The notes beneath the pieces are model-generated. The model worked only from the letters and a program-made list of their open reading frames with translations, did not search any database and was not told the DNA's origin. A program made the position numbers and the translations under genes. From a virus: a stretch of DNA of 64,000 nucleotides. Positions within the stretch are counted from its first letter, which is position 1, and each line of letters opens with the position of its first letter. Shown here one piece after another: positions 1 through 64,000 of this stretch. The stretch spans positions 1-64,000 of the IMG/VR virus record IMGVR_UViG_3300044712_002668. One strand, written 5' to 3'.

Positions 1-450
1 AATGTATTTTCTTTTGTTGTAAAGAAAGAAGATTCAAAAATCTTTGGCCAAGAAATGGCCAGGTTGTTATTGAGGGATCCTTGGGGAACAGAAATTTCAA
101 TGGTTTGCTTCCCAGAAGCCTGGGAAGGAATGAAGAACCGTATTGAAAAGCAGTTATCTGGTGGAAAGCAGAAGATTGAACCAGGGGTTGCAATCAAATG
201 CTTGGCGTTATTTCAATGGGAAACAGAAAGTACATATTCTTTGATATTAGATGATATATTGTCATATAAAGCACCTCCCAGCTTACCAGTTGAACGCAAG
301 TCAAAAAAGGTAAAAATGCCAAGAACTACCAAGGTTAGTATCAAAGATATAGAAGACTCTTCAAAGGAGGAGTTGGTTGAAAAGCTGGAGGAAGAGGTGT
401 TGGAGATTGGAATGTCTCCAATTGATGATGATAACGATGATTTATGGTGA
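1..450 (+). CDS. dnaE: DNA polymerase III alpha subunit, C-terminal fragment (5' end outside window)
   Basis: The reading frame is open from base 1, so the gene begins upstream and only the last 149 residues are here. The fragment resembles the C-terminal OB-fold (tRNA_anti-like) domain of bacterial replicative polymerase alpha subunits. A strand pattern such as FVVKKEDSKIFGQEMARLLL is followed by LRDPWGTEISMVCFPEAW, which matches the usual layout of a nucleic-acid-binding strand, turn and second strand. The tail is acidic and lysine-rich and ends in DDDNDDLW. This domain binds single-stranded template near the polymerase active site. The catalytic domains are not visible here. The gene heads the replication cluster that continues with RecA, SSB and primase. 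A free-standing OB-fold protein is the main alternative. Confidence 0.72.
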   Translation, partial: NVFSFVVKKEDSKIFGQEMARLLLRDPWGTEISMVCFPEAWEGMKNRIEKQLSGGKQKIEPGVAIKCLALFQWETESTYSLILDDILSYKAPPSLPVERKSKKVKMPRTTKVSIKDIEDSSKEELVEKLEEEVLEIGMSPIDDDNDDLW

Positions 451-453
451 AAT

Positions 454-1215
454 ATGAAATGCATAACATGTAGTGCAGAAATACCCCCAGCCTTTGTCCA
501 TGCAATAGAAACCAACGTCTGTCCTGGTTGCGCAGGCCCTATCATGTCAGATGATAGTAAAACCTTGATGACAGAATTGGCAGAAGCTATGCAAAGAATG
601 CCTAATGATCCTCAAGGATTAGCAGGATGGATTTTATCAAACTATAAAATAAAGAAGATTGGTGCTGCAGAACCTGTTGAAAAGTTTCATAGAAAAGGTT
701 CAAAGTCTAAATCTGATGAGGACATTGATACTTCAAATTTAAAGATAGATCCAACATATAACAATTTCTTGAAGAGAACGGATCAGTATAATGCTGTAAC
801 AGATCAAAAACGCATTGCAAAATTGAAAAATATAAAAGATGGTAAGATGTCAGAGTTGGCAAAAACCATCACAACAATGGAAGATCCTTATGGGGATGAC
901 ACCGTTTCCTCAATCGCTGAAGAGGATGGTGTAGTGGATCCAGAGGATCAAAAAGTATATAATGAAATGAAAAAGTCTGGTCTTGACATCTTTGCAAGTC
1001 AAAAGATGCCATCTACTGGAATAACTGATTTATCAGAGGTCATATCTTCAAATGATATTCTTTCTCTTCAACAAGAAAATGATTCAGATTTAATTAAAGC
1101 TGAAAAAGAATTGGCCAGAACAAAAGAGGGAATGGCTGTATTACAAACTAATAGACTCAAGAAAATAAAAGCTCAAGATGCATTAGAAAGTGGTGGTGGA
1201 TCTTTCAGGAGATAA
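454..1215 (+). CDS. zinc-ribbon protein of unknown function
   Basis: This 253-residue protein starts with a four-cysteine zinc ribbon: C3 and C6, then C23 and C26. A long, charged, probably helical remainder follows, with no motif I recognise. It starts four bases after the polymerase gene ends, so the two are probably co-transcribed. The C-terminus is ESGGGSFRR. The bases encoding the final residues, TTCAGGAGA, also supply the ribosome binding site of the next gene. Its place between a polymerase and a recombinase suggests a role in DNA metabolism or regulation, which is an inference from context only. Confidence 0.6.
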   Translation: MKCITCSAEIPPAFVHAIETNVCPGCAGPIMSDDSKTLMTELAEAMQRMPNDPQGLAGWILSNYKIKKIGAAEPVEKFHRKGSKSKSDEDIDTSNLKIDPTYNNFLKRTDQYNAVTDQKRIAKLKNIKDGKMSELAKTITTMEDPYGDDTVSSIAEEDGVVDPEDQKVYNEMKKSGLDIFASQKMPSTGITDLSEVISSNDILSLQQENDSDLIKAEKELARTKEGMAVLQTNRLKKIKAQDALESGGGSFRR

Positions 1216-1216
1216 T

Positions 1217-1486
1217 ATGGCAAAAGATATTGATTTGGTATCAAAATTAAAACTTGCGGCTGCTTATCAAGAAGAAGAATGTGAAGAAAAAGAAGATATT
1301 TTTGATGATGATAAAATTACAGTTGATATGCTGAATACGGCAGAACTATTGAACCAAGCCAAAGAAGCTGGAAAAATTCCTATTAATAAAGATACTATAA
1401 AAATACAAGCAAAACAAGAGAATGCTAAAGCCATTTTGGATGGTGATAAACCCATGCCTGAAGGTGGTTTCAGGAGGAGATCCTGA
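1217..1486 (+). CDS. hypothetical protein, 89 aa
   Basis: The start at 1217 is chosen because AGGAGA lies 4 to 9 bases upstream, overlapping the end of the previous gene. An in-frame GTG/ATG-type extension to 1190 would overlap that gene needlessly. The protein is acidic in the middle (EEEC, EEKEDIFDDD) and helical in appearance, with no recognised domain. It ends GGFRRRS, similar to the SFRR end of the upstream protein, again because the tail codons carry the next ribosome binding site. The stop overlaps the next ATG in TGATG, indicating translational coupling. Confidence 0.55.
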   Translation: MAKDIDLVSKLKLAAAYQEEECEEKEDIFDDDKITVDMLNTAELLNQAKEAGKIPINKDTIKIQAKQENAKAILDGDKPMPEGGFRRRS

Positions 1487-1860
1487 TGGGTGATGAACGC
1501 ATTAGAATTATAGATCATAAAAAAATACTCTTAACAAATGATGAGTTTACTGCTTATCAGAATTTGTGTAGAGAGTATGATAGACCTAATTTTAAGGGTG
1601 AAGCTTTATTCCAAGATCATTTTGAAACAAATGATGAAGGTATAATTCTTTTCGTTAGACCACCAAGTAAGAAATACTCTTCATTAGAGGTTTTTTGTTT
1701 TCTGATTAGTTTACAAGTTAACCAACATCTTAGAGTTTCTCAGAATCAAGTAGATTCACTTGTTAGGGAAGCTACCATAAAGTATAAAGAAATGATTGCT
1801 GATTTAGAAAGTAAGAATAAAATACTTGAAGAAAAGCTGAAAGTGGTCGAGGCGGTCTAG
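1486..1860 (+). CDS. hypothetical protein with C-terminal coiled coil, 124 aa
   Basis: The start overlaps the previous stop by one base, and AGGAGGAGA lies just upstream, a strong ribosome binding site. The first two thirds look globular, with alternating hydrophobic strands. The last 35 residues (YKEMIADLESKNKILEEKL) form a likely coiled coil. No family is recognised. It lies in the replication and recombination operon before the putative recombination mediator. Confidence 0.55.
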   Translation: MGDERIRIIDHKKILLTNDEFTAYQNLCREYDRPNFKGEALFQDHFETNDEGIILFVRPPSKKYSSLEVFCFLISLQVNQHLRVSQNQVDSLVREATIKYKEMIADLESKNKILEEKLKVVEAV

Positions 1861-1862
1861 TG

Positions 1863-1887
1863 AAGCTTCTACTAAAAGTAGAGGTTT
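1863..1887 (+). promoter_or_regulatory. hairpin over the ribosome binding site of the next gene
   Basis: AAGCTTCTAC (1863-1872) can pair with GTAGAGGTTT (1878-1887, with G-U pairs) around a TAAAA loop. The right arm contains the GAGG that serves the ATG at 1889. The structure could therefore hide the ribosome binding site or, with the trailing TTTT, act as a weak terminator. It is seen by eye only; no folding energy was calculated. Confidence 0.35.
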
Positions 1888-1888
1888 T

Positions 1889-2332
1889 ATGATTGAACAA
1901 CCGACTAAAGAAGAAATTGATTCTTTGACAACAGACTTTGAAAGTAAATACCATAAGGTATTAAAAGCTTTAGATTCATTATCCAATGGAACATTCCATG
2001 AAGATGATGCATCTTCTTTAGCAGCTTTTTGTTTGATTACTCAAGCCGCTTTGAACGCAGAGCTGAGTTCTGCGGAATTCAAGGTCAGAGCAATCAAACG
2101 TGATATAGATTTTGCTAAAGCGGAAGCTTATATTAAGCTTAAATCCGATAAAAAAGAGGGTAAGAGGATGACGGAAGTAGAACTTTCTCAGCTTCTTGTT
2201 CTTGATCCTGAAGTACAAAAATTAAGTAAAGAGCAAAATACAGCCGAAAAGGATGCAAAAGACTTGGCTACAATATACGCTCTATTGAAAGAAGCACATT
2301 TGACATTTAGATCAATTAAAAAGGGAGTATAA
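1889..2332 (+). CDS. possible UvsY-like recombination mediator
   Basis: This 147-residue, almost wholly helical and highly charged protein ends one base before the RecA/UvsX gene. Its pattern is typical of small helical phage proteins encoded next to recombinases: long amphipathic helices, a basic central part (RAIKRDIDFAKAEAYIKLK), then a TEVELSQLLVLDPEVQKL stretch and a C-terminal helix. In T4, UvsY helps load UvsX onto SSB-coated single-stranded DNA. The similarity here is in size, helical make-up and context rather than in a diagnostic motif, so the function is inferred. A structural coiled-coil protein is the alternative. Confidence 0.4.
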   Translation: MIEQPTKEEIDSLTTDFESKYHKVLKALDSLSNGTFHEDDASSLAAFCLITQAALNAELSSAEFKVRAIKRDIDFAKAEAYIKLKSDKKEGKRMTEVELSQLLVLDPEVQKLSKEQNTAEKDAKDLATIYALLKEAHLTFRSIKKGV

Positions 2333-3373
2333 ATGGGTAGAAAAAGATTAGAAGACAGTGAACTTGATGGAGCTATGATTCCATCACCAGAAGATGACGA
2401 GGTTATTGCAAGCACGCCATTGAAGTTAGATGTAAGCAAACTGGTTGAAAAGGCCAGGGGTAGATTTTCAAAAGATAAAAATAAAGCCAGTCTTGCTAAA
2501 TTCATGCAGCAAGGCAGCGGGATTGCATTATCAAACAATCCAAGTGATTATATTACATCTACTAAGATTCAAGAATTCTGGAAGCCATTGACTGGCATTC
2601 TGGGAGCGCCATTTGGACGCATAATTCAAATTGCAGGACGCCCTGATAGTGGAAAATCCACAATTGGCATGCTTTTTATGAAGGCTGCGCAAGATGCAGG
2701 GTATTTAGTTATATTATGGGATGCTGAAGGTAAGTTTGATTCTGTACGTTTCAAGGAGCGTATGGGTGGAGATCCTGCCCAATTGGTAGTGGCTCCAAGC
2801 CGTAATATTCTGGATGGTGTAGCTCAGGTTGTAGCTTATGTCAGGGCTGCAAAAGAGATGAATCCTGATCAAAAGATTTTGATTGTTTGGGATTCTGTTG
2901 GAGCTTCTATAAACTCTGCAGAAGATGAAGAGAATGATGATTATTCTAAACAGCCTGGTGTAACAGCCAAGGAAGTATCATTTGGAATAAGAAGATTCAA
3001 TCAGATAATTGAAAAGACAAGAAACCTTGAAACTGGAGAGTATACAATAGCTTGTATTTGCATAAATCAAGTTTATGCAAAGATTGGGTTTATGGCTAAG
3101 GGCTATCAACAAAAGGGTGGTTCTGAGCTTGAGTATCTTAGTTCATTAATTCTTGAAATGACAAGTAAAGGAGCTTTGACCAAGCAACGTCAGGGTAAAA
3201 AGATTAAATTTGGAATTACTACACGAGCCAAGGTATCAAAGAATCATTTATTTGGTGGTGAGGATTGTGTAGCAGAGTTAGAGTTGGTAGTTTCTTCTGG
3301 AGGAATTTCTCTAGCTAAGGAAATTAAAATGGTCGAGCCTGACATTGAGGGCTGGTCTGAAGAAGAGGAATAA
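2333..3373 (+). CDS. uvsX: RecA/UvsX-like recombinase
   Basis: This 346-residue ATP-dependent strand-exchange protein would coat single-stranded DNA and pair it with homologous duplex. The Walker A loop is GRPDSGKST near residues 102-110, preceded by RIIQIA. A WDAEGKFD segment occupies the position of the conserved WIDAE-type strand of RecA. Walker B is KILIVWDSVGA near residues 181-191. The C-terminus is acidic (EGWSEEEE), as in RecA. The extension before the core (about 85 residues) is longer than in Escherichia coli RecA. Its start directly abuts the putative mediator gene, and an SSB gene follows within 320 bases, forming a recombination set like T4 uvsX, uvsY and gene 32. Confidence 0.88.
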   Translation: MGRKRLEDSELDGAMIPSPEDDEVIASTPLKLDVSKLVEKARGRFSKDKNKASLAKFMQQGSGIALSNNPSDYITSTKIQEFWKPLTGILGAPFGRIIQIAGRPDSGKSTIGMLFMKAAQDAGYLVILWDAEGKFDSVRFKERMGGDPAQLVVAPSRNILDGVAQVVAYVRAAKEMNPDQKILIVWDSVGASINSAEDEENDDYSKQPGVTAKEVSFGIRRFNQIIEKTRNLETGEYTIACICINQVYAKIGFMAKGYQQKGGSELEYLSSLILEMTSKGALTKQRQGKKIKFGITTRAKVSKNHLFGGEDCVAELELVVSSGGISLAKEIKMVEPDIEGWSEEEE

Positions 3374-3375
3374 AA

Positions 3376-3687
3376 ATGTCACAATTTACAGGTAAGCCTG
3401 TTGATCGGTCTGCTGTTAAGTCGATATATATACTTGTAGCAGAAGATCCTACAACAAAAGAAAAAGTGCAGTATTATAAAACTGATTCATTATCAACTAT
3501 AGAAACTGCAGGTTTTTTTGAGTTCAGGGGTTTTTTGCTAACAAAAGCGCAAGCAGATAACTTAGTAAAACAAAGTGCAGCAACAAGTGTGGGAATTGAA
3601 GTTAATAGAAAAATTCCAGTACACAGAATAATCCGCATAGAAAACGTTACGTATACAAAAGTTAAAACAGAAGCGCAAGGAGAATAA
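3376..3687 (+). CDS. hypothetical protein, 103 aa, between recombinase and SSB
   Basis: A small mixed alpha/beta protein (VKSIYILVAEDPTTKEKVQYY at the start) with no recognised domain. It starts two bases after the recombinase stop and ends two bases before the ssDNA-binding protein. It is therefore in the same transcription unit and probably belongs to the same process. No cysteine cluster, membrane segment or nucleotide-binding loop is visible. Confidence 0.55.
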   Translation: MSQFTGKPVDRSAVKSIYILVAEDPTTKEKVQYYKTDSLSTIETAGFFEFRGFLLTKAQADNLVKQSAATSVGIEVNRKIPVHRIIRIENVTYTKVKTEAQGE

Positions 3688-3689
3688 TT

Positions 3690-4457
3690 ATGAGTGAAAA
3701 CAAAGTATCAGTTGGTTTGATTCCGTGGGGAACTCGTCAGAAGCCTGCTAGTCAGAATTTCAATAACGAGGATTTGCCCAAACTTCCTTACTTACGCTTG
3801 AAGGATGGAAGCAATATTGTTCGTGTAGTTACGCCAAGTGCAAACTATTACCATATTCGCTATCTGCCAAAGGATAGCAAAAAGAATTTTGGAGATCGTG
3901 TTCGTACAGCGTATCCTACATATGGACAAGAGTGTCCGGTACTCAAGGATCTCAAGTTGACAGAAAAAGACATCAAGGAAAGGTTTATGACAGTTGTTAT
4001 TGATCGTTCCGATGGTCAACTGAAGCTTTTTGATATGAGTGTTCTTGTTCAAGAGCAAGTGGAAGGAATTTTGCTTGATAAGAATGAGGGGAAGTCACCT
4101 GAGAAGCGTGTAACCCCAAGTGATTTTGATATCAATATTCGTTTCAATTCCAAGTCCAACAAGCCAACTGGGTTTTATAACGTGGTTCCTCGTGATTCTG
4201 AGGCTCTTAGCGAAGAGGATATTCAAACAATAAACTCTGCTGGAGGTCAAGAAATGCTGGCCAAGGTTCTACAAAGAGCAGTGGCCTGTCCTAAGCCAGA
4301 ATTCGTCCGTAAGCGTCTTATGGAGCTGGGTTGGGATGGTGTATCAGCAGCTACCCCAGCCCAAGCTAAAAGTGAAGTGGGCGAGGATATTGCAGAGCCT
4401 AAGGAGGCTGATTATTCTTTCGATAGAAAGAATAAGGCCGCGGCGGCTTCGGCATGA
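3690..4457 (+). CDS. single-stranded DNA-binding protein, gp32-like
   Basis: The 255-residue product matches the pattern of T4-type ssDNA-binding proteins. PYLRLKDGSNIVRVVTP near residues 33-49 is followed by aromatic and basic residues (YYHIRYLPKD) and an OB-fold core with ERFMTVVIDRSDGQLKLFDM and LVQEQVEGIL. Only a few cysteines are present (the C in GQECPVL and one later), so the zinc finger of T4 gp32 is not clearly conserved. The tail is alanine and lysine-rich rather than the usual acidic tip, which is odd because the acidic tail normally recruits partners. It would protect single strands for the recombinase and primase encoded nearby. A strong terminator follows. Confidence 0.78.
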   Translation: MSENKVSVGLIPWGTRQKPASQNFNNEDLPKLPYLRLKDGSNIVRVVTPSANYYHIRYLPKDSKKNFGDRVRTAYPTYGQECPVLKDLKLTEKDIKERFMTVVIDRSDGQLKLFDMSVLVQEQVEGILLDKNEGKSPEKRVTPSDFDINIRFNSKSNKPTGFYNVVPRDSEALSEEDIQTINSAGGQEMLAKVLQRAVACPKPEFVRKRLMELGWDGVSAATPAQAKSEVGEDIAEPKEADYSFDRKNKAAAASA

Positions 4458-4508
4458 AGATGATATAATCATAATGCCAGAAGAAGAGTTCTTCCACTGA
4501 ACTCAGAT

Positions 4509-4545
4509 AAAGCCTGTACAATAAAATGTACGGGCTTTATTGTTA
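4509..4545 (+). terminator. intrinsic terminator after the SSB gene
   Basis: AAAGCCTGTACA (4509-4520) pairs with TGTACGGGCTTT (4527-4538) through 12 pairs, one of them a G-U, around an ATAAAA loop. ATTGTT follows. It lies about 50 bases after the SSB stop and closes the first transcription unit. Confidence 0.8.
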
Positions 4546-4556
4546 TATGTATATAC
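4540..4556 (+). promoter_or_regulatory. candidate phage promoter (TTGTTATATGTATATA)
   Basis: TTGTTATATGTATATA follows the terminator and ends one base before the resolvase ATG. A near copy follows the terminator at 37481, and a shorter one lies at 46041. Re-starting transcription after a terminator is a common arrangement. If the TATA part acts like a -10 box, the transcript would begin almost at the ATG. AT-richness makes chance similarity possible. Confidence 0.35.
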
Positions 4557-5120
4557 ATGAGAGTAATTGGTCTTGATGCTAGTACCACTACTATAGGTAT
4601 TTCAATTATAGATTTTGATGGTTATAATTTAACCTTGGTTTATAATGATTTTTATAAACCTGATAAAGATGATGACTTGCTTTTTAAGATAAAAAAAGCT
4701 AAAATGCATGTAGGTAATTTATGTTCTTTATATTCTCCTGACGTATTTGTAATAGAGGATTATGTAAAATTCATGAAAGGTGCGAGTTCAGCCGCTACCA
4801 CAATACCATTAGCAGTCATGAATATGACTCTGAGATTGATGGCAAATGAACTATATGAATTGACACCACAATGTTTAAATGTTCTTAAAATAAGACATGC
4901 ATTAAAGCTAACCAATGAATTGCCAGAAAAACATGAAATGCCTGAGATTGTAGCGTATCATCTTGGATTGAAAGAGTTTCCATGGAGAAAGAAAATCAAC
5001 CGTAAAAAAGAAGAGGTTATCATGGAAGAGTCTTATGATATGGCTGACGCAATGGCAGTAGCATTGGCCTGGATCAAAACTACTCAAACACCAAAAATTA
5101 AGAAGAGCAGGAAGAAATGA
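4557..5120 (+). CDS. ruvC: RuvC-like Holliday junction resolvase
   Basis: A 187-residue RNase H-fold endonuclease that would resolve four-way junctions made during recombination or replication. The first strand is RVIGLDAST with catalytic D7. The second acidic residue is E67 in VFVIEDYV. The last pair is D161 and D164 in SYDMADAMAVALAW. This order is characteristic of RuvC. The ATG at 4557 is the only sensible start, because the catalytic strand begins at residue 3, yet no purine-rich ribosome binding site precedes it. Its 3' end overlaps the DnaJ gene in ATGA. Confidence 0.85.
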   Translation: MRVIGLDASTTTIGISIIDFDGYNLTLVYNDFYKPDKDDDLLFKIKKAKMHVGNLCSLYSPDVFVIEDYVKFMKGASSAATTIPLAVMNMTLRLMANELYELTPQCLNVLKIRHALKLTNELPEKHEMPEIVAYHLGLKEFPWRKKINRKKEEVIMEESYDMADAMAVALAWIKTTQTPKIKKSRKK

Positions 5121-6169
5121 ATACAATAGAGGCTTGTCAATTATTGGGAATTGAACCTGGTGCATCTGATGATGATGTTGCCAAAGCTTTTCGTAAGAAA
5201 GCCAGTGAGCTTCACCCAGATCGAAACAAGGCGGAAGATGCTGAAATTCAATTCAAAAAGATGAATGAGGCTTATCAGTTTTTAAAACAGTATGGAACAA
5301 CTCCAAGAAATGATGTTTCAGCAAACAATTATAATCATTCTGATGATTTAGCTGAAGAATTAAGACGAAAAATGTCTGAGATGTTCGGGGGTGGAATTGG
5401 TAATTTTTTCAACTTTGGAATGAATTTTAGACAATCTAAAGCTGTACCAATTACAATATCATTTAAAGATTCTATTTTAGGTTGTTCAACACCAATAACT
5501 TATGTTCGCAAAATACGGTGTGAAAACTGTAAGGGTCTTGGTAAGACAATTGGTAAAAACAAAATATTATGTCAAAAATGTGCTGGTAAAGGTAAGAGAG
5601 AATATCATGGTTCTAATAGAGAGTTACCATGTACAACATGTAAAGGACAGGGCTTTATAGGAACTGAGATTCCATGTGAAGTTTGCAAGGGATCTTGTTC
5701 CAGTTTGAAAAATGAAAACATTACTGTAAACATACAGCCTGGAATTCAACATGGTGCATCTGTATCATTACGTGGTGCTGGTGATTGGGTTAGTGAGAAT
5801 TTTTTTGGAGATATTCAGCTTATTGTTTCAGTAAAACCAGAAGAAAATATGTATCTTGAAGGTTTAGATGTTATATCAAGAATTGATATAACTTTGTTGG
5901 AGGCCCTTAAAGGTACAAAAAAGAAAGTTCAAACCATTCGTGGTGAGAAGGTTCTTACACTGTCATCAAAAATAAGACATCGAGATACGGTAAGGGTGGC
6001 TGGTTTTGGAGTGCCACCACACGGATCTCATGTATTTATAGTAAACGTATCTTATCCGGAAAACGTTGATAAGATTATTGAGGTATTGGATGAAGGGGCG
6101 AAAAAAGAGGTTGTTGCCGAACCTGTTATAGAGGCAAATAATATAGAAGGAGATTCAAGTGGCGTTTAG
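5117..6169 (+). CDS. dnaJ: DnaJ (Hsp40) co-chaperone, full length
   Basis: A complete type I J-protein of 350 residues. The J domain occupies residues 1-60 with the HPD motif at 33-35, which stimulates the ATPase of DnaK. It is followed by a Gly/Phe-containing stretch (MFGGGIGNFFNFGMNF). The zinc-binding region has the expected CxxCxGxG-type repeats: CENCKGLG, CQKCAGKG, CTTCKGQG and the variant CEVCKGSC. The C-terminal substrate-binding domains follow. No DnaK is seen in the window, so it probably works with host Hsp70, perhaps to remodel replication complexes or to fold capsid proteins. The position between resolvase and primase genes favours a replication role. Confidence 0.92.
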   Translation: MNTIEACQLLGIEPGASDDDVAKAFRKKASELHPDRNKAEDAEIQFKKMNEAYQFLKQYGTTPRNDVSANNYNHSDDLAEELRRKMSEMFGGGIGNFFNFGMNFRQSKAVPITISFKDSILGCSTPITYVRKIRCENCKGLGKTIGKNKILCQKCAGKGKREYHGSNRELPCTTCKGQGFIGTEIPCEVCKGSCSSLKNENITVNIQPGIQHGASVSLRGAGDWVSENFFGDIQLIVSVKPEENMYLEGLDVISRIDITLLEALKGTKKKVQTIRGEKVLTLSSKIRHRDTVRVAGFGVPPHGSHVFIVNVSYPENVDKIIEVLDEGAKKEVVAEPVIEANNIEGDSSGV

Positions 6170-6518
6170 AACTTTTTGTGATCAGGGCTGTAAAAAAGAG
6201 ATTGAGCCCGTAGTTGATAAAGAAACTTTAATTGCATATTGTACCGAATGTAATAAACCATTAAGTAATGTTTCGGTTTTTATGCGCAGACAGCTTATTG
6301 CAATGAATCAGGTACGAAGAACTGTTAAAAAGAAATTTGCTTGGTCAGTTAAGTGTGCCAAGTGTGATAAGGAAAACCCTCCCGAACTAAGTAAAGATGG
6401 AAATGCCATTTTATGTTCTTATTGTCATGAGGAGTTGACTGGTTTGAGTAAACCATTTGCTCAAATGGTCAAGGTGAATCTTCAAGCCCAACGAAGGGCA
6501 GAAGGGCCATCTGAATAA
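6159..6518 (+). CDS. double zinc-ribbon protein, 119 aa
   Basis: It starts with GTG at 6159 inside the end of dnaJ, and AAGGAGA lies about 7 bases upstream and decides this start. Two four-cysteine zinc ribbons are visible: C7, C11, C28, C31 and C66, C69, C86, C89, separated by a basic stretch (MRRQLIAMNQVRRTVKKKF). The stop overlaps the next ATG (TAATG), so it is coupled to the primase gene. That primase lacks an N-terminal zinc domain, so this protein could supply a zinc-ribbon function in trans; this is inference. A transcriptional regulator is an alternative. Confidence 0.6.
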   Translation: MAFRTFCDQGCKKEIEPVVDKETLIAYCTECNKPLSNVSVFMRRQLIAMNQVRRTVKKKFAWSVKCAKCDKENPPELSKDGNAILCSYCHEELTGLSKPFAQMVKVNLQAQRRAEGPSE

Positions 6519-7318
6519 TGGATCTGTTAAATAAACATAAAAAAACTCAAAGTATTTTAAAAAAATTCATATCTGCTTGTAGATATTTATTAAATCATGA
6601 CAAGGTCGGAAAACAGGCAAAAGAATATCTGAATGATAGAATAAACAAGAACATTCAAAAAACTTTTGGATTTGGATATTTTCCTGAAGATCAAAAACTG
6701 GATTTATTGACATCTATTATAAGCAAAGAAGAGCTTGAATTTATTGGGATGTGTTATCCTAAATTCATATCAGGCAACCCTATTAACCATGGACATTTTT
6801 CTGATCATAATTTGATTATGCCATTTACCAATGTGCATGGTGATATAGTGTCCTTAGTAGGAAGAACATTACTGTCAGATGATGAACGCGGTGATTTACA
6901 GAAATACAAATATAATGTAGGGTGTAAAAAAGAAAAGTATGTATATGGCTTGAATTTCTCAAAAGACTCAATAATCAAAAAAGATTATGTTATATGTGTA
7001 GAAGGTCAGTTTGATTGCTTAAGTCTATTTAGTGAAGGTATTCATAATGCAATAGCAGTAGGTTGTGCTGAGTTATCAAAATATCAAATGTTTCAGATAT
7101 TAAGATATACAAAAAATATTTTTATTATGTTTGATAATGATGAGGCAGGATCAAAAGGAAAGCAAAAAGCTAAAGATCAATTTGGTAAGTACGCAAATAT
7201 AAAAACAATTGATTCTCCTAAAGAGTTTAAAGATATAGATGAATTTTTCCGTAAAACAACAGATTCAGAATATAAATCTTATGTAGTAGAAAGTCTTAAT
7301 AATATGTATGGAGCTTGA
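6518..7318 (+). CDS. DnaG-type primase core with TOPRIM domain, no zinc domain
   Basis: A 266-residue protein resembling the RNA polymerase core of bacterial primases. The N-terminal subdomain contains AKEYLNDRI and a FGYFPE stretch. The TOPRIM domain has the catalytic glutamate in VICVEGQFD (162-166) and the metal-binding DNDEAG at 206-211. It would make RNA primers for lagging-strand synthesis. It is shorter than DnaG and lacks both the N-terminal zinc-binding domain and an obvious helicase-binding tail. The preceding double zinc-ribbon gene overlaps it and may compensate. No helicase gene is visible within this window. Confidence 0.82.
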   Translation: MDLLNKHKKTQSILKKFISACRYLLNHDKVGKQAKEYLNDRINKNIQKTFGFGYFPEDQKLDLLTSIISKEELEFIGMCYPKFISGNPINHGHFSDHNLIMPFTNVHGDIVSLVGRTLLSDDERGDLQKYKYNVGCKKEKYVYGLNFSKDSIIKKDYVICVEGQFDCLSLFSEGIHNAIAVGCAELSKYQMFQILRYTKNIFIMFDNDEAGSKGKQKAKDQFGKYANIKTIDSPKEFKDIDEFFRKTTDSEYKSYVVESLNNMYGA

Positions 7319-7756
7319 ATGGATAGAAAAACGAATAGATCTAATAAGTATCAAAATCTTTTTGCTGAATTACAGTATTCCAATGATATGATGAGTGAAT
7401 TTGCGGAAAGTCAGGGTTTGTTTGAAAATTATAAACCTGAAGACCGTGAAAAGCTTATGGATCTTCGTGATGAATTGAAAATCGAATTCTGGAAGCTTGT
7501 AGATACGGAATTAACCGCTAGACAAAGACAAGTTATAAAACTATATGCTCAAGGTTATACTCAGATTGAAATTGCTAAACAATTGAATGTTAATCAGAGT
7601 TCTATTACCAAATCGATAAATGGCAATTGTGATTATAGAAATGGTCGTAAGATTTACGGCGGAGCAAGCAAGAAACTTAAAAGATTAGCGTATTCAAATA
7701 TAAAAATAATAGATATTCTTCGTCAAATAGCTGAAATTCATGCCGAATACAACTAA
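7319..7756 (+). CDS. sigma region 4-like helix-turn-helix regulator
   Basis: This 145-residue protein carries a helix-turn-helix at about residues 65-101: LTARQRQVIKLYAQGYTQIE followed by IAKQLNVNQSSITKSI. That pattern is typical of sigma-70 region 4 and related LuxR-type DNA-binding domains. The N-terminal half is helical and acidic, with no clear sigma region 2. It immediately follows the primase gene and is the last gene before a terminator and the virion genes. A role in turning on late transcription, comparable to T4 gp55, is plausible but not shown. Confidence 0.6.
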   Translation: MDRKTNRSNKYQNLFAELQYSNDMMSEFAESQGLFENYKPEDREKLMDLRDELKIEFWKLVDTELTARQRQVIKLYAQGYTQIEIAKQLNVNQSSITKSINGNCDYRNGRKIYGGASKKLKRLAYSNIKIIDILRQIAEIHAEYN

Positions 7757-7783
7757 GAATTATTATATAATCAGATATTGAGA

Positions 7784-7814
7784 TTGATTATTATCATGCA
7801 AAATACGTTATAAT
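7784..7814 (+). promoter_or_regulatory. possible host-type promoter
   Basis: A perfect TATAAT lies at 7809-7814, with TTGATT at 7784-7789 upstream. The 19-base spacer is longer than the optimal 17, which weakens the call. A terminator follows only about 30 bases downstream, so any transcript would be short or attenuated before the virion operon. The region 7757-7951 has no gene and no tRNA-like cloverleaf. Confidence 0.3.
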
Positions 7815-7840
7815 AAGGACAAACTAATATCAGCTGATAT

Positions 7841-7876
7841 AAAGAAATCCAGAGGAAGCTCTGGATTTTCTTTTTT
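7841..7876 (+). terminator. strong intrinsic terminator
   Basis: AAATCCAGAG (7845-7854) pairs perfectly with CTCTGGATTT (7859-7868) around a GAAG loop, and TCTTTTTT follows. It ends the replication region and separates it from the first large virion-type operon. Confidence 0.85.
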
Positions 7877-7951
7877 AAGACCTATCATTTATTCCGTATC
7901 ACTTTAGCGCAGTAATTGAAACGCTAACTATTATTTGTGGAGTTGTTCTAA

Positions 7952-8434
7952 ATGGATAAGTATTCAATAGATTTTGAGTCTTTAGGGGACCAGCTGAATA
8001 AAAAGAAAAGCTATCGTTTGGAGGATGTCAAAGACAAGATTGAGAAAGTGGCCTTTGACGTTGTTCGTTTCAGGGACAACCAGGATACCAATCTTTTATG
8101 GAAGATTGAAAATACCAATGAAGGACCAGTCATTATGGCGTTATATGATGAAGATACTGGTTCTTTAAAGGATGGTGATTGGTCGGTTATTCCTGATAAG
8201 AAAATAGCTAGTGTACATGTTTTCTATAAAGGAGAGCCTATTGCCAAGGTGGCAAGCTCTGAACTGGGCATTCCTGATAGTGAATTGGAAACATTGGCCA
8301 GGTGGTTACCTGAAAAATTACAGACCAGTGTAGAAATTCAGTCAGCAGTGCTGCAAAAAGTTGCATATATGTATAGGGAAGATCTTGTTCATAGATTCCC
8401 AGAATTAAAAAAGGCCGCTGCGCAGAAAAAATAA
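7952..8434 (+). CDS. hypothetical protein, 160 aa, first gene of the second operon
   Basis: The first gene after the terminator at 7841. GGAG lies about 9 bases before the ATG. The product is soluble and mixed alpha/beta, with a lysine and alanine-rich tail (KKAAAQKK). No family is recognised. It is followed 15 bases later by a larger unknown, and the four genes up to 17189 appear to form one transcription unit ahead of the packaging genes, so a virion or assembly role is likely by position. Confidence 0.6.
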   Translation: MDKYSIDFESLGDQLNKKKSYRLEDVKDKIEKVAFDVVRFRDNQDTNLLWKIENTNEGPVIMALYDEDTGSLKDGDWSVIPDKKIASVHVFYKGEPIAKVASSELGIPDSELETLARWLPEKLQTSVEIQSAVLQKVAYMYREDLVHRFPELKKAAAQKK

Positions 8435-8449
8435 ATCGAGGACTTCAGT

Positions 8450-9976
8450 ATGAATATACAGAAATTATCTTCTCTTATACAAGGTACCGCTAAACAACTT
8501 CACAATAGCGAGAAATTACCTTTACCGCTTTTAGCAGTTAAAGCTCGTAAAGCTGCTGAAAGCCGTCCAATGGATATTCCAATTGTCAGTACCGCTCAGG
8601 TATTAACAAAAATGGCATCCAATCAAACGTTTATCAGTAGATCCGAGTTTGCTGAAGTTCTAAATAGCTTTAAAACACCAAGTTCAAAGTTGGCTGATGT
8701 ATTCGCTGAAGAACTAGGACAGAATGAACTTGATAAACCAAAGTTGTTTCAACGCGATTCAAATGAAGGTATGTCATTGGACCGTGATTATGATCGTTTG
8801 GCAGATCCTGTTTTAGCAAACGCTTTGAGCGGTGCTTTTTCAGAAACAAGAGAAGCTAAATTATATTCAAATGCAGAAGCTGAGAAGGCGCATAAATCCT
8901 GTTATGCACAGTTGCTAAGTGTTGGTTTGCCATCTCGTAGCATTACAACGTTTGCTGGTAGAAATGATATAATCATATGCCAAGCTTCCTATGAGAGTCC
9001 AAAGGGACAAGCTCATGTTTTGGTGCCAGTTGAAATCAAAGAAGGAAAAGCACTTCTACCATCAATGTTTTTGACAAGATTTGGATTCCGTGAGATCACC
9101 AAGGAAAATGTAGCGGCGCATGTTTTTGATGTTGCTGGAAAATCTTTCAAGGTAGATGGCGAGAATTTATTGAATGTTATAGCTGAGGCTAAACATGGAG
9201 TAAGAAAAGTTGCCAGCGATGTAGAGATGGCGGCAATCAAGCTGGCTTCTGAGAAGGGTAGAGCAGCTTTGGATCCAAGCCATGTTGTGTATGCAGAGCT
9301 TGATACTGATAAGCCTGCGGGCGTTCAGTTACCACAAATACCACTTACACAAGAAGAGGATACGTTTGCTAGTAAACTAAGTAATCCTGATGGTGTAGCA
9401 CGTTTTGTACATGGGGATAAGCTGGTTGAAGCTGCCAGACACATGCTGGTTTCTAAATTGGCAGGAATGTCATACAGGAACGTACAGGTAAAGGTAGCAG
9501 ATGTTGAGGATAAGAAGATATTCTTCAATGTGGCTATTGGCACTCATACTGGTTTGAAGGTACCTGTTGATATAAAGGGTGGAAACGCGATGCCACCAAA
9601 GGTAGTTATTGCTGATGGGCAGATTAAAGGGTTTTCTGCAACAGCAATCAATGATTTCGTTCAAAGCGGTCATGGTGGAGATAAGAGGGCTCTTGCAGCA
9701 GCATCTCCTACTTATGATATGAAACCAACAGAGCTTTTGGATGTTGTAAAACAATCAGTAGCCGAGGGTAATTATTTGAGAGCTGAGGAGGCTATAAATG
9801 TGCTTGGAGAGATTGATACTTCAGCCCAGCAGGTAGCATTGGCTCATTTTATGTCAAACATATACGAACCAGGAAAAGAACCTTCAAAACAAATCAAGGT
9901 TGCTGCATCAAAACCGGTGCAAGATCTTCCTGTTACATTTATGACTCACAAGATTTTCTTTCCTGAAGGAGAATAA
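8450..9976 (+). CDS. hypothetical protein, 508 aa, with possible internal duplication
   Basis: GAGGAC precedes the ATG. I recognise no family. Two segments look alike: residues near 175-215 (around GQAHVLVPVEIKEGKALLP) and near 358-395 (around TGLKVPVDIKGGNAMPP). Each contains a VPV-x-IK-x-G turn within predicted strands, suggesting a duplicated beta domain. No signal peptide or membrane segment is seen. Its stop overlaps the next ATG (TAATG). By position it is a candidate virion component. Confidence 0.6.
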   Translation: MNIQKLSSLIQGTAKQLHNSEKLPLPLLAVKARKAAESRPMDIPIVSTAQVLTKMASNQTFISRSEFAEVLNSFKTPSSKLADVFAEELGQNELDKPKLFQRDSNEGMSLDRDYDRLADPVLANALSGAFSETREAKLYSNAEAEKAHKSCYAQLLSVGLPSRSITTFAGRNDIIICQASYESPKGQAHVLVPVEIKEGKALLPSMFLTRFGFREITKENVAAHVFDVAGKSFKVDGENLLNVIAEAKHGVRKVASDVEMAAIKLASEKGRAALDPSHVVYAELDTDKPAGVQLPQIPLTQEEDTFASKLSNPDGVARFVHGDKLVEAARHMLVSKLAGMSYRNVQVKVADVEDKKIFFNVAIGTHTGLKVPVDIKGGNAMPPKVVIADGQIKGFSATAINDFVQSGHGGDKRALAAASPTYDMKPTELLDVVKQSVAEGNYLRAEEAINVLGEIDTSAQQVALAHFMSNIYEPGKEPSKQIKVAASKPVQDLPVTFMTHKIFFPEGE

Positions 9977-10905
9977 TGGCTATTTCAATGGATTTAAGAG
10001 TTCTAGCTCGCAAGCTGGAGAAGAGCAGTGATGACTTATTGGTTAATGCGGCAGCAAAAGATCCTAATATTTTTGATAAAGTTGCCCAGGCTGTAGCCGC
10101 TGCTTCAACCTTACTTGAAGAAGTTGCAAATGATTTGGATGCCTCTCAATCTAATGAAATAAAACCAGAACAACTGGATGAAATAGCAGCATTAGCTTCT
10201 TCATTTTATGAGAGTGGAAATCCATTATTGAAAAAGCAGGCTTCTGTATTGGATGAGATATTGCTGTCTATTGCAGCTCCAAAAAACGCTATAGCTGAAT
10301 CTAAGAGAGTTAGTGAAGATGAGATTAATAAACTCAGAGCAAAGCGCAGGGGAGAGGCTGTTAAGGAGTTATATCAAGATCCAAAAGAAGCTCTTGATAA
10401 GATGAACCTTGTAAAAGAGCAAACTGATGCGGTCAAGAAGCAGGTAAAGCGTTATGCCCCATTGGAGGCTCCATTACAGACACGGTATGCACCTGATATG
10501 CCAGGTGTTATGATGACAAGAATTTCTGATCATATTTACCAAGATTTAGTTACTGGTAAGATTTATGACTTCAAGGCTGGATATACAACAGTTAAGGGAA
10601 ATAAAATTCCAGGTTCTTCTGTTGAAAATCAAACCGCTGCTCTGGGAGATCAGCGTCATGGCAATGCCATGTTTGAAACTCGTGAAAGTATTATGAATAG
10701 AATGGCTTCTGATGAAATTGACTTTATAAAACAGGCTGGTGATAAGATAAATATTGCCAAACAATTTTTGAAAGATGCCTCTGAGTTTTATCCTGAGAAG
10801 AAAGCGTTGGCAATCGAAGTGGTAGATAAATATCTATCAAATGATGATATGACACTTTCTTTGGACCTCTTGGATGGTCCAAAAAAAAAACTCATGAGGT
10901 GGTAG
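9976..10905 (+). CDS. hypothetical protein, 309 aa; possible N-terminal part of a frameshift fusion
   Basis: A mostly helical protein beginning MAISMDLRVLARKLEKSSDD, with no recognised domain. Near its end the codons CCA AAA AAA AAA CTC contain a run of ten adenines (10881-10890), and it stops with TAG at 10905 after LMRW. The next gene is open in the -1 frame across this run. Ribosomal slippage, polymerase slippage or a missed base in the sequence would each join the two into one protein of about 2400 residues. As written, it ends in a normal stop and could be a separate gene. Confidence 0.6.
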   Translation: MAISMDLRVLARKLEKSSDDLLVNAAAKDPNIFDKVAQAVAAASTLLEEVANDLDASQSNEIKPEQLDEIAALASSFYESGNPLLKKQASVLDEILLSIAAPKNAIAESKRVSEDEINKLRAKRRGEAVKELYQDPKEALDKMNLVKEQTDAVKKQVKRYAPLEAPLQTRYAPDMPGVMMTRISDHIYQDLVTGKIYDFKAGYTTVKGNKIPGSSVENQTAALGDQRHGNAMFETRESIMNRMASDEIDFIKQAGDKINIAKQFLKDASEFYPEKKALAIEVVDKYLSNDDMTLSLDLLDGPKKKLMRW

Positions 10906-10926
10906 GTTTAAGCAGTTATGCTGCTT
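10861..10926 (+). other. candidate -1 frameshift or slippage site (A10 run with flanking hairpins)
   Basis: TTGGACC (10861-10867) can pair with GGTCCAA (10876-10882). The ten-adenine run covers 10881-10890 and offers A AAA AAA in the zero frame. A second hairpin, AAGCAG (10910-10915) with CTGCTT (10921-10926), lies 20 bases downstream. The -1 frame is open from 10848 into the 2096-codon gene. The GTG start of that gene lacks a clear ribosome binding site, which favours a fusion. Confidence 0.45.
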
Positions 10927-13900
10927 TCTTCCCTCCAACAGCACAACCTCAAATTGATGAGATACTTGATAAATACAAGGCTTTATCAATTTCATATGAG
11001 GAATGCAAAAAGCAATTAATAGAGCTTGGACGTTCTCTTAAGTTGCCAGAGGCTTTGCTGGAACATGAAGTGAAGCTTTTGATTCAAAACGATAGTCAAA
11101 ATAATTTCCCACCAGAAGCCACTAAGGCAGTTAATGATATTTTAGAGTGGTATAAGAAAGATCCAATGAATAAAGCGAAAGCTATTAGCGCTTTATATCA
11201 TTTAGCAGCCGAATATAATGTACCTAATGTTAATTATATAGTACATCGTATTATTAAAGAGTTTGAAGCTGAAAACTCTCTTGTACCACAATTGCCAGCT
11301 ATACCAGGAAGAGAGTCATTTGTTGGGGTGGAAAATGAATTTGATAGTACCATAATAGATTTATGGCAAGGTATTGAAACACCAGAAACAGCCTTTATAA
11401 TATTAGACCGTTTATTAATTCATAATCCACAATATACTAAAAATGAAAAAGCAAGAGAAAAGGTTATAAATCCGATAATTGAGTATGTTGAAGGAATGCG
11501 TGGGCACACAGCATTTACACCAGAAACAGAAAGTACTTTTTCTGAGCAAATTCCAACAGAGATAAATAGTGATTTATTGAGCCCTGAAGTTCAGGCTACC
11601 AAGAAATTCCGTGCCCACCAGATTGGTCTTGAAAGATATGACTCAGAAACACTGAAACACATTGAAAATGTGTTTGATTTATTGAGAAGCTCTACTATCT
11701 CAAAGGAAGAAGCTTTTAATAAATTGTTCTTGGTTATTAAGAAATTCTTATCTACAAAGAAGAATTATACGGAGATTCCTGGCGAATTGGATGCTTGGTC
11801 AGAACAGCATACAAGAGCTCTACTTAATGCTGAGTATAATAGGATTCAGCAACAAAAAAAGAAAGAGATGGCTGATAATAGGCTTAAAGAGTGTTCTCCA
11901 AGACATATTCTTGGAGCGCCAATTAATTTTTCAGACCCAGCAGTAGCTAATAAAGTAAGGAGATTATATCATCTGTTTACTAATGGTAAATTACCATGGA
12001 AAACATATCGTGCTGAGTTATTAAAAATTGGTATTGATGGTGATACACTTCCTGAAGAGAATGATATTCAAAATGCTGTAGAAGAGTTGATAACTCGTGT
12101 ATATAGTTTCAGTATAACATGGAGTGATTTTACCAGGAACATGATATTGCTTGGCAAAAATCGTAAAGATATACTTGAAATTGCAGAGAATCTGTTCAAG
12201 GACAATCAAATTACCGAGCATCAATTAACAGAGAGAACTTTGTTTGTTCTTTTGGCTTTGAAAGGATATGAACAAGGAGCCTGGAAAGCTTTTGAAAATT
12301 TCATGAAGGCAAAGGATCTTCCAGATGGAGATGAAAATAAACAGACAATACAACGGTTTGAGAGTAAGCTTGAAACAATGGGTCTCAACAAAAACGAGAT
12401 TGAAATGTTTATCAAGCTATCAGGTGTAACAACTTTTTATGAGTTGGTTCCAAAACTTACAGGTAATAATATCCTTGTAAGAATAGAAATTGATAGAAAA
12501 CTAACCGGTGAACCTGAATGGTCAAGGGTAATTATAAACGGTGCAAGAGAGTCTTTACCCCTAAAGAGCAAGACACTTAAAACTGGTATTTACAACATTG
12601 TTTTTGATGTTTGTGGTTATAAACAATTATCTCAAATTTTCAATCTTGATTTGCCAGAGTCTATGCCAGCGGAGTCTCCAAAGAAAGAACACTGCGTTGA
12701 TATTTGGGTTGCCAATCCATTATTTCCTGAGAAATGGTTGTTTTTCAAATCTGTACCACTTGAGGTGGATGCTAGCCAAGCAAAAATTGTACGTAGATTT
12801 GTAAAGCAAATTGAAAGTGTAACTGACACGGTTGAAGCTAGAACCAATCTATTAGTCAAATACAGTGCAATTGAGTTTTTGAAAACTCTGGATATTGCAG
12901 AGGAAGCAAAAGCTCTTGGATCTGATTATGGAAAGCTAACGCCAGAGGTATTATCTGGTATTTTAGGTTGCTTCAAACAAGCCAGGGATACAACTCATCC
13001 AGGTGATAAGCCTGGTGTTCAATGGGATTTGACCAATGAAGATCATGTAAATGACCTCATTGCTAAAGCCAATAATTTATGGAATGATCGCTTTTTGAGC
13101 GCAAATGTAGGCGAAAATCTTAATAAGATGATTTCCTTGGATACTTTCAAGGTTATATTCTCCTTGTTCAATAAAATAACGTCAACTGTAGATCCTCCAG
13201 AGGGAGATACATGGAATGTTGAAGACAAGGAACAAGCTGGTACTTTAGCGTCCAAGATAAAAGAAAGCATAGATCAAACTTATACAACTCGTAAGATTTA
13301 TAGCCTTGATAAGACTGTTATTACAAGTATTATTACAAGAATATATAATGATATAATGCATAACACAATGCCATTGGATATGGCATTGCCAGAATCTACT
13401 GAGAGTGTTGAACAGGATCTTTCAAAATTCTGGGATTTATCAAACCCTGATCATGTTGCATATCTTACAGAGAAAGCCAAGCAAAAATGGGATGATTTGA
13501 TAACACAGATAATATCAGCTCCAGCAATAAAGGATCCTGAGAATCCAGATATCAAAACAAGAAATGATTTATATCTTGAATTTATGTTATATGGTTTTCC
13601 TAAGTTGAAAGAACAGATGGAAAATGAGAAGAAAGAAGAACAAGTTGTGGTAGAACCCGCAACACCTTCTGCACCAGCAAAGGCTAGAAGATTAACAAAA
13701 GAGGAAAAAGCAGCTAAAGAAGCATCTCAAAAGAGAAATATTGATATTATCAAACAAATGACTGAAAGAAGCTTTGTTGCCAGAAGTATGTTTGGTAATT
13801 TCTCAAGAGAGCAACGTGAAAAAGAATGGAACAAAATTTGGCAAGAGATGTGTGCCGAAAGTCGTGATTGGATTCTTTTATCAGCGGTTGAGGAAAAGGG

Positions 13901-16900
13901 CACACAAATTGATGGTAAAAAGCTTGTATCAGAAGAAATACAACGCAGACTTGCTGAAAAGATGAAGCTTGGAACACTTTCTCCAGAAACGCTTGATTTA
14001 GACAAGATTTCTGAAGAAATCTTGAGCAATCCTGAGTATGATACATTATTCAATTTCATAAAGAAAAACTGGGTAAGATCATCTGGTGATTTGAATGCAA
14101 AGGGACTATCTGACGATGACCTTCAGAGAGAAACTTTGCGTTGGTTTAAGGAAAGCGGAGATGCCTTATTGTTATTGGCTGTTTTGAAATATTGGTATAT
14201 GGGTGTTCATAATGAGCGTATCAAAAAGAATGTTCAAGCCAAGAGCGCTGGAGCGCAAAAATTGGTAGCAGCTCAAGGTGTTACACTTGATAAAATGCAT
14301 TTATGGATGCAAAAAATCCAAGATTTGGCAGCCTATGCTCCAACACATTATCACGCAGTATATAAATGTATCATTGCATTGGTAGCTAAAGCTGTAAAAT
14401 TGTTGAGTATTGCAATTGATATAGCAAATCCTGAAAAAATTAAAACGGAACAATCCTTTTCTTTATCGAAAGAATTGAAGAGTGAAATGACAGTTGTTTC
14501 ACCTGATGATCCTGAGTTGTTTGCGGAAGCTGAGCGTCTTGGTGATTATGGTCATTTCTTACCAATGATGTTGAAGATAACAGATAATGGTAAGCTACCT
14601 GTAGAAATTCATGCACCTGTAGAACATATGAAAGACATTACTTCATTGGATTCTTCTGTTCAAAAAGTAATAAGAAACCCAGCGCTTGGAGGCGATTTAC
14701 GAACTGAAGAGGGTTTGAAGATCAAGGTACGTAATTTATATGAAGGTATAAATGCCATGTTGAGAATCATGGTCAATGTACAGGCTAGATTAACATCTCC
14801 AGTTCAAGACATTTCTAATCTTGTAGCTTTGAAATTGTACTCAATCCACAAGAAACTTGATGAAATGTTAAAACCAGTAGTGTTCTTGTGTGAAAATGCA
14901 TTGCGTAAACTTCTTACAAAAGAAGTGGTAATTAGAAATGTTGTTGGCAGGTCTCAAATGCAAGGAAATCAGGCGTATTATAATGCGCTTGGTTCTGCAG
15001 AATTAGGTAAAAAGACATTTGATCCAGTAGAAGGTGTAAGTAGCCGAGTATTGGGTATTGCCAACGCATACCTGAGTGATCAGCCAATTCGTTTGCAAAA
15101 ACTGGATGAAAAAATCAATCTGAGTGATGCTCAAGAGGCTGCTTTATATCCAGCTCAAGTTATGAGAATTTGGAAGAGAGATGAGTTACAACAGGATGGC
15201 TCTACCAAAACAATGGTAACTGAGGAATATATAAATGTTTATGAATACTATAATGTGTTCGATAAAATTAAAAAAGATGAAGATTTCCAGACTTTTGATA
15301 AGACCAGATCTGCAAAGATTATCAAAACAATGAAAGAACATTATTGTCAGAATCCATATCTTCGTAGAGAATTTGAAAATGGTAGAACCACTACATGGAA
15401 AGATGTATGTGATAATTATAGAAAAGATCCAGCAATGTCACCTCCAATGTTGACTTTGAAACAAATTGAGGATCTTGACGCTGGAAAGTTAGTTTATAAT
15501 GGAAAACAAGTTGGACCTTATGCGGTTTATAGAAAGCAGGTAAAACCAGATTTAACTAATCTAAGGGTTGACTTCAAAACTGATACTGACTTTTCAAGAT
15601 TGAAAGGACCTTGGTGTGTAAGCAATGATTGTCAAAATGATTTGTTTATTTGGAGCCGTTTGGTTGGTCAATGGTATTTGAAGCAAAAAGGTATTGAACC
15701 AACTTCAGAGAAAGAGCTTGATAAGGCTTATCAAGAATGCAAAAAAGTGTGGGCAAAATTGATTGTTGCTTCAAAGGGTAAAGTTCAATCAGGTAAGGAA
15801 GATAAAGAAATTACCGCTGATTTGCGTGCCGTATTTGAACAACAGAATGCTGTCAGCGCTTCTATGCATGCCTTTGGATTGGTAAGTCCATTTGATTATA
15901 ACCCTGGTAGCAGACAGGCCGTATATATAATAAACATTCCAATGGTTGATTGGGCCATAGAGCGTGAACTTGCTAAGCGTAAGGGTCTTCCTATGCCCAA
16001 GAAAGAAGAGGAAGATGAGTTGCCAAGTGGTGGTGATGAAGGTGAAGAGGATTTGCCAGAAGGTGATTGGACTGAGGAAGGAAGTGATCTTGAACATAAG
16101 TACAGGGATATAGAGCCTGGTCATTATGTAGGACAAGCAGGAGGAGAGGCTAAGTATCTTTCAAATGAAGAGATAAAGGCACGCAGGCAGGCAAGAAAGG
16201 ATTTAGAAAAGGCACAGGTTCAACTTGAGGAGGAAGATGATATTCCGGAAGAAACTGGACCAGCGGTAAGATTAACTGGTGAAAAACCAGCTTTACCAGA
16301 ACCTAAGCCTGGAACTTTTAAGGATACACAGAAGGCATTCCCATCTAAATTGAAGAGTGTTTTAACTACAGTACCATCTTCAATTTTGGGAATTGATGAA
16401 CCACCAGTACCTAAATTGCCAGAAAGAAGTTTATCACGTTTTGATAAACCTGTTGAAATTAAACAAGAAGAAGAGCCAGAAACAGCATTGGTACCATCTA
16501 GTGAAGACGAATCATTAGAGTCTTTATTGGCTGATTTACCAGAGGGTGATGGTGGAGAAGGTGGTGGAGAGAGTGGGGCTGCTAAAAAGATTCTACATCC
16601 CGTTCAACAAGTAAGACAGGTACATAGAAATTTTCTTGATGATTTCGGTAATGTTTCTGGTGCAGGTCCTATATCACCAAATGCTTTACAAGACACTAGA
16701 AAGTTTAGCGTATCTTCTTGGATTGAAATGGTAGCAAAGGAGTTTGGTAACGATCCAGATATTACTCCTGAAAAACCATTACACTCCCCTCTTACTAAAC
16801 CTTTGGCTTGGGAAAGATTAACTAATTCTGTATCTATTGGGGCAGCATCTGATGATATAAAGAAAGGTTTGACTCCAGAACAAAGTAAAGAATTTGATAT

Positions 16901-17189
16901 TATCATGGCTTTGAAAGCAGATCCTGCAAAGAAAGAAGAGTATGCTCAAAAGTATAAGCTGTACATAAGTAGATTCTTCTTGAAGAAGGGTTTTGTACCA
17001 CCTGCTGCATTGAATTATGTTGCAATTCAATTGAAGAAAATGGCTTCTGAAGTGGAAGACAATCCAGTTAGAGCCGGAATTTTGAATGAAGAAGCAAAGT
17101 ATGCCAATGAATTATTCGGTGATAAAAAGTGGTCTGAAGTTGGAGCAATGATAATTTCAAATCAAAAGTCTATTGGAACAAGGAAGTAA
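10899..17189 (+). CDS. giant protein of unknown function, 2096 aa
   Basis: The largest gene in the window. The only early start in its frame is GTG at 10899, overlapping the previous gene by seven bases and lacking a good ribosome binding site, so it may be translated by frameshifting from upstream. The protein is mainly helical and soluble, with no visible membrane segments and no protease, lysozyme or polymerase motif that I can identify. Residues about 1690-1870 form a low-complexity acidic and proline-rich linker (KKEEEDELPSGGDEGEEDLP), followed by a helical C-terminal domain. The position before the packaging genes suggests a virion protein, perhaps an injected or internal head protein. 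A tape measure seems less likely given the location and absent hydrophobic segments. Confidence 0.62.
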   Translation: MVGLSSYAAFFPPTAQPQIDEILDKYKALSISYEECKKQLIELGRSLKLPEALLEHEVKLLIQNDSQNNFPPEATKAVNDILEWYKKDPMNKAKAISALYHLAAEYNVPNVNYIVHRIIKEFEAENSLVPQLPAIPGRESFVGVENEFDSTIIDLWQGIETPETAFIILDRLLIHNPQYTKNEKAREKVINPIIEYVEGMRGHTAFTPETESTFSEQIPTEINSDLLSPEVQATKKFRAHQIGLERYDSETLKHIENVFDLLRSSTISKEEAFNKLFLVIKKFLSTKKNYTEIPGELDAWSEQHTRALLNAEYNRIQQQKKKEMADNRLKECSPRHILGAPINFSDPAVANKVRRLYHLFTNGKLPWKTYRAELLKIGIDGDTLPEENDIQNAVEELITRVYSFSITWSDFTRNMILLGKNRKDILEIAENLFKDNQITEHQLTERTLFVLLALKGYEQGAWKAFENFMKAKDLPDGDENKQTIQRFESKLETMGLNKNEIEMFIKLSGVTTFYELVPKLTGNNILVRIEIDRKLTGEPEWSRVIINGARESLPLKSKTLKTGIYNIVFDVCGYKQLSQIFNLDLPESMPAESPKKEHCVDIWVANPLFPEKWLFFKSVPLEVDASQAKIVRRFVKQIESVTDTVEARTNLLVKYSAIEFLKTLDIAEEAKALGSDYGKLTPEVLSGILGCFKQARDTTHPGDKPGVQWDLTNEDHVNDLIAKANNLWNDRFLSANVGENLNKMISLDTFKVIFSLFNKITSTVDPPEGDTWNVEDKEQAGTLASKIKESIDQTYTTRKIYSLDKTVITSIITRIYNDIMHNTMPLDMALPESTESVEQDLSKFWDLSNPDHVAYLTEKAKQKWDDLITQIISAPAIKDPENPDIKTRNDLYLEFMLYGFPKLKEQMENEKKEEQVVVEPATPSAPAKARRLTKEEKAAKEASQKRNIDIIKQMTERSFVARSMFGNFSREQREKEWNKIWQEMCAESRDWILLSAVEEKGTQIDGKKLVSEEIQRRLAEKMKLGTLSPETLDLDKISEEILSNPEYDTLFNFIKKNWVRSSGDLNAKGLSDDDLQRETLRWFKESGDALLLLAVLKYWYMGVHNERIKKNVQAKSAGAQKLVAAQGVTLDKMHLWMQKIQDLAAYAPTHYHAVYKCIIALVAKAVKLLSIAIDIANPEKIKTEQSFSLSKELKSEMTVVSPDDPELFAEAERLGDYGHFLPMMLKITDNGKLPVEIHAPVEHMKDITSLDSSVQKVIRNPALGGDLRTEEGLKIKVRNLYEGINAMLRIMVNVQARLTSPVQDISNLVALKLYSIHKKLDEMLKPVVFLCENALRKLLTKEVVIRNVVGRSQMQGNQAYYNALGSAELGKKTFDPVEGVSSRVLGIANAYLSDQPIRLQKLDEKINLSDAQEAALYPAQVMRIWKRDELQQDGSTKTMVTEEYINVYEYYNVFDKIKKDEDFQTFDKTRSAKIIKTMKEHYCQNPYLRREFENGRTTTWKDVCDNYRKDPAMSPPMLTLKQIEDLDAGKLVYNGKQVGPYAVYRKQVKPDLTNLRVDFKTDTDFSRLKGPWCVSNDCQNDLFIWSRLVGQWYLKQKGIEPTSEKELDKAYQECKKVWAKLIVASKGKVQSGKEDKEITADLRAVFEQQNAVSASMHAFGLVSPFDYNPGSRQAVYIINIPMVDWAIERELAKRKGLPMPKKEEEDELPSGGDEGEEDLPEGDWTEEGSDLEHKYRDIEPGHYVGQAGGEAKYLSNEEIKARRQARKDLEKAQVQLEEEDDIPEETGPAVRLTGEKPALPEPKPGTFKDTQKAFPSKLKSVLTTVPSSILGIDEPPVPKLPERSLSRFDKPVEIKQEEEPETALVPSSEDESLESLLADLPEGDGGEGGGESGAAKKILHPVQQVRQVHRNFLDDFGNVSGAGPISPNALQDTRKFSVSSWIEMVAKEFGNDPDITPEKPLHSPLTKPLAWERLTNSVSIGAASDDIKKGLTPEQSKEFDIIMALKADPAKKEEYAQKYKLYISRFFLKKGFVPPAALNYVAIQLKKMASEVEDNPVRAGILNEEAKYANELFGDKKWSEVGAMIISNQKSIGTRK

Positions 17190-17954
17190 ATGGCAGATTT
17201 CAAGAAAATTGTTGATCATCCAGAAAAACAAACGATTATAACAAAGCTGGTAAGCGGAGACAGCCCCAAAGCTGTCTCCAAATACCTCAAAGATAAATAT
17301 GAACAACCAGATGAGGCGCATTTAAGACTTTCAGCTACACTTTTACAAGAATTTATTGATACATATGCAGATCATCACGGCTATATAAAAAAAATTATAT
17401 CAGATGATCTATCTACCAAACTTGATAAAAAAATAGCAGAATCTCTCTTGAATAACAAGGAGTGGAGAAAGCGTCTTGAAGAGACAGCAGAAGAACATAT
17501 TGATTTTAAAAAGAAGCTAGCCCATTTATTGACTATTCTTGAAGCTCGTGCAGAGCAGTTGTTTGATTTGATTCAGTCAAACCCTGAAGGAATAAAAACA
17601 GATTATATATTTACCAAGTATATGGAACTGCTTATGCAGGCTATAGAAAAGGGAGATAAGATAGTCAATGAAAAAGCTGATATCAAGATTGAACATTCTT
17701 ATACAGTTCAAATGGTTGAACAACAATCCATTATATTTCAGCAAGCCATTAAACGGAGCCTGGAACGTCTTGGTCCAAAATATGCTTCCATGTTTATGGA
17801 TATTTTACAAGAGGAAATAGCAAAAATAAACCCACAAAGTATTTCACAGGCAATTCCTGTCATTAACTTAGAAAAGGATAATAAAGCAGTTGATAAGTTG
17901 CTTGACTCTGCAACAAATTTAACTGATAAATTTTTAGATGATGAGGATGAATGA
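17190..17954 (+). CDS. helical protein, possible small terminase subunit
   Basis: This 254-residue, highly helical protein starts directly after the giant gene, with AAGGA upstream. The N-terminus (ITKLVSGDSPKAVSKYLKDK) resembles a helix-turn-helix, a central coiled coil follows (about residues 80-165), and the C-terminus is acidic (DKFLDDEDE). This order, DNA-binding head, oligomerising helices and acidic tail, fits small terminase subunits, which recognise phage DNA and regulate the large subunit encoded 5 kb downstream. No diagnostic motif is present and four other small genes lie in between, so this is tentative. A perfect hairpin sits inside its 5' coding region. Confidence 0.4.
   Translation: MADFKKIVDHPEKQTIITKLVSGDSPKAVSKYLKDKYEQPDEAHLRLSATLLQEFIDTYADHHGYIKKIISDDLSTKLDKKIAESLLNNKEWRKRLEETAEEHIDFKKKLAHLLTILEARAEQLFDLIQSNPEGIKTDYIFTKYMELLMQAIEKGDKIVNEKADIKIEHSYTVQMVEQQSIIFQQAIKRSLERLGPKYASMFMDILQEEIAKINPQSISQAIPVINLEKDNKAVDKLLDSATNLTDKFLDDEDE
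17256..17279 (+). promoter_or_regulatory. perfect GC-rich hairpin inside a coding region
   Basis: GGAGACAGC (17256-17264) and GCTGTCTCC (17271-17279) are exact complements around a CCCAAA loop, about 67 bases into the gene. It stands out in AT-rich surroundings. It might slow translation or be a protein-binding site; no T-tract follows, so it is unlikely to be a terminator. Confidence 0.45.
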
Positions 17955-19924
17955 TAAACAATTTCTTTAAAAAGAAATTAGATAGCGATAGGTTTTTGCT
18001 TTTACCAGATGATGTGAAGGAAAAACTTATATCTGATTTTAATTTAATGTCTTCTTTGGGTATAGAGAATGAAGACGATCAAAGGAAGTTTTATTACATA
18101 TCATTACATACACCTAGAATAATCAAGGATTTATTTAAAAATCAAATTCCACATCATATGTATGGAAAAATTATTGAAGAGGTTTATAGTAACCGTGAAA
18201 ATAAGCCTGTTAATTCTTTATTGGCTTTAATGGAAGCTATTGATGGAGCCATAAAGAAAATGTTACCGGAACGTATGAAACTTGCTTATCCACAAGGGGA
18301 ACCAATTTTAAACCAAAGACCAACCTATAATCTTGAGAAATGGGTAGGGGCAACTAGAGATATTTACGCATTAATATCGAAGGGCAACAAAGAAAAGGAA
18401 GCCTTTGAAGAAGTAACCAAAAATTGGCAGGAAAGGGAAAAAATGAATTACGAAAAATGGTTGAATTTCTATAGAGAAAGGGTTCCAGAGAAATATACTA
18501 AGATGGCTAATTTATTTGTCACACCTAACGGTATATCTTTTGACGGTATTAATTATGATAGTTTGAAGTCAAAAATTCCAAATCCTATTTCTGTAACGAA
18601 TACTCCTGGTCATCCAAAAGACGTTCATGACACAGATGATAAATCTGATCAAAATGATGTAAGAGAACGTATTGATAGACAACGTACAAAGATTATTGGA
18701 CGTTTGCGCTCTGCTGAAAAATTGCTTGAAAGCAATGATGGTCAGTTATTTGCTGGTGACGATTTAGAGTTGATGTTGCGTTTACTACAAGATTTAAAAC
18801 GTAAAGTACAAACAGCTACTAAAAGGACAGTAAAATCATCATTATTTGACGATTATATAATTCGTACTGCGAATTATTTATCTTCTCTTGGTAAAGAACA
18901 AGCGGCTGACTTTTTTATAAAAGTAGCAGGCCCTCCAGGAATGCCTGAGATTCCTTCTCCATTAACTGGTCCATTGCCAGGTCCTAATGACCCTGTTGGC
19001 GGTAGTAGTGGAGGTGACGGAACAGGAGATAAGAATGATACTGAAGAGTTGTTAAAAGAGTTTTTTGACAATCTTTCCAGAGGTGTTCAGGACCCTGATA
19101 ATGAAGCCAGAGAGCGTAATCGTATTTTTGAAGACAAGAAACGTCCTCCTCATGGTCATGGCAGATATTCTGCTGGAAAACTTGATGTAAGGCCACCACA
19201 TGGTCAGGGTAGATATTCAAAAAAGAAAGCAGATGAAGAGTTTGAATTGGTTGTTGAAGCTCAAGAGGCTATACCAGCACAAGAGGTAGCGCCAGCTAAA
19301 GCACCTATTCCTGCCCCGGAAGCCATTCCAGAACCTGTTTCTGAGGCTCCTGCTGTGGAGGGTGCCATTGAGGATATAGAGCCCTCTGCGCCTAAGGTAG
19401 TAGAAGATAAAACCGATGACGTTATTGATGCTGCATTGAAAAATATCAGTATTGGAGATGTTGTAAAGCGTTTGGAGATGTTGGTTTCCATTTATAATCA
19501 ACGTGAGATTTCACGTCAATTATCAATTCTTGATATTATGATGGATAGGGTTGGTTTAGCATCATTTTTCCCAAGTCTTGGAGAGGCAATGGCTAAGGCA
19601 TTGGAGGCCAATCAATACATCGGTAGTCGTTTGGAAGATGTGTTGACAAAAGTAAAGGGTTCAATGCAAATACCTGGAGCTGATCAATGGACAGAGATTA
19701 AGCAAGATACAGCACCGGAAACAATGGCTATCAGACAAAATCTTGAAAACCAAGAGGCTGAGGAACAAAAGAGAAAAGACCTAAGAAAACAAAAGGAGCT
19801 TAGCAGGCTTGAAGGAAAGGAACCGGCAGCAGCACCTGCTGCACCCCCACCACCATCTATCGAACCACAAGAGTTGGAAAGACCAGCACGCGTTGAAACC
19901 ACACCACCAATTCAAACTAGATAA
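17951..19924 (+). CDS. hypothetical protein, 657 aa, with proline/alanine-rich linker
   Basis: The ATG overlaps the previous stop by four bases. The N-terminal 330 residues are helical. The middle holds a glycine-rich stretch (LPGPNDPVGGSSGGDG) and a short tandem motif, RPPHGHGRYS then RPPHGQGRYS, 16 residues apart. A long alanine, proline and glutamate linker follows (AIPAQEVAPAKAPIPAPEAI), then a helical domain and a proline-rich tail. Such linkers are common in virion or assembly proteins. No enzymatic motif is recognised. Confidence 0.58.
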   Translation: MINNFFKKKLDSDRFLLLPDDVKEKLISDFNLMSSLGIENEDDQRKFYYISLHTPRIIKDLFKNQIPHHMYGKIIEEVYSNRENKPVNSLLALMEAIDGAIKKMLPERMKLAYPQGEPILNQRPTYNLEKWVGATRDIYALISKGNKEKEAFEEVTKNWQEREKMNYEKWLNFYRERVPEKYTKMANLFVTPNGISFDGINYDSLKSKIPNPISVTNTPGHPKDVHDTDDKSDQNDVRERIDRQRTKIIGRLRSAEKLLESNDGQLFAGDDLELMLRLLQDLKRKVQTATKRTVKSSLFDDYIIRTANYLSSLGKEQAADFFIKVAGPPGMPEIPSPLTGPLPGPNDPVGGSSGGDGTGDKNDTEELLKEFFDNLSRGVQDPDNEARERNRIFEDKKRPPHGHGRYSAGKLDVRPPHGQGRYSKKKADEEFELVVEAQEAIPAQEVAPAKAPIPAPEAIPEPVSEAPAVEGAIEDIEPSAPKVVEDKTDDVIDAALKNISIGDVVKRLEMLVSIYNQREISRQLSILDIMMDRVGLASFFPSLGEAMAKALEANQYIGSRLEDVLTKVKGSMQIPGADQWTEIKQDTAPETMAIRQNLENQEAEEQKRKDLRKQKELSRLEGKEPAAAPAAPPPPSIEPQELERPARVETTPPIQTR

Positions 19925-19926
19925 TT

Positions 19927-20664
19927 ATGAAAATACGTGATGTATTACTCAATGTCAAGATACTGGCAAATGAAAACAATTTGTCAGAGCCTTTTATTGT
20001 TGGTGGTTTGCCACGTGATAAAGTCTTGAAAAGATCAAGAATGGTTGATGATGTTGATATTACTACTGGAGATGATACCATACAACAGCTTGCAATATTA
20101 ACATCTCAAAAATATAAAGCTTATCCAGTAAATTTCCCAGATGGTCATTATCAAGTTGCGATTGGACAAGTGCGCTTTGATTTTTCTTCAAATTACAGAT
20201 CTCCTGATGTTGAATATTTTCTTGAAAGAGCAGGGGTAAAAAATCCTACTCCAATGCAGCTTGAATTATTCAGTCGTGATTTTACATGCAATACACTTAC
20301 TATTGCTATGAATTTGCGAGTGATTGAGGATCAAACAGGCTTGGGATTGAATGATATAAATAAAAAAATTCTAAGGACACCATTGCCTCCAAGAATTACT
20401 CTTAGAGATGATCCTAGAAGGGTTATACGAGCTATCTATCTTGCTGCAAAGCTTGGGTTTACAATAGAGGAAGACATAATAGAATGGGCTAAAAGTAATC
20501 CTGATAGAATAAAGGAAAAAGTAAAACCTGGATTTTCAAGAAATAAGTTATTATCAGCTTTCAGATATAATTCAAAAAATACTTTAAATTATATAACAAG
20601 TATGAATTTGTGGGATGTGGTGATTATACCAAAAGATTTACTTCCTTATAGGGTGTCAAGATGA
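19927..20664 (+). CDS. CCA-adding / poly(A) polymerase-type nucleotidyltransferase
   Basis: A 245-residue class II nucleotidyltransferase. The head domain has FIVGGLPRDKVL (GG at 26-27, RD at 30-31) and the metal-binding pair in DDVDI (D42, D44). A third acidic residue, D85, lies in QVRFDFSSN. SRDFTCNTL (116-124) matches the neck motif, and DDPRRVIRAI (161-170) matches the nucleotide-selecting region. Such enzymes add CCA or A residues to RNA 3' ends. It is much shorter than bacterial enzymes of about 400 residues, because the body and tail domains are reduced. It lies among packaging genes rather than near tRNA genes, and none are visible here, so the substrate is uncertain. Confidence 0.82.
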   Translation: MKIRDVLLNVKILANENNLSEPFIVGGLPRDKVLKRSRMVDDVDITTGDDTIQQLAILTSQKYKAYPVNFPDGHYQVAIGQVRFDFSSNYRSPDVEYFLERAGVKNPTPMQLELFSRDFTCNTLTIAMNLRVIEDQTGLGLNDINKKILRTPLPPRITLRDDPRRVIRAIYLAAKLGFTIEEDIIEWAKSNPDRIKEKVKPGFSRNKLLSAFRYNSKNTLNYITSMNLWDVVIIPKDLLPYRVSR

Positions 20665-20921
20665 CAAAGAAAAAAGATTCAAGAATCAATATGGATACAA
20701 GACCTACATCCGTATTTATCGGAAGAACAAATTATGATTATACCTCAGATGGTCCTGATGAGACTAGCCCTGGAGGTGGTTTATATCATGGTCCAATGGA
20801 TAAATATAAAAGTGTAATGGATTTCAGAAAGAAAAGAAAAAATCAAAATGAAAGAGTTAAAAGGAGATTGAAAAGAAAACAAGCGTGGGATATATTGATT
20901 AATATGATAAAGGCATCATAA
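20661..20921 (+). CDS. hypothetical basic protein, 86 aa
   Basis: Its ATG overlaps the stop of the nucleotidyltransferase gene by four bases. The first half is polar (SVFIGRTNYDYTSDGPDE) and contains GGGLYHGPMD. The second half is very basic (RKKRKNQNERVKRRLKRK), which suggests nucleic acid binding. The tight coupling to the nucleotidyltransferase gene hints at a shared process such as RNA binding, but this is inference. No family is recognised. Confidence 0.5.
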   Translation: MTKKKDSRINMDTRPTSVFIGRTNYDYTSDGPDETSPGGGLYHGPMDKYKSVMDFRKKRKNQNERVKRRLKRKQAWDILINMIKAS

Positions 20922-21424
20922 TGACAAAAAGACACTTGAAATTGGCAGCAATAAGAAAAAATGATGATAATCCATGTCCGTATGGATTACCAATTCCATT
21001 TGGCTGTCAATATTCTGGTGGTGTAATTGATCGTATGGCTACTTTTGATATGATGGGCAAAGAAGTCACAGATGAGGAAAAACAAGAAATTGCAGATGCA
21101 AACGTAAAACTACTTGCGTGGAGTATTACAAACGAAGAGCATGAAATAAAAAAATGCCCTTATGCAGCTAAGATTTTTGAAGAGAAGAATTCATCAGAGT
21201 GTAATTATGATGATACAGCTCCTGGTGAGGGTCAGAAATCAACTTTGATGGCTGCTCCCTTTTATTCTCAGATTTTCAGTGGTATTGCATTGAATGGTTT
21301 ATATTCTTATCCCATTGGATATTATGCAGATTATAATATAAGTAGAAACTTGTTTTACGGTATTTTCTCATTACAAGGTGGAATAGTCTTACACGATACA
21401 GTTATTAAGGTTGGTAGAAAGTAA
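20921..21424 (+). CDS. hypothetical cysteine-containing protein, 167 aa
   Basis: Starts on the last base of the previous stop (TAATG). Cysteines at about residues 19, 28, 79 and 93 fall in NPCPYG, FGCQY, KKCPYAA and SECNYDD, which could bind a metal. The C-terminal part is aromatic and glycine-rich (LNGLYSYPIGYYADYN). I do not recognise the family. It ends the run of overlapping genes that began with the possible small terminase. The next 45 bases hold no clear signal. Confidence 0.52.
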   Translation: MTKRHLKLAAIRKNDDNPCPYGLPIPFGCQYSGGVIDRMATFDMMGKEVTDEEKQEIADANVKLLAWSITNEEHEIKKCPYAAKIFEEKNSSECNYDDTAPGEGQKSTLMAAPFYSQIFSGIALNGLYSYPIGYYADYNISRNLFYGIFSLQGGIVLHDTVIKVGRK

Positions 21425-21469
21425 TTGTTACGCATAAACATGCAGATATGTATATTTTGGGGTTAACTT

Positions 21470-22339
21470 ATGACCAAGACAGCACAACACATACATGAAT
21501 TTCAACTTCCAGAGTTTCTGGAAGTTCATCTTGATGAACCCATGGTTTTTGATACTGAGGAAAATGGAGAGCCAGAGTTTTCTCTTAGTATACATGACGT
21601 TCCTGGGGCTCCCGATGCCACAGAAATTGAAGAGCCAGTAGAAGATCCTGAAGACAGTGATGTTGAAATTGAGGAAGAAGGAGAGCCTGGCGAAGGCAAT
21701 ATCTGGGATTGGGGTGCAGCCGGTGGCCATAAAGGATTCTTGGCTTGGCTCAAAAAAATGATTGAAAACATTCCGCGTCATAGTGGTCATGATACTACTG
21801 GATTGGAAAAGGCTATTGCTTATTTTGAAAGTATTGACCGTGAGATCAGTAAAGCAATGCGTACCGATTTCAAGGATGAAATCAACTCTGCACACGCTGA
21901 AAAAGCCCGTGAAGAAATTGAGAATGGTTTGGAGCGCTTGGTAGAACGTCTTGAGAAGGTCAGGACAACAAAATATAAGAGACACCAGAAGAAAACCAAG
22001 AAAAAGGCTTGGTATGATGTTGGTACTGAAGATGGGTTTATAAAAGAGGCTCAGAAGGCTACCAAGATAACTGGTATTACAATTACAGTACCTTTAATTA
22101 TTTCTCTTGCTGCTAGAGTTGTTATCAATGGAGTTGTTTCTGCTGGTCATGATTTAGAAGAGCTTTTTGATGGTCAAGTAAAAGAGTGGAATTTTGATAA
22201 GCGTGAAAAAGCCGAGTTGGCACAGTTATTAGCTGATATGGGTTATGCAATGCGTAGAGATCGTGGATTTGAAGTTGGCAAGGAAGTTGACCAGACACGT
22301 TCTGATAACAGAGACTGGGCTGCTTCTTATTATGGATAA
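21470..22339 (+). CDS. hypothetical protein, 289 aa, with one hydrophobic segment
   Basis: TTTGGGG lies upstream of the ATG. The N-terminal 80 residues are strongly acidic (EEPVEDPEDSDVEIEEEGEP). A basic patch (RHQKKTKKK) follows at about residues 170-180, then a hydrophobic stretch (GITITVPLIISLAARVVING) long enough to be a membrane helix or buried helix. The C-terminus is charged and helical. No family is recognised. It belongs to the group of small genes before the large terminase. Confidence 0.52.
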   Translation: MTKTAQHIHEFQLPEFLEVHLDEPMVFDTEENGEPEFSLSIHDVPGAPDATEIEEPVEDPEDSDVEIEEEGEPGEGNIWDWGAAGGHKGFLAWLKKMIENIPRHSGHDTTGLEKAIAYFESIDREISKAMRTDFKDEINSAHAEKAREEIENGLERLVERLEKVRTTKYKRHQKKTKKKAWYDVGTEDGFIKEAQKATKITGITITVPLIISLAARVVINGVVSAGHDLEELFDGQVKEWNFDKREKAELAQLLADMGYAMRRDRGFEVGKEVDQTRSDNRDWAASYYG

Positions 22340-22350
22340 CAGGTGAAAAC

Positions 22351-22683
22351 ATGAGAGATATGTCTAAATTTTATCGTACAGATGAGGTATCAAGAACAAC
22401 AACTGGTTGTCCATTGTGGCTTGAGCGTTTTGCTGAACAAATGGCAGTACAAGATGCCAAGACTGCTGTAGAAGTTGCCAGAGATCGTTCTCGTACTCCT
22501 TCTGTATTTGAACAAATGAGTTCTATTGTCAGTGGAGCCGCTCCAAGAGCAGGATCAGTAGAAGATGTTGTAAAGGAATATCAAAAACGTACCGGTCTTG
22601 ATTCTTACATTAAATCTTCAAGCTTACAAAGCGCTGCCCAGTCAATTATTGCAAACGCTGAGGCTGAAGAAAAAAAAGTATAA
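22351..22683 (+). CDS. hypothetical protein, 110 aa
   Basis: Starts 11 bases after the previous gene, with AGGTGA upstream. Helical and soluble, containing FAEQMAVQDAKTAVEVARD. No motif is recognised. The stop overlaps the next ATG (TAATG), so it is translated together with the following gene just before the terminase. Confidence 0.5.
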   Translation: MRDMSKFYRTDEVSRTTTGCPLWLERFAEQMAVQDAKTAVEVARDRSRTPSVFEQMSSIVSGAAPRAGSVEDVVKEYQKRTGLDSYIKSSSLQSAAQSIIANAEAEEKKV

Positions 22684-23018
22684 TGACCAATAACGAGAAA
22701 CCTACGTTATTGGTCAACCATCCTGAAATAGAGAGTTTTATAAATAATTTGATTGATACTAATCATGGTATTCAAATACCAGCTATATTACATTCTATTC
22801 GTGAAATGTTTTCGCGAGATGGTGTAACTCAACAATATCTTGATGATGTTGAATTAAAAACATATATAAGTAATATTTTGATGCAAAAAAATCCAATTGA
22901 TATTGGAGTTTCCAACAATATCGGACGTGGAGTTGGAACAGTAATCGAGAATACACACGGACAAGATCAGAACAAAGAATGGTCTACTAATCTTCAGCCT
23001 GTAAAATCTGCTACTTAA
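22683..23018 (+). CDS. hypothetical protein, 111 aa, immediately before large terminase
   Basis: A small soluble protein (EIESFINNLIDTNHGIQIP near the start) with a polar, glycine-containing C-terminal half. No recognised domain. Its position next to the large terminase makes it a second candidate for a packaging accessory factor or small terminase, but the sequence gives no direct support. A short AT-rich gap with an inverted repeat separates it from the terminase gene. Confidence 0.5.
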   Translation: MTNNEKPTLLVNHPEIESFINNLIDTNHGIQIPAILHSIREMFSRDGVTQQYLDDVELKTYISNILMQKNPIDIGVSNNIGRGVGTVIENTHGQDQNKEWSTNLQPVKSAT

Positions 23019-23028
23019 TCTACTCATT

Positions 23029-23068
23029 CATCTGTATATTATATGATATATGCATATTTAAACAGATG
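23029..23068 (+). promoter_or_regulatory. inverted repeat upstream of large terminase
   Basis: CATCTGT (23029-23035) is exactly repeated in inverse as ACAGATG (23062-23068), with GTATAT and ATATGC able to pair further in. The right arm touches the GATGGAG that serves the GTG at 23077. It could control terminase translation or be a protein-binding site. Confidence 0.35.
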
Positions 23069-23076
23069 GAGATTTA

Positions 23077-24957
23077 GTGGCAAGTAGACATCAAGTTGTA
23101 GATGGGTTTTCACATTTATTTAATAGTTTCAAGGATAGTGTTCTAAATACAGATCCTGTTTATTTTGTTGAAAATAATTTAAATGTAGATGGAAATCCTT
23201 TAAAATTAAGAGGTAATGGTTATAAACCATTCGTTGATATTTATAGATACATAGCCCTTACAGCTCTTGAGCCAACCTCAAAGCCAATTGTGCTTGTTAA
23301 GGGCAGACAAGTAGGGGCTACAACTATGGCTGCAGCGTTAGAGTCATACTTTGTAGCCTGTGGTTTATTTGGAACAAATGGTCGCCCACCAATGCGTATC
23401 ATGCATTTGTTTCCAACATTATCATTAGCAGCCGCTTATACTAAAGATAAACTTGATCCTATAATAACAGCATCCAGACCAATGCCTGGAGAAATGAAAT
23501 CTAATGGGTTATTGAAATCATTTTTGGAAACCAAGCTTGATTCTTCAAACAGTTCTTATAACAATACTCACTTTAAAAAGTTTGTAAACAATAACCAGGT
23601 TTGGATTGAGTCGACTGGTTTAGATGGCGATAGGGTGCGCGGTCGCACCTGTGATCTTGCTATGTTCGACGAAGTTCAAGATATTTCAGATTTAGCTATG
23701 GGTGCTGTATCAAAAATACTTACCCAAGCAAAGTATGGTCCACCTGAAGGTGTTCAAGTATATTTTGGAACACCAAAGCAAAAAGGAGGATCATATTGGA
23801 AAATGTGGCAACATTCTACTCAGAATTATTATCACCTTCGCTGTGAGAAATGTGGTGAGTATTTCCCGTTGTACAGACCAGATGTTAACTGGGAGGATGT
23901 GTGGGTTTATTTTAAAACCGTAAAGTGTCCTACATGTGGTTGTGAACAAGATAAAATTGAAGCCGCAGAACGTGGAAAGTGGATTCCAATGAATGATGAA
24001 AATGATCCCGATATCACATTCGTTGGTTTTCATATAAATCAATTATATATTCCAAAGTTTTCAAGAGAAGATATTGAGAAGACAAAGCCTGAGAAAAGCC
24101 CAGTAAATACTGAGCGTATTTATATGAATGAGGTTATTGGAGAGTTTTATGATGGAGAGGGAGGCACTCTTTCAATAGAACAAATTCACGAGAAATGCGC
24201 TGATAAGGATAGGGCTTTTGCAACTCAAATATCTCCAGCAGAAGGTAAACGTGTTTATGTAGGGTTTGACTGGGGACAAAGAGGTGAGCTGGATGCTCGT
24301 GCAGGACGTCGTGTAGGACGTTCTTATAGCTGTGCTGTGGTTCTTACAGCAGATGGCCCAAACCTTTTCAATATTGAATTTGCTACTCGCTTGATGCGTA
24401 ATGATGATGAAACAAAAATTGAAATTGTAGAAGAGATGTTTAGACGCTACAGTATTTCATTAGCTGTAGGCGATATCGGTGATGCTTTCGGTTTGACTCA
24501 AAAATTACAAAGAATGTATGATGATAAATTCTTGGCCAGCCGTTCTTCTCATAAAGTAAATGGTCATATAAAATATTCTTCTGATGAATTTCCAAAAATA
24601 ATTGTATTTGAAAAAGATTTTTATATAGGAGAAATAATAGGATTATTAAAAAATGGAAATGTAAAATTTCCTTATAAAAGCTTTAATAGAATTGATTGGT
24701 TGGTAAATCATTGTGCAAGCATGGACATAAAAGTTACTAAAGATAAGTCTGGAGAGTCAATAAAGCATTATGTTAAAGGTAGCAGTCCAAACGATGGTTT
24801 GATGGCATTGCTGAATGCTTATTTGGCTTGGAAGTTTGATGTAACCCAAGGTTTCAAGATTCACAATCCAATGCATATGAAATATGATGTAGCAACGACA
24901 GGAAAAGAGGTACAAGCTGTACTTGGTTATTTGCCACGTTTCTCTAATAAAATTTGA
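23077..24957 (+). CDS. terL: large terminase subunit
   Basis: The 626-residue DNA packaging motor. The ATPase domain has Walker A KGRQVGATT (75-83) and Walker B CDLAMFDEVQD with D198 and E199. An SGTP-like coupling segment follows (YFGTPKQKGGSYW). A four-cysteine zinc ribbon (LRCEKCGEY and VKCPTCGCE, about 255-290) resembles that in GpA-type terminases. The nuclease domain begins near residue 395 with VYVGFDWGQRG, and a second acidic segment is AVGDIGDAFG. GTG is the start, supported by GATGGAG upstream and homology of the N-terminus to a terminase arm. It would act with the portal encoded next to fill the procapsid. Confidence 0.92.
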   Translation: MASRHQVVDGFSHLFNSFKDSVLNTDPVYFVENNLNVDGNPLKLRGNGYKPFVDIYRYIALTALEPTSKPIVLVKGRQVGATTMAAALESYFVACGLFGTNGRPPMRIMHLFPTLSLAAAYTKDKLDPIITASRPMPGEMKSNGLLKSFLETKLDSSNSSYNNTHFKKFVNNNQVWIESTGLDGDRVRGRTCDLAMFDEVQDISDLAMGAVSKILTQAKYGPPEGVQVYFGTPKQKGGSYWKMWQHSTQNYYHLRCEKCGEYFPLYRPDVNWEDVWVYFKTVKCPTCGCEQDKIEAAERGKWIPMNDENDPDITFVGFHINQLYIPKFSREDIEKTKPEKSPVNTERIYMNEVIGEFYDGEGGTLSIEQIHEKCADKDRAFATQISPAEGKRVYVGFDWGQRGELDARAGRRVGRSYSCAVVLTADGPNLFNIEFATRLMRNDDETKIEIVEEMFRRYSISLAVGDIGDAFGLTQKLQRMYDDKFLASRSSHKVNGHIKYSSDEFPKIIVFEKDFYIGEIIGLLKNGNVKFPYKSFNRIDWLVNHCASMDIKVTKDKSGESIKHYVKGSSPNDGLMALLNAYLAWKFDVTQGFKIHNPMHMKYDVATTGKEVQAVLGYLPRFSNKI

Positions 24958-24971
24958 TATATAGGTATTTG

Positions 24972-26903
24972 ATGGTAAACTTCATTAATAATAACAAAAC
25001 TAGAGCTGAAGAGCTGATTGAAAAAAATGGTCATATCGTGACTAGATCTGATACTTTTTCTAAAACAGCAACAGCTAATGTACTTCCTGAAATTTCCAGT
25101 AGAGCTGCAAAAGGAGTAAGTGAACAGCGGCGTGAGATGATGGAGCTGCAATTTGAAGCAGGGGAGTTCAGAGAAAAGGGGACTTCAAATTACAACCCAG
25201 GAAGGAGAGGTTCATCAAACAATGAAGAAAATATGATGAGACAAACCCAAGCTGGATTTGTTTCAAAGGCTTCAAAACCATTATATAAACAAGCTGATGG
25301 AACGTCCCCTATGTCTGGAGCCAGTAGTGCTACCAGTAGTGGTTGGAGAGGTTCCAATGATAGCGGCAGGCAAATTCCAGAAGTTTACTCGCCACTTTGG
25401 TTGAATTCAAACCTCAACCTTCCAAGAGATAGAGCTACCATCAATGCTTGGAGCAGATCGTTTTTTGCTTTGAACCCAATCGTTCACAACGCGATTACTT
25501 TACATTCAACATATCCAATTGCAAAATTAAATATCAAATGTAAAAACTCAAAGGTTGAGAAGTTTTTCAATCAAATGATGGATGAGATTGATTTGATGAA
25601 TATGTGTGTACAAATCGCTCAAGAATATTGGACTCTTGGAGAAGCATTTGTATATGGTGAATTGGATGAGGGCAAAGGGCGTTGGAGCCGTTTGATGATT
25701 TTGAATCCCGATTATGTAAACGTACAGCGTTCTGTAATTGCTGCAGAACCTATTATCAGTTTACGTCCTGATGAGAATTTGAAGCGTGTTGTTTTTGGTA
25801 ATAAGCCACCGGATATTCAACAGAGAAAACAGCTTGAACCATCCATTATAGAACACGTTAGAAGAAATGAAAATATACCATTGAATAATTTTTACGTTTC
25901 TCATATTGCCAGGAGAATAAGCCCTTATGAAATAAGAGGCACTGGTCTTATTGTTAGTTGTTTTAGAGCCTTGATGCTTATGGATAAATTCCGTGAGTGT
26001 AAGTATGTACAAGCGGATAACATGGTTAATCCGCTCACATTGGTAAAGATTGGAAATCAGGATTTCAGACCAACACCAGTAGATCTGGAGCATTGGAGAA
26101 ATGTATTTGAAGAAGCTCAATTTGATAAGGATTTCAAAATCTTTACACATGATGCAATTGCGGTTGAGCGTGTAGGCTATGGACAGGGTATTTATGATAC
26201 TAACAATGATGTAGATAAGCTTATAAAAGAAATCTATGTAGGTTTGATGGTACCATCTGTAATCATGGATGGTAGTGATACTACATATGCAACTGGTAGC
26301 GTGGCTTTGGATGTACTTAGACAGCGTTACATGCAATTCCGAAACTATATGTCATCTTGGTTGAGAACCAGGATTTTTGCACCAATTGCTCAAATTAATG
26401 ATTTTTATGAGCGCGTTGATGGTGAAAAAGTACTGATAGTACCAGATGTAGATTGGAATCATATGTCATTATTTGACATGGATTCTTATATAAACAACCT
26501 TGTAAACCTATCTACAGGTGAAGGTCCAGCCAAGCGTGTTTCTGTACAAACATTATATCGCAGTTTGGGTCTTGAATTTGAGGATGAGCGCAGGAAAATA
26601 CGATATGAAGATATAAATGATGCTATTCGTGCTAGGGAGATCGCTGCAATGTCTCGTTATTCTTTGCATGAATTGAAGTCATTGACAATCAATGATGAAA
26701 TTGAAGAGGCAGGTGATGAGCCAGTACCTGGTCAAAGTCCATATGTTTCTGGCGCAGGAGCCCCACCACCAGGAGGTGGAATGGGAGGCATGCCACCGGG
26801 AATGGGTGCGCCACCAGGAATGGGTCCAACTCCAGGAGCACCACCACCAGGACCAATTGGTGGGGGAGGCCCACCAGCTGGAGGCCCTCCACCATCACCT
26901 TGA
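24972..26903 (+). CDS. portal protein
   Basis: The ATG at 24972 is preferred to a TTG at 24954 that would overlap the terminase gene. The 643-residue product has the features of phage portals: FFALNPIVHNAITLHSTYP near the start of the core, a wing with EYWTLGEAFVYGEL, and a long helical region with VGLMVPSVIMDGSDTTYATG followed by DVLRQRYMQFRNYMSSWL. It forms the dodecameric ring through which DNA enters and leaves the head. The final 55 residues are a glycine, proline and methionine-rich tail (PPPGGGMGGMPPGMGAPPG), unusual for a portal and probably flexible. It lies directly after terL, the usual order. Confidence 0.88.
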   Translation: MVNFINNNKTRAEELIEKNGHIVTRSDTFSKTATANVLPEISSRAAKGVSEQRREMMELQFEAGEFREKGTSNYNPGRRGSSNNEENMMRQTQAGFVSKASKPLYKQADGTSPMSGASSATSSGWRGSNDSGRQIPEVYSPLWLNSNLNLPRDRATINAWSRSFFALNPIVHNAITLHSTYPIAKLNIKCKNSKVEKFFNQMMDEIDLMNMCVQIAQEYWTLGEAFVYGELDEGKGRWSRLMILNPDYVNVQRSVIAAEPIISLRPDENLKRVVFGNKPPDIQQRKQLEPSIIEHVRRNENIPLNNFYVSHIARRISPYEIRGTGLIVSCFRALMLMDKFRECKYVQADNMVNPLTLVKIGNQDFRPTPVDLEHWRNVFEEAQFDKDFKIFTHDAIAVERVGYGQGIYDTNNDVDKLIKEIYVGLMVPSVIMDGSDTTYATGSVALDVLRQRYMQFRNYMSSWLRTRIFAPIAQINDFYERVDGEKVLIVPDVDWNHMSLFDMDSYINNLVNLSTGEGPAKRVSVQTLYRSLGLEFEDERRKIRYEDINDAIRAREIAAMSRYSLHELKSLTINDEIEEAGDEPVPGQSPYVSGAGAPPPGGGMGGMPPGMGAPPGMGPTPGAPPPGPIGGGGPPAGGPPPSP

Positions 26904-26933
26904 TAATGGGCTATAATTAACACGCATATTTTG

Positions 26934-26949
26934 GCTTCTTATAAGAAGC
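26934..26949 (+). promoter_or_regulatory. perfect 16-bp palindrome before an ATG
   Basis: GCTTCTTATAAGAAGC is its own reverse complement. It can be a dimeric protein site in DNA or a six-pair hairpin with a TATA loop in RNA. It ends 12 bases before the ATG at 26962, just ahead of the GGAGAG ribosome binding site. Confidence 0.45.
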
Positions 26950-26961
26950 ATTTGGAGAGCT

Positions 26962-28647
26962 ATGTCCATTGAAAAAGAAGCACAAGAACGCTCAATATTC
27001 AACAGAATGTATGGGGCTTTAAATCTTACTAAACATTTGCGTAAATTGTGGAGTTCCAGGTATTCACGTTTGATATCATACATGGAATATGTAGATAATC
27101 GTTTGAGACAGGTTGCTGTACACTCTACCCCTAATATACGTAAGTTATTACATATGGCCAGAATGGCACATAAGCGCTACCAAACTCCTTCTGTTATGTT
27201 GCATGCTTATCAAGCAATGGAATTGATGAAGAAAATATTTTCTAGCGATCATAATCAAATAGAAAAATTTATAGATTTGAGAAATAAAACTATTGAAGAG
27301 TTTTATAAACATAATATGAATGTTAATAAACAGGATTTGGCTAAAATGCATCAGGCATTATATCAAGCTCCTGAACCTGCTGCTGCCACTTCTGCTCCCG
27401 CTGCTGCAAACCCTTCACCAGAACAACCGAATATACCAAGAAGGAACGTAGAGCAAACTGCTAATGCCTCCAAAGAAAGAGCACAGCTTATATCTGAGGC
27501 AAAAGGTTTGACAACTCAAGTTTGGGAAGGTTTGAGATATGGTATTCCTGAAATCATGCCTACTCAAAGAGGATTTGAGGGAGGTGTATTGAGTGGTGTA
27601 TCTGGAGATAGTATGCGTCAACAGGTTGAATCTGCTGATGATGCGTTGAATTTGGTTCAAAGTATATTTGATTCAATGACTGCAGTATTCAATCAGTTGG
27701 ATGAAGAAAGAGCCAAGGGTGAAGTAGATGCGTTTATAAAGACGCTTACTGATTTCAAGAATACTGTAGATAATGCCGATAAAGAAATAAAAACAGTATA
27801 TAATAAACATTTTGCTACTCTTATTTCTGGTTTATCGGGACAAACTCCTGGTGCAGAATCAACGCCAACTGGTCCAGCTTCTCTGGAAACTCAACCAGGG
27901 GTTGAGTTGAATCCTGAGGGTGGGGAAATACAACTGGAAGAACAACCTGAAAAGAATAATGGAATTACACCAGAGAATATAAATAAAGAGGTTTTAGCCG
28001 ATTTCAGATCTCTAATACAGCCATTATATGAGGCTCAGGCTCTTTTCAATAGTGCAAACGATCCAAATGTAACACTTACAAAATACACAAGTATAGCTGA
28101 AAATATACAGGCAACATTTGAGGATATAAACCACAGCGATTTATTTTCCAGTGGTGTGAAAGCATTATTGGTTCCTGGTGGTAAAATTACAAAATTAGAT
28201 TTGAATAATCTTGATAACATTACAATATCTGATGTATCAAGGCAAATTTTATATATACTTGATGGTTTGAAAAAAGAATTCATACCAAAAATATTAGTGG
28301 CTTTTGGTAATGAACAACTACAATCTGATTTCATAAATGAAATGCTGGCCGGATATGATGTGTGGAGTTTGTTTCTGAAGCTGCCACAAGAACAAGACAT
28401 TAAAGATGCGGTATCAGATCCTGTAAAGATAAAAACATTATCAGAAAATATAATCAAAGATAATCAAGAAGATATTGTTGCAAAGTCAATGGATTACATT
28501 AGGGAGTTGATTTCATTATCACATGAATATGTAAATACAAACAAGGGCTTGTCAATAAGGTTGTTATGCGAAGCTTCTGAGATGTGTGAGAAGATTGGCA
28601 TGCATAAACAAAGCGAAATTATTCTAAAGCAAGCGCAGAGGATATAA
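26962..28647 (+). CDS. hypothetical helical protein, 561 aa, downstream of portal
   Basis: GGAGAG precedes the ATG. The product is mostly helical. An alanine/proline linker (PEPAAATSAPAAANPSPEQP, about residues 134-153) separates a basic N-terminal domain (MYGALNLTKHLRKLWSSRYS) from a larger helical part. A second polar linker lies near residue 300. No family is recognised. Its position after the portal and its modular make-up fit a head or neck assembly protein. The stop overlaps the next ATG. Confidence 0.56.
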   Translation: MSIEKEAQERSIFNRMYGALNLTKHLRKLWSSRYSRLISYMEYVDNRLRQVAVHSTPNIRKLLHMARMAHKRYQTPSVMLHAYQAMELMKKIFSSDHNQIEKFIDLRNKTIEEFYKHNMNVNKQDLAKMHQALYQAPEPAAATSAPAAANPSPEQPNIPRRNVEQTANASKERAQLISEAKGLTTQVWEGLRYGIPEIMPTQRGFEGGVLSGVSGDSMRQQVESADDALNLVQSIFDSMTAVFNQLDEERAKGEVDAFIKTLTDFKNTVDNADKEIKTVYNKHFATLISGLSGQTPGAESTPTGPASLETQPGVELNPEGGEIQLEEQPEKNNGITPENINKEVLADFRSLIQPLYEAQALFNSANDPNVTLTKYTSIAENIQATFEDINHSDLFSSGVKALLVPGGKITKLDLNNLDNITISDVSRQILYILDGLKKEFIPKILVAFGNEQLQSDFINEMLAGYDVWSLFLKLPQEQDIKDAVSDPVKIKTLSENIIKDNQEDIVAKSMDYIRELISLSHEYVNTNKGLSIRLLCEASEMCEKIGMHKQSEIILKQAQRI

Positions 28648-30203
28648 TGATTGACGAAGGCTTTTTAAAAACAGCATCAGATCAATTACGTACTGCCAGT
28701 AAAGAGCATGATTTTGTAAGTATAGCTTCTGTTATTGATAAGTGGCAAGGTTGGATTGCAAGCAATTGGCGTGCAATTTTTGACAGTGAATTTCGTAAAA
28801 ACAAAGCAGAAGCATCCAGGGTATATCTAAAACTTAAACACCCATTGAAAGAATTGATAAAACATTTCAATGCTTTAGAGAACTCTTTTGAAACAGGGGA
28901 TGTTGATTCATCAATCAAGCTAGCGCGTGTAACTCCTGCAATTATAGATCAGGTTTCTTTATTGCTTGCTGAAATGAATCAAGGTTTGAAAAAAGTGGAT
29001 CAATCGGTTCCAAGTATTACTGTTACCGATTTAGGTCTTACAGTTACTGATGAAGCTGTATCTAATGTTCAACAGGGATACAAACAAAACAAAGAGTTAT
29101 TGGCGCAGTTAGCCAAGCAACTACCAGAACGTTTACAAAAAGAATTTTCTGAAAAAAACATTATTGTTGGTGGCGATTGTGGTAAAATACCAATTGCCAA
29201 TATTCATTGGTTTCAGCAATTCAATACTGAAAATATGCCAATTCCAACCAAAACTGAAATTGAGGCTGGAAACAGAATAAATAAACTTTTGAAACGTACT
29301 ACATTTACAAATGGATTTAAAATTCCAGAAAATGAAGTAGATCAAATTGTCAGTGAAGGTTTACATGATTTCATGTATAAGGTAGTACGTCCAAACATTC
29401 TTAAATATGGTGTTTTGATAGCGTACAAATTTCCACCTGTTTCACAGACGGTCAAGAACAGAAATGTAAATGAAATGTATGCTGAAGTGCAGCTTGGTGC
29501 ATTAAAATTTCCATGTAAAAAATATAACATTTTATTAGATGTTACTTTTATATTGAATGATTTGGCAGCGCGCAGAGATCCTACTCATAAACTTATTATT
29601 GCAATGACTAAGAACATTACTTTGAATACAATGTCAACTGGTAATGTAAAAACAAGAAAGGAATCAGTTTACGAAGTTCCAGAAGAGGAAATTACGTATC
29701 TTGATAAGACAAAGCCGCCTCCACCTCCATCTGCACAGAAACCAGAGGTAGAAGAGGAGGAAGATGAAGATCTTGAAGAGGTTACGGCAACAGAAGGTAT
29801 TCTTACAAGGCTTGTCAAGAGAGCAATTATAAATGAATCGTTACCTATGAGTAGAATATTGGTGTCTATTTCTGAAGCGCCACTTCATTATCGTTTGAAG
29901 TTTGCAAAGGTTTTGACCAGTGCTTTAAGGGGTGAGTTGGATGCTGATGTTTGTTCTATTCACAATGAATCGAATAATGTTGAGGTTGAGTGTGATTTGA
30001 GGGGTTCTGTTTCGGCTTGCCATGAAGCTGTTGAAATTATTTCTAAAGCAACCGCAGATGCTTTTGAAGACGCTACCAGTATAAAAATATCTGTTGGATT
30101 CAAGAAAAACGCATCCTCAATATATAAACTGGCAGAACCAGATGTATTAGAGGAAAGTTTCAGGAAAGTGGCAATGGAGGTATGGCATGCAAACACGAGA
30201 TAA
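28647..30203 (+). CDS. hypothetical protein, 518 aa
   Basis: Starts on the last base of the previous stop. Helical N-terminus, a mixed central domain, an acidic and proline-rich linker (KPPPPPSAQKPEVEEEEDED, about residues 355-374), then a compact C-terminal domain (SRILVSISEAPLHYRLKFAK). No recognised motif. It overlaps the next gene by 17 bases. A virion or assembly role is inferred from the neighbourhood only. Confidence 0.56.
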   Translation: MIDEGFLKTASDQLRTASKEHDFVSIASVIDKWQGWIASNWRAIFDSEFRKNKAEASRVYLKLKHPLKELIKHFNALENSFETGDVDSSIKLARVTPAIIDQVSLLLAEMNQGLKKVDQSVPSITVTDLGLTVTDEAVSNVQQGYKQNKELLAQLAKQLPERLQKEFSEKNIIVGGDCGKIPIANIHWFQQFNTENMPIPTKTEIEAGNRINKLLKRTTFTNGFKIPENEVDQIVSEGLHDFMYKVVRPNILKYGVLIAYKFPPVSQTVKNRNVNEMYAEVQLGALKFPCKKYNILLDVTFILNDLAARRDPTHKLIIAMTKNITLNTMSTGNVKTRKESVYEVPEEEITYLDKTKPPPPPSAQKPEVEEEEDEDLEEVTATEGILTRLVKRAIINESLPMSRILVSISEAPLHYRLKFAKVLTSALRGELDADVCSIHNESNNVEVECDLRGSVSACHEAVEIISKATADAFEDATSIKISVGFKKNASSIYKLAEPDVLEESFRKVAMEVWHANTR

Positions 30204-30498
30204 TATCTTAAAAGTATTTGGCTCTGTGTGTAAAGAGCTTCGTCTTTTGGGTGATAAAGATTTGCTTGATAAGGCTTTATGTGCTTTTGCTGCGGTAACC
30301 GATGTTGAGAGGCCAAGAATTGATCTTAGTTACAGTTATGTTATGAGAGAGTTAAGGAAAGAAAAAGATAATGATAAAATAAAACTATTTCAAAAAACAT
30401 TCAAAGATACTTTTGAAAAGGCACTATTGAATAATTTGAAAAATCCAGATAATATTGCACTAATGGCTGCTATAAAGATTATTGATTTTGAGGAATGA
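30187..30498 (+). CDS. hypothetical protein, 103 aa
   Basis: The ATG at 30187 lies inside the end of the previous gene, with GGAGG seven bases upstream supporting it. Small, helical and lysine-rich (KEKDNDKIKLFQKTFKDTFE). No recognised family. It stops two bases before the phosphatase-like gene, with which it is almost certainly co-translated. Confidence 0.52.
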   Translation: MQTRDNILKVFGSVCKELRLLGDKDLLDKALCAFAAVTDVERPRIDLSYSYVMRELRKEKDNDKIKLFQKTFKDTFEKALLNNLKNPDNIALMAAIKIIDFEE

Positions 30499-30499
30499 T

Positions 30500-31591
30500 A
30501 TGCCTGATAGATTTGCTGAGGTAGTAAAGGGTCAATTATACAGGGGTGGAGCACCTACACCGGCTGATTTGCAAATGTTGAAAAATTTATTTGGCATTAA
30601 AAAGGTTGTGAGTTTGGATGACGAAATCGGTCATGCGATTCATAATGATGTAAAGGCTTTGGGTATGAAGCATGTAATAATACCATTGACTACGGGATTT
30701 GATCCAAGGGTTAGATGGTTGAAGAGTGCCTTACCAAAGCTTTTAAAAGATGGTCCTGTTTATATTCATTGTAAACATGGTAAAGATAGAACGGGTATGG
30801 CAGTGGCCATGTTCAAGGTATTGAATGGAACTAATGTTACAGACGCACTGGCTGAGGCTCAAGGTTTTGGAATGGGTGAAGGTTTATCTGATGATGTTCA
30901 CGATTCGTATTATGAAGCGGTAATAAATTTTGCAAAACAAATTCAAAATGATATATCTGATGCTAGTGATGTTGTTGAGATGACAAGAGAAAACAATAAT
31001 ATGTCATTGAATGAGCCCGGTCCAAGAAATTCTTTTATGCCAGGAACAGATCCTGAAAATAACAGATTGAATCGTGTAGCATCAAACAATAAAATCTATT
31101 GTAAATGTAACATTGATGATGTAAGTAAATCAAAAACTATATGGTTTTTTGATAAAGAAAAAGCAATAGAGCATGGTAATAGTTCTGGAAAATTATATTC
31201 TGCAAACTTGAATCCAGAATATAAAATTGTTGAATTGGATACTATTCCAAATAAAGAGCAGATAAATAATATTTTGACAAAAGACATTGCTGCTGCAATA
31301 TTTCAAAAAACAACTATTTTAGTGGTATATTATAAAGTTTTAGATAATTTGAAAGAAGAAGGGGATAATAATTATGTGTTTGATGTAGGTTCAACAGGAC
31401 CTACACAAATAGATAGTGTCAATAATAATGTTCCCACAAGTGGTGGTTTTGCAGGAATGGACGCTCAATTTACCTACATGGGAACACCTATTGGCGGAGA
31501 AGAAGGCGTCTCAATGGATAATGAAATGTTCCCAATAAACATAGATAGAGCTATCCCTGCAAGTTATATTCCTAATTCTACAGGATTATAA
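30500..31591 (+). CDS. protein tyrosine / dual-specificity phosphatase-like protein with long C-terminal extension
   Basis: The ATG at 30500 follows a GAGGAATGA ribosome binding site. Residues 1-150 match the cysteine-phosphatase fold of small dual-specificity enzymes. YRGGAPTPADLQMLKN and a KKVVSLDDE strand lead to the signature HCKHGKDRTG, with catalytic C91 and R97 and a possible general acid at D68 in TGFDPR. The enzyme would remove phosphate from tyrosine, serine/threonine or another phosphorylated group. Residues 160-363 are an extension of unknown function with no similarity I recognise. The gene lies between head-assembly genes rather than among early genes, so the target may be a virion or host protein; this is open. 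Confidence 0.8.
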   Translation: MPDRFAEVVKGQLYRGGAPTPADLQMLKNLFGIKKVVSLDDEIGHAIHNDVKALGMKHVIIPLTTGFDPRVRWLKSALPKLLKDGPVYIHCKHGKDRTGMAVAMFKVLNGTNVTDALAEAQGFGMGEGLSDDVHDSYYEAVINFAKQIQNDISDASDVVEMTRENNNMSLNEPGPRNSFMPGTDPENNRLNRVASNNKIYCKCNIDDVSKSKTIWFFDKEKAIEHGNSSGKLYSANLNPEYKIVELDTIPNKEQINNILTKDIAAAIFQKTTILVVYYKVLDNLKEEGDNNYVFDVGSTGPTQIDSVNNNVPTSGGFAGMDAQFTYMGTPIGGEEGVSMDNEMFPINIDRAIPASYIPNSTGL

Positions 31592-31622
31592 GGTAATATA
31601 AAGATATACTTATTAGGTTGAT

Positions 31623-32252
31623 ATGCACAAGAGAGCTTATTCTATACAGATGAATTTTGCTGTACCTGACTCTGAAAAAAGAGTTGCGGAAAAAGCAGAA
31701 GAGCAGTTTGAAAATTTATTAGCTCGCCTGAAAGTAAACTCTGAATTTTTAGGTGCTATATATGAGCCTTTTAAACGTCATCAAAATATAGACTCTGATA
31801 TATTATTGAAATATCGCAAAACATTCAGAGATTATCGTGATGAAGTGCAAGTCAAATATGAAAAGGCATTAAAAAGTGCAAATAAATGCATGGTTTTGAT
31901 GAGTGAGTTTGGAACGGATACGGTCATTGAGAAAATGATGGACTCTTTCATATCACTTATTAAAGAAATCGAAAAAGATGTTAATGCTTTTTTGTCAATA
32001 TTCTCGAATATAGATGATCCGGAATTTAAAACATATGTAATTACTTGTGTTGATGCGATAAGAAAGAGATCAAATCAAGTGAAGCAAATAGTCAATGATA
32101 GAATTCTTGATCATATAGAAACTAATATTCTGGCAAAGAATTGGGCAGACAATTTATCAGAGCGTTTTCAAGAGAAAATAAAAGAGAAAGTACCATTGGT
32201 AGTACAGTTATTTCATGAAAGGCAGAAAGCTCTGAAAGAAAGCAAGATTTAG
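31623..32252 (+). CDS. hypothetical helical protein, 209 aa
   Basis: A highly helical, charged protein with long amphipathic segments (KRVAEKAEEQFENLLARLK), probably a coiled coil over most of its length. No catalytic motif. AGGTTG lies upstream of the ATG. It sits between the phosphatase-like gene and the protease-scaffold, so a scaffold or assembly accessory role is possible but not shown. Confidence 0.52.
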   Translation: MHKRAYSIQMNFAVPDSEKRVAEKAEEQFENLLARLKVNSEFLGAIYEPFKRHQNIDSDILLKYRKTFRDYRDEVQVKYEKALKSANKCMVLMSEFGTDTVIEKMMDSFISLIKEIEKDVNAFLSIFSNIDDPEFKTYVITCVDAIRKRSNQVKQIVNDRILDHIETNILAKNWADNLSERFQEKIKEKVPLVVQLFHERQKALKESKI

Positions 32253-32264
32253 GTTGGAGATCCT

Positions 32265-32423
32265 ATGTTAATAAAAACAGGTGATGCACAGATAATTGGT
32301 GTTGTGAAAGAAGCCAATAATGATGCGTTGGAAGACAAAGAAAGGGAAAAGATTTTAAAGCAAGCCCTGGAACAGGCTAAAAATTCACCAAGACCAATTA
32401 AAAAAACGAGTTCGGAGATCTAA
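32265..32423 (+). CDS. small protein, 52 aa, N-terminus similar to the next gene
   Basis: A short frame from ATG at 32265 to TAA at 32423, with GGAGATCC just upstream. The product begins MLIKTGDAQIIGVV and has a charged, helical, lysine-rich end. The next gene begins MLIKLGESQIRSGD, and the ribosome binding regions are also alike (GGAGATCCTATGTTAAT versus GGAGATCTAATGTTAAT). This points to a local duplication of the gene start. The stop overlaps the next ATG. Function unknown. Confidence 0.5.
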   Translation: MLIKTGDAQIIGVVKEANNDALEDKEREKILKQALEQAKNSPRPIKKTSSEI

Positions 32424-35400
32424 TGTTAATAAAACTGGGAGAATCACAAATTCGTTCTGGAGATATACAATCTATTGAAAAAATATCAAATGATATAGAT
32501 TTGGATATTGAAAACAGAATGACTAAGTTTGCAAAACAATTAAAAGTTATAGCACCTCAGGCCAAAGATTTCTTATATTTTACCTGTGTTATGATGCACG
32601 CTGCCGAGGCTTCATTATTAAATGATGACGGTTCCTTGAAGAAGCATGCAGATGGAAGTCCGGTAAGAGCACAATGGGAAAAGGTTGGGGATCATGGAAT
32701 AAAATGGATATGTTCTGATAGGAATGTAAAACCATATAAAAATAATAATAATGATATTTTCCCTGAGAAGGAACTAAAGGTAGCTTACAAGAAATGGGTT
32801 GGACGTCCATTATGCCTCGATCATCAATCACAATCAGTTGATAAGATTCGAGGCGTTATTGTAGATACAGTTTGGGATGAGAAAAGAAAAAGAGTTATTG
32901 CACTATGTGCTTTGGATAAAAAGAATTATCCAGATCTTGCGCATAAAGTTGCATCAGGAGTAGCAACCAATGTTTCAATGGGTACTGCCGTAGGTCGTGC
33001 AGTATGTACTGAAGATGGTTGTCATCGTGTAGCGAAGACAGAACGTGATTTTTGTCAGCACATGAGAAATAAAAGCTGTTATGGTGAGATTAATCTTGAT
33101 TTATCTCCTATAGAGCTTTCATTAGTTGTTAGCGGTGCAGATCCAAAAGCCAAGGTAAAACATATTATTGCCAAGGATTTGGGGAAAGCAGCCGAAACAC
33201 TCACTGATTACCTTGGAATGAAAGAAGGTGATGGTGATATTACGAAAGACGATTTAAAGGAAGTTCAGAAAGATCTTGAACAATTGACCAAAAAAATCAG
33301 TAAGTTGACTGGCGAATTGGACGAGATAACGGAAGAAACCGATATACACGATGCGAGCGCTTATCCAGCTACTCGCTCAACATATGAGGTATCTGATGTT
33401 GAGACATCGGGAGTTAATTTAAGAGCGCCGGAGCAAATTCCATTATATGCTTCGGACTTACAAAAGGCAATAATGGGAGCGCAAGAAAAGATTGCGCAGC
33501 TTCAGGAGAATTATAACAGACTTTCTTCTTTGTTAAAGAGCGAGGAATCAATGACTAGAAAAAATGCATATTTTCAAGGAACAGTTGAGCCAAAACCAGG
33601 CGAGACAATGTATACACCAGATCCCTTGGCAGACAAGGCAAGGCTCATGGATAAGCATCTTCATGGTCCTGGCGATTTCCCAGACGTAGGTAATGTCGAG
33701 GGAATGTATCCAGGTATTACTCAGGATGACGAGGAGCTTAAAAAGAAGCTCCAACGTTTGGCAGAGGAGGAAGAGCGCGCGTTATTCCGTGAGGCTGCGC
33801 TAAAGAAAGCCAAGGAAAACCTGCTAAAGCGTCAAGCTGAATTAAAGAGCGAAGCTTATTGGCAGGGCACCACTGAGCCAAAACCTGGCCAGACCACATA
33901 TAAGCCAGATCCATTGAACAATGAAGCTCGTGAAGATGACAAACATCTTCAGGGTCAGAAACCATTCCCAGATGTGGGTAATGTTGATGGATTGTATGGC
34001 GATGACATGAAGACCAAAGAGAAACTTTCTCGTGCTTCATTGAATGCTAAATTCCGTAAGGCAGCCGGTTCTGATGGTCGTTTGGATAAGGCCGCATCTC
34101 GTTGGGAGGTCTATGCCAATGATACCCTTATTTTGACAGCTTCCGTTGATCAAATTACCAAGGGTAATGCTGACGTATTGTTTGAATCCGTTGCTACAAA
34201 GAGATTTGGAAAGAGTCTTTTGGACAGGATTCAATCAGAAGGTTTCGAGGCTACTCGTGCAGCTCTTCTAAAGACTGCCGGCGCCCCTCCAGCACCTCCA
34301 GCAATGCCTGAAATGCCTCCAGCAGCTCCTCCAGCAGGCGCTCCTCCAGCCCCTCCAGTTGGTGCTGAAGAGCCTCCACAGGCTCCAGAAAAGGGTGGGG
34401 ATCGTGTAAAGGAGATTATAAACGATCTTCGTGATCTTCTTGATGAGATTGATAATAAGATCAGCGATCTTGAAGAGCATTGTCTTGGACCAGTTGAAGA
34501 GGACGCCACTCATGTAGAGAATGTGGAACCAGCTCCAGAGCATGATTTCGCAGGTGAGGCTCCAAAGACAGCGTCTCAGTTACAGAGAATGCGTAAGACT
34601 GTAAATGGTATGTTGCGTGATGGAATCCATGAGATGATGTCAGATCTCAGTGCTCATGCAAAGGAAATCAAGACAGCAAGTGAGTTATATAAGCGCAGCT
34701 ATGATACAATGACTCCAGAGCAGCGCAAGTATTTGAATGCATTGGCAGCAGACGCCGTTACTGATGCAAAGTCTGCATTAAGAGAGTCTGTTCGTTTGAT
34801 GGGCGCAGTAGTAAAGTATGCTCATGGAACAGCAGAATTGGAGAAACGCGCTATGAAATCAGAAAAAGAAGAAGAGGATTGTAATGCAGCTGAGGATCCA
34901 ATGGGCGATCCAATGGGTGAGCTAACTGAGCTGACTCCAGAGACTTTGGGTGAGATTGGTGGTGAGGAAGAGATTCCTGGCCCAGAAGAGACAGAAGAAG
35001 CTGGTGTACCAACAGATGTAACAGAGAGTATTGAACAGGCTTTGGAGGAAGAGGCTGGTGATTTGCCAGAAGAGGAAGAGGAAGAGCTTGAGGAAGAGGA
35101 TGTTGGTAATGCTCCAGGTGATATTGTAAATCAGAATGGAAAAACAACAGTTGAATTGAATCCTCAAAATATGAAATTCCCAGGACCTGTACAAGCTTCT
35201 CTTAACACCAAGGAATCACGCGCACAAGCTCGTATGAAATTGGCAGAGAAGGCAGTTGAACTCGGTTTCAACGATCTTTCTGGCAAGGCCCATCCAAAGG
35301 GCAGCGTAGACGCTCCAAATGTTGAGACAAAGCCAAGTGTTGATGCCAAGTTCCATGTTCCACAAGATCTCAAGTCTTTGATGTTGGATCTTGCAAACCT

Positions 35401-35938
35401 TCCTCCAAAGGTTCGCAAGCAGGCTGAAGAGATTCACAATCTTGTAACCGCAGGACAGCTCGATCCAACAGACGTTGATGGATTGGTTGCTCATGGGGTA
35501 GATCCAGCGGCTGTAAAGTACTGGAAGGAAATGTGGGGTGCTGCTGGAGACTCTGAGTCAAAGGAATTTGCTACCAAGATGGTTGCAGAGCATCAGGCAT
35601 TCAAGGCAGCCGAGGACATGACATCTCATAAGGCTCGTATCAAGCAGGCTTATGAGTTAGCTTATGACATGGAAAGAAAGGGTATGATTGATCATGGACA
35701 GATTGATGATCAGGTCAATGAGATCATGAACTGGAATGAGGCTGGTTTCAACAGCGTCAAGAACATGATTGGACGTAAGCCTGTCGTAAAGCAAGCTTCT
35801 ATTCCAAATGTTGGCTTGTTACACTCCGGAGATGTAATACTTCCATCTGCACAGTTTGCAGGTGTTGAGTCCGTATCTTCTAATGGATCCGAAATCAAGA
35901 ACTACTTCGAGAGTTATTTTGCAAACAAGAGACTGTAA
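32423..35938 (+). CDS. prohead protease fused to a long scaffold-like region
   Basis: A 1171-residue protein. Residues 1-255 resemble a prohead maturation protease: RPLCLDHQSQSVDKIRG with H134, then GVATNVSMGTAVG with S186, and DLSPIELSLVVSGADPKAKV, a segment typical of these serine proteases. An inserted cysteine set (C195, C200, C211, H213, C219) may bind zinc. After residue 255 come coiled coils, two 48-residue repeats, alanine/proline linkers (about 615-650) and very acidic stretches, as expected for a scaffold. Such fusions would place the protease inside the procapsid, where it cuts scaffold and capsid proteins before DNA entry. The catalytic third residue is not identified with confidence. 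It ends at a strong terminator. Confidence 0.7.
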   Translation: MLIKLGESQIRSGDIQSIEKISNDIDLDIENRMTKFAKQLKVIAPQAKDFLYFTCVMMHAAEASLLNDDGSLKKHADGSPVRAQWEKVGDHGIKWICSDRNVKPYKNNNNDIFPEKELKVAYKKWVGRPLCLDHQSQSVDKIRGVIVDTVWDEKRKRVIALCALDKKNYPDLAHKVASGVATNVSMGTAVGRAVCTEDGCHRVAKTERDFCQHMRNKSCYGEINLDLSPIELSLVVSGADPKAKVKHIIAKDLGKAAETLTDYLGMKEGDGDITKDDLKEVQKDLEQLTKKISKLTGELDEITEETDIHDASAYPATRSTYEVSDVETSGVNLRAPEQIPLYASDLQKAIMGAQEKIAQLQENYNRLSSLLKSEESMTRKNAYFQGTVEPKPGETMYTPDPLADKARLMDKHLHGPGDFPDVGNVEGMYPGITQDDEELKKKLQRLAEEEERALFREAALKKAKENLLKRQAELKSEAYWQGTTEPKPGQTTYKPDPLNNEAREDDKHLQGQKPFPDVGNVDGLYGDDMKTKEKLSRASLNAKFRKAAGSDGRLDKAASRWEVYANDTLILTASVDQITKGNADVLFESVATKRFGKSLLDRIQSEGFEATRAALLKTAGAPPAPPAMPEMPPAAPPAGAPPAPPVGAEEPPQAPEKGGDRVKEIINDLRDLLDEIDNKISDLEEHCLGPVEEDATHVENVEPAPEHDFAGEAPKTASQLQRMRKTVNGMLRDGIHEMMSDLSAHAKEIKTASELYKRSYDTMTPEQRKYLNALAADAVTDAKSALRESVRLMGAVVKYAHGTAELEKRAMKSEKEEEDCNAAEDPMGDPMGELTELTPETLGEIGGEEEIPGPEETEEAGVPTDVTESIEQALEEEAGDLPEEEEEELEEEDVGNAPGDIVNQNGKTTVELNPQNMKFPGPVQASLNTKESRAQARMKLAEKAVELGFNDLSGKAHPKGSVDAPNVETKPSVDAKFHVPQDLKSLMLDLANLPPKVRKQAEEIHNLVTAGQLDPTDVDGLVAHGVDPAAVKYWKEMWGAAGDSESKEFATKMVAEHQAFKAAEDMTSHKARIKQAYELAYDMERKGMIDHGQIDDQVNEIMNWNEAGFNSVKNMIGRKPVVKQASIPNVGLLHSGDVILPSAQFAGVESVSSNGSEIKNYFESYFANKRL
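33566..33709 (+). repeat. 48-residue repeat, unit 1
   Basis: Residues 382-429 of the protease-scaffold. Begins AYFQGTVEPKPG and ends FPDVGNVEGMY. Aligns with unit 2 without gaps, with 32 of 48 residues identical by eye. Confidence 0.85.
33854..33997 (+). repeat. 48-residue repeat, unit 2
   Basis: Residues 478-525 of the protease-scaffold. Begins AYWQGTTEPKPG and ends FPDVGNVDGLY. It starts 96 residues after unit 1; the part between them is a charged coiled coil. Confidence 0.85.
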
Positions 35939-35940
35939 TT

Positions 35941-35984
35941 AAAACAGCAAATGAGGGGCAGGTGTTTGCCTGCCCCTTGTTTTA
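35941..35984 (+). terminator. intrinsic terminator after the protease-scaffold gene
   Basis: AGGGGCAGG (35954-35962) pairs perfectly with CCTGCCCCT (35969-35977) around TGTTTG. Outer AAAACA and TGTTTT can extend the stem. A T-rich tail follows. Transcription may resume for the next gene from an unseen promoter or by read-through. Confidence 0.82.
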
Positions 35985-36001
35985 AATCTTTAGAGGTATA
36001 T

Positions 36002-36685
36002 ATGACAAAATTTGATATCGCAAGTAGTATGGATTCTATTATAAGTAGCGAAAGTCATCAAAAAATCTTTACCAGGACCCCTATCACAAAGAAGGCTTCT
36101 TTTGAGAGAGAGGCATCTATTGAAGTTGATCCATCCACATCAGCTATCAAAGATTGCTTTGAGACTCTTAATACCATTTCTGAGATTCTTGATGATGCTG
36201 GGCACTTTGAAGCTTCTGCTTTTGCCATTCAAGCTATGGCTGCTTTAACAAAGCAGGCAAAAGAAAAGTGCGATGAAGAGTGTGAAGAAGAAAAAGAAGA
36301 AAAGAAAGAAAAAGAAGAGGAGGAGGAAGAAGAGGAAGAAGAGGAGGAGGAAGAAGAAGACGATGATGAAAATGATGCATTTGATTTAGCTTCAGTTTTC
36401 GCTTCCCTTGAATCTTTTGCTGCCAAGGATGAGGATCCAAAAGCCAAGGTGAGGAACCGTCCAGAGCCAATTTTTCCTGCCAATAGTCCAAAGGTAAAAG
36501 ACAAGAAGGATCATTTCCCAATCAATACCAAGGGGCGTGCTCGCAATGCTTTGGCCAGAGCCGGAGCATTCAAAGAGCCACCAGCATGGTATAAGGGTTC
36601 TTTATCATCTTTTCAAAAAGCAGTTAGAAGTGCCGTAAAGAAAGCATTTCCAGACATCAAAATTGAAAAGGAAAAGAAGGATTGA
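36002..36685 (+). CDS. acidic protein with poly-glutamate tract and conserved C-terminal domain
   Basis: The ATG at 36002 is chosen because AGAGGT precedes it and an earlier frame opening would run through the terminator. The 227-residue product has a helical N-terminus, a glutamate-rich stretch of about 35 residues, and a C-terminal domain containing DHFPINTKGRARNALARAG and PPAWYKGSL. The HFPI-x-ARNALAR pattern occurs in phage head-assembly proteins, which supports a head role. Coming right after the protease-scaffold, it may be a core or internal head component. No enzymatic motif. Confidence 0.58.
   Translation: MTKFDIASSMDSIISSESHQKIFTRTPITKKASFEREASIEVDPSTSAIKDCFETLNTISEILDDAGHFEASAFAIQAMAALTKQAKEKCDEECEEEKEEKKEKEEEEEEEEEEEEEEEDDDENDAFDLASVFASLESFAAKDEDPKAKVRNRPEPIFPANSPKVKDKKDHFPINTKGRARNALARAGAFKEPPAWYKGSLSSFQKAVRSAVKKAFPDIKIEKEKKD
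36284..36360 (+). repeat. 77-base pure purine tract
   Basis: Every base from 36284 to 36360 is A or G, encoding the glutamate and lysine tract. Such a long purine/pyrimidine-segregated stretch can adopt unusual structures and is prone to length change. Confidence 0.9.
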
Positions 36686-36686
36686 T

Positions 36687-36872
36687 ATGGAAAAAATCGC
36701 GCTTGATGTATTAATGAATTCATATTTGAATGGAAAGATAGAAAAGGTTGCTCATGAAAAAACAGCAATTGATTCTTTAGCCAAAGCTCAAAGTCTATTG
36801 GTGAAAGCCAATGATGACGAGCATGCGGATATGATAAGTGAAATATTGAATAGTTATGCTGAGGATATATGA
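36687..36872 (+). CDS. small hypothetical protein, 61 aa
   Basis: The ATG at 36687 lies one base after the previous stop, with AAGGATTGAT upstream. Short and helical: MEKIALDVLMNSYLNGKIEK, then a segment that may pack as a two-helix hairpin. No recognised family. Overlaps the next ATG by four bases. Confidence 0.5.
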   Translation: MEKIALDVLMNSYLNGKIEKVAHEKTAIDSLAKAQSLLVKANDDEHADMISEILNSYAEDI

Positions 36873-37174
36873 CATTATTTAAACAGGCATCTACTGAAAA
36901 AGAGTTATATGATGGTATGAGTGAAAATATTGATCATGTATATGATAGTATACCAAATCAAAATGTTGATTTAGTGGATCAAGCGATTACTGAACTGGAA
37001 ATTGCGGCGAAAGCATTTCAAACTTCTGGTTTGATTGTTCAAGCCGCAAAGACAGAAAAAGTAGTAAAATCTTTAAAAAAGAAAAAGAATAAAAAACCAA
37101 CTAAAGAAGAGGTCAAAGGATTCAAACCATTTGGCTTCAAGAAAAAAGATTTAGTGAAGGGAGATGATAAATGA
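36869..37174 (+). CDS. small hypothetical protein, 101 aa
   Basis: ATGA overlap with the previous gene. The helical first two thirds (DLVDQAITELEIAAKAFQTS) resemble the style of the neighbouring small proteins. The C-terminus is lysine-rich (KSLKKKKNKKPTKEEVKGF). A DNA-associated or internal head protein is possible; there is no direct evidence. Confidence 0.5.
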   Translation: MTLFKQASTEKELYDGMSENIDHVYDSIPNQNVDLVDQAITELEIAAKAFQTSGLIVQAAKTEKVVKSLKKKKNKKPTKEEVKGFKPFGFKKKDLVKGDDK

Positions 37175-37449
37175 AAAATATAAAAAAGATTGCTATGCAG
37201 GCGGCAAAAGCTGCAGCAATTAATACTTATAAAAGTATTATGAAAGCAGCTGATTTAACAAATAAATTTACACCACAACAAATTGATGCGTTTCCATTTA
37301 TTTTGGCTAATACAGCTACACAATTAGGTTGGAAAAAGATAGGGCAAGGATCTGGAACTGATAAGAAAACATATGATATTTATGAAAACAACAAGTCAGA
37401 TCAAAGATATCAAGAGCCTTTCTATAAAGCAATACCAAACGCTCTATAA
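37171..37449 (+). CDS. small hypothetical protein, 92 aa
   Basis: ATGA overlap with the previous gene, GGGAGAT upstream. A basic, alanine-rich N-terminal helix (MKNIKKIAMQAAKAAAINTY) is followed by a short mixed domain. No recognised family. It ends the small-gene cluster before a terminator. Confidence 0.5.
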   Translation: MKNIKKIAMQAAKAAAINTYKSIMKAADLTNKFTPQQIDAFPFILANTATQLGWKKIGQGSGTDKKTYDIYENNKSDQRYQEPFYKAIPNAL

Positions 37450-37480
37450 ACCACGCACATAATTGGAAATTCTAAAAATA

Positions 37481-37512
37481 AAAACCCCTGTACTCAAATA
37501 CGGGGGTTTTTT
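37481..37512 (+). terminator. intrinsic terminator
   Basis: AAAACCCCTGTA (37481-37492) pairs with TACGGGGGTTTT (37499-37510), including one G-U, around CTCAAA; TTGTT follows. The arrangement is like the one at 4509, including the TATA-rich motif just after it. Confidence 0.85.
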
Positions 37513-37526
37513 GTTATATATGTATA
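37511..37526 (+). promoter_or_regulatory. candidate phage promoter (TTGTTATATATGTATA)
   Basis: TTGTTATATATGTATA follows the terminator directly and lies about 15 bases before the ATG at 37541, with AAAGGAGA in between. It differs from the motif at 4540 only by two added bases. The shared position after terminators is the main support. Confidence 0.4.
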
Positions 37527-37540
37527 GTAAAGGAGAATGA

Positions 37541-38230
37541 ATGCTTAAATTAGTACAAGTTGGAAATGCTCTTCCAGTATCTTATCCAGTAGACCCTACC
37601 GCTGAATTTGAACCCGGAACTATCGCTCAATTCAAGGTTATGGGTAATAATATTGTTGTTGGTGTTAGTGATGGTAGAGCACCTTTCGGAATAATAGATG
37701 ATTATAAAACAAGAGCATATACAGCGCCATCTATTGATGAAGAGGTTGTAGCTGAGGTTCCCACGGTAGAACAGAATGGAAGGCTGGTATCTGCTGTGGA
37801 TGTAAAATGGGAACTAGCTAATCCTAATGTTATTCCCACTAGCTTTGTTACTAGTCCGGTGGATGTGGCTTTGATTCCACGTAATGGTGTAATTGTATTT
37901 CCGGCTGGCACACCTTTGAATTTTGATAGTACTGGTAGTGGAACTCCTGACTCTATAAGAACCGTAGTAAGTTATACATATCAGATTCCTAATATTTCTG
38001 GAGATGATTCTACAGCAGGAAGCGGTAAAGTTACAATATGGTTTCAAAGAGGTATATTTCAAACTGATAAATATGAAACAAATCAAAGATATCCAGTTAA
38101 TGCTATTTTATTTGTTTCTGAGAATGGTTTATTGACTACACAGCAACCAAGTGAGGAACATCCTGGTGTAGCTGTGGTTACCGGCCCTCCTACAGCCTTA
38201 TATAGCACATTAGAATTTTGCTGGTTGTAA
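37541..38230 (+). CDS. decoration-like head protein, long paralogue
   Basis: AAAGGAGA precedes the ATG. This 229-residue beta-rich protein shares its N-terminus with the next gene: MLKLVQVGNALPVSYPVDP versus MFKIVESINKAPIRFPIKP, followed by a NIVV-x-x-SDG-x-x-x-FGI block. Its C-terminal part (GSGKVTIWFQRGIFQTDKYE, then LFVSENGLLTT) recurs in the neighbour and in the protein at 46117. A middle insert of about 90 residues is unique. Small beta proteins of this kind next to capsid genes are often surface decoration proteins; this is inferred from context and pattern. No signal peptide. Confidence 0.55.
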   Translation: MLKLVQVGNALPVSYPVDPTAEFEPGTIAQFKVMGNNIVVGVSDGRAPFGIIDDYKTRAYTAPSIDEEVVAEVPTVEQNGRLVSAVDVKWELANPNVIPTSFVTSPVDVALIPRNGVIVFPAGTPLNFDSTGSGTPDSIRTVVSYTYQIPNISGDDSTAGSGKVTIWFQRGIFQTDKYETNQRYPVNAILFVSENGLLTTQQPSEEHPGVAVVTGPPTALYSTLEFCWL

Positions 38231-38239
38231 GAGATATAA

Positions 38240-38644
38240 ATGTTCAAGATAGTTGAGAGTATAAACAAGGCACCAATCAGATTTCCAATAAAACCTGGTG
38301 TCAAGATAGTTCCGGGTTGTGTGGTACGTTTAAATGAATTGGATGGAAATATTGTAGTTGATATAAGTGATGGTGAGAATGTCTTTGGGATAGCATCAAA
38401 TGCTTGTAAGAATATTTCTGGTAGATTATGCTTTGGTGATATTGTAAATGTGCATGTACAAAGGATGATTATACGAACTGACCGTTTTGATAAAAAGTAT
38501 GATATAGATATAGGTTCTTCTTTATATGTGAATAAATATGGAATATTGACTTCATTAAAACCATTTGATAAATCCTATATTGTAGCAAAGGTAATAACTC
38601 CGGCATCAGAACAAAAGCAGTTTATTGAAGCATTATGGTTATGA
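38240..38644 (+). CDS. decoration-like head protein, short paralogue
   Basis: A 134-residue version of the preceding protein without its middle insert. The shared blocks are NIVVDISDGENVFGIAS near residue 37 and SSLYVNKYGILTSLKP near residue 95, and both proteins end in a similar tail (EALWL versus EFCWL). AGAGATATAA lies before the ATG. It arose most likely by tandem duplication followed by insertion or loss. Role as above, inferred. Confidence 0.52.
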   Translation: MFKIVESINKAPIRFPIKPGVKIVPGCVVRLNELDGNIVVDISDGENVFGIASNACKNISGRLCFGDIVNVHVQRMIIRTDRFDKKYDIDIGSSLYVNKYGILTSLKPFDKSYIVAKVITPASEQKQFIEALWL

Positions 38645-38670
38645 AATACAATGCATAACCAGATATTCTT

Positions 38671-38690
38671 ATAGCTTTAGTGAAAGCTAT
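38671..38690 (+). promoter_or_regulatory. perfect 8-bp hairpin before a start codon
   Basis: ATAGCTTT (38671-38678) and AAAGCTAT (38683-38690) are exact complements around AGTG. The stem ends about 16 bases before the ATG at 38707. No T-tract follows, so it is more likely a leader structure than a terminator. Confidence 0.4.
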
Positions 38691-38706
38691 GGGCAAAAGG
38701 TGAATA

Positions 38707-39054
38707 ATGGTAGCTGATGAGATTTGGAAGGATTTTTTTACTGATTATCAGACTCGTAGAGTTTTAGATAGTTCTGAGGTATTCAGGGAATATGCGCGAG
38801 CTGAACTTGAGAGGGATGCAGCCAGAAAAGCGCGTGAGCCCATAGAAGCATTAGAGAAAGCGGCAGCAATCAAGGATCAAGAGGAAGCATATTTGAATGA
38901 GATATATTCCCTCAACAAAAAAATTGCTGAAAATCCGGTATTGAAGGCGAAATTCAAGCAAGCGAAAGCGGCATTAGAGGCGCATCCGGAATTGATACAG
39001 AAGGTTGATCCTAATTTTATATATGGTTTGGACTTATTGGATCTAGGTGAATAA
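38707..39054 (+). CDS. hypothetical helical protein, 115 aa
   Basis: AAAGGTG lies before the ATG. The product is helical, alanine-rich and charged (YARAELERDAARKAREPIEA). No family recognised. It directly abuts the next gene with no spacer, so the two are probably translated together. It opens the group of proteins leading to the capsid gene. Confidence 0.52.
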   Translation: MVADEIWKDFFTDYQTRRVLDSSEVFREYARAELERDAARKAREPIEALEKAAAIKDQEEAYLNEIYSLNKKIAENPVLKAKFKQAKAALEAHPELIQKVDPNFIYGLDLLDLGE

Positions 39055-40794
39055 ATGAAAATAGCTAAGCAATCATTTAGTAATCTGTATACTTCTGAGG
39101 TGTATCGTGAGCTTGAGCGTAAAGCTGTCAAGAAGGGTTTTTTCGAACCTACAGCCAAGCAGGTAGTGGAGCATGCCATTCAGAAGAAAGCCTCTCCTAA
39201 AGAGGATTTAGAGGCTACAGGGGATGTTACTCAGGACATTGGCAAGTTGGTTGAAGCCTGTCGTAGGAAGGGTTATATAAAATTTGCTGATGATATTGAG
39301 AGCAAATTTGTTTTATATAAGCAGGCTGAATCTCAACTATACAATCTGAATGTGGACAAGATCAAGGACATTGAGGATTTTGCACATAAGGATGGAGATG
39401 TTGATATTGTAGATGCTGGTGACTTGGGAATGGTAGAAACCATTGAGAGTGCTGCACAGAAGATCTTGAGTGTAGTAAAGACTGAGCCAACTGGAAAGTT
39501 GGCGGCTTTTTCTGCGCATATTTTGAAGACTGCAGAACAACCAGCTATAACTATAAAACCTCCAGAGGGGCTTACAAATATATTGGCAAATGTTGGAAAC
39601 AAAACTGCAGATAGTATCTGGGTTGAAACAAAGAATAACATTGCAAAATATAAAAACTCTTTACAACCTATAAATATTACGTTTCCAGACTTTAAACTTT
39701 GGAATAATGATATTATAAAAATGTATAGTAAATATTCTAATATAAAAACAGAACGTATAATAATGTTTTTATCGTTATATACATCTTTGGGGGCTCAATT
39801 AAATGATATAAAGCCAATTGTTGCTGCCATATATAACAACCCAGAAAATATTAGAGGTATTTGTAAGCAATTAAGTATGACAGATTCTGATAATTATTTT
39901 ACAGGGGTTTCTAGAATAGAACTTCCAACTGATACAGGGGAACGTGAAGATCGTGGAAACACCAGTGTAGATAGACCAAACACTTACCTTGGTTGGTGGG
40001 CAAACAGAATAAAAGGTAATGTAGGAGAATTTTTTGCAGGCTCTCCAACAACAAAAGGTCAGGAAAATCCAAAATCAATTTATACAAAAGGATTAGATCA
40101 GCAAATAAGAGTTGGAGCTGTTGAAAACATTCAAGAATTGGCTGGTAAGATATTAATAGAGTGGAAAAAATTATATGATGATGTTGTAGGGCCAAATCAA
40201 TCTAAAATATCAGAAGCAAATACTGCGGTTTCAAACAAAATAAATGAGTTTACTGGACAAATAAAAACACTTAATTTGAGTGAAGATATAAAAAATGCAA
40301 ATGGATCAATTAATCCAAAACTTTGCTATGATTCTTTGAAGTCTTTTTCAGATAAATTAAACGGCATTATAAAAACAGCTGTAGAATTACAAAATGAGCT
40401 TAAAACATTATCTTCAGAAAATTATAAAGGACTTTCTGATACTGTTAATGGACTAACAGGAGAATTAAAATCAGATAAAATTGCCGTTCTTATGCAGGAT
40501 CCTAATGGTAAGAAAAATGTAGAAGAGAAAATATATGTTGCTCCCATGATGGTTAAACTTGGTAAAGTAAAAGTTTATCTTGAATCAATGGTAGATAATG
40601 CTTCCGATGAAATTAAACCAAAAATAAAAGAAAACATAGAAAAAGTAGACATTTTAATAGATTTGATTAATCAAGCAAAAGGTAAACCATTTGCAGAGTT
40701 GAAGGTAAATTTAGCCCAATATGATGTTGATTTTAATTCAATAGATCAGTTGTTAGGATGGGTAAACGCTACAGCGTCTAAAATGGGCTTATAA
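39055..40794 (+). CDS. hypothetical protein, 579 aa
   Basis: Begins directly after the previous stop (TAAATG). Helical N-terminal region with acidic patches, a mixed central region, and a long helical C-terminus (KIKENIEKVDILIDLINQAK). No motif or membrane segment is recognised. Codon use turns more AT-rich in its second half than in the first. Position suggests a virion or assembly protein. Confidence 0.55.
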   Translation: MKIAKQSFSNLYTSEVYRELERKAVKKGFFEPTAKQVVEHAIQKKASPKEDLEATGDVTQDIGKLVEACRRKGYIKFADDIESKFVLYKQAESQLYNLNVDKIKDIEDFAHKDGDVDIVDAGDLGMVETIESAAQKILSVVKTEPTGKLAAFSAHILKTAEQPAITIKPPEGLTNILANVGNKTADSIWVETKNNIAKYKNSLQPINITFPDFKLWNNDIIKMYSKYSNIKTERIIMFLSLYTSLGAQLNDIKPIVAAIYNNPENIRGICKQLSMTDSDNYFTGVSRIELPTDTGEREDRGNTSVDRPNTYLGWWANRIKGNVGEFFAGSPTTKGQENPKSIYTKGLDQQIRVGAVENIQELAGKILIEWKKLYDDVVGPNQSKISEANTAVSNKINEFTGQIKTLNLSEDIKNANGSINPKLCYDSLKSFSDKLNGIIKTAVELQNELKTLSSENYKGLSDTVNGLTGELKSDKIAVLMQDPNGKKNVEEKIYVAPMMVKLGKVKVYLESMVDNASDEIKPKIKENIEKVDILIDLINQAKGKPFAELKVNLAQYDVDFNSIDQLLGWVNATASKMGL

Positions 40795-40807
40795 TAGTAG
40801 GTGTATC

Positions 40808-42793
40808 ATGCTTTCTAAATTTGCAAAAATGATAATAAACAAAACAGGTGGTTTAGATTTTTCTGAAGGTGTTGGAAAACAAAATCCATCTCAAAAAACA
40901 CCAGCGGTTGTTCCTTCTGCGCCAGGAGCTGTATCACCACCAGCTTCTGGAACTGTATCACCAACTTCAACATCACAACAAACAACTGGTGATGTAAAAC
41001 AACGCGAAAATATAATCCGTGGTATGCAGTTTGCTATGTCAAAACTTCAAGATGAGGTTTATGCTAAAGAAGACGTCGCAAAAACCATAATGGGACTTAG
41101 AAAGCAATCCGGTGATACCATTGAATCTGTTCAAAAGAAAATAAATGAATTGTCTGCTCAGTTTGGCAGAACTGCTAAACAAAAACAATATACAGCCGCA
41201 AACCTCGATGGAGTTTGGGGTTCTGCTACAGAAACAGCCTTGAAGAAAATTCAGGAGTTTATGGTGTATGCAAACATAACAGGCATACCAGCCATATCTC
41301 CTGATAGAGTCAAATCAAACGATGCAAATTCTATTTCAAAAGACATTGAAAGGGCTGAAAATAATACCAGAACCCTGGAATTGTTATTTCAACAATTGGG
41401 AATTAAATTCCAGTCTGGACTGGGTGGTTCTAGTCAAATTTTTGATCAAATTAAACAAGATCTCCTTGAGGAAGATACAAGAAATCCATTACAAGCACAG
41501 GCTCGTGGTAATGTTGCTGTTACAGCAGATAACTTAAAAGATATATATTCTTTTATATATTTTGCTGTTAGTGCTGAGTTGAAGATTAATGGTATTGTAC
41601 CAAATCCAGAAGAAAAAAATGGTAAAATTGGTAGCAGCATACAAAGTAAAGGAACACCACCAACGGCAAGAGTAGGAAACCAAGAAGTTGTAGATCCTTG
41701 GACTCATCCTTCTTATCGCAAAGCTCAAAAAGAAGAAGTTTTAAAATCATTGGCTGAATTGATTAAATCTTCCACAATTGTACGTTTATCTGAGAATAAA
41801 CCAGGTTGGGGAGTACGTTTTCCAGATGTACCAGAGGGTACAAATACTACGAAAGTTGAAGAAACTGATGCTGACGAAGAGGCTGGAGTTTTAGCTGATG
41901 ATCCTTATTCTGGAGCTGATATTCCTGATGATGAGTATCAGGTTGCACCACCAACTGGTATGAGTGGTGGTGTGATTTGTATTGCTCAGATTGATGCTAT
42001 GTTGACATGGTTTCAAAAAAGATCTTTCTTTGTTGAAAGTTATTTTGGTATTGGTTTAAATAAAAGAGATAAACACCCAATAGAAACAAACCGTTTTATA
42101 ACAAATGCTGATGTTCAACTAGCAAGAACTTATAGACAAATGGTTGAGAATCTTATTAGAATGTGGGGTGTGGTAAAGAAGGCATTGATGGATGATGGAT
42201 TTACCCCATATCAACCATTTAGTTTGAGTGATTTAGCAGATTTATATAGATTACACGGCTGGTCCACATATGGCTCTGGTGGAGGAATAATACCCGGACG
42301 TGGTGGCCCTGGATATGGACAATCCGGACGATATGGAAGAGGTCGTAGGGGGCCTGGTGGGCAGATTATTGAAGGATTACCAGAAACAACATCAGACCCT
42401 CCTTTTGGAGGAAAATATCTTGATATGAATCGTTTGATTAGTGTTTTCGGACCATCTGTTTCACGAGTAAAACCTGATCTTGTAAATGGTATTAAAGAGT
42501 ATTTTATTCAAGGAAGCATACCTTATAATGCGTTTACAAATATGGAAGTAAATACTTTTAGACGTGCCTTTACTTATTGTAAAGATGATAATGATTTAGC
42601 TTTGGCTATGCAAGATTTAAGTGCTTTCTTGCAAGGTGTATATGCTACCTGGGCAAAACGCAATCAACCACAGGCTTTGATACAAAGACAATCTGATTTT
42701 CATAGTTTATGGCAACAACAAATATGGTCTTTGCAACAGGGTGCAGAGTGGAAGCCAGTATATGAAAGGGCATTACCACACCTAAGACACTAA
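40808..42793 (+). CDS. protein with peptidoglycan-binding-like motif, 661 aa
   Basis: TAGGTG precedes the ATG. After a proline/serine/threonine-rich stretch (about 30-60), residues 133-151 read LDGVWGSATETALKKIQEF. This matches the core of the peptidoglycan-binding domain 1 family, in which a DG-x-x-G-x-x-T-x-x-A-x-x-x-x-Q pattern is diagnostic. The rest has no catalytic motif I can identify. A glycine/arginine-rich loop (GRGGPGYGQSGRYGRGRRGP, about 499-518) is unusual. It might anchor a virion protein to the cell wall during entry. It precedes two membrane-type proteins, which supports a cell-envelope role. Confidence 0.55.
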   Translation: MLSKFAKMIINKTGGLDFSEGVGKQNPSQKTPAVVPSAPGAVSPPASGTVSPTSTSQQTTGDVKQRENIIRGMQFAMSKLQDEVYAKEDVAKTIMGLRKQSGDTIESVQKKINELSAQFGRTAKQKQYTAANLDGVWGSATETALKKIQEFMVYANITGIPAISPDRVKSNDANSISKDIERAENNTRTLELLFQQLGIKFQSGLGGSSQIFDQIKQDLLEEDTRNPLQAQARGNVAVTADNLKDIYSFIYFAVSAELKINGIVPNPEEKNGKIGSSIQSKGTPPTARVGNQEVVDPWTHPSYRKAQKEEVLKSLAELIKSSTIVRLSENKPGWGVRFPDVPEGTNTTKVEETDADEEAGVLADDPYSGADIPDDEYQVAPPTGMSGGVICIAQIDAMLTWFQKRSFFVESYFGIGLNKRDKHPIETNRFITNADVQLARTYRQMVENLIRMWGVVKKALMDDGFTPYQPFSLSDLADLYRLHGWSTYGSGGGIIPGRGGPGYGQSGRYGRGRRGPGGQIIEGLPETTSDPPFGGKYLDMNRLISVFGPSVSRVKPDLVNGIKEYFIQGSIPYNAFTNMEVNTFRRAFTYCKDDNDLALAMQDLSAFLQGVYATWAKRNQPQALIQRQSDFHSLWQQQIWSLQQGAEWKPVYERALPHLRH

Positions 42794-42804
42794 TCAGGAA
42801 ATAA

Positions 42805-44091
42805 ATGAACGGAGATATTCAATACATATCAGATACACTGCTTCTGGAGAAGACATTTAAAATACTGTCTTCTCTGGAAGCTGATCCGTTTAATAAAAAA
42901 GCCGGTATTATAGATAATTTAAAATCCTCAATTGGTTCTGGTATTGATGAAGCTATCAAACAACATGTTAGTTTTGATTCGCCAGAATCTACCATTCATA
43001 CTGTGATTGGCATTCTTCAAGGACCAGTTTTATGGGCAATTGGTGGTTGGCAGATTTCTTTATTGGCCACTGCCGCTCAAGTTCTTTGGGGTATTGATAT
43101 TTATACCATTATCAAGAAGCTTGTCCAAATAATATCAGGCATGTTGCAGGTAAAGAAACAATTGTCATTTGATGATGTTACAAACGCAATTAGAAGTGTA
43201 ATGCCAGCTGGATTGATGGAAGAAAAAAAGACAGCCGGTGATTTTTTGTTTGGTTTGAGAGAACTTGAAGAACAAGGTAAAATCTTAAAAGCTGCTTCTT
43301 ATAAAATACCAAAAGAGCAAGATAGATTGATTGTTCTAGCTGCTGGAGCCTCTACTCAACCAGCCGCTGGAAATATAAAAAACCTATTATCATTCATGGG
43401 AAAGGCCAGAGGCATGTTCCTGATTATGGGTATTTTCAGATGGATAATTGTAACACTATTAATGGGAACTGGCTTATTGGCCGGTGGTCATATTTTGAAG
43501 AAGTTTGTTGGTAAAGAACTGGCTGAAACTGGAATTCAAGATAAATGGAATAAGCTTATTCAAGGAGATGTCAGTGGGCTTTGGGGAGCAAAACCAGAGG
43601 CCAAGCCTGATGCAAAGCCAGAAACCAAAACTGATACTAAAGCTGCTCCATCTATTTGGTCAAAAATATTCGGGGATGGAACTTCTACGGTTCCATCTGC
43701 ACCTGATATAAAAACAAAACAACCATCTTTATTATCAAGGCTGTATTCTAATATCGTAGGAAAGCCAGAAAAAAGTTCAGACATGGTATATGAACCATTG
43801 AGAGATAATTATGGTAAATTAAGAACTATTGCTGAGTTGATTTGGGATTGGATTATGGATGAGTTTGAGGATCAATATCCAAAGCTTGAATCTTTCAAAG
43901 AAAAAATAACAAGCTCACAATATTTTAAGAAAGTAGAGCTTACGCTTAAAGCAGCATACAATAAGGGAAAATCTGATAATAGAAGTCCTGAAGGACTTAT
44001 TATGCCAGATGAATTACCAAATCGTGAAGCGGTTTTTAACTATATGAAGCCAATATTGGATCCAATATTCGCACAGGCAAAAAGAGGTTGA
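42805..44091 (+). CDS. predicted membrane protein, 428 aa
   Basis: CAGGAAA lies before the ATG. Hydrophobic stretches near residues 70-105 (VLWAIGGWQISLLATAAQVL) and 200-228 (FRWIIVTLLMGTGLLAGGHI) are long enough to cross a membrane. The second half is polar, with a repetitive KPEAKPDAKPETKTDTK linker near residue 265. No family recognised. Membrane proteins within a head/tail gene cluster may form a channel or be delivered with DNA, but this is inference. Confidence 0.55.
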   Translation: MNGDIQYISDTLLLEKTFKILSSLEADPFNKKAGIIDNLKSSIGSGIDEAIKQHVSFDSPESTIHTVIGILQGPVLWAIGGWQISLLATAAQVLWGIDIYTIIKKLVQIISGMLQVKKQLSFDDVTNAIRSVMPAGLMEEKKTAGDFLFGLRELEEQGKILKAASYKIPKEQDRLIVLAAGASTQPAAGNIKNLLSFMGKARGMFLIMGIFRWIIVTLLMGTGLLAGGHILKKFVGKELAETGIQDKWNKLIQGDVSGLWGAKPEAKPDAKPETKTDTKAAPSIWSKIFGDGTSTVPSAPDIKTKQPSLLSRLYSNIVGKPEKSSDMVYEPLRDNYGKLRTIAELIWDWIMDEFEDQYPKLESFKEKITSSQYFKKVELTLKAAYNKGKSDNRSPEGLIMPDELPNREAVFNYMKPILDPIFAQAKRG

Positions 44092-44094
44092 AAA

Positions 44095-45345
44095 ATGTTT
44101 GAGGATAGTGAAATTTTTGACGAATATGCAAAAATAGCATTCGCACAGGGCCTGGTTGCCGAAGCGGAAGAGGATAAAGAGGCACCAAAACCAAAAACGC
44201 GCAACAAAGATACTGATGAATCAATTCAGTTGCTGTATGGAATCAATCCAGAGAGTATTTTTAAAGAGGATTGTATTTTGGATGCAGCTCATCCTGAATC
44301 AAAATCAGTTGGCAGATCTTATGATGCCATGAACTCAATTGTTGAGAATCTTCATGAAAGACAAGATATTATGGCTTATATAGCTCAGAAAGTACCGAGA
44401 GGTGTGCTGACTATGGAGCGTTATGTCAAGGCCAAGGAAGAACTTGTCAATTCTATCATCAGAGCAGCGTTTCTATTTGATAATAGAAATGAAACAGCGT
44501 TGATGTCATTGGCTGATAAGTGTGCTGAACAAGTAGCATCTCAAAGAGTAAAGAACGCTGCTGCTGGTATTCTGCCTGCATTGGTTCCCGCTGCAGGTAC
44601 TGCACTGGTTGGAACCGGAGTTGCTGCAGGAGCAGTGCTTGCTGGCTATTTGGCATGGGGGCCAACTTTAGCTGTGGGCGTTAAAAACAACGGACAGCAA
44701 GTGATTGATGCTTTGATCAATTTGCAGGGAGAAGAATATTTCTCCACTTTATTACAATCTGTTTACGATACAGTTTTGGATTTGATGGAAATAACTGGTA
44801 AAGTATCAGCTTATAAAATCAAAATCGATCAAGATCAGATGACAAATCCTGATAATACACAATTGAGTCCTAGTTTTTTTGCGGAGGCAAATAATGCCCT
44901 TACCATATATACAAGGGCATTAGGAATTGTAAAAGAAAATATTCCAAAGTGGGTATCAACTTTACAAAGAGCACATACAACAGCAAAAATGCTTGAATCT
45001 CAAGATAACACTGATATTTCAAATAAATTCTATTATGTTCTTGGAATGGTAAAATGGGATCAAGTTGATATAGTGATAGATAAACTTACAGGGCGCAAGA
45101 TATTCAGTGGTTTATCAGAATCATTCATGAAGAAAAGAGAACCAACTATCGGTGGTTTATATGGAGCTATAAAGCTTGAAGAGGAGTCCGCAAAGAAATA
45201 TATTGAGGTTACCTCTCAAATATCAAGGCAAGCACCAATAACACCTGGAATTTCACAACCAATAACACCTGGAATTTCCCAAAAACCTGAAGCTGGAAAA
45301 TCAACTCCTAAATCTGGAATCAAGAAACCAGAATTTTATTTCTAA
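44095..45345 (+). CDS. predicted membrane-associated protein, 416 aa
   Basis: Follows the previous stop by three bases. A very hydrophobic, glycine/alanine-rich segment at about residues 158-195 (LPALVPAAGTALVGTGVAAG, then AVLAGYLAWG) could be a membrane-inserting hairpin. The rest is helical. Near the C-terminus the sequence ITPGISQP is followed at once by ITPGISQK, a short tandem copy. No family recognised. With its neighbours it forms a membrane/envelope-type set. Confidence 0.55.
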   Translation: MFEDSEIFDEYAKIAFAQGLVAEAEEDKEAPKPKTRNKDTDESIQLLYGINPESIFKEDCILDAAHPESKSVGRSYDAMNSIVENLHERQDIMAYIAQKVPRGVLTMERYVKAKEELVNSIIRAAFLFDNRNETALMSLADKCAEQVASQRVKNAAAGILPALVPAAGTALVGTGVAAGAVLAGYLAWGPTLAVGVKNNGQQVIDALINLQGEEYFSTLLQSVYDTVLDLMEITGKVSAYKIKIDQDQMTNPDNTQLSPSFFAEANNALTIYTRALGIVKENIPKWVSTLQRAHTTAKMLESQDNTDISNKFYYVLGMVKWDQVDIVIDKLTGRKIFSGLSESFMKKREPTIGGLYGAIKLEEESAKKYIEVTSQISRQAPITPGISQPITPGISQKPEAGKSTPKSGIKKPEFYF

Positions 45346-45346
45346 T

Positions 45347-46021
45347 ATGAAACAAAATCAAGTAAAACTTTCTTCTATAAAGGATTTGCTAATAACAAAT
45401 CCTTTGCTTGATTTAAAAAAATCACAAGAGAAGATAAAAGCTAATGAGGCTAAACCTGCCAATCCAACTATAAAACAATGGAAAGAGTATTTAAAATCAG
45501 ATGGAAAATATACTGGTGATGTAAATTCTCCCGATATTGATAATGACTTTAAAACAGCAATGATAAATGCAGAAAGTGCATTATCAAATGATGTCCCTTC
45601 AATAAAGGGATTGATTTGGACAGGAAATAGTATCAATCCTGCAATTTCTATTACAGATTATCAACAGGCATTAAAGCTTTTAATCGAGAAAAAGAAGCCG
45701 AATTCTGAAAAAGAAAGTACATCTCAAAAAACTTCAAGCAGAATTGAAATTCTTAAAAAAATGGCCCATGCAACAATGGATGCAATTGGCCCGATTACCG
45801 AGGCAATGCAAGATGCTCCTAATGCTACAAAGATGCAAAAAGATCCGGGAGCTGCCGCTGCAGAAACGGGAAATCCAGAAACTTCTCCAATTCAAAACGT
45901 AATGATAAATAAACTGCCTCAAAAAAAGCAAAAACAAGAAGATAAGCTGCTTCAAAATAAGCCTAATATTGACGACAGAATGCTTCAACTTGTAGATTTA
46001 ATAGAAAAAACACAACATTGA
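45347..46021 (+). CDS. hypothetical protein, 224 aa
   Basis: The ATG lies one base after the preceding stop. The N-terminal third contains WKEYLKSDGKYTGDVNSPDI and DNDFKTAM, faintly like a peptidoglycan-binding module but lacking its clear core. The remainder is polar and lysine/glutamine-rich (KKQKQEDKLLQNKPNIDDR). No catalytic motif. It is the last gene before the capsid region. Assignment is uncertain. Confidence 0.48.
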   Translation: MKQNQVKLSSIKDLLITNPLLDLKKSQEKIKANEAKPANPTIKQWKEYLKSDGKYTGDVNSPDIDNDFKTAMINAESALSNDVPSIKGLIWTGNSINPAISITDYQQALKLLIEKKKPNSEKESTSQKTSSRIEILKKMAHATMDAIGPITEAMQDAPNATKMQKDPGAAAAETGNPETSPIQNVMINKLPQKKQKQEDKLLQNKPNIDDRMLQLVDLIEKTQH

Positions 46022-46116
46022 TAAAAATTCTATTACTACTTTGTTATATATTTTGAAAGACCTATAGATGCAAGACAAAACGCGTACCACGTTATTCGGT
46101 ACAAAGGATATACACT
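46022..46116 (+). promoter_or_regulatory. leader region before the decoration-like gene
   Basis: The 95-base gap holds TTTGTTATATATTTTG (46040-46055), similar to the motif after two terminators. It also holds a small hairpin, GTACC (46084-46088) with GGTAC (46098-46102), just ahead of the AAAGGA ribosome binding site. A promoter for the abundant head proteins is expected here. Confidence 0.4.
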
Positions 46117-46779
46117 ATGGCATTAGAATTAGTTCAACCAGGTATTCAATCACTTGGTCAGTTTGATGGTTATGATAACGTTTACTTAACTGTTAAGGGT
46201 GGAGAAGTTGCCACAATCGTACAAGCGGCTGTTAAGGGCGCTGATTTGGCATCTTGGGATGTAAACAATGACGGATATGTTTCTCCAGCTGGAAAGGGTC
46301 AGGCCCGTCCTGCTGCTACAACAAATCTTGTCAGCGGATCCCGTCCATTGTTCCTTGTTGATGACGGTATTGCTGGATATGGAACTCTCTTTGGTTCTGT
46401 TGTTGGTGGGATTGCTGGCCAGTTAACTACTGGACAGGTTCTTGGACCACACAGTGCCACAGGTTCTGGTAAACTCACACTCTGGGACAAACCAGGAACA
46501 TATGCAGTAACACTTGATGCAGTTGACACCACTGCAGGTACTGGCTTGATTCCAAGCAATACCACATTGCAGATTGGTGACAAGCTCTATGCAACCAGCG
46601 CAGGTCTTTTGACCCCAACACTCGGTTCTGCTTTCGAGAACGTTGTTATCGGACGTTTCCTTAATTTCGAGACCAATAAGGGTGGTGCTCTTGTCAACAC
46701 CCCAGTTACCTTGGCTACTACAACCCAGGTACAGCAAATGGCTCGTGCCCTCATTTACTTCGCTCCTCCAATTGCGTAA
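46117..46779 (+). CDS. decoration-like or capsid-associated protein, 220 aa
   Basis: AAAGGA precedes the ATG. A glycine/threonine-rich beta protein with GSGKLTLWDKPGTYAVTLD and GDKLYATSAGLLTPTLG. These blocks correspond to GSGKVTIWFQRG and LFVSENGLLTT of the protein at 37541. Its position directly before the major capsid gene, and C-ending codons like those of the capsid gene, suggest an abundant head protein such as a decoration or cement protein. No family name can be given with certainty. Confidence 0.6.
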   Translation: MALELVQPGIQSLGQFDGYDNVYLTVKGGEVATIVQAAVKGADLASWDVNNDGYVSPAGKGQARPAATTNLVSGSRPLFLVDDGIAGYGTLFGSVVGGIAGQLTTGQVLGPHSATGSGKLTLWDKPGTYAVTLDAVDTTAGTGLIPSNTTLQIGDKLYATSAGLLTPTLGSAFENVVIGRFLNFETNKGGALVNTPVTLATTTQVQQMARALIYFAPPIA

Positions 46780-46799
46780 TAATTGAGATATAAAGGTTT

Positions 46800-46822
46800 G
46801 GGGAGTGTTTTTGACACTCCCC
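46800..46822 (+). terminator. perfect hairpin between decoration-like and capsid genes, no T-tract
   Basis: GGGGAGTGT (46800-46808) pairs exactly with ACACTCCCC (46814-46822) around TTTTG. GATCCACT follows instead of a T-run, so full termination is doubtful. It may protect or process the message, or reduce read-through. Confidence 0.5.
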
Positions 46823-46877
46823 GATCCACTAAAGCTGCTGATGGATTTTGGTAGCTTATTTACAGGAGGTTCTTAAT

Positions 46878-47888
46878 ATGAGTTTATTTAGTACACAAGG
46901 CGAAATGAACGCCACTAGTTTGAAGGATGCTTTGCAGACACTTGTAAAGTATGCAGCGATTCTTGAGGAAGGTCAGCCAAGCAATATGCAGCTTGCTGGT
47001 CGTCCAAGTCTCGATGATGGAAAGCGTGATGAGCTTATTGCTCGCGCTATCATGACCCAGGAGGGCAAACTTGCTCTTGCCCAGGCCATGGCGAACCCAA
47101 TTCGCCGCAACTTGGACTACCAAGGTATTGCACGTCGTCTCTTGGTTGTTGACCCTCTTCCACAGGGTGTCAACCCAACCTATGAGCGTGATATTGACGT
47201 AGCCGCTACCGTTATTTCAAGCAACGGTACCGGTGGTGAGAGCCGTGTATTCGGTGATCGTATCACCGTTCCAACATTCGAGCTTTACTCCAACCCAACC
47301 GTTCGTATCTCCGAGGTTCGTCGTCGTAGATTCAACGTCATTGACCGTGCTGTTCAAAAGGCACGTCAGGAGCTTATGGCCCAGGAAGATGCAAACATCT
47401 TCGCAGCCATTGACTCTGCGGCTACAGTAGAGAACGTTGCACAGGATATTGCTGACAGCGGCTTGCTCAAGCGTGACCTTGTTGAAATCAAGGCCCAGAT
47501 TGATCGCTGGGACTTGGTAACAACCAAGTTCTTCATGAACATCAACGAGTTTACTGACATCTTGAACTGGGCATCCGGTGGTGGCCAGGGTCCAGGTGGT
47601 GGTGAAGTTGATCCAGTTACACAGCGTGAAATTCTCCAGACCGGCCTCTATGCCCACATCTGGGGCGCTGACATCATGGTTTCCAAGATTGTTCCACCAG
47701 GAACCGTTTACGGAGCCGCAGACCCAGAGTTCGTTGGTGTTATGCCAATCCGTCAGGACATTGAAGTTCTCCCAGCCGACGAGCCAAAGCAATTGAAGCT
47801 CGGATGGGTTGTTTCTGAGGAGATCGGTATCGGTATCGTCAACCCACGTGGTGTTGCCGTTTCTCGTAAGTCAACTCTCCCAGGATAA
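46878..47888 (+). CDS. major capsid protein
   Basis: The ATG at 46878 is chosen because CAGGAGGTTCTTA, an excellent ribosome binding site, precedes it; a longer in-frame reading from 46848 would lose this site. The 336-residue product has the pattern of HK97-fold capsid proteins: IRRNLDYQGIARRLLVVDPL, an E-loop-like region with glycines (SSNGTGGESRVFGD), a long helix RAVQKARQELMAQEDANIF, and a C-terminal beta segment with GWVVSEEIGIGIVNPRGVAV. Codons end in C far more often than in neighbouring genes, consistent with high expression. Two tandem terminators follow. A cleaved N-terminal peptide is possible. Confidence 0.86.
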   Translation: MSLFSTQGEMNATSLKDALQTLVKYAAILEEGQPSNMQLAGRPSLDDGKRDELIARAIMTQEGKLALAQAMANPIRRNLDYQGIARRLLVVDPLPQGVNPTYERDIDVAATVISSNGTGGESRVFGDRITVPTFELYSNPTVRISEVRRRRFNVIDRAVQKARQELMAQEDANIFAAIDSAATVENVAQDIADSGLLKRDLVEIKAQIDRWDLVTTKFFMNINEFTDILNWASGGGQGPGGGEVDPVTQREILQTGLYAHIWGADIMVSKIVPPGTVYGAADPEFVGVMPIRQDIEVLPADEPKQLKLGWVVSEEIGIGIVNPRGVAVSRKSTLPG

Positions 47889-47911
47889 TTAGTCCAGTAG
47901 AGTCGTAACAG

Positions 47912-47943
47912 GAGGCGGGATTTAGGTCCCGCCTCTTTTTTTT
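47912..47943 (+). terminator. strong terminator after the capsid gene
   Basis: GAGGCGGGA (47912-47920) pairs perfectly with TCCCGCCTC (47927-47935) around TTTAGG, and eight T residues follow. It is the best terminator in the window. Confidence 0.93.
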
Positions 47944-47957
47944 GCTAAACCCCTGAC

Positions 47958-47985
47958 GCTCTTCTTTTCGGAAGGGCATTTTTTT
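47958..47985 (+). terminator. second tandem terminator
   Basis: GCTCTTCT (47958-47965) pairs with GGAAGGGC (47970-47977), including two G-U pairs, around TTTC; a run of seven T residues follows. It backs up the first terminator, as expected after a highly expressed capsid gene. The T-run ends about ten bases before the next ATG. Confidence 0.78.
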
Positions 47986-47995
47986 GTATAGAAAC

Positions 47996-48778
47996 ATGTT
48001 ACCATTAGAAGCAAAAATAAGGCTAATAGCGCGTGTGGTGGATGATTTCACAGAGTTTGCTGCATCAAATAATACACCGCCATCTAATTTTACATATAAA
48101 ATCAATAGCGCCGATGAAGGTTCTGATATTCATCGTCAAGCTCGTTTGGCTGCTTATGCCTCTTTTGAAAAACCTTTAATAAAAAATGCTTTTGATACCA
48201 GGCGTATAAATCAAGAAACAGATCGTAACCCAAGAACCAATCTTCAATATTGGCACCGTACCGATCCTTTCATTGATGATACTGATAAATCAAAGTTGAA
48301 TACTTTTGCTAAACTATTCAATATGCTTGATAATACCAAAAAGAAACTTGGTACTCAACCAGAATGGTTTGAAAGCTATACTCGCCAATTACATGATAAT
48401 GTACACAGAATTTTACGAGTCAAACAAGCGGATCTTGATATATTCAGACCTCAATTATCATACTTGGAACAGTTGATATATGCACGTTATAGATTATCAA
48501 TGGAAGATATTGAAAAGCTATCTGAAGATGAGCTTAGAGATAAAATCCTTGCCAAAGATGAGGGTTTGATAGGAAGAAATAATTATCTTAAAGAGACTAC
48601 AGGTACAGATGAAAACAATTCAAATTCTTTAAAAATAACCAAAGATGGATTGACCAAAACAACTCAGGAATCTATAATAAATGCAATCTTTGGTGCTGAT
48701 GGCAGTTTTAGGAAAGATGGTGAAAAAAATGTTGAGCGTACTATAACCATCACTATAAGAGATAACGTAATTGACTAA
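47996..48778 (+). CDS. hypothetical protein after the capsid gene, 260 aa, possible connector protein
   Basis: ATG at 47996 is the likely start; a TTG at 47984 lies inside the terminator T-run. No clear ribosome binding site is seen. The product is helical and charged (LSYLEQLIYARYRLSMEDIE) with no recognised motif. Proteins in this position, just after the capsid gene and before beta-rich neck and tail proteins, are often head completion or connector proteins. This is inference from order. Confidence 0.5.
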   Translation: MLPLEAKIRLIARVVDDFTEFAASNNTPPSNFTYKINSADEGSDIHRQARLAAYASFEKPLIKNAFDTRRINQETDRNPRTNLQYWHRTDPFIDDTDKSKLNTFAKLFNMLDNTKKKLGTQPEWFESYTRQLHDNVHRILRVKQADLDIFRPQLSYLEQLIYARYRLSMEDIEKLSEDELRDKILAKDEGLIGRNNYLKETTGTDENNSNSLKITKDGLTKTTQESIINAIFGADGSFRKDGEKNVERTITITIRDNVID

Positions 48779-48786
48779 GGAAAATA

Positions 48787-49401
48787 ATGCCTCCTGTTGG
48801 GTTTGAAACATGGTATCCAAAACATTGTCATACTGTTTTTACAGTACGTAATATATGTACTGATAACAGATTGATACATGTATTCCATTATCCTATACCA
48901 CCAGGTAAACAAAGGGATTTGATGGAGATTCCTTATGTATCAGAAGCAGATATCAGACACTCTTTATTGAAGGGTGAACTATATATCAAACTTATTTGTA
49001 GGGATATAAGAGTTGTTGATAGCACTATAGATCTTATACAGTTCGATGCTTGTCATAAGAACTTCTTGCAAGAAGCCGGTATTACAATTGGATTGGATGC
49101 AGGTGGTGGCGGTGGTGGACAAGTTGATTATTTATTCCGTCAAAATGTACAGTTAATTGGTCCTAAGAATGATGCTAATAGAGTTTTTATGACTCCATTC
49201 GGGGAAAAGTTTATAAATGATACGTTTGAAGATAATGATTTTCGTATAATAGTAGAGCATAATGGAAGAAGGTTAATAGAAGATATTGATTATACTGTAT
49301 TAGAATCCATGCCAGGTTTGGGATATGATATGGTACGATTTGATTCTTTTGTACCTAATAAACGTAGTCAGATTATAGCGGATTATGTAATAAAAAGGTG
49401 A
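48787..49401 (+). CDS. putative neck or tail-associated structural protein, 204 aa
   Basis: AAGGAAA precedes the ATG. The first half is mixed; a glycine run (DAGGGGGGQVDYLFRQNV) links to a second half with FRIIVEHNGRRLIEDIDYTV, GLGYDMVRFD and SQIIADYVIKR. The NGRRL-DYTV and ADYVIKR patterns occur in beta-rich phage tail or fibre attachment proteins. A structural role is therefore likely; the exact place in the virion is not known. Stops three bases before the next gene. Confidence 0.58.
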   Translation: MPPVGFETWYPKHCHTVFTVRNICTDNRLIHVFHYPIPPGKQRDLMEIPYVSEADIRHSLLKGELYIKLICRDIRVVDSTIDLIQFDACHKNFLQEAGITIGLDAGGGGGGQVDYLFRQNVQLIGPKNDANRVFMTPFGEKFINDTFEDNDFRIIVEHNGRRLIEDIDYTVLESMPGLGYDMVRFDSFVPNKRSQIIADYVIKR

Positions 49402-49404
49402 TAA

Positions 49405-50892
49405 ATGGCTTCCAGATATAATGCATTAGACCAAGAGTTAGATATTGCGGGTTCACAAACACAATTGGCAACAATGACCTTGGCTGATGAGCCTAGTTTA
49501 CTTGGAAGCCCAGTGGTTGGTCAAACAGGAGCTGTAGGAACTATTACAGCAGCCTCTGGTGGTGTTACAACTCTTGGTGGTTTGACAGGTATGACTGTCA
49601 ATTCTGTTGGTAGGTTTATCACTATAACAGGTGCGGCAAATGCTAATAATAATGGAACTTTTCTTATTATTACATACAACTCAGCTACATCTGTAGATAT
49701 TGCAAATGCAACAGGTGTATTTCCTGATGCAAATAGCGGAACTCTTGGATGGACAGAAAGAGCTCCATATTCATTGCTTGATGATTTGAATTATGAGAGA
49801 ACAGATCGTCAAGCTATCAAGGGTGTTCCATATTATGATCCAATTCCAACATATACCCGCCCTACAGCGACAACAACACCGGTTCCAGCCAATTTATCAA
49901 ATATTGCTGGTAAAACTACCGATGCACAGGCGGTTGTAACAAATAGAAAATATGAAGATGCCAGTGTTAATCTTGGTGATGGTTATGTAATTTTGACAGC
50001 TACAGGTCAATTACAACATGCTGGTACAATTGATAGAACCGGAGTACCAATATGGAGCGGTGCTGATAATGGAAATTGGGAAGCAACTTATTGTGAACTT
50101 GCTTCTGAACTTGAAAGAGAGCTTGTAGTAGTAGGTGGTCCATATGATGGCTATCGTATTTTTGGACGTGCAACGGGAGGATATTCTACATCTCCTGATA
50201 CCGTAGAGGTAGATTTCTTCTGTGTGCAGCGTGGTGCTCCAATAGGTACAGCAGTTCCATATGTTTGGGATGGATATCAACCAACACAGATTGATATTTA
50301 TTATCCATATAGAGTTCGTTTGGATCAAATGCCAGAAACAGCGATGCGTGTTTTGTTGGTAAATGGTTTAGTTAGCGATTCTTTTACACAAGAAATTGAC
50401 CAGATTCTTTCTACTATTGGAACAACTCCTGGTGATACCAGTTTGGCTGGCCTTCTCACCAATCTTACTGCTTATTATCCGTTCTATAATCTTCCAAATG
50501 CAACACCAACAGTTGTTGATGCGTTGAATACTTTGAATGAACAAATTGGAAACCGTGATTATACTGGTCCAATTCTTACAGATGGTTACACAATAACACA
50601 ATCTTTACAACAGTTGGCAAATGCTATTTCAGGTGCAACTTCTCAAAGATATATTGAAAGATTGGGATCTGCAGTAGCAGCAAATACTGCTCATACTCTT
50701 CCAGGTGGTTTGTCATACACTCCAGATGGAACAAATAATGGAAAGAATATGTGGGTATTTACTAGAGGATTGTTGAGAGATCCAGGCCCTGCAAGTGGTG
50801 GTAATGATTATGCTGAAACCAGTTCTACACAAATCACTTTCTATTCAAGATTGAATACAGGGGATCATATAAATTATATCGTATATCTTTGA
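49405..50892 (+). CDS. putative tail/adsorption structural protein, 495 aa
   Basis: AAAGGTG lies before the ATG. A threonine, glycine and asparagine-rich beta protein with a segment like a small Ig-type or carbohydrate-binding domain (VNSVGRFITITGAANANNNG). A later region (YVWDGYQPTQIDIYYPYRVR) contains many aromatic residues. No catalytic motif. It belongs to the structural block after the capsid gene, and its style matches baseplate or fibre components. Confidence 0.55.
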   Translation: MASRYNALDQELDIAGSQTQLATMTLADEPSLLGSPVVGQTGAVGTITAASGGVTTLGGLTGMTVNSVGRFITITGAANANNNGTFLIITYNSATSVDIANATGVFPDANSGTLGWTERAPYSLLDDLNYERTDRQAIKGVPYYDPIPTYTRPTATTTPVPANLSNIAGKTTDAQAVVTNRKYEDASVNLGDGYVILTATGQLQHAGTIDRTGVPIWSGADNGNWEATYCELASELERELVVVGGPYDGYRIFGRATGGYSTSPDTVEVDFFCVQRGAPIGTAVPYVWDGYQPTQIDIYYPYRVRLDQMPETAMRVLLVNGLVSDSFTQEIDQILSTIGTTPGDTSLAGLLTNLTAYYPFYNLPNATPTVVDALNTLNEQIGNRDYTGPILTDGYTITQSLQQLANAISGATSQRYIERLGSAVAANTAHTLPGGLSYTPDGTNNGKNMWVFTRGLLRDPGPASGGNDYAETSSTQITFYSRLNTGDHINYIVYL

Positions 50893-50905
50893 TATATAGT
50901 GATTT

Positions 50906-51112
50906 GTGCAAAAGACAGATATAACATTCAAGGAAATAACTCCTCCAATTGGTTTATGGTGTGATTCTGGCCATAAAGCTCCGGAGGAGTTTCAACATAA
51001 ACCAATAAGATTTTTCAGTATATCTGGAAAAGTTACGGGTGTATTTTGTGAATGTTGTGTTATAGTTGCAAATTATGTATCTGATCAAAAAAGGAAGTTA
51101 AATGGGATATAA
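50906..51112 (+). CDS. small cysteine-containing protein, 68 aa
   Basis: GTG start at 50906; no strong ribosome binding site is visible, so the start is uncertain. Cysteines occur in LWCDSGHK and GVFCECCVIV and could bind metal. The C-terminus is basic (YVSDQKRKLNGI). No family recognised. It overlaps the next gene by 11 bases. Confidence 0.45.
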   Translation: MQKTDITFKEITPPIGLWCDSGHKAPEEFQHKPIRFFSISGKVTGVFCECCVIVANYVSDQKRKLNGI

Positions 51113-51461
51113 TGAAGACTTGATAAATGTAAGAAAGAGGGTTCTTGATTTATTGGAAAGAGGAGCTGTTACTCCAACAAATAAAGATTTTTTTGAATCA
51201 ACATTGATTCAAATAATGAATGATGCTGAAAGAAACAGGCAAACTTGCATGACAAGTGCTGAAAATCTTAAAAGGCAAGTAAACGTATTAGAAGGACAAG
51301 CTTCTGGTTTTGCTTCTGTAAGCAGTTTGATTCTTGGTGTTTTGAATGGTTTTGTAACCATTCATGATAAGAATGAACAAGAAATAAAAGAACTAAATAA
51401 AGTAAAAGAACAAGACACTCAAGAAGAAGAATCTAAAAAATCAAAACCACGTAAAAAATAA
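51102..51461 (+). CDS. hypothetical helical protein, 119 aa
   Basis: AAGGAAG precedes the ATG, which lies inside the end of the previous gene. Helical and charged (MNDAERNRQTCMTSAENLKR), with a hydrophobic middle (ASVSSLILGVLNGFV) and a lysine-rich tail. No recognised motif. A small coiled-coil adaptor is one possibility. Confidence 0.5.
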   Translation: MGYNEDLINVRKRVLDLLERGAVTPTNKDFFESTLIQIMNDAERNRQTCMTSAENLKRQVNVLEGQASGFASVSSLILGVLNGFVTIHDKNEQEIKELNKVKEQDTQEEESKKSKPRKK

Positions 51462-51477
51462 GATTAAACCTGTATTA

Positions 51478-51506
51478 AGGTATAACCGGTTCTAAAGGCT
51501 ATACCT
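51478..51506 (+). promoter_or_regulatory. inverted repeat enclosing a ribosome binding site
   Basis: AGGTATA (51478-51484) and TATACCT (51500-51506) are exact complements, and the right arm ends one base before the ATG at 51508. The AAAGG likely to serve that ATG lies in the loop. Such a fold could control initiation of the downstream structural gene. Confidence 0.4.
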
Positions 51507-51507
51507 G

Positions 51508-52626
51508 ATGTCTCAGCTTAATTTAATCCGAAAAGAAGATATTCTGGATTCAGATTTCTTTGATGCTTATGAACTATCTTCCGATGGTTATGAGGTATAT
51601 TTTTCGGGAGCAACCGTTTTATCCACCTCTTCAATAAGTAAAACTGTTGTTGTTTCCGGAATTACACAAACAAATCGTGATAATAACGTAGAAGTAGGCG
51701 ATAGGGTATATCTGTATGGTACTTCTGGTGCTGATGGGTATTACACTATCGCTTCTATTTTAAATGATTATTCTTTTACTACCTTAGAGAATATAGTAAG
51801 TTCTACTGGTGGTAAATGTGATTATATTTATCATTCTGGTGCTTTGAATATTGGTTTTGATCCTACAAGAACCAATAATATTACAGCTCATAATGTTCAA
51901 GATGCCATTGATCAGTTAGATCAAGTAGTTACCAATTGTTGTGCAGGTAAGGGTAATCTTGATGGGTATAAACATGCTGAATTAAGGCAGTTAATTCATT
52001 TGGCAGACGGTATTGGCGGGCCTTTTGAAGGTTTCATTACCGGGGCTTATAGAGAGCTTACAGGTTCCATGATATTTCCAACAACTGTTACCTGGTATGT
52101 TGATTCCGGGAAAACGAAAAAAATTGTTGAAAAGTTTATAACATACGATGCTTTTTTGGCTGTATCTCAAATAACCTGGAATGTATATTTCAATGACGGT
52201 ATAAATGTTGCAGCTACTGCTACAGATATTATTACAAACTCTGGTCCATTTGAAATATCCAGAATAAGAAATATCACAGATTACAGTGTAACCAGCGGAG
52301 CGTTAACAGAAGAAACTCATAAGAGTCTAAGACAGCTTATACATCTGTCAGATGGTGTCGGTGGTCCTTTTGAGACATTTCCAAATGGTGTTTATAGAGA
52401 AATTAATCCAGTGGGTCCATTTCCAACTTCTATTATATGGTATATGGATGCTACCAAGACAAGTAAAATCGTTGAGAAGTTCATTACTTATAATGGTTAT
52501 AAAATGCCTACTCAAGTTTTACGAAACGTTTATGATACAAACGGGGTTACAATTTTGGCAACGGTTATTGATACCATGACATACAGTGGTGCTTTTGAAA
52601 TAAATAGAACAAGAGCAATCATGTAA
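51508..52626 (+). CDS. structural protein with two 101-residue repeats, 372 aa
   Basis: The N-terminal 150 residues are beta-rich and include AHNVQDAIDQLDQ, a motif common in phage tail and fibre proteins. Residues 156-256 and 271-371 are two copies of one domain, aligned without gaps. Both begin RQLIHL, contain DG-x-GGPFE, VEKFITY and GPFE or GAFE, and end R-x-I. It lies among tail/fibre genes and is most likely a virion adsorption-apparatus protein with duplicated beta domains. No catalytic residues are evident. Confidence 0.62.
   Translation: MSQLNLIRKEDILDSDFFDAYELSSDGYEVYFSGATVLSTSSISKTVVVSGITQTNRDNNVEVGDRVYLYGTSGADGYYTIASILNDYSFTTLENIVSSTGGKCDYIYHSGALNIGFDPTRTNNITAHNVQDAIDQLDQVVTNCCAGKGNLDGYKHAELRQLIHLADGIGGPFEGFITGAYRELTGSMIFPTTVTWYVDSGKTKKIVEKFITYDAFLAVSQITWNVYFNDGINVAATATDIITNSGPFEISRIRNITDYSVTSGALTEETHKSLRQLIHLSDGVGGPFETFPNGVYREINPVGPFPTSIIWYMDATKTSKIVEKFITYNGYKMPTQVLRNVYDTNGVTILATVIDTMTYSGAFEINRTRAIM
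51973..52275 (+). repeat. 101-residue domain, copy 1
   Basis: Residues 156-256: starts HAELRQLIHLADGIGGPFEG and ends near ISRIRNI. Aligns over its whole length with copy 2, no insertions or deletions. Confidence 0.88.
52318..52620 (+). repeat. 101-residue domain, copy 2
   Basis: Residues 271-371: starts HKSLRQLIHLSDGVGGPFET and ends INRTRAI. A 14-residue linker separates it from copy 1. Confidence 0.88.
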
Positions 52627-52666
52627 ATAACGAATATTTAAGTATAAAAAGAGATAAGGAGAAATC

Positions 52667-53914
52667 ATGTCAGCAGAATCACCAGCATCAATTTTGTTTT
52701 CATCGGATGGTATTGAATTAGCCGTTCAAAATGGAGTATCAACTCCGGCTAATACTCGTGGTATCATAGCAACAGGACAAAGCGCAGACGGTTACTCAAG
52801 ATTTATTAAATTAGATACTTTGGGTAATGTTATTGTAGCTGGTTCTGGTACAGCAGGATCTCCAGCCGGTGGAGTTTTGACGATTCAAGGTTCTCCAACA
52901 GGAACTCCTATTCCAATTAGCGGTAGTATTACAGCTACATCAAGTGGTAATGCTACTCCCTCAGATGGTTATGCCAACCCAAGCAATGCATCCCTTGAAT
53001 TTAGTTTATTGGCTGGTTTTAACGGTACAACTTGGGATAGGTTGAGAACCGGAACTACTAATGCTGATGCTGTAGCTAACTTGACTCTGGGTGCATTACA
53101 GACAGGTAGTTATTTATATGGTTATAATGGTGCAACATGGGATAGATTACGTTCATCCACTGCTAATGGTTTGGTGGTTGATGTTACTCGTATTCAAACT
53201 GCTGTTACTGCAAACCAGGGAACTTCAAACACTTTAGCTAATGCTTGGGCAACCAAGATTACAGATACTACAAATGGCCCTGTAGCTGTCAAAGCCGCTT
53301 CTACTGCAGCTATAGCCACTGATCCTGCTTTGGTAGTTGCTATTTCTCCAAATAACTCTGTAACAACCGTTGGTGGTACAACCCCAGCTGATGCTTTTGC
53401 AAACCCAACCACTGCTCAAACAGATTTCAGTTTACAAGCTGGTTTTAACGGTACTACCTGGGACAGGCTCAGAACACAGGGAAGCAATGCTGACGCTATC
53501 TCTGTATTGACACTTGGTGTACAGACCACGGCTGGATATTTATATGGTTTCAACGGAACTACATGGGATAGATTACGTTCATCTACAACCAATGGTCTTG
53601 TTGTTGATGTAAGCCGTGTACAAGGTGTTGTATCCCCTCCGGTTTCAGCCACATCAACTTTATCAAACGTTGCTGCTTCTGCTTCAAACGTTACATTATT
53701 AGCCGCCAACTCTGCTCGTTTAGGAGCTACAATATATAATGACTCAAACAATGTTTTGTATGTCAAGTTGGGAACAACAGCTTCTACTACTAGCTTTACA
53801 ATTAGATTGTTAAGTCAGTCTTATTGGGAGGTTCCATTCAATTACACAGGAAGAATTGATGGAATTTGGAACGGATCTAACGGATCGGCTAGAATGGATG
53901 AATTGACTGCATAA
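52667..53914 (+). CDS. repeat-containing fibre-like protein, 415 aa (short paralogue)
   Basis: AAGGAGAAATC precedes the ATG. A threonine, serine, glycine and asparagine-rich protein with no aromatic-rich catalytic domain. It contains a motif NGTTWDRLR (or NGATWDRLR) four times, at 53018, 53123, 53444 and 53549. These form two pairs with 35 residues inside each pair and 142 residues between equivalent copies. The N-terminus (SPASILFSSDGIELAV) and C-terminus (NGSARMDELTA) match the ends of the much longer next protein. It is probably a trimeric fibre or host-contact protein; this is inferred from composition and position. Confidence 0.62.
   Translation: MSAESPASILFSSDGIELAVQNGVSTPANTRGIIATGQSADGYSRFIKLDTLGNVIVAGSGTAGSPAGGVLTIQGSPTGTPIPISGSITATSSGNATPSDGYANPSNASLEFSLLAGFNGTTWDRLRTGTTNADAVANLTLGALQTGSYLYGYNGATWDRLRSSTANGLVVDVTRIQTAVTANQGTSNTLANAWATKITDTTNGPVAVKAASTAAIATDPALVVAISPNNSVTTVGGTTPADAFANPTTAQTDFSLQAGFNGTTWDRLRTQGSNADAISVLTLGVQTTAGYLYGFNGTTWDRLRSSTTNGLVVDVSRVQGVVSPPVSATSTLSNVAASASNVTLLAANSARLGATIYNDSNNVLYVKLGTTASTTSFTIRLLSQSYWEVPFNYTGRIDGIWNGSNGSARMDELTA
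53018..53575 (+). repeat. NGTTWDR repeat array in the short fibre-like gene
   Basis: Four copies, at 53018, 53123, 53444 and 53549. A larger 142-residue module (starting before each pair with P-S/A-DG/A-Y/F-ANP) is present twice. Confidence 0.85.
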
Positions 53915-53960
53915 TTTGGCTTGATATATAGTAAGTTGAGAGTCAGAATATAGGATTTTC

Positions 53961-56900
53961 ATGAGTGGAACATCACCAGCTGTAACTTTATTTAATTCAG
54001 AAGGAACCGAGTTAGCCGTTAAAAGTGGAGATACGATATCTTTAAATTCTCCAGCGTTAATTTTAGCTGGAAAAACCACTGATGGATATGCTTATCCTGT
54101 TTCTGTGGATGGGTATGGACGGCAAGTTATTGTTAGCGATCCTTCTAGTCCATTAGCTATTAGTGGAAACATTACTGCAACAAACCCTTCGGTTGGTACT
54201 AACGATGCAACCGCTCCAACCAGCTCTACACAAATTGCTGGCGTAAATATTGATGGTTATTTAACTGCTGTACAAGTAAGTCGTGAAGGCCACGTAGCAA
54301 TAGCTGGAAATACTTTACAAGGGTATGCTGGTGAGGTTGTTGGTTGGACTACTACTACACACCAATCATTGACAGTTGATGGTATTGGAGCTTTATATAC
54401 TCGTGGTCAGGTGATGACCGATGAAGGATCTTTTACTGATGATTTCCAGGGTTCAGGATTTACTACTAACTTAACTGGTACATTGGAGTTTACCAATGGT
54501 TCAGATCAGGTTGTTGGTACTGGAACTCTATTTTTGACAGAGTTGGATTATTATACTGTCATTAAAAAAAGCACTGATGCTGATACATTGTTTATACAGG
54601 TTTCATCTGTTGAGGATGATACACATTTAACTTTACTTACTCCATATCAAGGAACATCTCAGTCTGGACAGACTGGTGTTAAATCAAAATGGATTACAGC
54701 AGTTGGTACTGGCGGATCAATTTCTGTTGGTAGTTCACTTGTAACAATTGCTGCTGGTACAACCAGCGGTTCTATCACTGGATTCTGGACTGTTCCCGAT
54801 TACATCCCGTTCTTGGGAGCGTTAAAGGTTTCTGTAGATAATAGGCGTTCAAATCAGAATATCTACATTGGATGGTTTGACGTAGCTCAGAATGCTCAAC
54901 CAAACCTTTTGGCAGCATTTTTATTGGATGGAACAACCAATACAGCGGCAAAATGTGTATCTGGTACGTCTACTGCTGCTGCAGATACTCAAACAACAAG
55001 CATTACAATACCAAACGGCGCTAACAGTACAGCATCAAACATATATCGTGTAGCTCCTTGGCAAGGCCAGGTTGCATTTTATATCAATGATTCTCTAGTT
55101 GCAGTAAATACACAACATATTGTTCCACCATATGCTGATATAAGGTTTGGTGTATATGTTGTAAATACCGGAATTCCTGCAGGCGCTACCAGCATTGTTA
55201 CTGATTCGGCAATTTACGAAAGCATTGACAGATTTGATGTTCGTTGCTATAATACGAACGCTGATTTGTTACAGGTTACAGCTAATGGTCGTACCACCAC
55301 AGGTGTTCCTGTTCCCCTTCAGGTTAGCTCTGCTGGTATTGCAGTAGTATCTGGTGCTGTGACGCTATCTGGTACCGCAAATACTATACGTGGCAACGTT
55401 ACACAATATACTGCTGATGGTACGGCTGCTGCTGCTAACTCACTACCAGTGATTGCGCAGATGCTCGCAAAGAAGGAAGGTGCCAATACTCTTGACCGTT
55501 TAGTAGCTGGTCCAACCAATGCTGATGGTGAGGCTGTAGAAACTGTAGGCGCTCTTGTAACCAAATCCAGACTTTATGGGTTCAATGGTACAACGTGGGA
55601 TCGTTTAGACAGTTCTACTGCTAATGGTCTTATAGTTGATGTTAGTCGTGTTCAGGGAACTGTAACAGTTGGCGGTATCAACGCCAATGGTGGTGGTATA
55701 ACCGGAAACCCGGTTCGTATTGGAGGCTCATCTGGAGCTGCTACTTATGATATCAAGTGTGATACCAGCGGTAACCTTTATATGCAAGGCATGGGTACTG
55801 CTGGAGCTGCCTCTGGTGGAGTGCTTACCATTCAGGGCGATCCCAGTGGTACTCCAATACCTATCAGCGGATCAATTACTGCTACAAATCCGTCAGTTTC
55901 TATTGTAAACACAACACCTCCTGGTTCAGCCACTTATATTGGTGCCAAAGCCAATACAAACGCTCCAACAATGACTGATGGGTATATAGCTCCGTTGTCA
56001 TTGACAACTGGTGGAAGGTTGAGAGTTGAATCTCAATTCTTGAACGTTGTTGATTCTGGAAACTCTACTACAACTCCTCTTGGTGCGGGTGCTACATTTA
56101 CTGGAACAGCGGTAGATTTATTATCATATGCTAGCATTACATATTCTGTATTTACAGACCAGGATAGTGCTGCAAATGGAGTTGTATGTCAGTTCAGTCC
56201 TGATAATGTAAACTGGGATGACCGTATAACTAATAGTAAAACTGCAGACGGAACAGTTAGCGATTTTTCGGCTCGTCCACATGATAGGTATTTCAGAATC
56301 AAGTATACCAACGGAGCTACACCTCAAACTACATTCCGTTTTTATACTATCTTGAAGCGTATCATGCCGGCTGGTGATACTACAGGAGTTGATCATCCAC
56401 CACATTCTGGTGATGATGCTCTTCTGGTAAAAGCTGTCATGTCTGGTAAATCCACTGGTGGTGGCGGTTCATATGTTGACGTGAAAGTGAATCCATCTGG
56501 GACAATCCAGATTGGAGGTGGAGATACGCCTGCCGAAGGTCATGCAAACCCAACAGACGCGCAGCTTTCAACGGCGTTTAATATGGGCTGGAACGGTACG
56601 ACATGGGACCGTATTCAAACTCACGGAAATGATGTTGATGCTGATACCGTTGAAAGCACAGGATCACTAGCTGTTTGCTCACACAATATGGTTTTCAATG
56701 GTACAACATGGGATCGTATACGTGGAACTATTGCAAACGGACAGCTCGTTGATGTCTCTAGGGTGCAGGGAAATGTCACGGTTACTCAAGCAACAGCTTC
56801 TAATTTGAATGCTGCTGTTGTTGGTACTGGTGTGGCTGGTACACCTGCGGGTGGAGTTCTTACTGTCCAAGGATCTCCAACTGGAACTCCAATACCAATT

Positions 56901-58688
56901 TCCGGCAGCATTACAGCAACAAACCCGAGCGTTGGAAGCATCGGTGCTTCAGTACCAACAAGCGGCACTTTTATAGCTGGCACAGACGGATCTTTGCTTA
57001 GGGGTATTCAGTCTGTACAAGTACAAACAGCTCCAAATGGCAGCGATTATGCATTAGTTACAAAGAATGCTTATCAATCAACTATAGGAGCCTCAGTACC
57101 GAGTTATGCTGCTTTCATGTCTGGTACTGACGGGTCACTTGCTCGTGCAGTATATTTGGCCACTGCTGGAACGGCCGTTTCTGGTTCAGAGTATGCAGTG
57201 CTTGTAAGAAATGGTTTTCAAGCACAAACAGGACAGAGCCCGCCGTCTTATGCAGCATTAATAGGTGGTAGTGATGGCTCTCTAACAAGGGTGTTAAGAA
57301 CCGCAGCTGATGGAACATTAAGAGTTGATCCAACTGGCACAACCACACAACCTGTTTCTGGAACAGTTACAGCTGCACAAGCTACCGCTGCCAACCTGAA
57401 TGCAACTGTGGTTCAAGGCAATGCGGGAACAGCAGCTCAAGGTTGGTTTGCAAGAATTACTGATGGAACCAATACTGCTGCTGTGAAAGGCGCATCAACT
57501 GCTGCAATAGCTACAGATCCTGCTTTGGTAGTTGCAATATCTCCTAATAATTCGTTAACAATTTCTGGTAATATCACTCCAGCAGATGCATTTGCTAATC
57601 CAACAACAGCACAAACCGGCTGGAGTTTGCAGGCAGTGTTCAATGGTACTACTTGGGATAGAGCAAGAGGAACAGCGGCTCTTGGAACCTATGTTTCTGG
57701 CCCGGTAGCATCTGGAAATACAGTGCCTGCAAACCCTGTGTTTGTTGGTGGTTCTGATGGTACAAACGTCAGAGCTATAAGAACTGATACTTCTGGTTAT
57801 GCAGCGGTAAGAGTTACGGATCAAACTAACTTTATGCCAACGATGGACGCGGCAGCGCGTCGTGGTTATGTACAAATAACAGATGGCACCAATAGCATGC
57901 CAACTGCTGATACAGTAGCAAGAAGCAGTTTCCATAGAATTACTGATGGAACCAATACCGCTGCTGTAAAAGCAGCTTCAACAGCGGCAATTGCAACAGA
58001 CCCAGCTTTGGTAGTTGCAATATCACCGAATAATCCTCTCACAATTGGTGGTAGTTCAACACCATCAGATGGATACGCCAACCCAAGCACAGCGTCACAA
58101 TCCCAAGCTTTCAATATGGTATATAATGGCACCACTTGGGATAGACAGCGTGGTACTACCGCATTGGGTACTTATGTATCAGGGCCTGTAGCCTCTGGTA
58201 ATGCGGTTCCAGCAAACCCAATATTTATTGGTGGTTCTGATGGTACAAATATCAGAGCTGTAAAGACTGATGGGTATGGAGATGTATTTACAAGACTTAG
58301 TGACGGTGTCAGCAACGTTGCTATAAAAGCGGCGTCAACAGCAGCGGTTGCCACAGATCCGGCGTTGGTAGTTGCAATATCTCCGAATAATTCTCTAACT
58401 GTAAAAGAACCAAGACCTGGGACTGCATCACAAGCTAACGTAGCATTGAGCGCTACTAGCGTTACATTGTTGTCATCAAATTCAAATAGACTAAGATATT
58501 CAGTGATAAACGATACAAATAGACAGGCTTACGTATCGCATAGCGGGGCCGCAAGTACAACAAACTTTAAATATACACTTCAACCTGGTGAATATTATGA
58601 GGATCCCTTCCCATGTTTCACTGGAGCCGTAACCATTATATGGTCAGCTTCTGGAAGCGGATCGGCTAGAGTTTGTGAGGAGACATAA
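53961..58688 (+). CDS. giant repeat-containing fibre-like protein, 1575 aa (long paralogue)
   Basis: The ATG follows AGGATTTTC. It begins TSPAVTLFNSEGTELAV and ends near GSGSARVCEET, matching the ends of the 415-residue neighbour. In between are many added beta-rich modules. Five NGTTWDR motifs lie at 55581, 56589, 56694, 57639 and 58122. The block STAAIATDPALVVAISPNN appears three times in slightly varied form, and GTPIPISGSITAT twice. A non-repeat domain at about residues 145-440 (around VDNRRSNQNIYIGWFDV) resembles a jelly-roll or carbohydrate-type fold. It is most likely a long tail fibre. Its terminal cap could attach the chain to the virion. Confidence 0.62.
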   Translation: MSGTSPAVTLFNSEGTELAVKSGDTISLNSPALILAGKTTDGYAYPVSVDGYGRQVIVSDPSSPLAISGNITATNPSVGTNDATAPTSSTQIAGVNIDGYLTAVQVSREGHVAIAGNTLQGYAGEVVGWTTTTHQSLTVDGIGALYTRGQVMTDEGSFTDDFQGSGFTTNLTGTLEFTNGSDQVVGTGTLFLTELDYYTVIKKSTDADTLFIQVSSVEDDTHLTLLTPYQGTSQSGQTGVKSKWITAVGTGGSISVGSSLVTIAAGTTSGSITGFWTVPDYIPFLGALKVSVDNRRSNQNIYIGWFDVAQNAQPNLLAAFLLDGTTNTAAKCVSGTSTAAADTQTTSITIPNGANSTASNIYRVAPWQGQVAFYINDSLVAVNTQHIVPPYADIRFGVYVVNTGIPAGATSIVTDSAIYESIDRFDVRCYNTNADLLQVTANGRTTTGVPVPLQVSSAGIAVVSGAVTLSGTANTIRGNVTQYTADGTAAAANSLPVIAQMLAKKEGANTLDRLVAGPTNADGEAVETVGALVTKSRLYGFNGTTWDRLDSSTANGLIVDVSRVQGTVTVGGINANGGGITGNPVRIGGSSGAATYDIKCDTSGNLYMQGMGTAGAASGGVLTIQGDPSGTPIPISGSITATNPSVSIVNTTPPGSATYIGAKANTNAPTMTDGYIAPLSLTTGGRLRVESQFLNVVDSGNSTTTPLGAGATFTGTAVDLLSYASITYSVFTDQDSAANGVVCQFSPDNVNWDDRITNSKTADGTVSDFSARPHDRYFRIKYTNGATPQTTFRFYTILKRIMPAGDTTGVDHPPHSGDDALLVKAVMSGKSTGGGGSYVDVKVNPSGTIQIGGGDTPAEGHANPTDAQLSTAFNMGWNGTTWDRIQTHGNDVDADTVESTGSLAVCSHNMVFNGTTWDRIRGTIANGQLVDVSRVQGNVTVTQATASNLNAAVVGTGVAGTPAGGVLTVQGSPTGTPIPISGSITATNPSVGSIGASVPTSGTFIAGTDGSLLRGIQSVQVQTAPNGSDYALVTKNAYQSTIGASVPSYAAFMSGTDGSLARAVYLATAGTAVSGSEYAVLVRNGFQAQTGQSPPSYAALIGGSDGSLTRVLRTAADGTLRVDPTGTTTQPVSGTVTAAQATAANLNATVVQGNAGTAAQGWFARITDGTNTAAVKGASTAAIATDPALVVAISPNNSLTISGNITPADAFANPTTAQTGWSLQAVFNGTTWDRARGTAALGTYVSGPVASGNTVPANPVFVGGSDGTNVRAIRTDTSGYAAVRVTDQTNFMPTMDAAARRGYVQITDGTNSMPTADTVARSSFHRITDGTNTAAVKAASTAAIATDPALVVAISPNNPLTIGGSSTPSDGYANPSTASQSQAFNMVYNGTTWDRQRGTTALGTYVSGPVASGNAVPANPIFIGGSDGTNIRAVKTDGYGDVFTRLSDGVSNVAIKAASTAAVATDPALVVAISPNNSLTVKEPRPGTASQANVALSATSVTLLSSNSNRLRYSVINDTNRQAYVSHSGAASTTNFKYTLQPGEYYEDPFPCFTGAVTIIWSASGSGSARVCEET
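55581..58148 (+). repeat. NGTTWDR repeat array in the long fibre-like gene
   Basis: Five full copies, at 55581, 56589, 56694, 57639 and 58122, plus degenerate ones. Near-identical DNA stretches around the ALVVAISPNN blocks could recombine and change repeat number. Confidence 0.8.
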
Positions 58689-60574
58689 TGCCTATTTATT
58701 CGCAACCTACAGCAAAGAGTGTAGCAACAATTAGTAAAGAGCCTAGTGGATGGGCTGATAGAACAACAGCTACTCTTAGCAGAGTTGATGGTACGCTTAC
58801 ATTCAGCGTCACACCTGTTAGCGGATCTTTTACAATTTATATCAAAGGCGTACCTTTCACTTATACCTCTGCACAATCTATAACCTGGACAGATACAGAG
58901 GGTACTTGGTATTTTTATTTTGATATCAACGGCACTCTTACATCAACACAAGATTCGAATGCGTGGGTTACGGCTTTACTTGGCGATGGTGTATTGGTAG
59001 CATCATTATATTGGGATGCTACAAACAATATAAGCATGATGTTCTCAGAAGAGCGTCATGGTTTTATGCAAGGTGATATTCATCTTGAGATGCATAATGC
59101 ATTTGGTACGCAATGGGTATCTGGTGGTGTACTTTCTCCTACTACTGTTGCTGGTACTGGTGCAAATGCTTCTGATGCTCAACTTGGTGTCAGTACAGTT
59201 ACCATCTACGATGAAGATATCAGGATGACATGGTCTAATGGATCTCCGCAGACCATGAATAACCCTGCTGCTATACCTGTATATTACAAATTAGGCGCTA
59301 ATGGTTATTGGAGAAAGAAAACCGCTGATAGCTGGCCATTTATTTATTCTGGAACAGCAGGATATACAGGAGCGCAGGGACGTATTCCGTATAATCAAAA
59401 TAATGCTGGAACTTGGTCATTGACACAAATAGCGCAAAGCAGCTATGTTTTGATACATATTTACGCTACAAATGATATTATTGAACCTATTATAGCTATA
59501 CATGGTCAAACAGAATATGCAACATTAAATTCAGCTCAGTCTGGAATTACAACTGAATTATTGAGTATTTCTGCCATTGTAAAAGGATTGAATTTTGAAG
59601 TAACTCCACTTGGATCTTTGATAGTGCAATCAAACAGTGGTTATGGAAACACTCCAAAAGCCAGATTTCAACCTGCTACAGCAGCAGGCGCTTCATATAT
59701 AGATTTTCGTGGCAATACTTTTAGAGGTGGTACCAGCTCTGGTGTTACTGCTCACAGCCAGCTAACTGGTCTTGCTAATGATGATCATACAATATATGCG
59801 TTATTGGCTGGTAGGGCTGGTGGTCAAACTTTAATTGGTGGTACTGCTGCTAGTGAAAACTTAACACTTCAATCAACTGCAAACGCTACTCGCGGATATA
59901 TAACCATACCAGATCCATTAACAATAGGATCAAATCCAGATTTCTCTATAATACCAATTTCAAGTAGTCAAGTTGCAATTACATCTCGTAGAGATTTACA
60001 ATTAGTTGGAAATAGACAGGCTGGAGTTAGCTATACACCATCAGTTATAGGTGGAGATGGTTACTATTCAGTTATTATACCATCATCTTCTAACTCCACA
60101 TTAGCTACGGTAGGAATAAGAGCCACTGTAGGTCAAACAATTCCAATGTTAAGATTTGAAGATGGTTATGGAACCAGTGTTGGAACAATAGATTCTAGCG
60201 GAAATATAGCGTTAGTAAACAAGAATGTTAGCGGTGTAAAAACAGCAACATTTAATACACACCAAGCTATTACAGCTTCAACATCAGCAACAACTATAGA
60301 TTTTTCATCATATCAATCGGCAACTGTAACTTTGGTTGGAAGCCAGGCAACAGCATTTACTTTAACATCACCTGCTGGTCCAACAGCATGCAGATTGATT
60401 GTAATACAACCAGCATCAAATATGGTAACACCAACATGGACTACAAAACCATATGCTCCAAGCGGAGCTTTAACAATAGCCACAACAGCCAGTGCAAGAA
60501 CGCTGATTGGTTTGGTATATGATGGAAGCGTTTGGTATGCAGTATCATCTCAACCTATGACACAGTTAGCGTAA
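58688..60574 (+). CDS. tail fibre-type protein, 628 aa
   Basis: The ATG overlaps the previous stop (TAATG). A beta-rich protein whose middle contains SQLTGLANDDHTIYALLAGR and GGTAASENLTLQSTANA, a pattern common in phage tail fibres and collars where a shaft meets a head domain. Later sections (RFEDGYGTSVGTIDSSGNI) look like a further shaft segment, and the end (TLVGSQATAFTLTSPAGPTA) is a globular C-terminal beta domain. A fibre or receptor-binding role is likely. The host receptor cannot be read from sequence. Confidence 0.66.
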   Translation: MPIYSQPTAKSVATISKEPSGWADRTTATLSRVDGTLTFSVTPVSGSFTIYIKGVPFTYTSAQSITWTDTEGTWYFYFDINGTLTSTQDSNAWVTALLGDGVLVASLYWDATNNISMMFSEERHGFMQGDIHLEMHNAFGTQWVSGGVLSPTTVAGTGANASDAQLGVSTVTIYDEDIRMTWSNGSPQTMNNPAAIPVYYKLGANGYWRKKTADSWPFIYSGTAGYTGAQGRIPYNQNNAGTWSLTQIAQSSYVLIHIYATNDIIEPIIAIHGQTEYATLNSAQSGITTELLSISAIVKGLNFEVTPLGSLIVQSNSGYGNTPKARFQPATAAGASYIDFRGNTFRGGTSSGVTAHSQLTGLANDDHTIYALLAGRAGGQTLIGGTAASENLTLQSTANATRGYITIPDPLTIGSNPDFSIIPISSSQVAITSRRDLQLVGNRQAGVSYTPSVIGGDGYYSVIIPSSSNSTLATVGIRATVGQTIPMLRFEDGYGTSVGTIDSSGNIALVNKNVSGVKTATFNTHQAITASTSATTIDFSSYQSATVTLVGSQATAFTLTSPAGPTACRLIVIQPASNMVTPTWTTKPYAPSGALTIATTASARTLIGLVYDGSVWYAVSSQPMTQLA

Positions 60575-60583
60575 AGAGGAATT

Positions 60584-61192
60584 ATGACAACAACTACAAC
60601 TACATTACTTTATCCTTTTAGTGATTTTCCAAATAAAAGCTGTAATCCAGATATTTTAATAAGAGAATTACAAGATGCTTCGGTTTCTGGTGCGGCTGTT
60701 ACTCTTATTGGAAACAATGCACAAATCTCTTTCAACCAATTATTGACAAGCTCTCAAATAGTTTTATGTGATGGGGTTGTATCGGTTCATCAAGGATCTG
60801 TTTTCCAACCACAAATGCAGGGTTGGTTTATACAAGAAGATGGATATACAACAAATTCAGAATGGGTAAATTGTTTTACATTTGATACTGGTGCTCTGCC
60901 TGAATCTTGGTATCAGATTATGTGGTCATGTGAAACTTCTGCAGATGGTGGTGGAATTGCAGAATTCAGGTCACTTATCAATGGTGTAAACTATGTCACT
61001 CCAATGATTGAAGTAAGTTATGATAGCTGGGATAGAAGTACATGGGGCAGTTTAAGTGGTGGTATGTGGGTATACAGGCGTGCTGGTGAAAATGTAGTTA
61101 TTAATTTTGAACACAAAACAAATACAGGAATAGCAAACATTAGAAGAAGAAGATTTTCATTAATCAACGTTGGTAGAAACGTAAATTCATAA
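60584..61192 (+). CDS. putative adsorption-apparatus protein, 202 aa (tandem paralogue 1)
   Basis: AAGAGGAAT precedes the ATG. A beta-rich protein starting MTTTTTTLLYPFSDFPNKSC. It contains a CNP-x-x-L-x-REL-x-DAS block and a later SWYQIMWSCETSADGGG segment. It is clearly related to the next protein: TTLLYPFSDF/TTLSYDIEDI, then RELQDAS/RELEDAS. Likely a fibre tip or chaperone-like adsorption protein; no recognised family. Confidence 0.55.
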   Translation: MTTTTTTLLYPFSDFPNKSCNPDILIRELQDASVSGAAVTLIGNNAQISFNQLLTSSQIVLCDGVVSVHQGSVFQPQMQGWFIQEDGYTTNSEWVNCFTFDTGALPESWYQIMWSCETSADGGGIAEFRSLINGVNYVTPMIEVSYDSWDRSTWGSLSGGMWVYRRAGENVVINFEHKTNTGIANIRRRRFSLINVGRNVNS

Positions 61193-61199
61193 GGATAAT

Positions 61200-61778
61200 A
61201 TGGCAACTATTACAACTCTTTCATATGATATAGAAGATATTGCTGGTAAAGGGTGCAATCTTCCTGTTTTGCATCGTGAATTAGAAGATGCATCCCTTAA
61301 TCCTGCTGGTGTTAGAAGAGATGGTAACACTATATATGTTGATTTTCAAGATTTGGTTACTCTAGATCAGAAAGCTACATGTGATACTGTTGTTTTAGCC
61401 CATCAGGCTTTAAATTTTTCTCCAACTGTAAACGCTTATAATGATCCAGAAGAACATTCAATACAGCTTGGTGACTGGGTAACGGTAGGAACATTTAATT
61501 CTGGACCATTACCAGAAGGCGTATATATTTTAACATGGTCAGCAGAAGCAAAAATTGATACTGAAGGGTTAGGAAATCGTATAGGGTTAGAGGTATCAAT
61601 GAACGGTTATGAGTGTAGCCGTGATACTTTAGCAGTTCCAGATTGGGCTAAATACCAAGATGGAGAATGGGTTCCAATCAAAGCTGGTCAAAGTTTTATT
61701 CTTGAAATGAAAGCTAAAACAATTGGATGTGCTGGCTCTGTTAGAAGAATACGAGCAGGATTATTAAAGGCAATGTAA
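61200..61778 (+). CDS. putative adsorption-apparatus protein, 192 aa (tandem paralogue 2)
   Basis: AAGGATAAT lies before the ATG. It shares its order of segments with the preceding protein: a TTLSYDIEDI start, NLPVLHRELEDASL, a CDTVVLAHQA strand, LPEGVYILTWSAEAK and a final arginine-rich IRRIRAGL-like end. The two genes look like a tandem duplication. The function is not recognised. Confidence 0.55.
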   Translation: MATITTLSYDIEDIAGKGCNLPVLHRELEDASLNPAGVRRDGNTIYVDFQDLVTLDQKATCDTVVLAHQALNFSPTVNAYNDPEEHSIQLGDWVTVGTFNSGPLPEGVYILTWSAEAKIDTEGLGNRIGLEVSMNGYECSRDTLAVPDWAKYQDGEWVPIKAGQSFILEMKAKTIGCAGSVRRIRAGLLKAM

Positions 61779-61798
61779 GATAACGTAGGTAAGTGTAA

Positions 61799-62506
61799 AT
61801 GTCAATATCATTAGGTAATGCTGCGTCTTTAGGTGGATACCCATTAAATAACATGGATGTTAGCCATGTTTTACAATCTGGTTCCAACCGTATGGTTGTG
61901 GCGTTTTTTGCATTACACGGTGCTACATCTTATACTATAAGCACCGCTACGTACAATAGCACTAATATGACCCAGTTGGGTTTTGGAATTTGTCCAGCTT
62001 TATATAGTCGTTCAATTGCTATTTATTGTTACTATATATTAGAAGCATCTCTACCTGCAGCAGGAACGTATACATGTAGGTTCAAATCAAACGCAGGTTA
62101 TGCTGGTGGCGTGGCTGTTTACAGCATGTCCAATGTAGCCCAATCTGCTCCTAATACATTGGCCACTGCTGGTAACTCTCGTAACCCAGACCTTACAGGT
62201 CGTTATACTTTAGCTGATGGTACCAAAACATTTGGATGGACGCCTGGAGGTAGCTATTCACACTATGAACAGGTTGCTACATATATAAGTGAAGTTAGCG
62301 GAGGTGATGGGGATATATTATACCTTGATTCTACAGCTACCGAAATCAATAGTACCAATACACCTGATACACAAACACCAGCACAAACAGATACATATGG
62401 CACAATTAATATGACAGGTAGTACCTATCAATGGGGATCTCGTATTCTAGTAGCTGGAACTGGTGCGGTTGTTGATAACGCAGCAATAATGGGAGCTACT
62501 TTCTAA
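61799..62506 (+). CDS. hypothetical beta-rich protein, 235 aa, end of fibre cluster
   Basis: GTAGGTAAGTG lies before the ATG. Serine, threonine, glycine and tyrosine-rich, with strands such as MVVAFFALHGATSYTIS and a C-terminal GTGAVVDNAAIMGATF. Resembles the fibre proteins in composition. It might be a small accessory fibre or tip protein. No family recognised. Confidence 0.52.
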   Translation: MSISLGNAASLGGYPLNNMDVSHVLQSGSNRMVVAFFALHGATSYTISTATYNSTNMTQLGFGICPALYSRSIAIYCYYILEASLPAAGTYTCRFKSNAGYAGGVAVYSMSNVAQSAPNTLATAGNSRNPDLTGRYTLADGTKTFGWTPGGSYSHYEQVATYISEVSGGDGDILYLDSTATEINSTNTPDTQTPAQTDTYGTINMTGSTYQWGSRILVAGTGAVVDNAAIMGATF

Positions 62507-62524
62507 TAGTTTTGCATATGGTTG

Positions 62525-63919
62525 ATGAACATCTTTAGAGCCATATGTTTTTATGTGTTTTTCCTTGCCATAAATGGTCTATTTATATTCTTTGATTTCG
62601 TTGTTAAACAAAGAAAAACAGGTTCATTACGTGAGCGTCTGCAATATTTATTAGAATCTTCTTTAAAACATGAATTCTTTAAAGAAAGAATTGGTAGTTT
62701 TCTTGAAAAGAATAAAGATGTAAATGATGAAGAGTTTTTTAAGAACTGGAAAGAGTTACCAATCTTAACAAAACCAGATTATGTTTATATAAATATTGAA
62801 GGTAAATATCCTAAAATATCAAATAACTTCTTTGTGGCTTTGTATCAACTTTGGAGTGGAAGGTTTACATATCAACTTGCCACTGGTGGTTCTTCAAAGC
62901 TTCCCTTGACTGTAAGCATGGATAAACAACATGCATTTAAAATGGCTTTTTCATTTTTCCTTTGTTGGTATAAAATGGGATGGCGACCTGGCCAAAAAAT
63001 TCTTATATATTATCCTGATAAAATATATGATCTTGAAGTTTTCAAACATTATAGGGTTTTATTTGACTGGATTGGTGTAAGGTTCCATACGTTTTCAAAA
63101 ATAGATGTTGAAGATTTTATTAAACAACTAAACTCATATCAACCAAGTATATTGATAATTTTTCCATCTCCTTTAAATATACTTTCAAATAAAATTCATA
63201 AAAAGAATCTTGCTAGTTTTTGGCAGCCTAAATTTATCAATGTAAGTGGAGAGACATTATTCAAATGTCAAAGAGATAACATTCAGCGTATATTTTATAA
63301 ATCAAAACTAGATGATTCTTATGGTTCTGTAGAATTGGGAGAGATTGCTCATGAAAAATACCCAGGATTATTGGAAGTTTTTGATCATCATGTGTTTGTA
63401 GAGACCATTGATGCTGAAGATGGTAAAAAAGAAATGATTGCTACCGTCTTTGGAAACGGATACTTCCCATTCATTAGATATAAAATGGGCGATTTAATGA
63501 ATATTATTGAAAAAGATGGAAAGCAATATCTTTGCAATATTGATGGAAAAGCTAGTAACAAAATGAAACTTGGAAAAGAGATAATTTATCCTAGAGATCT
63601 TGATAAGTGTATTACAGAGATAAATAAAGTATTGAATCCAAAATATCCTGTTATTATAGATGCTCGCCTCATAAAAGATGAACACACTATAACCTTATCA
63701 ATTATTTTAAGTGGGAAAATACACAAACTATTATTAAATGTTGTAGAACATAAGGCACAGCAGGTGTTTAAAGAAAGGTTTGGAACCCGTCCTAATATAG
63801 ATTTTGTAGAAATTTTCAAGCATGATTATAGATTGAAGTACAGGGCATTGGTAGATAAAAAAGATGAGCACGAATGGGCGGGTGGGATTATAGGACAAGA
63901 GGATAAAATGAGGCTATAA
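62525..63919 (+). CDS. membrane-anchored adenylate-forming enzyme, PaaK/CapK-like
   Basis: ATG at 62525 is the preferred start; no clear ribosome binding site is seen. The first 26 residues contain a strongly hydrophobic helix (FYVFFLAINGLFIFFDFVV), a probable membrane anchor. The rest matches the phenylacetate-CoA ligase/CapK branch of AMP-forming enzymes: ATGGSSKLPL at the phosphate-binding loop position, VSGETLFK, a DDSYGSVELGEIAHE segment with the conserved YG-x-x-E, and the FIRYKMGDL motif. Such enzymes activate a carboxylate with ATP and then often transfer it to CoA or another acceptor. CapK relatives occur in surface polysaccharide gene clusters. In a phage beside fibre genes it is unexpected. 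The substrate is unknown. Confidence 0.75.
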   Translation: MNIFRAICFYVFFLAINGLFIFFDFVVKQRKTGSLRERLQYLLESSLKHEFFKERIGSFLEKNKDVNDEEFFKNWKELPILTKPDYVYINIEGKYPKISNNFFVALYQLWSGRFTYQLATGGSSKLPLTVSMDKQHAFKMAFSFFLCWYKMGWRPGQKILIYYPDKIYDLEVFKHYRVLFDWIGVRFHTFSKIDVEDFIKQLNSYQPSILIIFPSPLNILSNKIHKKNLASFWQPKFINVSGETLFKCQRDNIQRIFYKSKLDDSYGSVELGEIAHEKYPGLLEVFDHHVFVETIDAEDGKKEMIATVFGNGYFPFIRYKMGDLMNIIEKDGKQYLCNIDGKASNKMKLGKEIIYPRDLDKCITEINKVLNPKYPVIIDARLIKDEHTITLSIILSGKIHKLLLNVVEHKAQQVFKERFGTRPNIDFVEIFKHDYRLKYRALVDKKDEHEWAGGIIGQEDKMRL

Positions 63920-63944
63920 TCAGGTATTATAGCGGAGGAATAAT

Positions 63945-64000
63945 ATGGGTATTACACCGTCAAAATCAAAAAATACATATAATCTTTTTCAGAGGGTTAC
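63945..64000 (+). CDS. start of a gene cut by the window end
   Basis: AGCGGAGGAATAAT, a strong ribosome binding site, precedes the ATG at 63945. Only the first 18 codons are present (MGITPSKSKNTYNLFQRV), so no function can be suggested. It follows the adenylate-forming enzyme gene by 25 bases. Confidence 0.5.
   Translation, partial: MGITPSKSKNTYNLFQRV

Follow-up and report, generated by a model that had tools for sequence, protein, structure and literature searches.

Enzymes of the ANL superfamily use ATP to convert a carboxylate into an acyl-AMP, after which the acyl group is transferred to a thiol, an amine or another acceptor. The phage protein analyzed here shares its fold, over about 440 aligned columns (Foldseek E value of about 1e-22), with the ligases PaaK1 and PaaK2 (PDB 2y27, 2y4n and 2y4o) and with the Bacteroides acyl-CoA ligase BT_0428 (4rvn and 4r1l). 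Core motifs are common to both sides, but identity is only 16 to 18%, and the phage protein differs by an extra hydrophobic N-terminal helix and by lysines in place of the P-loop glycine and of the arginine of the GR motif. Its closest cellular relatives are bacterial capsule/exopolysaccharide CapK-type ligases (Deinococcus AWT37685.1; genome contig L025; Methanohalobium WP_013195666.1), which belong to polysaccharide operons and have a less hydrophobic N terminus, whereas the phage copy sits in a probable fibre locus. Members of the same family also occur in viral glycan clusters (L023, L024 and L128 to L134), together with glycosyltransferases, epimerases and UDP-sugar dehydrogenases. In L128 and L130 to L134 an aminotransferase is fused to the ligase or follows it, while in this phage no PF00155 aminotransferase was found and the CapK-like gene stands apart from the glycan cluster.

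The tools by which phages are known to change surfaces are mostly glycosyltransferases, acetyltransferases and depolymerases, and a search of the open-access literature turned up no description of a CapK-like ligase in a phage. Jumbo-phage capsule/LPS clusters, with their large sugar-biosynthesis sets, have been proposed to alter the surface of the host and to shut out rival phages (Iyer et al. 2021, PMC7824862); unlike the phage described here, the clusters treated in that section of the article come without mention of an adenylate-forming ligase. What is new here is thus a divergent, apparently anchored, phage-borne PaaK/CapK member at an unusual genomic site.

An intact CapK-like gene in a jumbo phage

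The window, a stretch of 64 kb, is the first part of a jumbo-phage record of 335,988 bases (336 kb). Three features identify this record as that of a tailed phage:

46848-47888, major head protein (match 8.5e-78)
32423-35938 of the record, head maturation protease domain
103331-106567 of the record, baseplate wedge gene

The CapK-like gene occupies positions 62525-63919 of the window on the plus strand and is an intact open reading frame of 464 amino acids, with an ATG at 62525 and a stop at 63919; an in-frame TTG at 62522 lies directly 5' of the ATG. Its GC content is 30.3%, versus 37.9% for the whole record. No Shine-Dalgarno-like site was found ahead of the gene, promoter-like sites near it were no commoner than in shuffled sequence, leaving no clear promoter, and none of the listed terminators lies 3' of it.

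Family membership and fold

A profile built from cellular relatives only scored the protein at 164 bits (2e-48) over residues 36-445 and matched none of 200 shuffled copies. Curated models responded weakly: NCBIfam TIGR02304 (F390 synthetase-related) gave 1.3e-6 and 27.7 bits, against a cut-off of 251.9 bits; the PaaK equivalog TIGR02155 gave 2.5e-6 and 26.3 bits, against 646.3 bits; and Pfam PF14535 (AMP-binding_C_2) stayed below its gathering score of 25 (E=0.06, 14 bits). Neither Pfam AMP-binding PF00501 nor PHROGs matched the protein. With a 43-sequence alignment as guide, AlphaFold2 produced a two-domain ANL fold (pLDDT 82.4, pTM 0.79); run without the alignment, it gave no usable model (pLDDT 37). 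Foldseek searches with the guided model returned PaaK-family ligases as all of the best PDB matches, at full length and with E values of 5e-23 to 1e-16 (5e-23 to 1e-20 for the PaaK1/PaaK2 and BT_0428 structures). Global identity to relatives is about 15 to 25%, the best local match being 34% over 176 amino acids (L025), and in the tree the protein forms the longest branch (3.24 changes per site), with a weakly supported placement. Scans of viral and genome contigs with single-protein patterns gave no relatives, whereas alignment-guided scans did.

Since the cellular-only profile and the fold of the model agree, despite the weak curated models, the protein is by profile and fold a very divergent PaaK/CapK-family AMP-forming enzyme, its adenylation activity itself being predicted. 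This bears out an earlier note on this DNA, which had placed the protein in the AMP-forming superfamily from its motifs; the profile match expected on that basis came from the cellular-only PaaK/CapK profile, while PF00501 gave none and the curated cut-offs were not reached.

Active-site residues and the N-terminal helix

The three motifs on which that assignment was based were all located in the translated frame. Together with the helix and the C-terminal lysine, they map as follows:

62528..62614 (+), residues 2-30, N-terminal hydrophobic helix, probable membrane anchor, one helix in the AlphaFold2 model
62879..62908 (+), residues 119-128, P-loop-like motif ATGGSSKLPL
63311..63355 (+), residues 263-277, motif DDSYGSVELGEIAHE, with Y266 and E270 conserved
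63470..63496 (+), residues 316-324, motif FIRYKMGDL, with R318, Y319 and D323 invariant
63836..63838 (+), K438, at the place of the superfamily's catalytic lysine (K in 82 of 83 homologues, one gap)

Conservation of residues was scored against 83 homologues. T307, P315, R318, Y319 and D323, invariant across this set, are retained in the phage protein, as are the near-invariant Y266, E270, E243, E293 and K438, so that both the YG-x-x-E motif (Y266, G267, E270) and the RY-x-x-GD motif (R318, Y319, G322, D323) are present. The P-loop (T/S-G/S-G-S/T-T/S-G-x-P) departs at one position: it reads TGGSSKLP, with K125 where 79 of the 83 homologues have glycine. The GR motif is also altered, G341 being kept while the arginine found in 83/83 homologues is replaced by K342. 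Core catalytic residues are thus retained in K438, YG-x-x-E and RY-x-x-GD, but not at P-loop position 125 or at position 342, both of which are lysine. Because these two lysines replace near-invariant residues, adenylate formation by the phage protein is plausible from the sequence, not assured.

The best 19-residue window of the N-terminal helix, FYVFFLAINGLFIFFDFVV, has a Kyte-Doolittle value of 2.2, an Eisenberg hydrophobicity of 0.85 and a low moment (0.21), and is followed by KQRK. Among 87 relatives, the N-terminal Kyte-Doolittle peak has a median of 0.44 and a maximum of 1.93, so that the phage protein exceeds all of them. Both this comparison and the model thus favor the membrane location that had been suggested from the hydrophobic N terminus, and the helix, as predicted, probably resembles a true membrane anchor. 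The positive-inside rule is established knowledge on membrane-protein topology, and by this rule the ligase domain would be predicted to face the cytoplasm.

Insertion in a variable receptor-binding locus

The CapK-like gene follows a run of genes on the same strand:

53961..58688 (+), repetitive probable fibre protein, 1575 aa, 68% identical to a sister-phage protein
58688..60574 (+), probable tail-fibre/receptor-binding protein, residues 1-416 conserved, remainder divergent
60584..61192 (+), fibre-locus gene, paralogue (33% identity) of the next gene
61200..61778 (+), fibre-locus gene; its counterpart to the left of the empty site in sister contig L107 is 49% identical
61799..62506 (+), 235-aa gene, beta-rich and fibre-like by eye, also missing from the syntenic sister phage

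It is separated from its flanking phage genes, on the same strand, by 18 bp and 25 bp. We take the neighbours to act as receptor-binding genes; the label "fibre" is an interpretation, because neither of the domain libraries (Pfam, PHROGs) names any of them.

A sister record of 218,772 bases (L105/L107) shows synteny over the segment running from about 50 kb to 69 kb, which includes a 104-aa gene (61% identity) and a cysteine-desulfurase-like gene (58%). The protein encoded at 58688-60574 is 83% identical to its L107 counterpart over residues 1-416 and has no match beyond. At the corresponding site in L107, the orthologues of the 61200 gene (12138-12767) and of the 63945 gene (12816-13133) are immediate neighbours, in that order, with neither the 235-aa gene nor the CapK-like gene between them; co-travel of the two missing genes was looked for and not shown. 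In the second relative, L106, synteny begins at the desulfurase-like gene. Searched with the family profile, neither sister record (G001 and G002) yielded a CapK-like gene, though both records may be incomplete.

Judged from this sequence comparison, the CapK-like gene is accessory, "moron"-like cargo in a variable receptor-binding locus. An accessory insertion is favored, and an assembly join unlikely, because the flank orthologues adjoin in L107, the gene is absent there and its GC content is deviant. We read the difference as a recent gain in this phage rather than a loss in both relatives. The survey of related phages thus yielded two syntenic relatives lacking the gene, with the flanks adjacent in one, and it agrees with the earlier note in placing the gene among receptor-contact proteins. 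That note had also considered bacterial DNA joined by assembly error, which we give almost no credence: low GC content and bacterial relatives would fit it, but phage genes stand on both flanks at 18 and 25 bp, their orthologues lie side by side in the sister phage, and 10 of 181 genes of the phage, several of them in its own glycan cluster, are even lower in GC. The presence/absence pattern suggests that the receptor-binding locus takes up enzyme cargo besides fibre tips.

Just past the CapK-like gene lies a cysteine-desulfurase (NifS/IscS)-like gene (record 64311-65408; L002 4311-5408), followed by HNH and cold-shock genes. Its match to NifS (2.4e-43) is below the cut-off, and it is 50 to 58% identical to genes in the two sister phages. 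A role as dedicated partner of the CapK-like gene was rejected, because both sister phages have it without a CapK-like gene.

Genomic company of cellular and viral relatives

Plasmid relatives whose surroundings were read lie in capsule/exopolysaccharide loci, and the closest genome relative, the Bacteroidetes-type L025, is flanked by a flippase-like gene on one side and a glycosyltransferase on the other. A limited query set detected glycosyltransferases within about 8 kb of 34 of the 80 cellular relatives, so that members of the family also occur outside polysaccharide loci.

The gene had been described as rare in phages, and indeed at most 8 of 50,697 annotated phage records matched close homologues, per query, and PHROGs held none; the matches that could be judged look bacterial. 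One of them, MT836375.1 ("Bacteriophage sp."; L005), was rejected as a case of phage carriage because it has the gene content of a bacterial capsule locus, with glycosyltransferases, a CapA-like gene and a UDP-sugar dehydrogenase. Acinetobacter "phage MD-2021a" records give paaK matches.

A search with the phage protein alone missed CapK-like genes known in other viral records, and a profile search was therefore used; matches of the family profile in those records hold by construction, since these members were built into it. Eleven further metagenomic viral contigs carry CapK-like genes, 9 of the 11 in sugar-gene surroundings. As L129 to L132 look like one lineage, these nine represent about six independent lineages.

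L023, with NeuB and a UDP-sugar dehydrogenase
L024, with several glycosyltransferases; P-loop also altered
L128 and L130-L132, with GT11 fucosyltransferase-like genes, an epimerase and a UDP-glucose dehydrogenase
L133 and L134, with an epimerase and a dehydrogenase
L129, with an epimerase only (short contig)
L022, directly after collagen-like fibre genes
L021, among head-tail genes

The proteins of L128 and L130 to L132 join a CapK-like part and a class I/II aminotransferase in a single chain (identified by Pfam for L128, whose length and start the other three share). In L133 and L134, a gene resembling an aminotransferase comes after the CapK-like one. The ligase-aminotransferase pairs are:

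L128 9395-11881 and the L130-L132 equivalents
L133 9419-11729
L134 328-2708

Ligase and aminotransferase could form a two-step module that makes, then activates, an amino acid. The recurrence of the ligase in independent viral glycan clusters, in some cases aminotransferase-fused, offers a testable prediction on its substrate.

The phage has a glycan cluster of its own at 117 to 140 kb (116991-140361; L006/L007/L008), outside the window and about 53 kb from the CapK-like gene. It combines glycosyltransferases with GDP-fucose genes: a GT11 gene (3.2e-26), a GT10-like gene below cut-off, a GDP-mannose dehydratase (1.7e-122) and a second epimerase consistent with a GDP-fucose synthase. GDP-mannose-dehydratase-family genes also occur in both sister jumbo-phage records. 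Searches of the phage for an acyl carrier protein, a FemX-type acyltransferase and a PF13440 (Wzx-type) flippase, as for the aminotransferase, found none; the acceptor step would thus rest on the host or on other phage genes.

Proposed function and alternatives

Taking family, genomic company and anchor together, our best guess is that an accessory gene supplies a membrane-held PaaK/CapK-type ligase that would decorate surface glycans at the host inner membrane, a reading to which we assign a probability of roughly 0.4. One N-terminal helix would hold the ligase at the cytoplasmic face of that membrane, where it would use ATP to activate a small carboxylic acid as its acyl-AMP. An amine or hydroxyl of a lipid-linked glycan, or of another envelope precursor, could then receive the acyl group, either directly or via CoA, and this transfer would alter the surface sugars of the infected cell and possibly also the binding of competing phages. 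The two guesses of the earlier note, a host-surface change that might block a second infection or activation of a small molecule for a polymer, would both fit the occurrence of viral CapK-like genes in glycan clusters. In favor of surface-glycan decoration are the fold, the profile match, the retained catalytic residues, the anchor helix, the insertion relative to L107 and the low GC content, as well as the relatives in capsule/exopolysaccharide loci and viral glycan clusters and the phage's own GDP-fucose cluster. Against it stand K125 and K342, the 53-kb distance from the glycan cluster, the acceptor-step genes not found, the lack of a nearby glycosyltransferase in more than half of the cellular relatives (limited query set) and the missing Shine-Dalgarno-like site and clear promoter.

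The same chemistry might instead be directed at the virion, the enzyme acylating fibre proteins or their attached sugars and being kept in the fibre operon for that reason. The tight same-strand spacing between structural-type genes (18 bp after one, 25 bp before the other), the lack of a clear promoter of its own, the L022 copy adjoining collagen-like fibre genes, the L021 copy among head-tail genes and the failure to find a Wzx-type flippase would all suit this idea. We consider it unlikely, if not far behind the main reading, as a membrane anchor would be odd for an enzyme working on cytoplasmic virion proteins and the closely related fibre of the sister phages (83% over 416 amino acids) comes without the enzyme. 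It is likewise rather improbable that adenylation has been lost and that the gene encodes a degenerate or repurposed membrane protein with a binding or scaffold role: the frame of 464 codons is still open, the other catalytic positions, including K438, are retained, and the viral relative L024, whose P-loop is also altered, sits in an orderly glycan cluster, even though the longest branch in the tree, G125K and R342K, and the missing Shine-Dalgarno-like site point toward such decay. PaaK enzymes being the best fold matches, a metabolic CoA ligase (phenylacetate-CoA ligase-like) that aids host catabolism during infection was also weighed; with a PaaK equivalog score of 26 bits where 646 is required, and no paa-like catabolic genes in those neighbourhoods of viral homologues that were read, it appears very improbable.

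Whether the target is the cell or the virus, the CapK-like gene probably helps to alter sugars on one of them. A carboxylate-activating ligase, if this is what the gene encodes, would give the phage a means of attaching acyl or amino-acid groups to surface sugars. More specifically, the anchored acyl-adenylate ligase of this jumbo phage might attach an acyl or aminoacyl group to host envelope glycans or to the phage's own fibres, and this non-glycosyl glycan modification might be exchanged through the receptor-binding locus; we regard this joint reading as possible, though doubtful.

Other features of the record

Directly after the glycan cluster lies a tubulin/FtsZ-family gene (7e-17; record 140364-141704, L008 364-1704). 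An adenylosuccinate-synthetase-family gene (8e-56) is found on the minus strand at record 202775-204055 (L011), and IMPDH/GMP-reductase-like and ThyX-like genes were recognized by eye at 177990 and 179014; these three genes possibly form a PurZ-type base-modification set. Small paralogues starting with MK(T/I/V)R(N/T)GFVSNSS(S/A/T)SSF occur at record positions 326813, 328314, 329157 and 211472.
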